DNA of 37,950 nucleotides, taken from positions 1 to 37,950 of the forward strand of contig CALMQM010000097.1 of assembly GCA_937871435.1 (NCBI GenBank). The letters run 5' to 3'. Shown here piece by piece: positions 1-37,950 of the stretch; position 1 is the first letter of the stretch, and each line of letters begins with the position of its first letter. This DNA is from an uncultured Bacteroidota bacterium. Its GTDB lineage: Bacteria > Bacteroidota > Bacteroidia > AKYH767-A > 2013-40CM-41-45. Under the pieces are notes generated by a model. The model did not search any database. It worked only from the letters and a program-made list of their open reading frames with translations, and was not told the origin of the DNA. A program made the translations under genes and the position numbers.

Positions 1-68
1 TGGTCACAGGAGTTGTTGCCAGAAAAATTCTTATGAAATCTCCTGGTGATTTGATTTACAATAGATAG
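1..68 (+). CDS. possible 3' tail of a gene entering from the left edge
   Basis: Reading frame 3 is open from the window edge to a TAG at 66-68 and gives 21 residues ending in SPGDLIYNR. The other two plus-strand frames stop earlier (at 34-36 and 47-49). The composition looks protein-like, and the fragment would converge on the TPR gene with only about 27 bases between them. A frame this short can be open by chance, so the call is weak and I cannot name a family. Confidence 0.3.
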   Translation, partial: VTGVVARKILMKSPGDLIYNR

Positions 69-95
69 TACCAACCTTTTGAACTCTATTGAATA

Positions 96-2876
96 TTAAT
101 GCAAATATTGATTACACACCGCAACAAAATCCGGATTCTTCGCAAAAGAATTAATCAGTGATTCATTTTTAACCGACTTTTTTGAAAAAGCTCCTGTTGC
201 AAACGCTTCTTTGAAATTTTCTAAAGCCTCGGACATTTTATTTTGCATTGACAATGCAATTCCTTTGTAAAAAAGTGCATCCGCATTTTTCTGGTCAGAT
301 TGTAAAACCTGGTTAATGCAATCCATCGCATGCAGAGGATCGTTAAGTTTAAGGTAGGAGTATGCTAGTTTTTTATTCAATAGCGGTTCTGAAACATATG
401 CTTTGTCCAGTTTTTTAGCGCTCTTAAAATCTTCAATTGCCATAGGATAATTCATTTTTTCCATCAGGCAAATTCCTCGGAGTCGAAATGCTTCGGGGTC
501 TGAATTGTGTTTCTGAAGATACTTATTCAGGTCAGATAAAGCCGGATCGTAGTCTTGCATTCTCACAAGGCATTGTGCCCTGTGAAACAATGCTTCGGCT
601 AATTCCGGATTGTGTCCAAGTGCATGGCTGTAATCTTTGATGGCTTGCTTATATTCGTTCAAATCAAAATAAACATTGCCTCGCCCAACATTAAAATCAG
701 GGTCTTCTTCGTCACGATCAAGGGCTTTCGCGTAATAATCCAATGCTTGTTGAGGTTGATGCAATTGTGAATATGCATTGCCGATATAATAGTAGATACG
801 GGCGGAATCTTTTTTAAGTTTTAAAGCATCATCATAATAGCTGACGGCTTTGGCATATTCTTTTTCTTTAAAATAAGTATGACCGAGATATATTTTGGCC
901 TGGTAGTAATTGTTTTTGATATCCAGAGCTTTTAAGAATGAGTATTTGGCACTATCTGTTTGTCCATTTGTATAGAAGCTAATTCCCAGAAGGTAGAAAT
1001 TCTGTGGAACAGTATTTTCCAGAGTACAAGCTGTTCTGTAATCCGTAATTGCTTTTTTTAAGTCTCCTAATTTTGAATAGGCATTTCCGCGTGCGACATA
1101 ATAATCTGCTTTTCCATCGTAAATTTGTATTGCGCAATTCAATGGTGCAAGTGCATTTTGAGGATTACCAATGTCTTTTGTGCTGAGATAAAAATCGTCT
1201 GCCTTTTTCAGAATCAAACTTTTCATTTCACTGTTTAATCCCTGTGAAATGGCGAGCTTGAAATATTCACCGGCTCTTTGGTATCTGTCCGCTGTATTAT
1301 TTTGCATTGCTATTTGCCCGAGGTAATAATTAGCTTCCGGAAAGGATTTTTGTTTTTCCAGCGCTCGCATAAAATTTTTCCTCGCAATCTCACTTTCATT
1401 GTTGTTAAATTCTATTTCGCCTAATTCATAGTATGTATTTGCATTTTCAGGATTCAGCTGCAGTGCTCCTTCGTAATCACTTACAGCTTTCGTATAATTT
1501 TTCATGTCATTCTGTGCTCTGGCACTCAGAACGAAATACATTTCATTTTTCGGATCTTTTGATTTTAATAAAGAATAGTCACTCAGAGCACCTGCACGAT
1601 CTTCATTTTGCATTTTAATAGAAGCTCTCAGTTCATATGCATCCAGGTAATTATTGTCGAGGCTGATAGCTTTGGTAAGATCTTCGATCGCTCTTTTGGG
1701 ATTATTTGAGGTCGCATATGCTTTCGCCCGCCAATAGAGCAATTCAGGTTCAGCTTTCTTGTCAGTTTCCATATACCGGTTACACTGACTGATGACATCT
1801 TCACATTGATTTCGAGAGCACATTCCCTGTAATCCTTCTGTTCTTGCAATAATCTGACTCATTTCTTTTTTGCGTTGTTCTCCTTCCGGAACGCGGTAGG
1901 ACGGATCCAACATTGATAATTGTGAATACAAACTGTCAGCTATATGATATCTTCTGAATTTGTAAGCATAGTCAGCTTGCTGAGCCCATAATTTAGATTT
2001 CTTTTCGTTCCCTTGTCTTTTGTCAAGTTCCTGTTGATAGTCTTTTAATTTTAGTTTATAAGATAAATTGCTGGTGTCCATACTCGCGGCTCTCGACATA
2101 TAACTTTTTGCGTCTTCAAAATTTCCGCGAGCTGCATATGTTTCCGCCTTGTCAGAATATCCTGATGCTTTAATTGCCAACCCGCGATTTTCATCTGTAA
2201 TGATTCCGCCGATAATTGATCCTGGATCACAATCAATCGCTCCCGTGATGTCAGTAAATTCGTTTGAGAGATCGGATTCAAATGCTCCCGGTTTGGCAAA
2301 ACTGATTGAATGTATGGTGACTGTCCACTCGATTTTTCCGGTTCCCGGATTTCGGTTTGGTTCAGCAATCATCTCTGCAACACGAGAGAACTTTGGATAT
2401 GTTTTCCCGCTGGGTATAAACTTGCTTTTGTAAATACAATCAAAATACACATTGACATAAAAATAGGTTGTCTTTTTTAAATTCGTACAATGAATATTTG
2501 TAAAGAAAATTGTTGATTCATCGTCTTCATTTTTTTGATAAAGGGAAAATAGGTTGTTGAGATATTTTTTAATTAATAAATTATCTGCAGTTGAAGAATT
2601 GATGAGTTCGGGATCAATGTCGTTAGAAATAACAACAGAGTCGTTGTAGAAAGTTCTTGCTTGTCCTTTTATTGAAGTCGAATAAGAGTCTTCAAAATTT
2701 AATTGAGTAGTGCTTGAGAAAGTTAAAAAGTTCATCCTGTTAGAAAGATCTCGCATTCTGTTTTCTGCTCGAAAACGAATCGTTACCGTATCTTCACAGG
2801 TAACTACAATATTTTGTGAAAAGGATAAAAGCTGTGTAGATAGTATCATCAGCAGTAGTAAATACCTCTTATTCAT
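96..2876 (-). CDS. secreted TPR-repeat protein (about 926 aa), function unknown
   Basis: A large exported protein. From the chosen start the N-terminus (MNKRYLLLLMILSTQLLSFS) is a typical signal peptide. Residues about 25-220 form an N-terminal domain I do not recognise. From about residue 230 to the end the protein is built of roughly 15-19 tetratricopeptide repeats, recognisable by recurrent A-x-x-Y/F ... P-x-N/D-A/S-x-x-Y patterns such as YYxxGNAYSQLHQPQQALDYY. TPR arrays are protein-protein scaffolds, so a periplasmic or outer-membrane scaffold role is inferred. The frame also opens four codons earlier (ATG at 2888). I prefer the ATG at 2876 because it puts the hydrophobic segment right at the N-terminus and overlaps the upstream stop as ATGAATAA, a usual translational-coupling arrangement. 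It is the last gene of a three-gene minus-strand operon. There is no OmpA-like or T9SS C-terminal domain. Confidence 0.88.
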   Translation of the reverse strand: MNKRYLLLLMILSTQLLSFSQNIVVTCEDTVTIRFRAENRMRDLSNRMNFLTFSSTTQLNFEDSYSTSIKGQARTFYNDSVVISNDIDPELINSSTADNLLIKKYLNNLFSLYQKNEDDESTIFFTNIHCTNLKKTTYFYVNVYFDCIYKSKFIPSGKTYPKFSRVAEMIAEPNRNPGTGKIEWTVTIHSISFAKPGAFESDLSNEFTDITGAIDCDPGSIIGGIITDENRGLAIKASGYSDKAETYAARGNFEDAKSYMSRAASMDTSNLSYKLKLKDYQQELDKRQGNEKKSKLWAQQADYAYKFRRYHIADSLYSQLSMLDPSYRVPEGEQRKKEMSQIIARTEGLQGMCSRNQCEDVISQCNRYMETDKKAEPELLYWRAKAYATSNNPKRAIEDLTKAISLDNNYLDAYELRASIKMQNEDRAGALSDYSLLKSKDPKNEMYFVLSARAQNDMKNYTKAVSDYEGALQLNPENANTYYELGEIEFNNNESEIARKNFMRALEKQKSFPEANYYLGQIAMQNNTADRYQRAGEYFKLAISQGLNSEMKSLILKKADDFYLSTKDIGNPQNALAPLNCAIQIYDGKADYYVARGNAYSKLGDLKKAITDYRTACTLENTVPQNFYLLGISFYTNGQTDSAKYSFLKALDIKNNYYQAKIYLGHTYFKEKEYAKAVSYYDDALKLKKDSARIYYYIGNAYSQLHQPQQALDYYAKALDRDEEDPDFNVGRGNVYFDLNEYKQAIKDYSHALGHNPELAEALFHRAQCLVRMQDYDPALSDLNKYLQKHNSDPEAFRLRGICLMEKMNYPMAIEDFKSAKKLDKAYVSEPLLNKKLAYSYLKLNDPLHAMDCINQVLQSDQKNADALFYKGIALSMQNKMSEALENFKEAFATGAFSKKSVKNESLINSFAKNPDFVAVCNQYLH

Positions 2877-3759
2877 CTTGCAGAACATTTAAAAATTGTT
2901 TCTTGTAAACAGGCTTTGATCGATATGAAACCTGTAATAAATTACTAATCAGCCATCCGGAATTTCTTGAGTTTCTGTTAAAATATTCTACCACCATTAT
3001 GTATCCGGGAATCTGCAGGAAGTGGTAGGAGATATGTTGTACATATTCAAATTTCACAGACTTACTTTTCACAAGTTTAATCAATAACTGCATTTGTTCT
3101 GTTAATGGCCCTTCGTACAGATAATCTTTGAAATTGTCTGGTTCTTCAAATGCCTGATGCAGGTTGATAAAATTGGTTCCATGACTCATGGGATCCAAAA
3201 ATACTGTAGTTTGATTCTGAGGGTCACGAAGATCAGAACCACATAGTCTGGGCATTGGAACCTGAGTGCCTGATTTTGGATATTTGAAGTTCAGAAAATC
3301 GGCCATTGCAGACACGATCACCCATTTGGTCGAATGATTAATTCCCTCTTCAACTTTTAAAATTAATTCCATTTGTTTTGGTTTCCCCAAATAATTAACC
3401 TTACAACGAACATGAGCATACCAGTCATTGTCTGCAAAATGAATGAATCTGGGGGCACCTCGCTTTGTCACTGTCAGCGAGAAATTTTTCACCAATAGTG
3501 TATCCCAGCTTTGTTTCCTGTCGAAAAGTGATTTCACAAGGGAAGTTCTGAGTGGAAGTCTTCCATTGTAAATTTCCTTCAGGTTTTGAAGAAAAACAGA
3601 ATTGGTGTCTTTATTGAATCGATCAATAAATTCATCCAAAATTTTTACTTCCAATGCATGATTTTCCTTCCAGCGTCTATCTTCCTGTAATCCTTGAGCG
3701 TTGCTGAAATTTGAAAGTAAAAGAAAAGTGTAAAAGAGAAGAGTAAGAGATTTTGTCAT
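2869..3759 (-). CDS. secreted hypothetical protein (296 aa)
   Basis: The N-terminus (MTKSLTLLFYTFLLLSNFSN-AQG) is a clear signal peptide with a probable cleavage after NAQ. The mature protein of about 275 residues is mixed alpha/beta with no motif I recognise. It has a conserved-looking aromatic patch (NDWYAHVRCKVNYLG), a KWVIVSAMADF strand and a C-terminal half rich in Y/F. It begins three bases after the stop of the upstream 3763-4812 gene and overlaps the downstream TPR gene by 8 bases, so all three are probably one transcript and may act together at the envelope. No catalytic motif is evident. I do not assign a function. Confidence 0.8.
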   Translation of the reverse strand: MTKSLTLLFYTFLLLSNFSNAQGLQEDRRWKENHALEVKILDEFIDRFNKDTNSVFLQNLKEIYNGRLPLRTSLVKSLFDRKQSWDTLLVKNFSLTVTKRGAPRFIHFADNDWYAHVRCKVNYLGKPKQMELILKVEEGINHSTKWVIVSAMADFLNFKYPKSGTQVPMPRLCGSDLRDPQNQTTVFLDPMSHGTNFINLHQAFEEPDNFKDYLYEGPLTEQMQLLIKLVKSKSVKFEYVQHISYHFLQIPGYIMVVEYFNRNSRNSGWLISNLLQVSYRSKPVYKKQFLNVLQDE

Positions 3760-3762
3760 TCA

Positions 3763-4812
3763 CTAATTCGCGCTGGTTTCCTGGACAAGAACATCCACTA
3801 AATAAACATCCCAAAAGTCTTGAGGAATGCCATTTTCAAATTTTTGCATTTTACGAACTACAACTTTTATGCTCTTTGTTGTAAGGTCTTCATATGCCGG
3901 TAAATCTTTCACATAACCAACGAATCTTTGTTTGAATGAAACCCAACCATAGTAATTCCCATCAGGGGCTTTTTTAAATTCTTTTACCATGTAGTAATCG
4001 GAAGTTTTGATTTCAACTTTTTCATATTGGAGCATGCGTAAACGGTTGAGGTATTTACGGACCTTCAACGGTTTCTGCGCTTCGGGTTGACGGATAGAAG
4101 TAACGCCTATGGTAGAATTTTCATTTAAAAACAAATCAAGAGCATTCAAGATGCTAGTTTGGGCAACATCTTCTACAGTTGACTTGTCAGCAATGATTCC
4201 AATGAGCTGACCAAATTTTTTCGATTTTATCAGAGCTTTGTCCTTGAGTTCAGCCATAGTGGTTTCGTCAAGAGTGGTAGTTTCATTGTCATCAGTCTTG
4301 GCAGGAAGTTCTTCAGTTTGGGTATTTCCTGCGGAGGTATTTTCTGAAGTTGTAGCTGCAGGAGACTCTGAAGAAGAAGTAGAGTTATTTCCGGAGGCAT
4401 CCGTTGGCTGGTTGGAATTCACAGGTTCTGATGATGCAGTGTAATCTACAGAAATGTCATACCGTGCTTTTTGATTAAAAACATCGCCACCAAGAAAGTT
4501 CTTCAAATCACGAAGCTTCCGATTCGGAAAGGACATAGTAAATTTGTTCTCATTTCCGAACATAGCACGTTCAAGATAATACCTGACGGAATCGTATTGT
4601 TGCGATTTCAAGTCATTACAAACACGTCTTAAGCAATAATAGTAATCGTCATTAGGATCCTGATTTGTAAAGTCATCCATTTCATCTGTTGAACAGGTAG
4701 GTGCTTCCTGAGCCCACACAGAAGACATATTCAGGCTTAACATGAAGAAAACAAGGGGAAATGTGAGTCGAATAGATTTAACCAATTTCATTTGAACTTT
4801 CATTTTAGGCAA
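3763..4812 (-). CDS. secreted hypothetical protein with Ser/Thr/Asn/Glu-rich linker (349 aa)
   Basis: First gene of the three-gene minus-strand operon. A signal peptide is visible (KSIRLTFPLVFFMLSLNM then SSVWAQ). The frame offers three in-frame ATGs (4812, 4803 and 4791); the third (MKLVKSIRLTF) gives the most compact signal sequence, so the true start is uncertain by a few codons. After a short Cys-containing N-terminal region (about 35-120), residues about 125-180 form a low-complexity linker rich in S, T, N and E. It is followed by a folded C-terminal domain (about 185-349) with alternating strands and charged residues. The two-domain-plus-linker layout suggests a periplasmic or surface adaptor. 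I do not recognise the family. No TAnnTTTG box lies immediately upstream. Confidence 0.8.
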   Translation of the reverse strand: MPKMKVQMKLVKSIRLTFPLVFFMLSLNMSSVWAQEAPTCSTDEMDDFTNQDPNDDYYYCLRRVCNDLKSQQYDSVRYYLERAMFGNENKFTMSFPNRKLRDLKNFLGGDVFNQKARYDISVDYTASSEPVNSNQPTDASGNNSTSSSESPAATTSENTSAGNTQTEELPAKTDDNETTTLDETTMAELKDKALIKSKKFGQLIGIIADKSTVEDVAQTSILNALDLFLNENSTIGVTSIRQPEAQKPLKVRKYLNRLRMLQYEKVEIKTSDYYMVKEFKKAPDGNYYGWVSFKQRFVGYVKDLPAYEDLTTKSIKVVVRKMQKFENGIPQDFWDVYLVDVLVQETSAN

Positions 4813-5189
4813 TATTAGAAATTTTTAGCGGAAGTCAAAAGCATGCCGGGGGTTTCAAATCCTGATCGGACTTTGGATAAGCCAGTTTCTTACTCAAAAT
4901 CGATGATGAAACCTCGATTTTATTTAATTTGTGAATGTAAGTTTCCCGAAGCATTTTTTCTTTGTGCTATCGCGGAAACAAAGATCTGGGAATCTCAATA
5001 TAAATTTGTTTGTGTTTTATGTTTATAAGAGTTGATTTCTGTCGCGGTTTCCATTTATTTCAACGGAAAGTAAAAATTCTATGTTTAATGCATGTGTCTG
5101 AGGTCCATGTAAGGCAAAGTAAATCAAATAGTTCCGAAAATATTGGAATATGGTATCAACAATGAGTTAGACATTGTTCGGCCGGAAAA
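4813..5189. other. 377-bp intergenic region, no gene seen
   Basis: The region lies between the start of the 3763-4812 gene and the stop of asnB, so it should hold the asnB terminator and the promoter of the secreted operon, both on the minus strand. The only clear structure is a 7-bp inverted repeat (AACAATG at 5158-5164, CATTGTT at 5172-5178). It lacks a good T-tract, so it is at best a weak terminator for asnB. A plus-strand frame at 4843-5028 looks random and is not called. Confidence 0.5.
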
Positions 5190-7049
5190 TCATAGTTCAT
5201 TTTTATTCAACCAATAATGCAATATGACCATGACCCAAACGCGATTGAATAATGTAGAATTTCCATTTTTGAATTCACGAACAATATTGTGTACAAATGT
5301 AAACTTCAGTACACAAGTTTTTTCAACCACCGACTGATTCAGATATTCCTGTATGAGATAATTCAGATCCGTACTTAACCATTCATTAAGTGGAATTGAA
5401 AACCCCCATTTAGGGCGTTCAAATAATTCTTTTGGAAGGTATTCATACAAGATTTGTTTCAGTATATATTTTTTTTCTCCATACTTAATCTTTAATTCAG
5501 GTGAAATATTCAATGCATATTCAACAACTCTGTAATCCAGCAAGGGTACCCTGGTTTCAAGGGAATTATACATGGTTGCTCTGTCGACTTTTACCAGGAG
5601 ATCATCCGGCAGGTAATATTTCAAATCAAACAAAGCTTGTTTTTCTTCCGGTTGAATTCCACGTTTCAAGGATGAAAAATTTTCATTCAGATCCCATATG
5701 CCTTTGAATTCATCCTTCACAATGGAATTGATTTCATGTTCTGAAAATAAATACTGCTCCTGTGAAAAAAGATGACTGCTTATTTTAGTCTCTGAATTGT
5801 ATTTAAAGACTTTTGCTGCCCTTGCATACCGTCCACCGAGCAGTGAGAGAATGGGAACAATCAATTTTCTGGAATTGGCAAGCACTGGATTGTTAAGCCT
5901 TTTTGCCCAAGTGTACATTCCATAACCCAGGAAAAGTTCATCTCCGCCATCACCGGACAATGTCATTTTTACGTGTTGTTTGGCCATCGAAGCGACAAGC
6001 ATTGTAGGAAGCGCTGAACTGTCTGCAAATGGCTCATCAAACATGTCTATAATGTCGAGAATATGTTCCTGCGCATCTTTTGTAGTCACCCGAAATTCAT
6101 GGTGATTTGTATTTAATGTTTGTGCAATTTTTTTAGCCCAGACACTTTCATCGTATTTCGAATAGTCAAATCCTATACTAAATGTATTGATCGGAGAAGA
6201 GGAGAGTGATTGTGCAACGGCAGTGACAAGTGAAGAATCAATGCCCCCGCTTAAAAAGGTACCAAAAGGAACATCACTCATCATTTGATATTTCACTGAT
6301 GAAACAATGAGATCGTGTAATCCGGATTTAACCTCTTGTTCATTCTCCAGAATTTCCGAATTGATCGCATCATCAATTTTCCAGAATTGTTTCGATGTCA
6401 AAGTGCCGGAATGAACTTCAATCAAATGCCCCGGCAATAGTTTGTATACATTCTGGTAAATTGAATGAGGAGCGGGAATGTATCCAAGGTGGAGAAAAGT
6501 AGAAATTACCTGCTTGTTAATCTGAAGATTCAGCTTCTGTCTGATAGCACGGAAAGATTTTAATTCCGAAGCGAAAGCAAATTGTTTTCCATTCCAATAA
6601 TAGTAAACCGGTTTTACACCCAGGTGATCTCTGTAGAGATACATTTTTTTTTCGATCGTATCATAAATCGCGAAGGCAAATATGCCATTCAGTTTTTTTA
6701 CGAATTCCGGGCCGTAGAAGGCAAATGCTTCAACCAGAATTTCAGTGTCTGAAGAAGTTCGGGGAATAAATCTGGAATTATCTTTTTGTAGCTGGGCAGA
6801 AAGTTCTTTGAAATTATAGATTTCACCATTGAATACGATGACAAATCTTTTATCTGAAGAATAGAAAGGTTGATTTGCGGCAGGAGACAAATCGATGATG
6901 CTTAAACGCCTGTGTCCGAGTGCGACCTGATGGTTTGAAAAATATCCAGCCGTGTCCGGGCCGCGATGAGCCAGAACTTCTGTCATTTTTACAAGGTCAT
7001 CGTATTCAAGAAAATTATCCTGAACAAAAAAGCCGGAGATCCCGCACAT
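5190..7049 (-). CDS. asnB: asparagine synthase (glutamine-hydrolysing), AsnB family
   Basis: Catalyses ATP-dependent amidation of aspartate using glutamine. The N-terminal glutaminase domain (about 1-210) begins MCGISGFF, so Cys2 becomes the catalytic nucleophile. RRLSIIDLS (48-56), FNGEIYN (73-79) and DTE (101-103) line the glutamine pocket. The synthetase domain (about 240-600) has the PP-loop SGGIDSS at 267-273 and a downstream SGDGGDELFLGYG segment. Its 619 residues are normal for the family. It starts 5 bases after the stop of the methyltransferase gene, so the two are cotranscribed. AsnB paralogues next to methyltransferases often sit in polysaccharide or modified-peptide clusters, where they amidate other carboxylates. 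No glycosyltransferase is nearby, so simple asparagine synthesis is equally possible. Confidence 0.93.
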   Translation of the reverse strand: MCGISGFFVQDNFLEYDDLVKMTEVLAHRGPDTAGYFSNHQVALGHRRLSIIDLSPAANQPFYSSDKRFVIVFNGEIYNFKELSAQLQKDNSRFIPRTSSDTEILVEAFAFYGPEFVKKLNGIFAFAIYDTIEKKMYLYRDHLGVKPVYYYWNGKQFAFASELKSFRAIRQKLNLQINKQVISTFLHLGYIPAPHSIYQNVYKLLPGHLIEVHSGTLTSKQFWKIDDAINSEILENEQEVKSGLHDLIVSSVKYQMMSDVPFGTFLSGGIDSSLVTAVAQSLSSSPINTFSIGFDYSKYDESVWAKKIAQTLNTNHHEFRVTTKDAQEHILDIIDMFDEPFADSSALPTMLVASMAKQHVKMTLSGDGGDELFLGYGMYTWAKRLNNPVLANSRKLIVPILSLLGGRYARAAKVFKYNSETKISSHLFSQEQYLFSEHEINSIVKDEFKGIWDLNENFSSLKRGIQPEEKQALFDLKYYLPDDLLVKVDRATMYNSLETRVPLLDYRVVEYALNISPELKIKYGEKKYILKQILYEYLPKELFERPKWGFSIPLNEWLSTDLNYLIQEYLNQSVVEKTCVLKFTFVHNIVREFKNGNSTLFNRVWVMVILHYWLNKNEL

Positions 7050-7054
7050 ACTAT

Positions 7055-8014
7055 TTATTTAATACTTTTTACGACAGCTACTCTTTGATTGTCACCAAAA
7101 GTAACAAAACCATCAAAGGTAACTTTCATTCCGGATTCTCTGAGCCATTCTGATACAGTGGCAATTTTTTGTGGATTGTCATATTCAGGAGAGAACATAT
7201 CAAAGGTGTCAAGTATACACCATTCACGCAATGTTTTTTTATCCATTCCTTTTGGAAATGTTGAAGTGATATCACACACTGGTAAAAATCGGTTGATGAT
7301 TTTTCCCAATCCGATTTTATTAAAAAATAAATGGGCACGGATAAGCCAATCAATATTATTCTCGATTAATGATAAAAGTTTCTCATGATTCATTTTTCTC
7401 GTAAAAGGTCTTAGGAGATACTTTGCATGCAACTTCGTCCAAAACCCGGTGATAGGGTAGAAGTCCACAATCAATTCCCCTCCCGGTTTCACCATTTGAA
7501 CAAGTGCATGAATGGATTTTTTAAAATCCGGTGTATGCTGTAAAACTCCAAAGCAAAATACTTTGTCAAATTGATTTTTTTCAAATGGCATCTCATACAC
7601 ACTTGCCTGAAATAATTTCAGTCGCGGTGAAGCATTGTTGCGATAATTTGCTTCCACTGCATTGGAATAATCGACGCTATACAAATTTGCTTTTGTGTAT
7701 GTAAGTACGACCTCAGTAAATCTTCCGGCACCTGAACCTACTTCAAGAACATTGCATCCGGAAAGATCCGTTTCATTCCATTTCGTTACAGAAAAAAAAC
7801 GATTCTTGCTTTGATTCTGTTCACCGGATTTATCCAGTTGTGTTTTGCTGAATTTATTCCATTGAAATCCAAAATTGGCGGAGTAATTTGTGTCCGGAAC
7901 GCAACGAAAAGCACCTTGTTTATACGGGAAAACGATATTATCGGATGTATCTTTCAGCCCGGAATCGGATTCGTGTAAACTTTTGCCGTCAGAAGGATTG
8001 GTGTATTTAATCAT
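7055..8014 (-). CDS. class I SAM-dependent methyltransferase
   Basis: Rossmann-type methyltransferase of 319 aa. Motif I is VLEVGSGAGRF (89-99), the SAM-binding glycine loop. An acidic residue closes strand beta2 (LYSVDYS, about 111-117). The post-motif strand is FDKVFCFGVLQHTPDF (149-164), followed by VKPGGELIVDF. The N-terminal 50 residues end in FGFQWNKFSKTQLD, an FxxQW-type segment common in methyltransferases of sugar and secondary-metabolite clusters. The substrate cannot be read from sequence. It is the first gene of a two-gene minus-strand unit with asnB. The C-terminal 100 residues probably form a substrate-binding cap. Confidence 0.88.
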   Translation of the reverse strand: MIKYTNPSDGKSLHESDSGLKDTSDNIVFPYKQGAFRCVPDTNYSANFGFQWNKFSKTQLDKSGEQNQSKNRFFSVTKWNETDLSGCNVLEVGSGAGRFTEVVLTYTKANLYSVDYSNAVEANYRNNASPRLKLFQASVYEMPFEKNQFDKVFCFGVLQHTPDFKKSIHALVQMVKPGGELIVDFYPITGFWTKLHAKYLLRPFTRKMNHEKLLSLIENNIDWLIRAHLFFNKIGLGKIINRFLPVCDITSTFPKGMDKKTLREWCILDTFDMFSPEYDNPQKIATVSEWLRESGMKVTFDGFVTFGDNQRVAVVKSIK

Positions 8015-8286
8015 GAAAGTTTCGAACTAGAATTCGAATTTTACGAAATTTAATTCATGCTTGAAAAAATAAAACTTCCATTCAAACTTTCAGCTTTCTC
8101 TGTTTAAGTTGAGTACTTTAACTAATGGATACCATAACTGCATAATTTTAGAATCCTGAATAATGCACTAATTGTTGAGTTAAAACAACTTTATATAGTA
8201 AACGCGATGGATCAAGTGAATTCATTTTTGTAATGCACTCCGGTCTTGGCTGTTCTATCGATATTCTGATTTGATACGGAATTATT

Positions 8287-8315
8287 TTGATGAATGAACA
8301 GCAGGGGTAATTTTG
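8287..8315 (+). promoter_or_regulatory. candidate promoter upstream of lpxC-fabZ (-33 TTG / -7 TAATTTTG)
   Basis: TAATTTTG at 8308-8315 matches the Bacteroidota -7 consensus TAnnTTTG exactly. TTG at 8287-8289 lies 18 bases upstream, in the usual range for the -33 element. A start near 8322 would give a leader of about 160 bases. Confidence 0.45.
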
Positions 8316-8425
8316 AGAGTTCTGAATAAGGAAAATTGGCAGTTTGGAATCACTTTGGAAAGATGAATTAAGAATGATTGTTCAAAGAGGTTTAAGGCTT
8401 ATGAGGCTGTTTAAGTTTTTATTTT

Positions 8426-8433
8426 TATTTTTG
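8426..8433 (+). promoter_or_regulatory. second candidate -7 box upstream of lpxC-fabZ (TATTTTTG)
   Basis: TATTTTTG matches TAnnTTTG exactly and would place the transcript start about 44 bases before the ATG. There is no TTG at the proper -33 distance, and the stretch is T-rich, so a chance match is possible. Confidence 0.3.
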
Positions 8434-8483
8434 GCCAAAACCCCGGTAAATAGTTCCGGTCTTGTTTTCTGAAATTTTATAAA

Positions 8484-9971
8484 ATGGCTGAAAATCAGAC
8501 AGTTGTAGAGGCTTCTCCTTCACGCAAAGAAAGCCCGGCATCCATGCCTGCTCAAGAATTTATTCGTCAAACTACCATTTTGCATCCTGTAACTGCTTCC
8601 GGGGTAGGTTTGCACACGGGTGCAAGCGTGAATCTGACTTTTAAGCCCGCTCCTGAGAATCACGGATATAAGTTTCAACGAGTTGACCTTCCCGGCCAAC
8701 CTGTTGTGGAAGCTGATGTAGACAACGTAACTGATACCGACAGAGGAACAACAATCAGTAAAAACGGGGCCCGAATCAGTACGATTGAGCATGTCCTTGC
8801 TGCCTTGGCTGGAATGGAAATCGACAATGTATTGATGGAAATTGACGGACCTGAAGTACCTATCATGGATGGTAGTTCAAAACCTTTCATTGATCTGCTG
8901 GAGAAAGCCGGTGTTCAGGAACAGAATGAGGAGCGCAGGTATTACATGCTGAGTGAAAATATCACGTATGAAGATCCGAAGAGAAAAACAGAAATGCTTG
9001 CTGTTCCCAGTGAAGATTTTCGAATTACCGTGATGGTTGATTACAATTCAGATTTACTTGGTACTCAACATGCCACTTTGTACAACATTGGAGAATTTAA
9101 AACCGAGATCAGTGATTGCAGAACGTTTTGCTTTTTGCATGAATTGGAAATGTTGCTGGATCATAACCTGATTAAAGGTGGAGATATCAATAATGCGATC
9201 GTGGTTGTAGATAAACCGGTAAGCCCTGAACGACTTGCGCACCTTGCTAAAATATTCAACAAAGAAAAGGTGACCGCTGAGCGAGGATTTCTGAACAATG
9301 TGAAATTGCATTTTCAAAACGAGCCTGCAAGACACAAATTGCTGGATATCGTAGGTGACCTTGCATTGGTTGGTGCTCCTTTGAAAGGACATATTCTTGC
9401 AGCCCGTCCGGGTCATGTAGCGAATGTTGAGTTTGCAAGAAAAATTAAAGAATTGATGAAACGTGACAGGTTCCGGGAAAAATCTCCCCGTGTAGACCTT
9501 TCGGCGAAACCTTTGTACGATGTGAACGGGATCATGAAATTTCTCCCACATCGTCCGCCATTTTTATTCGTCGATAAAATTCTTGAACTCAGCGATCATC
9601 ACGTCGTTGGCGTGAAGAATGTCACAATGAATGAATGGTTTTTCCCGGGACATTTCCCCGGCTCGCCTATCTTTCCGGGTGTTATACAGATTGAAGCTAT
9701 GGCTCAGGTGGGAGGAATTCTTGTTTTGAATACAGTTCCTGATCCAGAAAATTATCTGACATATTTCATGAAAATTGACAACACCCGTTTTCGTGATATG
9801 GTTGTTCCCGGAGATACAATTGTCTTTCACCTGGAATTGATTACACCAATCCGCAGAGGAATTTGTCATATGCGTGGTAAGGCCTATGTTGGTGATAAAG
9901 TGGTAATGGAATCCGAAATGATGGCGCAGATCGTTCGACGCGACAAGAAAAAAAATGCAGATGCCAGCTGA
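8484..9971 (+). CDS. lpxC-fabZ: bifunctional UDP-3-O-acyl-GlcNAc deacetylase / 3-hydroxyacyl-ACP dehydratase
   Basis: Fusion of two lipid-A/fatty-acid enzymes. The LpxC half (about 28-320) starts TTILHPVTASGVGLHTG. It carries E102-H103 in IEHVLAALAG and the Zn ligands H284 and D288 in HKLLDIVGD, with the probable general acid H303 in LKGHILAARPGH. LpxC performs the committed deacetylation of lipid A synthesis. The FabZ half (about 345-490) has LPHRPPFLFVDKI, catalytic H390 in FFPGHFPG and E404 in IQIEAMAQ; it dehydrates 3-hydroxyacyl-ACP. Each half is complete, and about 25 charged residues link them. This fusion is characteristic of Bacteroidota and relatives. lpxA follows after 32 bases. 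lpxD, which often precedes lpxC in this phylum, is not present upstream here. Confidence 0.97.
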   Translation: MAENQTVVEASPSRKESPASMPAQEFIRQTTILHPVTASGVGLHTGASVNLTFKPAPENHGYKFQRVDLPGQPVVEADVDNVTDTDRGTTISKNGARISTIEHVLAALAGMEIDNVLMEIDGPEVPIMDGSSKPFIDLLEKAGVQEQNEERRYYMLSENITYEDPKRKTEMLAVPSEDFRITVMVDYNSDLLGTQHATLYNIGEFKTEISDCRTFCFLHELEMLLDHNLIKGGDINNAIVVVDKPVSPERLAHLAKIFNKEKVTAERGFLNNVKLHFQNEPARHKLLDIVGDLALVGAPLKGHILAARPGHVANVEFARKIKELMKRDRFREKSPRVDLSAKPLYDVNGIMKFLPHRPPFLFVDKILELSDHHVVGVKNVTMNEWFFPGHFPGSPIFPGVIQIEAMAQVGGILVLNTVPDPENYLTYFMKIDNTRFRDMVVPGDTIVFHLELITPIRRGICHMRGKAYVGDKVVMESEMMAQIVRRDKKKNADAS

Positions 9972-10003
9972 TCCCGGCAATTAAGGAATCAGAAATTTTA
10001 TCC

Positions 10004-10792
10004 ATGAGCTATACACACGTCGTCATACATCCGAATGCCCGTATTGGTAACAATGTGAAAATTGATCCTTTCACAATGATCCACGATAATGTGGAAATCG
10101 GTGATGGAACCTGGATTGGCAGTAATGTGACCATTTTTCCTGGTGCACGGATAGGAAAGAATTGTAAAATATTTCCCGGTTCTGTGATCTCCGCTGTTCC
10201 GCAGGATTTGAAATTTCACGGCGAAGAAACTACTGCTATCATCGGTGATAATACGACGGTTCGTGAATTCGTTACCATCAACAGAGGAACACAAGCGTTG
10301 GGTAAAACCGAAGTCGGGAGCGATAACCTCCTGATGGCTTATGTACACATTGCACATGATTGTATTGTCGGGAATCATTGCATTCTTGCGAATGGTGCGA
10401 CACTTGCCGGTCATATCACAATTCAGGACTATGCAATCATTGGCGGACTTTCCGCCATTCATCAATTTGTTCAGGTCGGATCCCATGTGATGATTTCCGG
10501 TGGGTCATTGGTTCGAAAAGATGTACCTCCATTTGTAAAAGCGGCACATGAACCACTTTCTTATGTTGGAATAAATTCGGTCGGATTACGACGTCGCGGA
10601 TTCAGCAATGATAAAATTGCCGAAATCCAAAATATTTACAGGACTATTTTTGTGAAAGGACTGAGTAATTCTCATGCATTAGATGTAGTGCAGAATGAAA
10701 TGTCAGCAAGTCCGGAACGAGATCAAATTCTCACTTTCATCCGAAGTTCATCACGTGGAATAATGAAGGGTTATTCAAGAGATGAAGATTGA
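10004..10792 (+). CDS. lpxA: acyl-ACP--UDP-N-acetylglucosamine O-acyltransferase
   Basis: First enzyme of lipid A synthesis; it transfers 3-hydroxyacyl from ACP to UDP-GlcNAc. The first 190 residues or so are left-handed beta-helix hexapeptide repeats (IHPNARIGNNVKIDPFTMI and similar). The catalytic region is LLMAYVHIAHDCIVGNHC, with H118 as the probable general base (E. coli His125 equivalent). LAGH and the C-terminal helical domain (GLRRRGFS, then an alpha-helical tail) complete a 262-residue protein of normal length. It lies 32 bases after lpxC-fabZ, with which it shares the pathway and probably the transcript. Confidence 0.96.
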   Translation: MSYTHVVIHPNARIGNNVKIDPFTMIHDNVEIGDGTWIGSNVTIFPGARIGKNCKIFPGSVISAVPQDLKFHGEETTAIIGDNTTVREFVTINRGTQALGKTEVGSDNLLMAYVHIAHDCIVGNHCILANGATLAGHITIQDYAIIGGLSAIHQFVQVGSHVMISGGSLVRKDVPPFVKAAHEPLSYVGINSVGLRRRGFSNDKIAEIQNIYRTIFVKGLSNSHALDVVQNEMSASPERDQILTFIRSSSRGIMKGYSRDED

Positions 10793-10819
10793 TTTTTTAT
10801 TCGTTCAATTTTCTCATTC

Positions 10820-11458
10820 GTGAAGATAATTTTAGAAAAAGCCGGAAAAAAATTTTACCGAGAATGGATTTTCCGGAACGTCGATCTTTCAATTCAACCT
10901 TCTGAAAAAATTGCGATACTTGGGGCAAATGGATCAGGAAAATCCACCTTGTTGCAATTACTGGCTGGTGCATTCATTCCTACCGAAGGAGCTGTCAGCT
11001 ATTATTCAGGAGATAACAAATTGGATGCTGAACAGATTTTTGCCAGAGTTACCATTTCCGCACCTTATTTAGATTTGATTGAAGAATATAATCTTGAAGA
11101 GATACTTGATTTTCATTTTCGATTTAAAAAAGCAGTGAATACTATTTCAACGGAAGAGATGATTCAGATTTCCGGTTTGTCTGCTTCCAGAAAAAAAATG
11201 ATGAAATATTTTTCTTCCGGGATGAAGCAGCGGGTGAAATTAATTCTTGCACTATTAAGTGATGTTGAAGTTGTGTTTCTTGATGAACCTTGTTCCAATC
11301 TTGATCGATCTTCAATTGAATGGTACCAGGAATTGGTTAAAAATTACGCCGCGAATAAAACAATAATAGTGTGTTCAAACAGCCAATCTGAGGAATACAG
11401 TTTTTGTACACGGGAAATAAATGTGATGTCGTTTAAACCTGCATTTTCCATGCAGTAA
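10820..11458 (+). CDS. ABC transporter ATP-binding protein, no partner permease nearby
   Basis: Single nucleotide-binding domain of 212 aa with a GTG start. Walker A is GANGSGKST (35-43). The signature motif is degenerate (SSGMKQR in place of LSGGQ), Walker B is VEVVFLDEP, and the D-loop is SNLD. No transmembrane protein is encoded next to it, so its permease, if any, is elsewhere. It sits between lpxA and tsaE with gaps of 27 and 34 bases, in the same apparent operon. It resembles the ATPases of small export systems (CcmA/NatA style), but the substrate cannot be inferred. A link to lipid A or envelope export is suggested only by position. Confidence 0.88.
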   Translation: MKIILEKAGKKFYREWIFRNVDLSIQPSEKIAILGANGSGKSTLLQLLAGAFIPTEGAVSYYSGDNKLDAEQIFARVTISAPYLDLIEEYNLEEILDFHFRFKKAVNTISTEEMIQISGLSASRKKMMKYFSSGMKQRVKLILALLSDVEVVFLDEPCSNLDRSSIEWYQELVKNYAANKTIIVCSNSQSEEYSFCTREINVMSFKPAFSMQ

Positions 11459-11492
11459 TCATCATAGAATTATCGTAATATTTTTAGAATAA

Positions 11493-11909
11493 ATGCAAAT
11501 TCAGGTAAAAGAAGAAAGGGAATTAGAATCGGTGGCGAGAGAATTACTTAAATTTTCAGGTTCCCGTCGGATTATTTGTTTTTATGGAGAAATGGGGGCA
11601 GGGAAAACCACTTTTATCCGTTACCTCTGCAAAGAACTCGGAGTCGATGAAACTGTGAGTAGTCCTACATTTTCGCTGGTAAATGAATACTGGTCAGATC
11701 GTTTCGGGCCTGTATATCATTTTGATTTCTATCGAATCAATTCCTTACAGGAAGCTCTGGACATAGGAGTGAAAGAATATTTTGACAGTGGTGGGTATTG
11801 TTTAGTAGAATGGCCGGAAAATATTTTAAATTTATTGCCTGAACCGCATACAAGAGTTCGGATTACTTCAACATCGGGTATAAGAAATATCAGGTTTTCA
11901 CATGATTGA
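11493..11909 (+). CDS. tsaE: tRNA threonylcarbamoyladenosine biosynthesis ATPase TsaE
   Basis: Small P-loop ATPase of the TsaB-TsaD-TsaE complex that makes t6A37 on ANN-decoding tRNAs. Walker A is GEMGAGKTT (32-40), followed by the family signatures SSPTFSLVNEY, YHFDFYRI and LVEWPENI. Its 138 residues are normal. It overlaps the next gene (alanine dehydrogenase) by 8 bases, implying translational coupling. tsaB and tsaD are not in the window. Confidence 0.95.
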   Translation: MQIQVKEERELESVARELLKFSGSRRIICFYGEMGAGKTTFIRYLCKELGVDETVSSPTFSLVNEYWSDRFGPVYHFDFYRINSLQEALDIGVKEYFDSGGYCLVEWPENILNLLPEPHTRVRITSTSGIRNIRFSHD

Positions 11910-13131
11910 GAAATCTCCATTTGGCCTTTCTTCCCTTGCTGCCTCCGCAGCTATGCAACCGCAGGAAGCGATGCTGGAAGTCAGGAAGAAAGAAAAACAA
12001 TTATTCATTGGTATTCCCAAGGAGACCTCCTTTCAGGAAAGCAGAATTCCTTTAATACCTGAATCTATTTCATTGCTGGTAAATAACGGCCATGAAATAA
12101 TTATTGAAGCCGGAGCCGGAGCAGCGTCCAATATCCAGGACTCTGACTTTAGTGAAGCCGGTGCACGAATAGTGTATACAGCTGAAGAAGTATACAATGC
12201 TGATATTATCCTGAAAGTTGCACCTCCTTCTCAACAGGAATTGGTACTTGTTAAACCCAAACAATATCTCATTTCTATTCTTCAAATGAGTATGCAGAAT
12301 GCTGATTTTATTCGCCATCTGTCTTCAAAAAAAGTAACCGCTATTGGGTATGAATTTATTCATGAAGAATCAGGTGTCTATCCGATTATTCAGGCGATGA
12401 GTGAAATTGTCGGAAGTACGTGCATACTTATCGCAGCCGAATATCTCAGCAATGCATTTAACGGAAAAGGGGAGTTGTTGGGAGGTGTTGCAGGTATACC
12501 GCCAACTGAGGTAGTTATTATAGGAGCAGGTTCGGTTGGAGAATATGCTGCGCGTGCCGCGATGGGACTTGGTGCAAACATTAAAGTATTTGATAATTCT
12601 GTTCACCGTCTCCGCCGTCTTCAAACCCGACTTGGACGCAGAGTTTTTACTTCAACTATTGTTCCCAATATTCTGTTGAAAGAATTGAAAAACGCAGATG
12701 TCGCAATTGGCGCGCTTCGTAGCAACGAAGGCAGAACGCCTGTAGTTGTTACCGAGGAAATGGTGAGTGAAATGAGAGTCGGTTCCGTTATAGTCGATGT
12801 GAGTATTGATCAGGGTGGATGCTTTGAAACCTCTGAAGTGACCAATCATTCTCAACCTGTTTTCAGGAAATATGGAGTGGTTCACTATTGCGTTCCGAAT
12901 ATAGCTTCACGTGTAAGCAGAACAGCAAGTACTGCGCTAAGTAATATCTTCACTCCGATTTTAATTGATGCCGGAAATGAGGGTGGAATTGATGAAATAC
13001 TCTGGAAAAATAAAGCTGTTCGAAAAGGAGTATATATGTTCCGGGGTGCAATCACCAATCGTTTTGTCGCGGAGAGCTGTAAATTGCCATTCAAAGACCT
13101 CGATCTTCTCACCGCTGCTCGAATTAGCTAA
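11902..13131 (+). CDS. ald: alanine dehydrogenase (Bacteroidota-type AlaDH/PNT family)
   Basis: NAD-dependent oxidative deamination of alanine to pyruvate. The N-terminal AlaDH/PNT domain has IGIPKETSFQESRIPLIP (37-53), with the substrate arginine, and ILKVAPPS. The NAD-binding Rossmann fold carries VVIIGAGSVGEYAARAA from about 204, and DVSIDQGGCFETSEVT and HYCVPNIASRVSRTAS follow. At 409 aa it is longer than the B. subtilis or mycobacterial enzymes because of an N-terminal extension of about 33 residues. The TYLHLA segment that carries the catalytic histidine of those enzymes reads ISILQMSMQ here. As I recall, Bacteroidota homologues look similar, so this is a clade feature rather than decay. 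It starts inside the end of tsaE, and its 3' end faces proline dehydrogenase. Confidence 0.88.
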   Translation: MIEKSPFGLSSLAASAAMQPQEAMLEVRKKEKQLFIGIPKETSFQESRIPLIPESISLLVNNGHEIIIEAGAGAASNIQDSDFSEAGARIVYTAEEVYNADIILKVAPPSQQELVLVKPKQYLISILQMSMQNADFIRHLSSKKVTAIGYEFIHEESGVYPIIQAMSEIVGSTCILIAAEYLSNAFNGKGELLGGVAGIPPTEVVIIGAGSVGEYAARAAMGLGANIKVFDNSVHRLRRLQTRLGRRVFTSTIVPNILLKELKNADVAIGALRSNEGRTPVVVTEEMVSEMRVGSVIVDVSIDQGGCFETSEVTNHSQPVFRKYGVVHYCVPNIASRVSRTASTALSNIFTPILIDAGNEGGIDEILWKNKAVRKGVYMFRGAITNRFVAESCKLPFKDLDLLTAARIS

Positions 13132-13171
13132 AGAATACTTTCGCTGAATTCAGTTCACTCAGTTAAGAGAA

Positions 13172-14359
13172 TCACTTTCCGTTTAATTTACTTCGTCTTT
13201 GTTTTTCCATTGTCAGTAAGGACAGTTCCCTGCCCATCTGACCTGCTGCAGAAGTATTCTCTTGTGCCCTCCGAATCAGGTATGGCAAAACTGAAGTGAC
13301 CGGACCATATGGCACATACTTACTGACGTTGTATCCTTTTTTTGCAAGGTTATAGGATATGTGATCACTCATTCCATACAACTGAGAAAACCAAATGTTG
13401 GGATGATTATGAGGAAGACTTTTTTCTTCCATCAAAGCCACCAGATTCAGACAGCTTTGTTCATTGTGTGTACCGGCACAAACTGCCATCCTGTCGATAT
13501 GTTCAACACAAAATTTTACAGCAAGATCATAATCCCGGTCTGAGCTCACTTTATCCGGCTGAATCGGGGAGGTGTATCCCATCTTTTTCGCCCGGTCTCT
13601 TTCTTTTTCCATGTATGCACCCCGAACAATTTTAAAACCCAATTTATAATTGTTCTGAACAGCATGATCATAGGAACTCTTTAAAAAAGCAAGTCTGTCT
13701 GTCCTGTACATCTGAATGGTATTATACACCATCACTTTTTCCTTGTTGTATTTCATCATCATGTCACGGACAACTTCATCCACGGTGTCCTGAATCCAGG
13801 TTTCTTCTGCATCGATGTAAATCGGTACATTGTTTTCATAGCCGGTTTTGCAAATGGTATTTACGCGTTCCTTAAAACGGTCAAATTCTTTTTCTTCTTC
13901 TGAAGAAAGTGTTTTGCCTGCATTTTTCTTTTCCAACAAAGCAAAGCGAACAAATCCTGAAGGTTTAAAAACAGAAAAAGGAATACTCGAATCACCCTTG
14001 GCTCTTTGAACAGTTGCAAGTGTTTGTTTCAACCCATTATCGAAATCCGTTTCGGAATCTTTTCCTTCAACAGAATAATCGAGTATGGTACCAATTTTAT
14101 ATTTTCCTAAACGCTCAATAGTTTTTTGACAATCTTCAATAGATTCCCCACCACAAAAATGACGGAATATGGTAGCTTTAATCAGCCCTTTTATAGGTAG
14201 GTGCGCCCAGATCGCAAAGTTGACGAATGGCGGACTGATACGAACCAGCCAATTATAACTGATCATTTTAAACAAAACAACTGCTCTGTTCAGATCCGCG
14301 TTTGACTTGGAAATGAAAGCAGTTTCTGTATCGTCGAAGGAGATGTGTTGATTCTTCAT
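13172..14359 (-). CDS. proline dehydrogenase
   Basis: FAD-dependent oxidation of proline to pyrroline-5-carboxylate, the monofunctional form of PutA's first domain (395 aa). Visible family motifs are: YSVEGK near 103 (beta-strand 1 of the barrel), VPIYIDAEETW, LGFKIVRGAYMEKERDRA with the flavin-region arginine, a CAGTHNEQS segment, and the C-terminal YVPYGPVTSVLPYLIRRAQE, whose paired arginines bind the proline carboxylate. The P5C dehydrogenase partner is not in the window. It converges with alanine dehydrogenase (40-base gap, no strong terminator seen) and diverges from the shikimate operon. Confidence 0.93.
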   Translation of the reverse strand: MKNQHISFDDTETAFISKSNADLNRAVVLFKMISYNWLVRISPPFVNFAIWAHLPIKGLIKATIFRHFCGGESIEDCQKTIERLGKYKIGTILDYSVEGKDSETDFDNGLKQTLATVQRAKGDSSIPFSVFKPSGFVRFALLEKKNAGKTLSSEEEKEFDRFKERVNTICKTGYENNVPIYIDAEETWIQDTVDEVVRDMMMKYNKEKVMVYNTIQMYRTDRLAFLKSSYDHAVQNNYKLGFKIVRGAYMEKERDRAKKMGYTSPIQPDKVSSDRDYDLAVKFCVEHIDRMAVCAGTHNEQSCLNLVALMEEKSLPHNHPNIWFSQLYGMSDHISYNLAKKGYNVSKYVPYGPVTSVLPYLIRRAQENTSAAGQMGRELSLLTMEKQRRSKLNGK

Positions 14360-14499
14360 AGTATTCAGTCGACAAACCTAAAGCATTCTGCCCGATTGGC
14401 AAAGATCAAAAATCATGTTCATCAGAAGCTAAATCCCCTCTTGTTTTGTGTTAATTATCAATACATTGCAAATGTCATATTTTTCAACCTACAGAATCC

Positions 14500-14507
14500 T
14501 ATCTTTG
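14500..14507 (+). promoter_or_regulatory. -7 promoter box for the shikimate operon (TATCTTTG)
   Basis: TATCTTTG is an exact TAnnTTTG match ending 7 bases before the ATG at 14515. No well-placed TTG was found at -33. If it is used, transcription would start almost at the start codon, giving a very short leader. Confidence 0.5.
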
Positions 14508-14514
14508 TTCCATT

Positions 14515-15627
14515 ATGCAAAATGCTGTATTTCGTAACCAGACATTGAAGGAGTGGAATTTGGGTTTCTCACATCCGTTCATTATTGCCGGACCTTGTGG
14601 TGTTGAAACTGAAAGTCAGATTCAACAGGTAGCAGCAGAGTTAAAGGGAGGTCGGGTTCATTTACTCCGGGGAGGGATTTGGAAACCAAGAACAAGACCG
14701 GATTCTTTTCAAGGAATAGGAAAAGATGGTTTGCGTTGGCTGAAAGAAGCAGGATTGAAAAATGCAATTCCAGTTACAGTTGAAGTTGCTCATCCACGTC
14801 ATGTAGAAGAAGCATTAGAAGTTGGAATTGACGTGCTTTGGATTGGAGCCAGAACAACCGTAAACCCTTTTCTTGTACAGGAAATTGCTGACGCATTGAA
14901 TGGTGTGAATGTTCCTGTGATGGTCAAAAACCCCATCAATCCGGATCTTGAATTATGGATAGGTGCACTGGAAAGATTGGAGAGAGCCGGCATCACTAAA
15001 CTTGCCGCTGTTCACCGTGGATTTTCTACCTCTGATAAATCACGTTACAGAAATGCTCCGAATTGGCAGATCCCGATTGAACTCAAAAGACGTTTACCGG
15101 CGATGCCCTTAATATGTGATCCGAGTCACATTTCAGGAAACAGAAAATTGATTCAATCAGTTGCGCAGAATGCTCTTGATTTGAATTTCGACGGATTGAT
15201 GATTGAAGTGCATCCCAATCCTTCAGCTGCTTTGAGTGATAAGGAACAGCAACTCACACCTCCCGCTTTTTTTGAAATTCTGGATGAATTGATAGTCCGT
15301 CAGCCCCGCACAGATGATGTCGTCTTTTTAAGTTTGCTGGAAGAATTACGTGATCGTATAGATAAAATTGATGAAGATATTCTTGTATTGATGGCTGAAA
15401 GAATGCGTGTCGCTCGCGAAATTGGTCAGTACAAGAAAGAAAATAACATGACTATTCTGCAGGTGGAACGCTGGAGGGAAATTCTTCAGACACGTTTGCA
15501 GTCAGGACAAACCAAAGAACTTGGCAGTGATTTTATTTTCCGTTTGTATGAATTGATTCACCAGGAATCCATTCAACATCAGACACAGGTGATGAACCGT
15601 ATGGAATCCACCGATCCTACACTTTGA
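14515..15627 (+). CDS. bifunctional 3-deoxy-7-phosphoheptulonate synthase / chorismate mutase
   Basis: Two-domain enzyme covering the entry to, and a branch exit from, the shikimate pathway. The DAHP synthase domain (about 15-260) shows IIAGPC (23-28), RGGIWKPRTRPDSFQG (52-67), WIGARTTVNPF, VMVKNP, DPSHISGNR and a late EVHPNP metal-binding segment. The C-terminal AroQ-type chorismate mutase (about 272-355) shows LRDRIDKIDEDILVLMAERM with its catalytic arginines, then VAREIGQYKKE. Its 370 residues match the fusion found in many Bacteroidota, where the mutase domain can also mediate feedback by prephenate. It is first in an operon with aroB (3-base gap) and aroA. Confidence 0.95.
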   Translation: MQNAVFRNQTLKEWNLGFSHPFIIAGPCGVETESQIQQVAAELKGGRVHLLRGGIWKPRTRPDSFQGIGKDGLRWLKEAGLKNAIPVTVEVAHPRHVEEALEVGIDVLWIGARTTVNPFLVQEIADALNGVNVPVMVKNPINPDLELWIGALERLERAGITKLAAVHRGFSTSDKSRYRNAPNWQIPIELKRRLPAMPLICDPSHISGNRKLIQSVAQNALDLNFDGLMIEVHPNPSAALSDKEQQLTPPAFFEILDELIVRQPRTDDVVFLSLLEELRDRIDKIDEDILVLMAERMRVAREIGQYKKENNMTILQVERWREILQTRLQSGQTKELGSDFIFRLYELIHQESIQHQTQVMNRMESTDPTL

Positions 15628-15630
15628 TCA

Positions 15631-16725
15631 ATGCAGGTAATTAACAATCATAGTTCATCTGAAATATTACAAGGAGAGGATGTATTCTCTGCTTTGGATG
15701 ATTTTATCCGTAAGCACTCCAGAAATTATCCGGTATTCATTTTGGTTGATGAAATAACCGAGAAAGTGTGTCTGCCGGTTTTGCATGAGAAAATTCCGGG
15801 CCTGCAAAATGCAATTGTATTGCGAATTCATTCCGGTGAACACAATAAAAGTCTTCAGTCTTGCGAAACATTGTGGAATCAACTGACATCTCACAATGCA
15901 GACAGACATTCTTTGTTGATTAACCTTGGCGGAGGGATGATTGGTGATTTGGGTGGATTTGTTGCTGCTACATACATGCGTGGAATTTCCTTTGTCAATA
16001 TCCCGACAACTTTACTGGCAATGGTGGATGCCTCAGCAGGAGGAAAGAATGGAATAAATTTATCCGGACTGAAGAATCAGGTCGGTACATTTACTCATCC
16101 GATAGCGGTTTGTATCTCACCGGTTTTTTTGAAGACGCTTCCCATGCGTGATATACGTGCAGGATTTGCTGAGCTGATCAAGCATGCATTGATAGCAGAT
16201 GTCAAATATTGGAAAGAAATTCTCAAAATTAAATCTCTGGAACACGTTAACTGGAGTCCTTTAATTGCAACTTCTGTCCAAATCAAGAAACAAATAGTTG
16301 CTGCTGATTTTAAAGAAAAAAATCTTCGGAAGACTTTGAACTTTGGTCACACTATCGGACATGCTCTGGAAAGTTATTCCATGCGACATTCCGCTCATCC
16401 TCTCAGACATGGAGAAGCTGTTGCTGCAGGAATTGTTGGAGAGTTGTACTTGTCAAAAAAAATACTGGGATTCCCTTCGGAAAAGATGGATGAAATTGTG
16501 GAGTTTATTGTTTCGCATTTTCCTTTATCAGAATTGAAAGCCGAAATGAACCAGATTCTTTCGCTGATTTCCCATGATAAAAAAAGTGTTGGCAAGGATA
16601 CTCAATTTGTATTATTGAAAGATATCGGTTTGCCGGTGATTCACCAGCAGCCGGAGGAACAGGATATACGGGATGCTGTAAAATTTATTCTTGACCGTTT
16701 TCATCAAACTACATATTCATCCTGA
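15631..16725 (+). CDS. aroB: 3-dehydroquinate synthase
   Basis: Converts DAHP to 3-dehydroquinate with NAD and a divalent metal. It shows LGGGMIGDLGGFVAATYMRG near residue 98, IPTTLLAMVDASAGGKNGIN, GFAELIKHALIAD, LNFGHTIGHALE and RHGEAVAAGI, which together supply the NAD site and the Glu/His/His metal ligands. Its 364 residues are normal. It starts 3 bases after the preceding stop, and its own stop abuts the aroA start, so the three genes are tightly coupled. Confidence 0.97.
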   Translation: MQVINNHSSSEILQGEDVFSALDDFIRKHSRNYPVFILVDEITEKVCLPVLHEKIPGLQNAIVLRIHSGEHNKSLQSCETLWNQLTSHNADRHSLLINLGGGMIGDLGGFVAATYMRGISFVNIPTTLLAMVDASAGGKNGINLSGLKNQVGTFTHPIAVCISPVFLKTLPMRDIRAGFAELIKHALIADVKYWKEILKIKSLEHVNWSPLIATSVQIKKQIVAADFKEKNLRKTLNFGHTIGHALESYSMRHSAHPLRHGEAVAAGIVGELYLSKKILGFPSEKMDEIVEFIVSHFPLSELKAEMNQILSLISHDKKSVGKDTQFVLLKDIGLPVIHQQPEEQDIRDAVKFILDRFHQTTYSS

Positions 16726-17973
16726 ATGGCATTTCAAATTTCCGGATCTGCTTCCAAAGAGGATTGTACTATCGTAGTTTCCGCCTCTAAAAGTATTTCA
16801 AACCGTTTGTTATTGATCCAGGCATTGTGCGGGGAAAGTATGGATATCCGCAATCTTGCCACAGCGGACGATACATTGCTTTTACAAAAATTACTGAATT
16901 CAAAGAGTGATGAATTGAATGCAAAAAATGCCGGGACAGTGTTTCGTTTTTTGTCAGCGTATTTATCAATTCAGCTAAGGACTGTAACATTGACAGGCTC
17001 TGAAAGAATGTTCAGGCGACCGGTTGGCCCCTTAGTTGATGCGTTGAATTCTTTGGGGGCGCACATTTCATACATTTCTGAAAAAGGATTTCCTCCCTTA
17101 AAAATTGAAGGCAGAAGAATTTCCGGAGGAAAAGTCATAATTAATTCTGAAATGAGTTCTCAGTTTGTTTCTGCTTTGTTATTGATTGCTCCATTGTTTG
17201 AGAATGGATTGGATTTGCGCCTTGTAGGTAAGCAGGCATCAAAGCCATACATTCACATGACCCTGGAATTGATGAAGAGACATGGCGTTCAGTCGGAATG
17301 GATTGGTGATCAAATACGAGTACAACATCAGAAATATACCGGCGGAGTGGAAGAGGTTGAAGGAGACTGGAGTTCCGCATCATTTTGGTTTTTGCTATGT
17401 GCATTGTCACCTGCACGAAATTTCACTTTGCACAATTTGTCTGAAAGTACATTGCAAGGTGATGCAATCATTGCGAAGTGGATGCAGAAGTTGGGAGTGC
17501 GCTACCGTTATGAGAAAGATAAAGTCATTTTGTGGCGGGATGCCTTTCCGAATGCTTCGCCGCAAACTTTTTTGCATTTTGATTTTAAAGACTGTCCGGA
17601 TCTGTTTCCGGTAATGCTTGTATCATGTGCAGCTTTAGGTTTTGAAGCAAAATTCAGTTCACTGCAAAACCTTAGATTGAAAGAATCGGATCGTTTGACG
17701 GTAATGTTACATGAATTGTCTAAATGCAATTTTCAGTACAGGTATGATGAAAGTAAAGATGAACTGTATTTTACTTCTCAAAAATTAAGTCCTCCAAAAC
17801 TTGAATTCAGTACCCACGATGATCATCGTATTGCTATGGCTCTGGCTCCACTGAGTTTGTTATTTGACAAGATTGAAATGGATGATATTTCTGTTGTGCA
17901 AAAATCTTATCCTGAATATTGGCAGGAGCTGAAAAAAATTGGATTTCGAGTTCAACAACTAAATCAAAACTGA
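16726..17973 (+). CDS. aroA: 3-phosphoshikimate 1-carboxyvinyltransferase (EPSP synthase)
   Basis: Transfers enolpyruvyl from PEP to shikimate-3-phosphate. It shows SASKSISNR (19-27) with K22 for PEP/S3P, NAGTVFRFLSA (68-78), SSQFVSALLL, a LKESDRL block and HDDHRIAMA near the C-terminus. Its 415 residues are slightly short but complete. The usual NAGTAxR motif reads NAGTVFR here. The start codon directly follows the aroB stop. The last 10 bases overlap the 3' end of the convergent gene on the minus strand. Confidence 0.96.
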   Translation: MAFQISGSASKEDCTIVVSASKSISNRLLLIQALCGESMDIRNLATADDTLLLQKLLNSKSDELNAKNAGTVFRFLSAYLSIQLRTVTLTGSERMFRRPVGPLVDALNSLGAHISYISEKGFPPLKIEGRRISGGKVIINSEMSSQFVSALLLIAPLFENGLDLRLVGKQASKPYIHMTLELMKRHGVQSEWIGDQIRVQHQKYTGGVEEVEGDWSSASFWFLLCALSPARNFTLHNLSESTLQGDAIIAKWMQKLGVRYRYEKDKVILWRDAFPNASPQTFLHFDFKDCPDLFPVMLVSCAALGFEAKFSSLQNLRLKESDRLTVMLHELSKCNFQYRYDESKDELYFTSQKLSPPKLEFSTHDDHRIAMALAPLSLLFDKIEMDDISVVQKSYPEYWQELKKIGFRVQQLNQN

Positions 17974-20000
17974 AACATCAGTTGTATTTTCAAATCAGAT
18001 TTTGCCGGTAAATCATTTTCAACTGATACACTTGGCGGAGGTTTTGTAAAAACTGTTGTTGAATATTTGAGCCAGAAATTTATTCCACGACCTGCACGGA
18101 TTCGAAGGTTTATGTAAGCTCTTGAACCGGCACCGTACGAAGCCGGAATAGAGTAGGAGTACAACACATCATTTTCATAAGAATAAATTCTGGAATCATA
18201 AGAAGGACATTGAAAAATTGAGTAACGTATAGATCCCGAAACTATACTTTTTAAAGGGTGATAAAATAATTCCTGATAAGCTGCGAAGCCTATTGAAGAT
18301 TCACCGCTTGTAATTCGTGTTCGTATCGCATCAAATCTGCTGCTCCATTCCCATTTCTCATCGAGATCTAATCGAAGATTCCAACGATAGTTTTCCTGGA
18401 TTCTTGATGCCAGATGATTTAATACTGCATTTCCCTGTGATGTATTTTCTTCTTTATTCTGAATTCTGTATCGGACAAACATCTCCATTGTTTTTTTTGG
18501 CAACCAGGTACATTGAATCAGATTTTCCCTTCCTCTTGATGGAGCTGAGACCTGATACTTCAACCAGGGAAATTTGAAAATGTCGGAATATGCGGAAATA
18601 GAAATTGCGCGGTTTATCTTCCAGTTAATTCCCCAATATAATCCGCTTTCATTGTTTGTTTCTGAATTTTCACTGAAAGCATGTGCATGAATTGCCTGAT
18701 AATCTTTATCGTATTGTCTGTAGAGAATAGTCGTAGCTAAGTTTGGATGCAATTGAGTTATAACACCTTGTAACATTGCTTTTCCACCTGATTCACTGAT
18801 TCCAATTTCTCCGAACAGATTCATGTTTCGGTATAAATAATTGTAATTCCAGCCGGCATTTTTGTTCTTTCTATTGTAGAATCTGAAAGCAGAATATACT
18901 TCTGTCGGTTTTTGAAATGGAAGAGAATATTCTGTTAATGTAAAAATTGCTCCGGATGAGAAATTTCTCGTTTGATAATTCAAAGTTATTCCTCCGGATT
19001 TTTCTGTTTGTGAATGCCTGTCATTCCATTCTGATTCATTTCGATGATATCCTGTTGTTTGCAAAGCACTGATGGATGTAGTGCTGTCATTTTGAACCAG
19101 ATTTCCATCCATTTTATTAGAAGAAAGAAATAATTCACTGTGCCATTTTCTGCTTCCAATCTTTATGGCAAATCCTCTGAAAAAATTATTTTCATCAGCT
19201 GAAGTATAGGGGATTGCGCCTCTGGCGCTTCTTTTAATTAAAATAGTTTCAGCACTTTTTCCAAATCCGAATCCAGACCACATCACCAGCCCCTGACCAA
19301 ATTGCACGGTATAATCTCCCAGTATAATTTTTTGAATAAGTCCTTTTTGTTGCCATTGCAGATAAGCGCTGTAAAAATCAAAACCGTTTTGTTGTTTCCC
19401 GCTGAAGAATCCTTCTCCGGGATCCTTTTCTGCACTGATTCCCAAGCGAAGTCGGTCGGCAAAACGGTATTTGTATTTTGCAAATAACTTTGTCGGATCT
19501 CCGTAATTCCGGGTTGTCTCTGTTGTAGAAATCTGTGGTCCAAGTGATCGTTGCCAACGAAGAGTGAGCGATTGTTCTGCCTCACTGACCAGATTTTTCA
19601 GACTCAACGGTAAGCCGGGAGTGATGGAACCGACACTGATAAAAGGTAGAATTTTCCTGATATCTTCAAGAGTTAATTCGTTCAGTACTTGTAATTCTTC
19701 AACGCATCTGAATTTTCCGAATTTATTTCTGTGTTCAATGATGGCATTAGCCTGTATTTCGGTGAGTAAAGGAAATTGTTCCAAAGTTTCTAAAGTTGCC
19801 TGATTGATGTTCAACGCCGAATGAGAATATTCATTCATTACTTCAAGTACATCCAGATTGTCGACGGCTGAAGTATTGCTGGCAACCATACTTTCCATAT
19901 TGTTTTCCAAAACAACAGGAATATCTTCTTTGATCTTTGTTTGTCCAAACAGGGGAGCGACCTGAATGAATCCGATTGCGAGAATGAAAATCGCTTTCAT
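17964..20000 (-). CDS. exported helix-hairpin-helix protein with probable beta-barrel
   Basis: A signal peptide (MKAIFILAIGFIQVAPLFGQ) is followed by a ComEA-like helix-hairpin-helix module at about 62-123 (LNINQATLETLEQFPLLT; IIEHRNKFGKF; EDIRKILPFI). The remaining 550 or so residues are rich in alternating aromatic and polar strands (for example FDFYSAYLQWQQKGL and FVRYRIQ) and end in LKIQLMFQF, a terminal aromatic residue typical of outer-membrane barrels. HHH domains of this type bind DNA non-specifically in ComEA or act as protein-interaction modules. A secreted HHH on a barrel could handle DNA at the envelope, but that is inference. It starts within the stop of the upstream barrel gene (4-base ATGA overlap), so the two are cotranslated. 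Its 3' end overlaps aroA by 10 bases. Confidence 0.82.
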   Translation of the reverse strand: MKAIFILAIGFIQVAPLFGQTKIKEDIPVVLENNMESMVASNTSAVDNLDVLEVMNEYSHSALNINQATLETLEQFPLLTEIQANAIIEHRNKFGKFRCVEELQVLNELTLEDIRKILPFISVGSITPGLPLSLKNLVSEAEQSLTLRWQRSLGPQISTTETTRNYGDPTKLFAKYKYRFADRLRLGISAEKDPGEGFFSGKQQNGFDFYSAYLQWQQKGLIQKIILGDYTVQFGQGLVMWSGFGFGKSAETILIKRSARGAIPYTSADENNFFRGFAIKIGSRKWHSELFLSSNKMDGNLVQNDSTTSISALQTTGYHRNESEWNDRHSQTEKSGGITLNYQTRNFSSGAIFTLTEYSLPFQKPTEVYSAFRFYNRKNKNAGWNYNYLYRNMNLFGEIGISESGGKAMLQGVITQLHPNLATTILYRQYDKDYQAIHAHAFSENSETNNESGLYWGINWKINRAISISAYSDIFKFPWLKYQVSAPSRGRENLIQCTWLPKKTMEMFVRYRIQNKEENTSQGNAVLNHLASRIQENYRWNLRLDLDEKWEWSSRFDAIRTRITSGESSIGFAAYQELFYHPLKSIVSGSIRYSIFQCPSYDSRIYSYENDVLYSYSIPASYGAGSRAYINLRIRAGRGINFWLKYSTTVFTKPPPSVSVENDLPAKSDLKIQLMFQF

Positions 20001-20815
20001 AAAGAATATGAAATTGAAACTCCCGGACTAAATCCAAGGACATTGTGATACATGCAACCGGCATCTATTTTCATGGCTTTCATTTTAATTCCAAACCCAA
20101 ATGCAGGCTGAGCGGCGGAAGTTCTGTATCCCATCCGCAGGCATAGCAAGTCATTCGGTTTGTATTCAAGTGCTGTAATCAGCGCCATGGTTCCCGGAGA
20201 TTTTTGCTCGGTTTCCAGTCTGACTTTCACATTTTTTGAAATTGCCCAGGCAGTTCCGATATTCAATTGCGGTACAGCCACATTCACTTTTTTATTTGTC
20301 CTTTGAAAGTGAGCAGGGTTGAACAAAACGACTCCTATCTCCAAAAATGAAAGTGGCTTTGCTGACATTCCTATCGCGGCTGTCCACTCATTCGGAGAAG
20401 TATATTCTCCGGTATTCAATCTTAATTCCTGATGAGAAAAGTTGATTCCAACGGAGAATTTTTCCGTCAGCTTTCTCGAATAGATTATACCTATTTCATT
20501 TTCTGAAAAGTTTGTGTTTCCTGTTCTGGCTCCAAATATTCCAATACAACCGGATAAATGCAGGTTGACGCTACCCTGAAAAAGATAGGACTGTAATTCT
20601 TTTGTTAAAAATTTATTTTCCACACTGAGTCCTAATGAAGGTCCATTGGTGAAAACAAGCAGTGAAGGATTTTGAAATGCAGAAAAATTATTATTCACCG
20701 TTGTACCCATACCGCCAAATGCCAGTTGTTCCGCATTCATGACAGATGTAATTCCTTTGCAGAATTGAATTTGAATGAGCAATAACAGGAAGCACGACAA
20801 GCATTTGAAATTCAT
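19997..20815 (-). CDS. predicted outer-membrane beta-barrel protein, PorV/FadL-like
   Basis: A signal peptide (MNFKCLSCFLLLLIQIQFCK) precedes a 250-residue protein. The mature N-terminus NAEQLAFGGMGTTVNNNFSAFQNPSLL resembles the start of PorV/PorQ/FadL-type barrels, with a Gly-rich hatch and NP motif. The rest is alternating strands such as KFSVGINFSHQELRL and LCLRMGYRTSAAQPAFGFGIKM, ending in FSPGVSISYSL. PorV-like proteins act in type IX secretion as shuttles or scaffolds, but this one could be an unrelated barrel of the same shape. It is the first gene of a pair with the helix-hairpin-helix protein. purE lies about 100 bases upstream on the same strand. Confidence 0.72.
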   Translation of the reverse strand: MNFKCLSCFLLLLIQIQFCKGITSVMNAEQLAFGGMGTTVNNNFSAFQNPSLLVFTNGPSLGLSVENKFLTKELQSYLFQGSVNLHLSGCIGIFGARTGNTNFSENEIGIIYSRKLTEKFSVGINFSHQELRLNTGEYTSPNEWTAAIGMSAKPLSFLEIGVVLFNPAHFQRTNKKVNVAVPQLNIGTAWAISKNVKVRLETEQKSPGTMALITALEYKPNDLLCLRMGYRTSAAQPAFGFGIKMKAMKIDAGCMYHNVLGFSPGVSISYSL

Positions 20816-20916
20816 CGTTGGAGTTTTCGACGAAAGTAGATTGCTTGTATGGGAAAAATAACTCCTTTAGAAGTGGAACTTTAATGAAGTTGAATAAATG
20901 AAAATAGTTTCCGGTT

Positions 20917-21414
20917 TCAGGCAGGTGAAATGTCTTCGTTACTTTTAATTACTTTTTGTTTCAATTCTTCTTTAAAAGCTTCTACGCGTTTCAAAACATC
21001 CGGATTAGATGAACCGATTATTTGTGCCGCTAAGATACCTGCGTTTTGAGCTGCATTTAATGCAACAGTTGCAACAGGTACGCCATTTGGCATTTGTAAT
21101 ATTGAAAGGACAGAATCCCAGCCATCAATTGAATTGCTGGAACGAATTGGCACTCCAACCACGGGAAGAGGAGTAATTGAAGCAACCATACCTGGTAAAT
21201 GTGCTGCTCCTCCTGCACCTGCAATAATTACTTTCAATCCTCGTCCTGCAGCTTCTTTCGCGTACTCAAACATACGTTCCGGCGTACGGTGTGCTGACAC
21301 AATGGAAATTTCGTAACCGATATTTAGTTTGTCCAAAATCGCTGCAGCTTCATTCATGATTTGTAAGTCAGACTGGCTTCCCATGATAATACCGACATGT
21401 ATGAGTTGAGGCAT
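20917..21414 (-). CDS. purE: N5-carboxyaminoimidazole ribonucleotide mutase
   Basis: Class I PurE (165 aa) rearranges N5-CAIR to CAIR in purine synthesis. It shows IIMGSQSDLQIMNEA (the MGSxSD phosphate loop), SAHRTPERM with the catalytic histidine, AGAGGAAHLPGMVA, LPVVGVPI and QMPNGVPVATVA. It follows purK by 44 bases on the same strand, the usual purK-purE pairing of organisms that use the two-step carboxylation. Confidence 0.97.
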   Translation of the reverse strand: MPQLIHVGIIMGSQSDLQIMNEAAAILDKLNIGYEISIVSAHRTPERMFEYAKEAAGRGLKVIIAGAGGAAHLPGMVASITPLPVVGVPIRSSNSIDGWDSVLSILQMPNGVPVATVALNAAQNAGILAAQIIGSSNPDVLKRVEAFKEELKQKVIKSNEDISPA

Positions 21415-21458
21415 AAGGAGAATGTTTGTAGGTTGATAATGTTAGTGAATATGAGATA

Positions 21459-22604
21459 TCAGGATGCGACAACTTTGATGAGATTCTTTATTCTTCTGGC
21501 ATTCGATTTCGCTTCTTCCAGTGTATCAGCACTCACAGTTACATGACCCATCTTGCGGAAAGCCTTCGTTGTTTTTTTTCCATACAAATGTAAATGAGTG
21601 CCCGGGATTGCGAGAGCCTCATCTAAACCTTCATAGACAGCATTTCCTGTATGGCCTTTTTCTCCCAGTAAATTCACCATGACGCTGGGTCGGGTAATTT
21701 GTGTGGAACCTAACGGAAGACCAAGGATCGCTCGTAGGTGTTGTTCATACTGTGAAGTAGTATTGCCTTCGATTGTTTGGTGACCACTGTTGTGAGGACG
21801 AGGTGCTATTTCATTCACTAGAATTTCACCGGAACGGGTGAGAAACATTTCAACTGCCAACAATCCGACGCATTGAATTGATTGAACCACATTCAGAGCT
21901 ATCTGTATGGCTTTTTGTTCGGTGTCTGCACTAATTGTGGCAGGAGAGAAAAGATACTCCACCAGATTTGCTTCAGGATTAAATTCCATTTCAACGACAG
22001 GAAATGCTTTGCATTCTCCATGAATATTTCTGGCAACTAAAACAGATATTTCTTTTTCAAAATCAATCAACTTCTCAAGGATACTTGGTTCATCAAATCC
22101 TTTTTCAATTTCACTGACATCGTTGAGTTTCACCACACCTTTGCCATCGTACCCTCCCTTTCTTAGTTTCTGAATAAATGGAAACTGAGAGGCATATTTG
22201 TGGATATGTTCAACAGAATCGAGCAGTTGAAATTCAGCAGTAGGTATTCCGTGCGTTCGGTAAAATATTTTTTGAAGTCCCTTATCCTGAACCAGTCTGA
22301 TCACCCTGGATTGAGGAAAAACCTGAATTCCTTCTTTTTCCAGCTGTTCCAGAGCATCAACATTTACATGTTCTATTTCAACTGTCAATAAATCAACTGT
22401 TCTGCCGAAATTCAAAACTGTATCATAATCACGAAAAGATCCACACACGAATTCGTCAGCCAGATAGTGGCAAGGTGCCTCAGGATCAGGGTCAAGAACC
22501 TTATTTGAGATATTGAAATCAGCTGCTTTTTGCAGGAGCATCCGTCCTAATTGTCCTCCTCCAAGGATGCCAAAACGCAGTGTATCGTAGAATGGCTTGC
22601 TCAT
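21459..22604 (-). CDS. purK: 5-(carboxyamino)imidazole ribonucleotide synthase
   Basis: ATP-grasp enzyme that carboxylates AIR with bicarbonate to N5-CAIR, the substrate of PurE. It shows the N-terminal GILGGGQLGRML loop, the KLRKGGYDGKGVVKL ATP-grasp glycine loop, EKLIDFEKEISVLVAR, then VEMFL and VNEIAPRPHNSGH, which hold the Mg/ATP ligands. Its 381 residues are normal. It is upstream of purE and divergent from hpt. On the minus strand, TAATTTG at 22616-22622 is one base shorter than the -7 consensus and may be the promoter. Confidence 0.97.
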   Translation of the reverse strand: MSKPFYDTLRFGILGGGQLGRMLLQKAADFNISNKVLDPDPEAPCHYLADEFVCGSFRDYDTVLNFGRTVDLLTVEIEHVNVDALEQLEKEGIQVFPQSRVIRLVQDKGLQKIFYRTHGIPTAEFQLLDSVEHIHKYASQFPFIQKLRKGGYDGKGVVKLNDVSEIEKGFDEPSILEKLIDFEKEISVLVARNIHGECKAFPVVEMEFNPEANLVEYLFSPATISADTEQKAIQIALNVVQSIQCVGLLAVEMFLTRSGEILVNEIAPRPHNSGHQTIEGNTTSQYEQHLRAILGLPLGSTQITRPSVMVNLLGEKGHTGNAVYEGLDEALAIPGTHLHLYGKKTTKAFRKMGHVTVSADTLEEAKSNARRIKNLIKVVAS

Positions 22605-22669
22605 ATTTATGGGTGCAAATTACTCATTCCTATCCATCTGCTAAAACCTTAAAAATCCATGAATTTCAA

Positions 22670-22699
22670 TTGACTCCTCCCATATTAATCTTACTTTTG
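22670..22699 (+). promoter_or_regulatory. promoter of hpt (-33 TTG, -7 TACTTTTG)
   Basis: TACTTTTG at 22692-22699 is an exact TAnnTTTG box, with TTG at 22670-22672 19 bases upstream, the expected -33/-7 spacing. It predicts a transcript start near 22706 and a leader of about a dozen bases before the ATG at 22718. It therefore also argues against a start at 22580. Confidence 0.65.
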
Positions 22700-22717
22700 C
22701 GCCTGGTTAAATCATTT

Positions 22718-23254
22718 ATGCAAAAAATCACGATAAAAGATAAAACGTTCGCGGTAAACATTTCTTCAGATACCATTCAAAATAGAATTGCTGAACTTGC
22801 TTTACAGATCGATGCTGATTACAAGGACAAAGTACCTGTGTTCATTTGTGTGCTGAGTGGAGCCTTTCTTTTTGCCGCTGATTTGATCAAAAGGGTTTCA
22901 ATTGATTGTGAAGTAAGTTTTATCAGAGTTTCATCATATTCAGGAACACAATCTACCGGAGTTGTCAAGAGTGTTGTTGGAATTGCAACAGAGTTGAAAA
23001 ACAGACATGTGGTAATTCTCGAGGATATTGTTGATACTGGTGATACAGCTGTATATCTTATGGATGAAATAAAAAAACATTCTCCGGCAGATGTTCGCTT
23101 TGCCAGTTTATTGCTCAAGCCAAAAGCGTTGCGTCATCCAGTAAAGGTCGATTATCTTGGCTTTGAAGTTCCAAATGATTTTCTGGTGGGTTATGGATTG
23201 GATTACGATGGTCTTGGAAGAAATTACGCTGATATTTATAAGTTATCCGAATAA
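22718..23254 (+). CDS. hpt: hypoxanthine phosphoribosyltransferase
   Basis: Purine salvage enzyme that makes IMP/GMP from hypoxanthine/guanine and PRPP. It shows a VFICVLSGAFLFAADLIKR region, SSYSGTQSTG, the PRPP loop VVILEDIVDTGDT and a C-terminal KVDYLGFEVPNDFLVGYGLDY (nucleobase stacking). The frame is open back to 22580, but those 46 codons overlap purK and would lie upstream of the predicted promoter. The ATG at 22718 (MQKITIKDK) gives 178 aa, the family length. Confidence 0.95.
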   Translation: MQKITIKDKTFAVNISSDTIQNRIAELALQIDADYKDKVPVFICVLSGAFLFAADLIKRVSIDCEVSFIRVSSYSGTQSTGVVKSVVGIATELKNRHVVILEDIVDTGDTAVYLMDEIKKHSPADVRFASLLLKPKALRHPVKVDYLGFEVPNDFLVGYGLDYDGLGRNYADIYKLSE

Positions 23255-23320
23255 ATTGAATACGATTGGATTCTTTCATTCACTAACTGAAGGAAAATAG
23301 AATTATTATACTGATCTCAA

Positions 23321-23890
23321 ATGCTGAATATCGTTCTCTTTGGTCCCCCCGGTGCCGGAAAAGGTACACAGTCAGAAAAATTAATTGCACGTTATAGTCT
23401 GGTGCACTTGTCGACAGGGGATATCCTGAGAAGTGAAGTGGCAGGCCAGACTACTCTCGGACTGGAAGCAAAAAAGCTGATGGATCAGGGATTGCTTGTT
23501 CCCGATGCAGTCGTAATTGGAATGATCGAAAAGAAAGTGGATGCAAATGCCGCGGCAAAAGGATTCATTTTCGATGGTTTCCCCCGGACTACAGCTCAGG
23601 CTGAAGCCCTGGATGCGATGCTCTCTTCAAAAGGAACTTCCATCAATATGATGTTGTCTCTGGAAGTGGATGATGAAGAATTGATCAAGCGATTGTTGAA
23701 CCGTGGAAAAGATTCGGGTAGGCCCGATGATCAGAATGAGGAAATCATTCGAAAACGTATAACTGAATACAATTCAAAGACAGCACCATTGAAATCTTAC
23801 TATACGGGTCAGAATAAATTCCGAGGCATCCCCGGTGTAGGAACTATCGATGAAATTTTTTCAAAGCTGTGCGCAGAGATAGATCAATAA
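23321..23890 (+). CDS. adk: adenylate kinase
   Basis: Interconverts ATP + AMP and 2 ADP. It shows the P-loop FGPPGAGKGT (7-16), STGDILRSE, FDGFPRTTAQAEAL with the AMP-binding FPR, and a short LID segment RGKDSGRPDDQNEEIIRKR. At 189 aa it is the short-LID form without the zinc-finger insert seen in Gram-positive enzymes. It lies 66 bases after hpt in the same direction, with no promoter box recognised between. Confidence 0.97.
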   Translation: MLNIVLFGPPGAGKGTQSEKLIARYSLVHLSTGDILRSEVAGQTTLGLEAKKLMDQGLLVPDAVVIGMIEKKVDANAAAKGFIFDGFPRTTAQAEALDAMLSSKGTSINMMLSLEVDDEELIKRLLNRGKDSGRPDDQNEEIIRKRITEYNSKTAPLKSYYTGQNKFRGIPGVGTIDEIFSKLCAEIDQ

Positions 23891-23974
23891 GTTTATTTGG
23901 TTGATCCTGATTTACTGAAGATCACCTGTCGTTTTAAGGCTGCTGTCTGATCCATAATTTTTGACCTGAATAAA

Positions 23975-24967
23975 ATGTCATCTTCCAATTTTGTCGATTA
24001 TGTAAAAATTTGTTGTCGCTCCGGTGCAGGTGGTGCCGGATCTGCGCATTTTCATCGCGATAAATTCACAGCAAAGGGAGGTCCTGATGGCGGAGATGGC
24101 GGAAGAGGCGGACACATTATTTTGAAAGGAAACAAACAACTCTGGACACTATTGCATTTGAAATACAGGAAACATGTGATTGCAGAACCGGGCGGTGGTG
24201 GTGAAAGTGCATTGCGTACCGGGAAGGACGGGAAGGATGAAATCCTGGAAGTGCCGATAGGAACAGTTGCACGAGACGCGGAGACTGGTGAGTTTCTTTT
24301 TGAAATCACTCATGATGGGGAAGAGAAAATTATTTTACCTGGAGGAAGAGGAGGAAAGGGGAACAATCATTTCAAAACATCCACACTGCAGGCGCCACGC
24401 TTTGCCCAGCCCGGAGAGCCCGGACAAGAAGTTTGGAAAGTTCTAGAGTTAAAAATTCTTGCAGATGTCGGTTTGGTTGGTTTTCCGAATGCCGGAAAGT
24501 CGACACTACTGTCTGTTGTCAGCGCTGCAAAACCGGAAATTGGAGATTACGCGTTTACTACCCTTGTGCCCAATTTAGGAATTGTTTCTTATCGTGAAGG
24601 CAAGTCGTTTGTTATGGCCGACATTCCGGGAATTATTGAAGGCGCACATTTGGGAAAAGGAATCGGATTGAGGTTCCTCCGTCATATTGAGAGAAATTCT
24701 ATTTTGCTTTTTATGATTCCTTGTGATAGTAAAAACATTCAGAAGGAATATGATATTTTGTTGAATGAACTTAAGCAATACAATCCCGAACTTCTTGACA
24801 AATCCAGAATCCTTGCCATTACAAAATCTGACATGCTCGATGCAGAGTTAATTGAAGAAATGAAGCGTGATTTGCCTAAAGATATCAAAAGTGTATTTAT
24901 TTCATCAGTGGCACAATCTGGATTGGAGCAGTTGAAGGATCTTTTGTGGGCTGAGTTGAACAAGTGA
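23975..24967 (+). CDS. obgE: GTPase Obg/CgtA
   Basis: Ribosome-associated GTPase in 50S assembly and stress control. The N-terminal glycine-rich Obg fold (about 1-158) has [14 protein letters not shown] and [10 protein letters not shown]. The G domain has G1 GFPNAGKST (169-177), switch [13 protein letters not shown]3 [10 protein letters not shown] and G4 TKSD. The variable C-terminal OCT domain is absent, which is common. At 330 aa it fits the Bacteroidota form. It is separated from adk by 84 bases, and the PAP2 gene starts 7 bases after its stop. Confidence 0.97.
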
Positions 24968-24974
24968 CTCCTAC

Positions 24975-25592
24975 ATGTTTGAAAAATTACAAAGCATCGA
25001 TGCGGCATTGCTGCTTTTTTTTAATCACCTGAATAATCCGGTGCTTGACTTCATTTTCTTTTGGTTGAGCAACAAATGGATTTGGATTCCTTTTTATGCT
25101 TTTCTTACATGGTTCCTCTATAAAAAGTATCCCTACAGATTGTTGTCGGTGCTTGTTTTTATTGGATTGATGATCACATTGAGCGACCAAATCTCTTCAT
25201 CAGTAATAAAAAATTCAGTCATGCGATTGAGACCATGTCATGATCCGATGATTGGAAGTGAAGTGCACATTGTGAATGGTTACTGTGGAGGTATGTATGG
25301 TTTTGTTTCTTCACATGCCTCAAACGTATTTGCGTTAACAACTTTTCTCATCTATTTTTTCAGAGGAAGACATCACAAATTAAGAACGATCCTGATTGTT
25401 TGGGCTTCTGTCGTATCTTTCAGCAGAATATACCTTGGCGCGCATTATCCGGGTGATGTAATTTGCGGAGCATTACTTGGAGCAATGATCGGAGTTGCAA
25501 CTGCCAAGACATATCGATATTACGATGCAAATTTTGCCTTAAGTAAAAAACGTGCATCACATAATCATTCTTCAAATTCAAAAGAATTATAA
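24975..25592 (+). CDS. PAP2-family membrane phosphatase
   Basis: Integral-membrane type 2 phosphatidic-acid phosphatase (205 aa). The three active-site motifs are visible: K79-x6-R86-P87, S-S-H at 112-114 (in place of PSGH, with H114), and S150-R151-x5-H157-x3-D161. About five hydrophobic segments surround them, for example WIWIPFYAFLTWFLY and LLSVLVFIGLMITL. Members act on undecaprenyl diphosphate, phosphatidic acid, PGP or lipid A phosphate; the substrate cannot be read here. It sits 7 bases after obgE and 11 bases before another phosphatase, so it is probably cotranscribed. Confidence 0.9.
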   Translation: MFEKLQSIDAALLLFFNHLNNPVLDFIFFWLSNKWIWIPFYAFLTWFLYKKYPYRLLSVLVFIGLMITLSDQISSSVIKNSVMRLRPCHDPMIGSEVHIVNGYCGGMYGFVSSHASNVFALTTFLIYFFRGRHHKLRTILIVWASVVSFSRIYLGAHYPGDVICGALLGAMIGVATAKTYRYYDANFALSKKRASHNHSSNSKEL

Positions 25593-25603
25593 TCAGACAT
25601 CAA

Positions 25604-27262
25604 ATGATCAAGAAAATTGCAGGCATTGTTTTTATTTCTGTCATTTCAATTCATGGAATGGCTCAAAAATCCAGATCAGGAGAAGTGCAAAATACTGTTT
25701 TCCCAAAACGTCCGCCTTTGGTGGTTGGAATTGTTGTGGATCAGATGCGCTATGATTATTTATTCCGCTATTGGAATCATTATAGTGATAAAGGATTTAA
25801 ACGATTGATGAACCAGGGTTTCTTATGTAAGAATGCGAATTTTAATTATGTCCCGACGTACACCGCTCCCGGACATGCTTGCATCTACACAGGAACTACA
25901 CCGGCTGTAAATGGAATTGTTTCCAACGACTGGTACGACAGGAAAACAAAGAAGAGTGTTTATTGTGTGAATGATACTACTGAAAAACCTGTAGGTACAA
26001 CTTCCATTTCCGGTAAGATGTCGCCTCGTCAAATGCTCAGCACAACGATGACTGATGAATTGCGACTTGCGACAAATTTTAAATCCCGAGTGATTGGAGT
26101 TTCACTAAAAGACAGAGGCGCGATTCTTCCTGCCGGGCATACAGCAAATGCTGCATACTGGCATGATCCATACAGTAACAATTGGGTGAGTAGTACCTAT
26201 TACATCCAAAACCTGCCGGAATGGGTGAATCAATTTAATTCACGAAAAATTGTTGATTCCCTGCTGATGCAACCCTGGAATACATTGCTTCCAATTTCAG
26301 AATACACCGAAAGTTCCGCGGATGATAATGCCTATGAAGGTTTGTACAAAGGAGAAACCAGACCGGTTTTTCCTCATAATTTACCTGCGATTAAACCGAA
26401 TGATTCAGAATTGATCCGACGGACTCCTTTTGGAAATACGTTTACCCGATTATTTGCAGAAGCTGCTATAGATGGTGAACAACTTGGCATGAAAGGCGAA
26501 ACAGATTTTCTGGCAGTGAGTTTCAGTTCGACGGATTATATCGGACATATGTACGGTATCAACGCGATTGAAACAGAAGATACTTATTTACGTCTTGATC
26601 TGGAACTTGAAAAGTTTTTGAATTTTCTTGATGGAAAATATGGCAAAGAAAATTACCTGCTATTTCTTACTGCTGACCATGGCGCAGCTCACAATCCTGA
26701 ATTCAGTGGTGATCAGAAAATTCCTTCCGGGAATTTAATGAATGATCCAATGAGTGATTCTTTGTCGGGTTATCTTTATAGTTTATTTGGCGACACCAAT
26801 CTTGTATTATCTGCTTCTTCTCACAACATCTATTTGAACAGAGATTTGATTGAAAAGAAAAAACTGAATTTGGAAGAGGTTCAGAATGCCTGTGCCAGAT
26901 TTGCATTGAAATTTTCAGGAGTCGCTGAAGCAATAACTGCTACACAATTATCGAAGAATGTGTGCAGACAAGGGTTGGAGAAATTGGTTCAAAATGGATT
27001 CAATGAAATTCGATCAGCGGATGTATGCATACAACTGCAGCCAGGTTGGTTGGATTGGTACACTAAAACCGGCACATCCCATGGAACCTATTACCATTAT
27101 GATACACATGTTCCGTTGTTATTTTATGGTCAGGGGATCACACAGGGCTCAACCGCACGACCAATTACTATCACTGATATTGCTCCATCAATTTGTACTT
27201 TATTGAACATAGAATCTCCAAGTGGGTGTACCGGTGAACCAATATTGGAAATTTTGAAATAG
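25604..27262 (+). CDS. exported alkaline phosphatase family protein (PafA-like)
   Basis: Signal peptide MIKKIAGIVFISVISIHGMAQ. The mature protein (about 530 aa) belongs to the alkaline phosphatase/phosphodiesterase superfamily. It has a metal Asp in VVDQMRYDY (D46), the nucleophile T87 in YTAPGHACIYTG, STDYIGHMYG, LTADHGAAHNPE and a C-terminal GTSHGTYYHYDTHVPLLFYG with Zn-binding histidines. PafA-type enzymes are broad phosphomonoesterases of Bacteroidota that act in the periplasm in phosphate acquisition. The Thr nucleophile fits PafA/PhoX-like PLPs rather than E. coli PhoA (Ser). It follows the PAP2 gene by 11 bases and is followed at once by an MFS transporter. Confidence 0.92.
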   Translation: MIKKIAGIVFISVISIHGMAQKSRSGEVQNTVFPKRPPLVVGIVVDQMRYDYLFRYWNHYSDKGFKRLMNQGFLCKNANFNYVPTYTAPGHACIYTGTTPAVNGIVSNDWYDRKTKKSVYCVNDTTEKPVGTTSISGKMSPRQMLSTTMTDELRLATNFKSRVIGVSLKDRGAILPAGHTANAAYWHDPYSNNWVSSTYYIQNLPEWVNQFNSRKIVDSLLMQPWNTLLPISEYTESSADDNAYEGLYKGETRPVFPHNLPAIKPNDSELIRRTPFGNTFTRLFAEAAIDGEQLGMKGETDFLAVSFSSTDYIGHMYGINAIETEDTYLRLDLELEKFLNFLDGKYGKENYLLFLTADHGAAHNPEFSGDQKIPSGNLMNDPMSDSLSGYLYSLFGDTNLVLSASSHNIYLNRDLIEKKKLNLEEVQNACARFALKFSGVAEAITATQLSKNVCRQGLEKLVQNGFNEIRSADVCIQLQPGWLDWYTKTGTSHGTYYHYDTHVPLLFYGQGITQGSTARPITITDIAPSICTLLNIESPSGCTGEPILEILK

Positions 27263-27276
27263 TGAATTCAGCCAGG

Positions 27277-28473
27277 ATGAAGCCGGCCACTATCACTCGT
27301 GTTGTCCTGCTTCTTGCACTAGTCAGTTTGTTCACGGATATCAGCAGTGAAATGCTGTATCCGGTGATGCCTTTGTATTTGCAGAGCATTGGTTTCAGTG
27401 CAGTTTGGATTGGCCTGTTGGAAGGAGTCGCTCAGGTGGTAATCGGATTTGCCACCGGATATTTTGGAAAACTCTCTGACCAACTCGGAACACGGATGCC
27501 ATTTGTCAGAACTGGATACCTGCTTAGTGCTGTTGCAAAACCGATGATGATCTTATGGAACTCACACGTTTGGGTTTTGTTTGCAAGAATTTCAGACAGG
27601 CTGGGAAAAGGAATCCGAACAAGTGCTAGAGATGCAGTTCTTATTGATGAATCGGATGCTGAGAACAGGGGGAAGGTATTCGGTTTTCATCGAGGCATGG
27701 ATACTCTTGGGGCAGCAATCGGTCCACTGCTGGCATTGATTTATTTGTATTATCATCCGGATGATTATTCTTTTTTATTCGTCATAGCATTTGTTCCTGC
27801 GGTGATTGGTTCAGGATTAACATTTTTTATCAGAGAAAATAAAAGGGTCACTGTAGTTAAATCAAACAAAACAGGTTTTTTGTCTTTTCTCAGTTACTGG
27901 AAAATTGCCGGAACAGAATATAAGCGAATTGTAATCGGGCTTTGTTTTTTTGCTTTGATCAATAGTGCTGATTCATTTTTATTTATGATCGCGCACGCGA
28001 ATGGCATTCGGGATACAAACCTGATTCTGGCTTATGTGTTTTACAATTTAATTTTTGCAGCAACAGCTTATCCTTCCGGAATACTTGCGGATAAAATTGG
28101 AATGAGAAATATTTTTGTTCTTGGTTTGATATTTTTTGTGATAGCCTACTTTGGTTTCAGCAATGTTCAATCCAGTCCGGTCTTGTTTGTCTTGTTTGGA
28201 ATTTATGGTTTGTACGGAGCATTCACTGATGGAGTGAGTAAAGCATGGATCTCATTGCATTGTCATGCCCAAGACCGGGGAAAAGCACTGGGTTTCTGCA
28301 AGAGTGTTACCAGTATATTGGCGATGGTTTCCAGCTTATTGGTTGGGGTTTTCTGGGAAAGTATTTCGCCTTCATTTTCAATTCTTTATTCCGCAATTGG
28401 TGGAGTAATTGTGATCATTTATTTCCTGCTTTTCTTACCCGGCAGAGTGAAACATTCGCCTACGAATAAATGA
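27277..28473 (+). CDS. MFS transporter
   Basis: Major-facilitator permease with about 12 hydrophobic helices (398 aa). It begins VVLLLALVSLFTDISSEMLYPVMPLYLQ. The loop 2-3 signature region reads GKLSDQLGTRMPFVRTGY, and the helix 4 region reads ARISDRLGKGIRTSARDAV. The frame also opens with a GTG at 27262 that overlaps the preceding stop as TAGTG. I prefer the ATG at 27277 because AGG lies just upstream and the hydrophobic helix follows closely; the difference is five residues. The substrate is unknown. The SLFTD-SSEMLYP opening is typical of a widespread uncharacterised MFS group. It ends the run that starts with hpt. Confidence 0.9.
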   Translation: MKPATITRVVLLLALVSLFTDISSEMLYPVMPLYLQSIGFSAVWIGLLEGVAQVVIGFATGYFGKLSDQLGTRMPFVRTGYLLSAVAKPMMILWNSHVWVLFARISDRLGKGIRTSARDAVLIDESDAENRGKVFGFHRGMDTLGAAIGPLLALIYLYYHPDDYSFLFVIAFVPAVIGSGLTFFIRENKRVTVVKSNKTGFLSFLSYWKIAGTEYKRIVIGLCFFALINSADSFLFMIAHANGIRDTNLILAYVFYNLIFAATAYPSGILADKIGMRNIFVLGLIFFVIAYFGFSNVQSSPVLFVLFGIYGLYGAFTDGVSKAWISLHCHAQDRGKALGFCKSVTSILAMVSSLLVGVFWESISPSFSILYSAIGGVIVIIYFLLFLPGRVKHSPTNK

Positions 28474-28633
28474 TGTTCACCCAATACAAAAAGTGTTGAA
28501 AACTCCTGATTCGGAGGAATGTTAAAACATTGGTTTTTAATAGCTTTTTCTTTATTTTTACAGCTGTACCGGAAATGGGGGGTACCCGGATTAATTGTTT
28601 AACCAATCAATCCAAATTCTTAACCTGAGCTTT

Positions 28634-31600
28634 ATGAAACAAGCGAATGTTTACAGATTAAAATTAGTTCTATGTCTCATCCTTTTTTTTCTTATCAGTC
28701 GCAAGGATGTAAAAGCGAGTCACGCGATGGGGGCCGACATTACTTATGAGTATGTTGGACCAAATCAGTACTTAGTTACGATGTCATTCTATCGGGATTG
28801 CAGTGGAATTCCTGCTCCTGCATTTATGGACATCCAACTTAATTCCTCCTGTTTTCCTACTTCAACGGTAAACCTGAATCCTTTGCCGACAAGTCCAACA
28901 CAAATTTCTCCTGTATGCCCAACGGAAGCCTCTACCTGTAACGGTGGTTTGTACACAGGAATTGAAGAATGGATTTACCAAGGGGTTGTAACATTACCCG
29001 GACCATGTGCAGACTGGAGATTCAGCCATGGAGAAAGTGCACGAAATTCTGCTATCACGACTATAACCGGTGCAGGAAGTGATATCCTGTATGTTTATTC
29101 TCAACTCGACAACACCAATGGTTTGGTAAACAATTCTCCGTTGTTCAGTAACAGACCGGTTCCATTTGCATGTGTTGGTCAGCGTTTTTGTTTCAACCAC
29201 GGAGCATTTGATCTGGATGGAGATTCCATCGCGTATCAATTGATCACTCCATTGACGGCACAAGGAACCACAGTTACTTATCTGCCAGGTTACTCAAACA
29301 CTCAACCTGTATTGTCTGCCCCTCCGGTACAATTCAATTCTGTGACCGGAGATATTTGTATGACTCCGACTCAAACAGATGTGACTGTGTTCGCAGTATT
29401 GGTTAATGAGTACAGGAACGGAGTATTGATTGGACAGGTAGAACGTGATATTCAGTTAACGGTAAATAATTGCAATAACTTTTTGCCATTCCTCACTGGA
29501 ATTGACGGAGCCCCTTCATTCAGCAGGACAATTTGTGCAGGTCAGCCATTCAGTTTTTATATCGCGTCAATAGATACGAATTCTGCTGACTCAACTTATA
29601 TCACCTGGGATGGATCTATTCCGGGTGCAAATTTTGTGGTGACAGGACATAAGAGAGATTCTGCGATATTTTCATGGACACCAACGTCAGCAGATATCAG
29701 TTCTACGCCAAAATGTTTTACTGCAACTGTAAGTGATAACCGATGTCCATATCAGGGTATTCAGATCTTTTCCTATTGCTTTACTGTGATAGGAGTTGCT
29801 CCTAATGCGGGAGCCGACCAGACAATTTCATGTAATACGACAACCACTTTGAATGGAACAGCCACAGGTGGTAGTGGTAATTATACATACACGTGGCTGC
29901 CAAGTGGAACGGTCAATCAACAGCTGACAAATGTCGGAGTAGGGACATATTATCTGCATGTTAAAGATAACGTCAACCTGTGTGAGAATACAGATACAGT
30001 TGTGATTTCTCCGGGCGCCGGGGTTCCTGCAGCTGCTTTTTCATTCACGAATAATTGCAGCGGTTCGCCAATTCAATTCACAGACAATTCTGTTGTCGGT
30101 GGTGGAGCGGTCTCACAATGGAATTGGGATTTTGGTGATGCAAATTCCTCTTCTTCTCAGAATCCGACACACCAATACGCTTCGAATGGTACATACGATG
30201 TGACGTTGATTGTGTTCACCGCAACAGGCTGCAGTGATACGATAACTCAGCAGTTGACCGTAAACACAAATATTCCAACAGCTACTTTTAACGCTACCAA
30301 TGTTTGCCAGGGATCAGTAATGAATTTTACGGATGCATCTTCCGGTGGTCCATTTAGTTCATGGTCATGGAATTTTGGTGATCCTGCAAGTGGCAGTAAT
30401 ACATCCGGTTCTCAAAACCCTTCTCATACTTTCTCAACATCAGGTACATTCACTGTAACTTTACAAGTTACGAATTCAGCGGGTTGTAATAATCAGATCC
30501 AAACGGATGTGACAGTTTACCCAAATCCAACTGTCAATGTATTGGATGATCAAATATGTGATGGAGGTCAGACTACTCTTACAGCGCCCAATGGGTTTAG
30601 CACCTATTCATGGAACCCGGGCGGAAATACGCAGTCAATTACTGTCAATCCTACTGTAACAACAACCTACACGCTGACTGTAACAGACAATCATAATTGT
30701 AGTGGAAATCATCCTGTAATTGTAACCGTGAATCCTTTGCCAGTCGCAAATGCCGGATCACCTTCTACTATTTGTCAGGGAACAGCAGCCAATCTAAACG
30801 GTAGTGGTGGTGCTTCCTATGCCTGGAATCCTGGAAACATGACGACACAGGCAGTAAGTGTAACACCTGCTTCAACTACTACTTATACGCTGACAGTTAC
30901 AAGTGCAGCCGGTTGTACAGACAATGACCAGGTAACAGTTACAGTGAATCCAATGCCAACAGTTGATGCGGGAAATGGTATTAATATATGTAAAGGCAGT
31001 ACTGTAAATCTGAATGCTACGGCAGGAGCCGGTAATTATCTCTGGCTGCCCGGAAACCTGAATACATCTTCAATTACGGTTAGTCCTATTGTTACAACTA
31101 CATATACTGTTACAGTGAGTGACGCTATCGGATGTTCAGGAAATGATACAGTAACAGTGATTGTAAATCCAATACCAACAGCGGCATTTTCGAATTCAGG
31201 ACCTGTTTGTCAGGGAAATTCAATCAGCTTTACAGATGGTTCATCTGTTAGCTCTGGCACTGTAGCGAATTGGAATTGGGATTTTGATAACGGACAAACA
31301 TCCGCTGCACAAAATCCTTCTTCTCTATATTCCACTTCTGGTAATTACAATGTCCGTTTGATAGTCACATCCAACGCAGGATGTAAGGACACTACATTGA
31401 ATGCAGTTTTAGTAAATGGTCTTCCTACAGCGGAGGCAGGAAGTGCAGTCGGTATTTGTCCTGGATTTAATGCCACACTTACCGGAAGTGGTGGATCGCA
31501 GTACCTCTGGAATCCGGGTGGTATGACAACATCCAGTATTACTGTATCTCCGGCTTCTACAACATCCTATTCACTTTTGGTGACTGATGCGAATGGTTGT

Positions 31601-33364
31601 CAAAATACAGACGCAGTTACAGTTACTGTGAATCCCGTTCCGGTTGCGAATGCCGGTGTAAATCAGGATATCTGTTTAGGTGAAACAACAACTTTGTTTG
31701 CTTCCGGAGGTGCCACTTATTTATGGACACCGGGAAATGCAGCAACTTCCAACTTTAATGTTACGCCGAACTCAACCACCACTTACAATGTCTTAGCAAC
31801 TAACACCTATGGTTGTGTGGATAATGCACAGGTGACTGTAAATGTGCATGCAATTCCCGTAGCTTCCTTTACAAATTCAGGCGCCGTTTGTCAATTTAAT
31901 AATGTTTCGTTCACAGATCAGTCAAGTGTAAACAACGAAACAATTACTGCCTGGTCATGGGATTTTGGAAATAGTATCAGTGCGAACACTCAAAATCCGG
32001 AAGTGCCATACAATGCTCCTGGCAATTATACGATCAGCCTGGTTGTTACTTCCGCAGCCGGATGTAAGGATACCGTAACACAGGCATTGAATATCTGGGC
32101 AAAACCTGTAGCAGCTGCTTCACACGTAGATGTATGCTTTGGTAATCCGGTGAACTTTGATAATACATCCAGCATCAGTGATGCAACACCATTGGCTTAC
32201 AGTTGGAATTTGGGAGACAATTCTGTTTCTGCAAATGCAACACCAAGCCACAGTTATTCTTCTTATGGTAATTATCAGGCAACTATGGTTGTTACATCAA
32301 CTCATGGTTGCGTAGATTCTGTCAATCGTTCAGTGAATGTATTTGCATTACCGATTGCTGCATTCTCTACAAATACTGTATGTGAAGATGCATCAGCTTC
32401 ATTTGTAGATGGCAGTTCAATTCCTGATGGCAATATCAGTACATGGTATTGGACATTCGGAGATGGTAATACTGGTACGGATCCTTCTCCGAATCATTCT
32501 TATGTGGATGCCGGAAATTATCCGATTCATGTTTTGATTACTTCCAACCATGGCTGCCAGGACAGTACAGACGGTGTTATCCGTGTAATTCCTAAACCGG
32601 TTGTTGATTTCCAGACATTGAATGTATGTTTTGGAAACCCGACACAAATGACGGATTTGTCGTTCCCGATTACAGGTGTCATCACACAATACCAATGGTC
32701 CTTCGGGGATGGACAGACCACTACGGATCAGAATCCGGAACATATGTATAGCGCTCCCGGCTGGTATCAGGTTGGACTTACCGCGACTACTGATAGTGGA
32801 TGTAGTACAACATTACTTCGTCCGAATGCTGTAAATATCTATGCCGGTCCGAATTCTGACTTTACTTCGGATGCTACACATGCAAGTGACATTTATCCGT
32901 TGGTGAATTTTGTAAACGAAACAACCAGTCCTGGTTTTTATTATTGGAATTTTGGTGACGGAACTACTTCCAATGAATATTCCCCGGCCCACCAGTATCC
33001 GGATATTGGAGTCTACGATATTCAATTGGTAACTGTCGATTATAATGGATGTGTAGATACGACAGTAAGAAGAGTTGAAATCAGACCAAGTTCTACCATT
33101 TATATTCCAACAGCATTTACGCCTAATAACGACACCAAAAATGATGTATTTCATGTATATACTTACAATGTCGTACAGCTTCAGGCAGCAATCTATGATC
33201 GTTGGGGATTGAAGATTTACGAATGGGATACTGTGAATGGTGGTTGGGATGGAAAAATCGACGGAAATCCTGTTCAATCAGACACCTATGTTTACCGCGT
33301 TTCAACCGTTGATGTCAATAATAAACGGGATGTTCTGATTGGTCACGTGAGTCTCGTTCGATAA
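28634..33364 (+). CDS. giant PKD/Ig-like repeat surface protein with T9SS C-terminal sorting domain
   Basis: Secreted adhesin-like protein of 1576 aa. A signal peptide (LVLCLILFFLISRK) is followed by a domain starting SHAMGADITYEYVG with LVTMSFYRDCSG, the N-terminal module of many Bacteroidota PKD proteins. From about residue 455 there are eight PKD-type repeats, each with a W-x-W-D/N-F-G-D-like core, interspersed with five Ig-like units of the form YxWxPG...TTTYxLTV...VxVNPxP. The order is PKD2, Ig3, PKD1, Ig2, PKD5. The last 87 residues (from YIPTAFTPNND, with YDRWGLKIYEW and SDTYVYRV) are the gliding-motility-associated C-terminal domain, a type B T9SS signal. The frame opens at a TTG at 28595, but the ATG at 28634 puts the signal peptide at the N-terminus. 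Export through T9SS and cell-surface display are inferred. Confidence 0.93.
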   Translation: MKQANVYRLKLVLCLILFFLISRKDVKASHAMGADITYEYVGPNQYLVTMSFYRDCSGIPAPAFMDIQLNSSCFPTSTVNLNPLPTSPTQISPVCPTEASTCNGGLYTGIEEWIYQGVVTLPGPCADWRFSHGESARNSAITTITGAGSDILYVYSQLDNTNGLVNNSPLFSNRPVPFACVGQRFCFNHGAFDLDGDSIAYQLITPLTAQGTTVTYLPGYSNTQPVLSAPPVQFNSVTGDICMTPTQTDVTVFAVLVNEYRNGVLIGQVERDIQLTVNNCNNFLPFLTGIDGAPSFSRTICAGQPFSFYIASIDTNSADSTYITWDGSIPGANFVVTGHKRDSAIFSWTPTSADISSTPKCFTATVSDNRCPYQGIQIFSYCFTVIGVAPNAGADQTISCNTTTTLNGTATGGSGNYTYTWLPSGTVNQQLTNVGVGTYYLHVKDNVNLCENTDTVVISPGAGVPAAAFSFTNNCSGSPIQFTDNSVVGGGAVSQWNWDFGDANSSSSQNPTHQYASNGTYDVTLIVFTATGCSDTITQQLTVNTNIPTATFNATNVCQGSVMNFTDASSGGPFSSWSWNFGDPASGSNTSGSQNPSHTFSTSGTFTVTLQVTNSAGCNNQIQTDVTVYPNPTVNVLDDQICDGGQTTLTAPNGFSTYSWNPGGNTQSITVNPTVTTTYTLTVTDNHNCSGNHPVIVTVNPLPVANAGSPSTICQGTAANLNGSGGASYAWNPGNMTTQAVSVTPASTTTYTLTVTSAAGCTDNDQVTVTVNPMPTVDAGNGINICKGSTVNLNATAGAGNYLWLPGNLNTSSITVSPIVTTTYTVTVSDAIGCSGNDTVTVIVNPIPTAAFSNSGPVCQGNSISFTDGSSVSSGTVANWNWDFDNGQTSAAQNPSSLYSTSGNYNVRLIVTSNAGCKDTTLNAVLVNGLPTAEAGSAVGICPGFNATLTGSGGSQYLWNPGGMTTSSITVSPASTTSYSLLVTDANGCQNTDAVTVTVNPVPVANAGVNQDICLGETTTLFASGGATYLWTPGNAATSNFNVTPNSTTTYNVLATNTYGCVDNAQVTVNVHAIPVASFTNSGAVCQFNNVSFTDQSSVNNETITAWSWDFGNSISANTQNPEVPYNAPGNYTISLVVTSAAGCKDTVTQALNIWAKPVAAASHVDVCFGNPVNFDNTSSISDATPLAYSWNLGDNSVSANATPSHSYSSYGNYQATMVVTSTHGCVDSVNRSVNVFALPIAAFSTNTVCEDASASFVDGSSIPDGNISTWYWTFGDGNTGTDPSPNHSYVDAGNYPIHVLITSNHGCQDSTDGVIRVIPKPVVDFQTLNVCFGNPTQMTDLSFPITGVITQYQWSFGDGQTTTDQNPEHMYSAPGWYQVGLTATTDSGCSTTLLRPNAVNIYAGPNSDFTSDATHASDIYPLVNFVNETTSPGFYYWNFGDGTTSNEYSPAHQYPDIGVYDIQLVTVDYNGCVDTTVRRVEIRPSSTIYIPTAFTPNNDTKNDVFHVYTYNVVQLQAAIYDRWGLKIYEWDTVNGGWDGKIDGNPVQSDTYVYRVSTVDVNNKRDVLIGHVSLVR

Positions 33365-33396
33365 CAAGAAATAAAATTCGATATTTATGAATGTCC

Positions 33397-33423
33397 GCCC
33401 GGCCTTATTGGCCGGGCTTTTTT
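33397..33423 (+). terminator. strong Rho-independent terminator after the PKD gene
   Basis: Perfect 8-bp GC-rich stem GCCCGGCC (33397-33404) and GGCCGGGC (33410-33417) with loop TTATT, followed by six T. It lies 33 bases after the stop of the PKD gene. Confidence 0.93.
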
Positions 33424-33492
33424 ATGGAATTCTGTTGAAAAGTCTGCTTATAAATACATTTTTTTGGAAATATCACCATTTTGTACTTTCTT

Positions 33493-33500
33493 TAGATTTG
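33493..33500 (+). promoter_or_regulatory. -7 promoter box for the PLP enzyme gene (TAGATTTG)
   Basis: TAGATTTG is an exact TAnnTTTG match and predicts a leader of about 60 bases. The nearest upstream T-rich TTG (33464-33466) is 26 bases away, longer than usual, so the -33 element is unclear. Confidence 0.4.
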
Positions 33501-33569
33501 TATAGGCGTTAGAGTACCAAAACGCTGATCTGGTTCTTACTGCGTCAAACCGGATTCAAATTAATTGTT

Positions 33570-34841
33570 ATGTCAGATCTGAAGAGTAAGCACGACATGG
33601 TGATTGAGATCGTCAATCAAGTCGCATCAATCGCTGCAAAATTAGGTATCGTCCACAATAGTACTGATGATGAAATTTTAGATGGTAGACACATCACCAT
33701 TCGTGGTAAAAAGATGTTGTATTTTGGTTCGTGCGGATATCTTGGTCTTGAGCATGACCCCCGTATTAAAGCCGGTGCTATAGAAGCAGTCAATAAATAT
33801 GGTACCCAATTTTCTTCTTCCAGAGCCTATGTTTCTTCGAGTTACTATCAGCAATCTGAAGAGCTGTTGAAGAAAATGTTTTTTGGAAAACCATTGCTTT
33901 TATTGCAATCGCTGACAGTAGGTCACATGTCTAATATTCCAATTCTTGTTGGGAATGATGATGCTGTTATCATGGATGCGCAAGTTCACGATAGTGTTCA
34001 AACAGCAGTTCAATTATTGCGCAACAGAGACATCCATATTGAGTTGATTCGTCATAATCGTATCGATATGCTTGAGAGCCGAATTAAAGCCCTAAAAGAT
34101 GACTATCGCAAGATTTGGTACATGGCGGATGGTGTCTACTCCATGCAGGGAGATTTTGCTCCGGTAAAAGAACTCTACAAGCTCGCTGATCAATACGAAC
34201 AGCTACATCTGTATCTGGATGACATCCATGGAATGAGTTGGGCGGGACCTAACGGTACAGGGTATGTAACCAGTCAGGGTGAATACCATCCTCGTTTATT
34301 CCTCACAACCGGATTAACAAAAGCTTTTGGTACCTCCGGCGGATTGTTGGTTTATCCGGAAGATCAGAGTTTCAATCTGATTAAAAATACGAGTAAAGCA
34401 TTCATCTTTTCCATCCAAATGCCTCCAATGGTATTAGGAGCTACAGTTGAATCCGCAAAAATTCACCTGAGTAATGAGATTTATTCTTTCCAGGATGAAT
34501 TGAGGTTGAAGATGGAGTATTTTAACAATACGGCTAAAAAATTGGGACTTCCGCTTATTAACGAGACACTTTCTCCAATTGGATTTATTGGAGTAGGGAA
34601 GCCGGATGTCGGTTATAATATGGTAAAGAGAATGATGAATCAGGGGTATTACTTTAACCTGAGTGTATTCCCAAGTGTATCGTATAATAATACCGGTCTG
34701 AGGATTCCAATGAATCGTTTGCACACATATGAAGATATAGACAATATCCTCAATGAAATCGCTACACAATTGCCTCAGGCATTGGAAGACTCCAAATCCA
34801 GCATGTCAGAGATCTACAAGCATTTTAAATTGGTAGCCTGA
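33570..34841 (+). CDS. PLP-dependent alpha-oxoamine synthase-like enzyme (AONS/KBL/SPT/CqsA family)
   Basis: Fold type I PLP enzyme of 423 aa resembling the synthases that condense an amino acid with an acyl-CoA. It shows NFG-like YFGSCGYLGLEHDP (51-64), GTQFSSSRAY (78-87), H140 in DAQVHDSV, D217-D-I-H220 (the usual DDAH/DEAH), and Schiff-base K251 in TTGLTKAFGTSGG. Departures from BioF, Kbl or serine palmitoyltransferase are notable. The usual SGxxAN segment reads LTVGHMSN (115-122), and DDAHGTG reads DDIHGMSW. The reaction and substrates therefore cannot be assigned; sphingolipid synthesis, biotin synthesis and an autoinducer-type ketone are all possible. It stands alone between two terminators, with its own promoter box, facing a response regulator. 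Confidence 0.85.
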   Translation: MSDLKSKHDMVIEIVNQVASIAAKLGIVHNSTDDEILDGRHITIRGKKMLYFGSCGYLGLEHDPRIKAGAIEAVNKYGTQFSSSRAYVSSSYYQQSEELLKKMFFGKPLLLLQSLTVGHMSNIPILVGNDDAVIMDAQVHDSVQTAVQLLRNRDIHIELIRHNRIDMLESRIKALKDDYRKIWYMADGVYSMQGDFAPVKELYKLADQYEQLHLYLDDIHGMSWAGPNGTGYVTSQGEYHPRLFLTTGLTKAFGTSGGLLVYPEDQSFNLIKNTSKAFIFSIQMPPMVLGATVESAKIHLSNEIYSFQDELRLKMEYFNNTAKKLGLPLINETLSPIGFIGVGKPDVGYNMVKRMMNQGYYFNLSVFPSVSYNNTGLRIPMNRLHTYEDIDNILNEIATQLPQALEDSKSSMSEIYKHFKLVA

Positions 34842-34852
34842 TTATTCAGGCT
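34835..34852 (+). terminator. hairpin spanning the stop codon of the PLP gene
   Basis: Perfect 7-bp stem AGCCTGA (34835-34841) and TCAGGCT (34846-34852) with loop TTAT. It includes the TGA stop and lies just before the main terminator. There is no T-tract of its own. Confidence 0.45.
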
Positions 34853-34860
34853 ATGGGTAT

Positions 34861-34891
34861 AAAAAAAGGGTTCGTTGTCGAACCCTTTTTT
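34861..34891. terminator. bidirectional terminator between the PLP gene and the response regulator
   Basis: AAAAAAAGGGTTCG (34861-34874) and CGAACCCTTTTTT (34879-34891) form a GGGTTCG/CGAACCC stem with loop TTGT, with T-tracts on both strands. It can stop transcription from the convergent genes on either side. Confidence 0.9.
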
Positions 34892-34910
34892 GCTTTATAA
34901 TGTGTCAGTA

Positions 34911-35336
34911 TTATGGTTGTTCGCAAAGCTGCCAGAAGTTGTTTAAAATCGAAACCGCAGCAACAAAATTCTCGAATGAAATTGGTTTGATAATGTATCC
35001 GGCTACATTGTAATTGTAGGCTTCAAAACGATCCTTGTCATCGTTGGAAGTAGTCATTACAAACACTGAAATATTGTGGAGTTCTTTATCAGCCCGTAAC
35101 TCTTTCAAAAATTCAAGACCATTCATTTTAGGCATATTAATGTCTAGCAGAATGATTCTTGGTACAGGGAGAATTTTTTCAACTCCATTGGTGCCTCGCA
35201 GAGCATCAAGAGCTTCAACTCCATTGTGTGCAATAAACAGAGGATTGGAAATATTGCTTTTTTTGAATGCTCTCTGAACATTCATGCAATCCACCTCATC
35301 GTCGTCAACCAGCAGTATGTTCACGATTTTTTCCAT
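34911..35336 (-). CDS. single-domain response regulator (CheY/Rcp-like)
   Basis: Stand-alone receiver of 141 aa with no output domain. Acidic pocket D11-D12, phosphoacceptor D65 in ILLDINMPKMNGLEFL, T95/T96 in FVMTTSND and K117 in YIIKPIS. The layout resembles Rcp-type receivers that take phosphate from a kinase lacking its own receiver. Divergent to it, 295 bases away, is such a kinase (35632-37014), so a pair is likely but not proven. A minus-strand TAATTTG at 35399-35405, one base shorter than the -7 consensus, may be its promoter. Confidence 0.93.
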   Translation of the reverse strand: MEKIVNILLVDDDEVDCMNVQRAFKKSNISNPLFIAHNGVEALDALRGTNGVEKILPVPRIILLDINMPKMNGLEFLKELRADKELHNISVFVMTTSNDDKDRFEAYNYNVAGYIIKPISFENFVAAVSILNNFWQLCEQP

Positions 35337-35631
35337 TACATGTTAATTAATACGATTGCCTCTAGTCGAGGTTGCATCTTTCCCAGATAGCTGAGGCACA
35401 AATTACATAAATTCCTGAATTTGGTAAAATAATCCTAAGATTCCCTGTAATATATTGATATGCAGAGCAACAGTAAAAATTGAGAAAAGTCAAAGGCCAT
35501 TTGTCAGCTCCGGAACCCTATTTATTCAATGATAGCGAATGTTCAAAATTTCTTTCAATTTCTTACAGTTCGGTATCCATTGCTTTAAATTAGCGTTACG
35601 ATAGAATCACCAAAATCAAAGGAAATCAAGG
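35337..35631. other. 295-bp divergent control region between response regulator and kinase
   Basis: AT-rich with no coding frame seen. It must hold the promoters of both divergent genes. Only the near-consensus minus-strand box (35399-35405) was recognised. No TAnnTTTG was found for the kinase, although AAGG lies just before its ATG. Confidence 0.4.
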
Positions 35632-37014
35632 ATGAAAAAGATTTTCAGAAGCCTTTTCAGAAACGACTTGTATGAGAGTATTCCATACGATGATCTGATG
35701 TCGCGTCAGCGATTCACATTGTTCAGAATCTTCACATACACAGCTTTCATCGCAAGTATTTCCACAGCGATACAAATACTTACAGCATTTGAAGAAACTA
35801 ATATTCTCAGTTTTGTACTGATGGGTTTAGCTTTCGTGATTCTTGCCACGTTTTTCGCAGTGAAGCATCATTCAAAATTACCAATAGCATACATCGTAAG
35901 TTTGATTACAGGATTTTCTGTTGTCCATATTCAGGCCTACAACGCAGGGGGACTGATGAATACAGGAACCATGTATATATGTGCAATTATCATGACTGCC
36001 TTTATGTTGTTAGGAACAAAGGGCGGCAAATGGTTCACTGTGCTCGGTATCATGAGTGTAATTGTGCTGTTTTATGCATCAGAATTCACCACCTGGACGA
36101 CCTATGATTTATTTAAAAATGATATTCACCTTATCCATCAGGATGCATTGACAACTTTTATTCTCGCTTTATTTTTGGTTGCAGCACAAAGTAATTATCT
36201 ACATAGCGGGAAAAACGTGATCATTGAACGCATCACAGATCAGAAAGATCAGTTGGAAATAAGTAACCAAAAATTACAAGAATATACTCATCACCTTGAG
36301 AAGAAAAACCAGGAGCTGGATAAGTTCGCTTCAATTGTATCTCATGACCTGAAAGCTCCATTGCGGGCAATCGGTAATCTTACAGGATGGATAGAAGAAG
36401 ATGCAGGTGATACATTGATACCTGAAGTAAGAACAAACTTTGATATGATTAAACAAAGAGTAAAAAGAATGGAAGATCTCATTAACGCCATTCTTGATTA
36501 CTCCAGAGCTGATCGCAGGGCAAGTGATGACGTACTTGTAAATAGTCAGGAATTGGTTCAGGAAACGTTTGAGTTCATCGGACAGCCTGAGAACGTGAAA
36601 CTGGAAATTGCGAGTAATATGCCTGAGATGATGACGGATAAAACACGTCTGAGTCAGATTTTTTCAAATCTTATCGGGAACGCGATTAAGTACAATGATA
36701 AAGAACAAATCCGGATTGTGGTTTCCGCCGAAAATCAAACCGATGGTTGGGTGTTTTCGGTGAAAGACAACGGTCCTGGTATTGAACCTCAGTATCACGA
36801 AAAGATTTTTGTCATATTCCAAACCCTGAATCGCAGAGATGATGTGGAAAGTACAGGGGTTGGATTGGCAATCGTAAAGAAAATAATAGAAGACCAGGGT
36901 GGTAAGATTTGGGTAGATTCCGAGCCCGGAAAGGGTGCTGATTTCCGATTCTTCTGGCCACTTGTGAAAAAACAGAAAGATTCTGTACTTATTGCAGCAA
37001 CAATTATGGTGTAA
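35632..37014 (+). CDS. membrane sensor histidine kinase (six TM helices, no receiver)
   Basis: 460 aa. The N-terminal sensor has six hydrophobic segments (about 28-50, 57-77, 83-101, 111-128, 133-149 and 171-189), with a short outer loop near 150-170 and little periplasmic domain. It therefore probably senses a membrane-soluble or membrane-embedded cue. A coiled-coil linker spans about 195-230. The HisKA domain has H238 in FASIVSHDLKAPLRA. The ATPase domain shows the N-box NLIGNAIKYND, G1 VKDNGPGIEP, F-box region IFVIFQTLNR and G2 GVGLAIVKKII. No receiver, HAMP or PAS domain is present. The divergent single-domain regulator is the obvious partner, and a small protein follows on the same strand. 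Confidence 0.93.
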   Translation: MKKIFRSLFRNDLYESIPYDDLMSRQRFTLFRIFTYTAFIASISTAIQILTAFEETNILSFVLMGLAFVILATFFAVKHHSKLPIAYIVSLITGFSVVHIQAYNAGGLMNTGTMYICAIIMTAFMLLGTKGGKWFTVLGIMSVIVLFYASEFTTWTTYDLFKNDIHLIHQDALTTFILALFLVAAQSNYLHSGKNVIIERITDQKDQLEISNQKLQEYTHHLEKKNQELDKFASIVSHDLKAPLRAIGNLTGWIEEDAGDTLIPEVRTNFDMIKQRVKRMEDLINAILDYSRADRRASDDVLVNSQELVQETFEFIGQPENVKLEIASNMPEMMTDKTRLSQIFSNLIGNAIKYNDKEQIRIVVSAENQTDGWVFSVKDNGPGIEPQYHEKIFVIFQTLNRRDDVESTGVGLAIVKKIIEDQGGKIWVDSEPGKGADFRFFWPLVKKQKDSVLIAATIMV

Positions 37015-37087
37015 GGATTCGAAGTGAATTCCAAAACACTTCCTCTGTGTTGAAGTTAAATTGCATGAAGATAATCCAGAAAGGAAC

Positions 37088-37435
37088 ATGCAAAACAACA
37101 AAACACCCCAAAAGGTTAGTGATTCACCGGAACTCAAGGTGATAAATCTTCATCCAAACCATGCACAGATCGAAGTTGAAATAGACAGGCATGTAAAAAG
37201 TATTCAGAGTCTGATTGCCAGATTAACACCTTCCGACAGACAAAAATATTACAATGGTCTTTTGAACCATTTGTTATCAGAACCTGTTCAGGCTCCGCTT
37301 CAGGTGCAAAAGTCAAAACAGAAAAATCAGGATCATGATTATAGCAATCTGACTGAAAATGATCTTCAATTGATCCGCGAAATGTCTGTGCAGATGGAAA
37401 AACTGTACCGGATTTCAGGATTTGATCAGGAATAA
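37088..37435 (+). CDS. small hypothetical protein (115 aa) downstream of the kinase
   Basis: A soluble, mostly helical-looking protein with no signal peptide and no motif I know. The central part (IDRHVKSIQSLIARLTPSDR) and the C-terminus (NDLQLIREMSVQMEKLYRIS) look like amphipathic helices, joined by a K/Q-rich linker. The frame opens at a TTG (37061), but the ATG at 37088, preceded by AAGGAAC, is more likely. It follows the kinase by 73 bases and ends just before a strong terminator, so it may share the kinase transcript. Function unknown. Confidence 0.7.
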   Translation: MQNNKTPQKVSDSPELKVINLHPNHAQIEVEIDRHVKSIQSLIARLTPSDRQKYYNGLLNHLLSEPVQAPLQVQKSKQKNQDHDYSNLTENDLQLIREMSVQMEKLYRISGFDQE

Positions 37436-37466
37436 AAGACACCCATACGAAAAGTGTAATTGAAAG

Positions 37467-37497
37467 AACGCGGTGATATCACCGCGTTTCTTTTTTT
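37467..37497 (+). terminator. Rho-independent terminator after the small protein gene
   Basis: Perfect 9-bp stem AACGCGGTG (37467-37475) and CACCGCGTT (37480-37488) with loop ATAT, followed by TC and seven T. It closes the kinase/small-protein unit. Confidence 0.93.
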
Positions 37498-37535
37498 ATA
37501 AATGTTTGTTTCTCCCCAAAGATGATCAGGATAAT

Positions 37536-37950
37536 TTACCTTGTACCTATCCTCACTACAGGATATCTGTGATAACTCTTTTCGAAATAGGAGGAGTGTT
37601 GATAAATATAATAAAGCTGATTGAATGCATCCCTGGCGAAACTACTGTCAGTTGCTTTTTTTAATTCAAAATCTTTTTTTAGTTCAGGGTTTTCATTGAG
37701 TATTTTTTCTGCTATTGGTTCAAAAACATAGCCGGAAAACCATTCTTTTTGTTGAAGAATCCCGTCAAAGAATCCCCAGTTAAAGTAGCTGTCAACCGAA
37801 ACGGGTTCCAATGTCTCTATGATGAATCTGCTGTTCTCCTGAAAAACCGGAACAAGATAATCTCCTTTCATGATTTTCACTTCTTCCTTTTGTCTTTTAA
37901 TTTTTGTATCTGAATGTAAATAATGACCCTCATAAGGACTATCGGAGGTT
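37536..37950 (-). CDS. M14 family zinc carboxypeptidase, C-terminal part (5' end outside window)
   Basis: The minus-strand frame is open from the right edge to the stop at 37536, giving about 137 residues. A GTG at 37880 is an internal codon, not the start: upstream, in frame, the translation reads SPYEGHYLHSDTKIKRQK. The PYEGHY segment and the following GDYLVPVFQ, FIIETLEP, DSYFNWGFFDGILQQKE and YPVVRIG match what I know of the C-terminal region of large secreted Bacteroidota M14 metallocarboxypeptidases. The zinc-binding catalytic domain would lie beyond the window, so activity cannot be judged. It converges with the small protein gene across the 37467-37497 terminator. Confidence 0.78.
   Translation of the reverse strand, partial: TSDSPYEGHYLHSDTKIKRQKEEVKIMKGDYLVPVFQENSRFIIETLEPVSVDSYFNWGFFDGILQQKEWFSGYVFEPIAEKILNENPELKKDFELKKATDSSFARDAFNQLYYIYQHSSYFEKSYHRYPVVRIGTR

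Follow-up and report, generated by a model that had tools for sequence, protein, structure and literature searches.

The window, our term for the whole stretch of 37,950 nucleotides of Bacteroidota DNA analysed here, carries a gene for a PLP enzyme resembling alpha-oxoamine synthases (33570-34841, plus strand, 423 aa), a convergent gene for a single-domain response regulator (34911-35336, minus strand, 141 aa) and, divergent from the latter, a histidine kinase gene (35632-37014, plus strand, 460 aa). An earlier note on this DNA had placed the three genes at these positions and in this convergent and divergent layout, and both hold; separate strands are seen in most other loci too. The enzyme matches Aminotran_1_2 in Pfam (56 bits, cut-off 19.7). 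Response_reg is the only domain of the receiver, which has no output domain, and D65 was located in its translation, as the note had described. The kinase combines a predicted six-helix membrane sensor domain (residues 1-206, 35632-36249, plus strand, from an alignment and a structure model) with a core of HisKA (229-294) and HATPase_c (336-444) domains (36316-36963, plus strand, Pfam). Directly after it, on the same strand, a gene with a TTG start encodes a protein of 124 aa (37061-37435) that matched no family in Pfam or NCBIfam. This gene lies directly 3' of the kinase gene in 27 of the 27 loci examined from families f1 and f4 and in none of the three from f18, and it is part of the conserved block; the gene set described earlier had three members and lacked it. 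No DNA element common to the enzyme and kinase promoters was seen by eye in five relatives.

Residues K251, D217, H220, H140 and R378 of the enzyme are invariant in 27 aligned relatives and align with E. coli BioF and Kbl; the first four had been correctly named before. We take them to be the PLP lysine, the Asp and His residues and the carboxylate-binding Arg, and they are the residues expected of alpha-oxoamine synthases of fold type I. The structure model of the enzyme is poor (mean pLDDT 62). Among the NCBIfam models, PRK07505 (NF005697) scored highest with 246 bits, below its subfamily cut-off of 342, and membership in it was rejected on this basis. The bioF model reached 170 bits (cut-off 426), the KBL models 156 and 134 bits (cut-offs 460 and 493) and the SPT models 163, 155 and 138 bits (cut-offs 500, 640 and 670). 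The CqsA/LqsA model (PRK07179) came last of eleven with 74 bits (cut-off 428); one Vibrio, one Cupriavidus and one Tistrella member scored 655, 581 and 478, respectively.

For the phylogeny, we used 56 rows: 18 of 51 loci in which the enzyme is unfused, as in the window, 9 of 31 loci in which it is fused to a second domain, 17 of 20 other Bacteroidota members that had been fetched, six CqsA-type enzymes, three PRK07505 enzymes, E. coli BioF and Kbl, and Alb29 of Streptomyces albogriseolus (PDB 8XHA; PMC11906848). The 27 unfused and fused enzymes formed one clade (support 100/99) adjoining PRK07505 and Alb29, which are the nearest enzymes by both score and tree, and a branch with 100/100 support separated this clade from BioF, KBL, SPT and CqsA, although the exact place of BioF and 8XHA is unsure because long branches occur and meet there. 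A topology with these 27 enzymes and CqsA in one clade was rejected by the AU test (p-AU 6.3e-6). Judged from sequence comparison, the enzyme is thus a member of a clade of its own beside PRK07505 and Alb29. Grouping with SPT or BioF, which the earlier note had named as an outcome that would tell against its hypothesis, is not seen, but the tree does not join the enzyme to CqsA either. Assignments to SPT, BioF and KBL were discarded since all curated equivalog cut-offs were missed and the tree separates them, and CqsA/LqsA was ruled out on the model score together with the tree and the AU test. The three PRK07505 members that we viewed differ from the window in adjoining other genes, one of them (Shinella) following a response regulator gene. 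No canonical CqsA scored above the cut-off in 198 genomes of the class, which does not establish its absence because none of 14 control genomes scored positive.

Enzymes of this superfamily also include synthases of the sphingoid-base or sulfonolipid type, and the window enzyme could make structural membrane lipids, with the kinase as a sensor of lipid homeostasis. The GNAT domain fused to the enzyme in some relatives could N-acylate such a product, and the genome of the window has two other close relatives of the enzyme, one a KBL and one of no assigned type, with no SPT found among the matches to the enzyme query. Both the SPT scores and the 100/100 branch argue against this explanation, as does a relative (G002) that carries a true SPT besides (685 bits, cut-off 640), and we consider it improbable.

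We compared the surroundings of the unfused enzyme in 51 loci from 49 genomes, leaving out G584 and G669. Profiles placed a kinase gene within three genes of the enzyme gene in 35 of the 51 loci, and coordinates did so in two loci that are cut short (G040 and G034), giving 37 in total; the adjacency of synthase and kinase that marks Lqs/Cqs systems is therefore found here as well. Among the remaining 14 loci, the sequence stops soon past the enzyme in G031, G650 and the first copy of G005. A receiver alone lies near the enzyme in G041, no signalling gene adjoins the second enzyme copy of G005, and in families f7 and f107 the enzyme and the sensor kinase are unlinked. In f1 and f4 the receiver gene usually sits between those of enzyme and kinase, on the opposite strand. 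In f18 (G054, G485 and G515) the enzyme and kinase genes stand in tandem with the same orientation, enzyme, kinase and receiver are co-directional in G746 and G702, and G506 has the enzyme and a hybrid kinase, also co-directional. A LytTR-type regulator adjoins the enzyme in three f7 loci, followed by a LytS-like kinase in G507 and G559 (Pfam) and with the same layout in G607. No other biosynthetic gene travelling with the block was found in the loci compared. The conservation of the neighbourhood, which the earlier note had proposed to check, is borne out: enzyme, receiver and kinase form a conserved block in the relatives.

Since related genomes keep gene order, the proximity of the genes might be accidental or reflect general synteny, without any link in function. 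However, the upstream (left) flank varies between lineages and families while the block is constant. Kinases also account for 38 of 280 genes within three positions of the enzyme versus 3 of 291 farther genes in the same loci, a comparison that is biased to near genes because the profiles were built from neighbours. The proximity exceeds chance because the block is kept while the left flank changes and because enzyme and sensor share a phylogenetic profile, holding even where their genes are unlinked. We regard an accidental association as barely credible.

This shared profile was seen at several depths. Enzyme orthologues (E at most 1e-100) were present in 37 of 61 related genomes, 34 of them unfused and three fused, and the 206-aa sensor domain, which is single-copy in the genome of the window, was present in 34. 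Matching the two tables by eye showed that these are the same genomes: the sensor occurs in 34 of 34 with an unfused enzyme and in none of 27 others, including the three with a fused enzyme only, counts that are not independent because the compared genomes are related, a relatedness that Fisher values likewise ignore and for which they do not serve as probabilities. The co-occurrence of the genes in related genomes, put forward earlier as a check, is thereby confirmed. Among 42 genomes of the order the ratio was 32 of 32 against 0 of 10. In two larger draws, as in the CqsA search of 198 genomes, at most 4, 7 or 8 candidates per genome were scored. Of the 395 genomes in the first, drawn from the class, 67 had the enzyme (E at most 1e-60): it was unfused in 32 and fused in 33, and G667 and G729 held short partial frames that were assigned to neither group. 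Strong sensor matches were obtained in 28 of the 32 genomes with an unfused enzyme versus 1 of the 363 others (G713, 78% complete), with four weak matches (E about 1e-8) left out of the count. The second draw, of 395 genomes from the phylum, yielded the enzyme in nine, unfused in the genome of the window and G097 and with fused-length frames in seven, one of 648 aa; its two sensor matches were the genome of the window and one weak match.

Mirror-tree comparisons gave a partial correlation of 0.22 (p 0.02) between enzyme and sensor given the kinase core. This signal is not specific, since the correlation between enzyme and core given the sensor was 0.59, and the sensor does not stand out by co-evolution, because enzyme-sensor distances correlate no better than those between the enzyme and the kinase core or the receiver.

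In the structure model of kinase residues 1-222 (mean pLDDT 78.8), short loops connect a series of membrane helices. The helices span residues 22-52, 57-76, 80-104, 111-152 and 172-195, of which the long 111-152 helix can hold two spans, and a plain hydropathy cut-off picked up five of the six spans in the window kinase and all six in a relative (L066). Hydropathy and model thus agree with the six-helix sensor with hardly any periplasmic part that had been claimed, and in this predicted architecture the kinase is like those of Lqs/Cqs systems. Residues H99, Y103, G106, G107, G132 and N195 are invariant in 35 sensor rows. Structural comparison matched the model to AC9 (Z 13.1, rmsd 3.8, 183 aligned), ImcA (Z 11.4), AC8 (Z 10.7) and Rv1625c (Z 10.5). 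These matches span 157-188 residues and rank over partial matches to GPCRs (about 87 residues), with a sequence identity of 6-11% and Z values near the level at which a shared helical arrangement alone is possible. Foldseek alone gave no match at E below 0.001, and no solved chain related to the sensor by sequence was found. The sensor model resembles ImcA and the six-helix anchors that class III adenylyl cyclases carry (Rv1625c, AC8, AC9), and would have the same fold, but in the window the domain is linked to a histidine kinase.

No Pfam family passed its cut-off with the window sensor. MASE11 (PF20969) reached 14.2 bits (cut-off 27.3) and was the best weak match among members of the sensor family (best E 7.8e-5). 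An hhalign comparison of 35 sensor rows with a shallow CqsS/LqsS alignment of four rows gave a probability of 0.06% and E 0.77, so that no sequence homology to CqsS/LqsS was found in this profile comparison, with only four rows on the CqsS side; the modelled fold, for its part, agrees with a six-helix anchor that CqsS can replace (PMC4821796). On the earlier concern that the sensor might belong to an unrelated MASE-type family, the outcome is that no family passes, that MASE11 is the best weak match, that CqsS/LqsS give no profile match and that the model is like the adenylyl cyclase anchors. Four distinct types of membrane sensor occur beside the unfused enzyme, namely those of the window, of G746, G702 and G506, of G097, and beside a second enzyme copy in G003. 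In profile comparisons with the window type, the G003 sensor is clearly related (E 2.9e-5, probability 74%), and the relation is weaker for the G746, G702 and G506 type (E 0.0046) and for G097 (E 0.0069).

The receivers of Lqs/Cqs systems are either fused to the kinase or, as in LqsR, joined to an output part; that of the window consists of Response_reg only. Like the window, the CqsA/CqsS (CAI-1) system of Vibrio pairs the gene of an alpha-oxoamine synthase with an adjacent one for a histidine kinase of six membrane helices, and its hybrid kinase next to the enzyme recurs in G506. It differs in that the window synthase comes from another branch, the sensors are unrelated by profile, and the receiver is fused in Vibrio and single-domain in the window. 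The LqsA/LqsR/LqsS system of Legionella and Jqs of Janthinobacterium are described as encoding a response regulator of its own in the same locus as synthase and kinase (PMC3376566, PMC3566124), which is also the case here, but the window synthase lies outside PRK07179 and its receiver is without an output domain. The Legionella cluster is also described with hdeD (PMC3376566), whereas the window block is without hdeD and has the extra small gene.

A true but divergent Lqs/Cqs system making an alpha-hydroxyketone would have the same kinds of gene and a six-helix kinase, and lqsA-lqsS-lqsR clusters are indeed reported beyond Vibrio and Legionella (PMC3376566, PMC3566124). The score of 74 bits against a cut-off of 428, the AU test (p = 6e-6) and the lack of a sensor match make this very improbable, and common descent with Lqs/Cqs is largely refuted. 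What stands of the Lqs/Cqs-like set proposed in the earlier note is the well-supported analogy of synthase and kinase signalling, while membership is not supported; the label holds by analogy only.

In the 31 loci with a fused enzyme, PF13480 was detected in two of four proteins scanned (L051 and L118, the latter also with FemAB_like), and Pfam showed the enzyme part alone in L050 and L121. A DUF7793 gene lies within three genes of the fused enzyme in 30 of the 31 loci, and 29 have a gene for a kinase, a receiver or a PAS-AraC protein at such a distance, both by profiles built from neighbours and hence biased to near genes. Most of the partners are kinases with PAS domains or PAS-AraC regulators, and not six-helix sensors. 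The signalling genes beside the fused enzymes support a signalling role for the whole enzyme clade, in which the fused GNAT part would acylate an aminoketone.

The same partners fit the explanation that the enzyme, or the use of its product, is under the control of kinase and receiver, which would respond to a different cue, for instance the state of the membrane; the product would then be a lipid or metabolite and not the ligand. The genes are adjacent yet mostly separately transcribed, and six-helix sensors of unknown ligand are described as common in other proteins (PMC4821796), both of which agree with such control. On the other hand, the receiver has no DNA-binding domain, the sensor is missing wherever the unfused enzyme is missing with one exception in 363, and kinases with several types of sensor are retained beside the enzyme, and we think this explanation unlikely, if a serious one.

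On balance, and with modest confidence, we favour the reading that the block is a synthase-receptor pair put together independently, with an alpha-aminoketone made by the enzyme and sensed in the membrane by the kinase. In its favour are the shared distribution of sensor and unfused enzyme, the kinases kept near that enzyme, with sensors of different types, the absence of any other biosynthetic gene travelling with the block, and the likeness of the sensor model to the cyclase anchors. By analogy, the set most likely works like Cqs/Lqs and is built from a different synthase branch. The unfused enzyme would form an alpha-aminoketone from presumed substrates, and this small, probably lipophilic product may act between cells as a ligand that the six-helix domain detects inside the membrane. 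The kinase would then pass phosphate to the single-domain receiver as its putative partner, which would hand it on to partners not encoded in the block. Several observations stand against the synthase-receptor reading: the genes are convergent or divergent in most loci, enzyme and sensor kinase are unlinked in f7 and f107, the mirror-tree signal is not specific to the sensor, the sensor shows no profile relation to CqsS/LqsS, the presence counts come from related genomes, and the Z values of the sensor matches lie close to those of a mere helical likeness. The V. harveyi CqsS domain can replace the Rv1625c anchor and confer ligand control, and the same source counts CqsS-like six-helix kinases in Bacteroidetes, with no synthase mentioned at that point (PMC4821796).

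No earlier report of the set of enzyme, receiver and kinase was found in the open-access literature. More tentatively, Bacteroidota may possess their own class of oxoamine-synthase signalling, in which unfused enzymes would supply aminoketones to six-helix kinases and fused enzymes N-acylated aminoketones to DUF7793 and PAS kinases or PAS-AraC regulators. To our knowledge, pairs of small-molecule synthase and receptor are poorly known in this phylum. If the pairing is true, the logic of an oxoamine synthase with a six-helix kinase would have evolved two times or more, from distinct branches of the synthases, new aminoketone signals would be predicted, with ligands for orphan six-helix sensors, and a sensor fold common to adenylyl cyclase anchors would gain ligands.

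Immediately ahead of the enzyme, the alpha-oxoamine-synthase-like PLP protein at 33570-34841 (+), lies a gene for a PKD-repeat protein of 1,589 aa that carries a T9SS sorting domain of type B (28595-33364), and gene-order comparison placed the cluster to which this protein belongs upstream of the enzyme in close relatives only. Further upstream is a gene for a PafA-type alkaline phosphatase (25604-27262; 769 bits against a cut-off of 650), which is followed by an MFS transporter gene, and both have retained their upstream position in close relatives.

On the 5' side of the sensor kinase gene (35632-37014, +), a conserved stretch at approximately 35540-35631, similar to TTCTTACAnTTnGnAATC and followed by GCGTA, was found in five close relatives; it is a possible promoter or regulator site. 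A second copy of the sensor kinase, distant from the enzyme, carries an in-frame stop in one relative (L095, contig 129 of genome G032), and orphan copies with an open frame are present in other genomes.

The second enzyme copy in genome G003 (L054) is preceded by co-directional genes for a membrane-sensor kinase, a receiver, a hybrid kinase and a NarL-type regulator. The genomes compared here also contain another type of oxoamine synthase (L006 on C105 of the window's own genome, L223, L229, L232 and L237); L223, the member scanned, scored above no curated cut-off, the top model being SPT-CFB with 318 of the 640 bits required.

In genomes of lineage group f28 (loci L120, L121, L125, L126 and kin), the fused enzyme, which is joined to a second domain, is adjoined by RteC and helix-turn-helix genes, with MauE and DUF6520 genes close by, and locus L126 contains in addition a helicase-like protein of 1,775 aa. 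Because of these neighbours and the L126 protein, the fused enzyme of the f28 loci may be carried by an integrative element.
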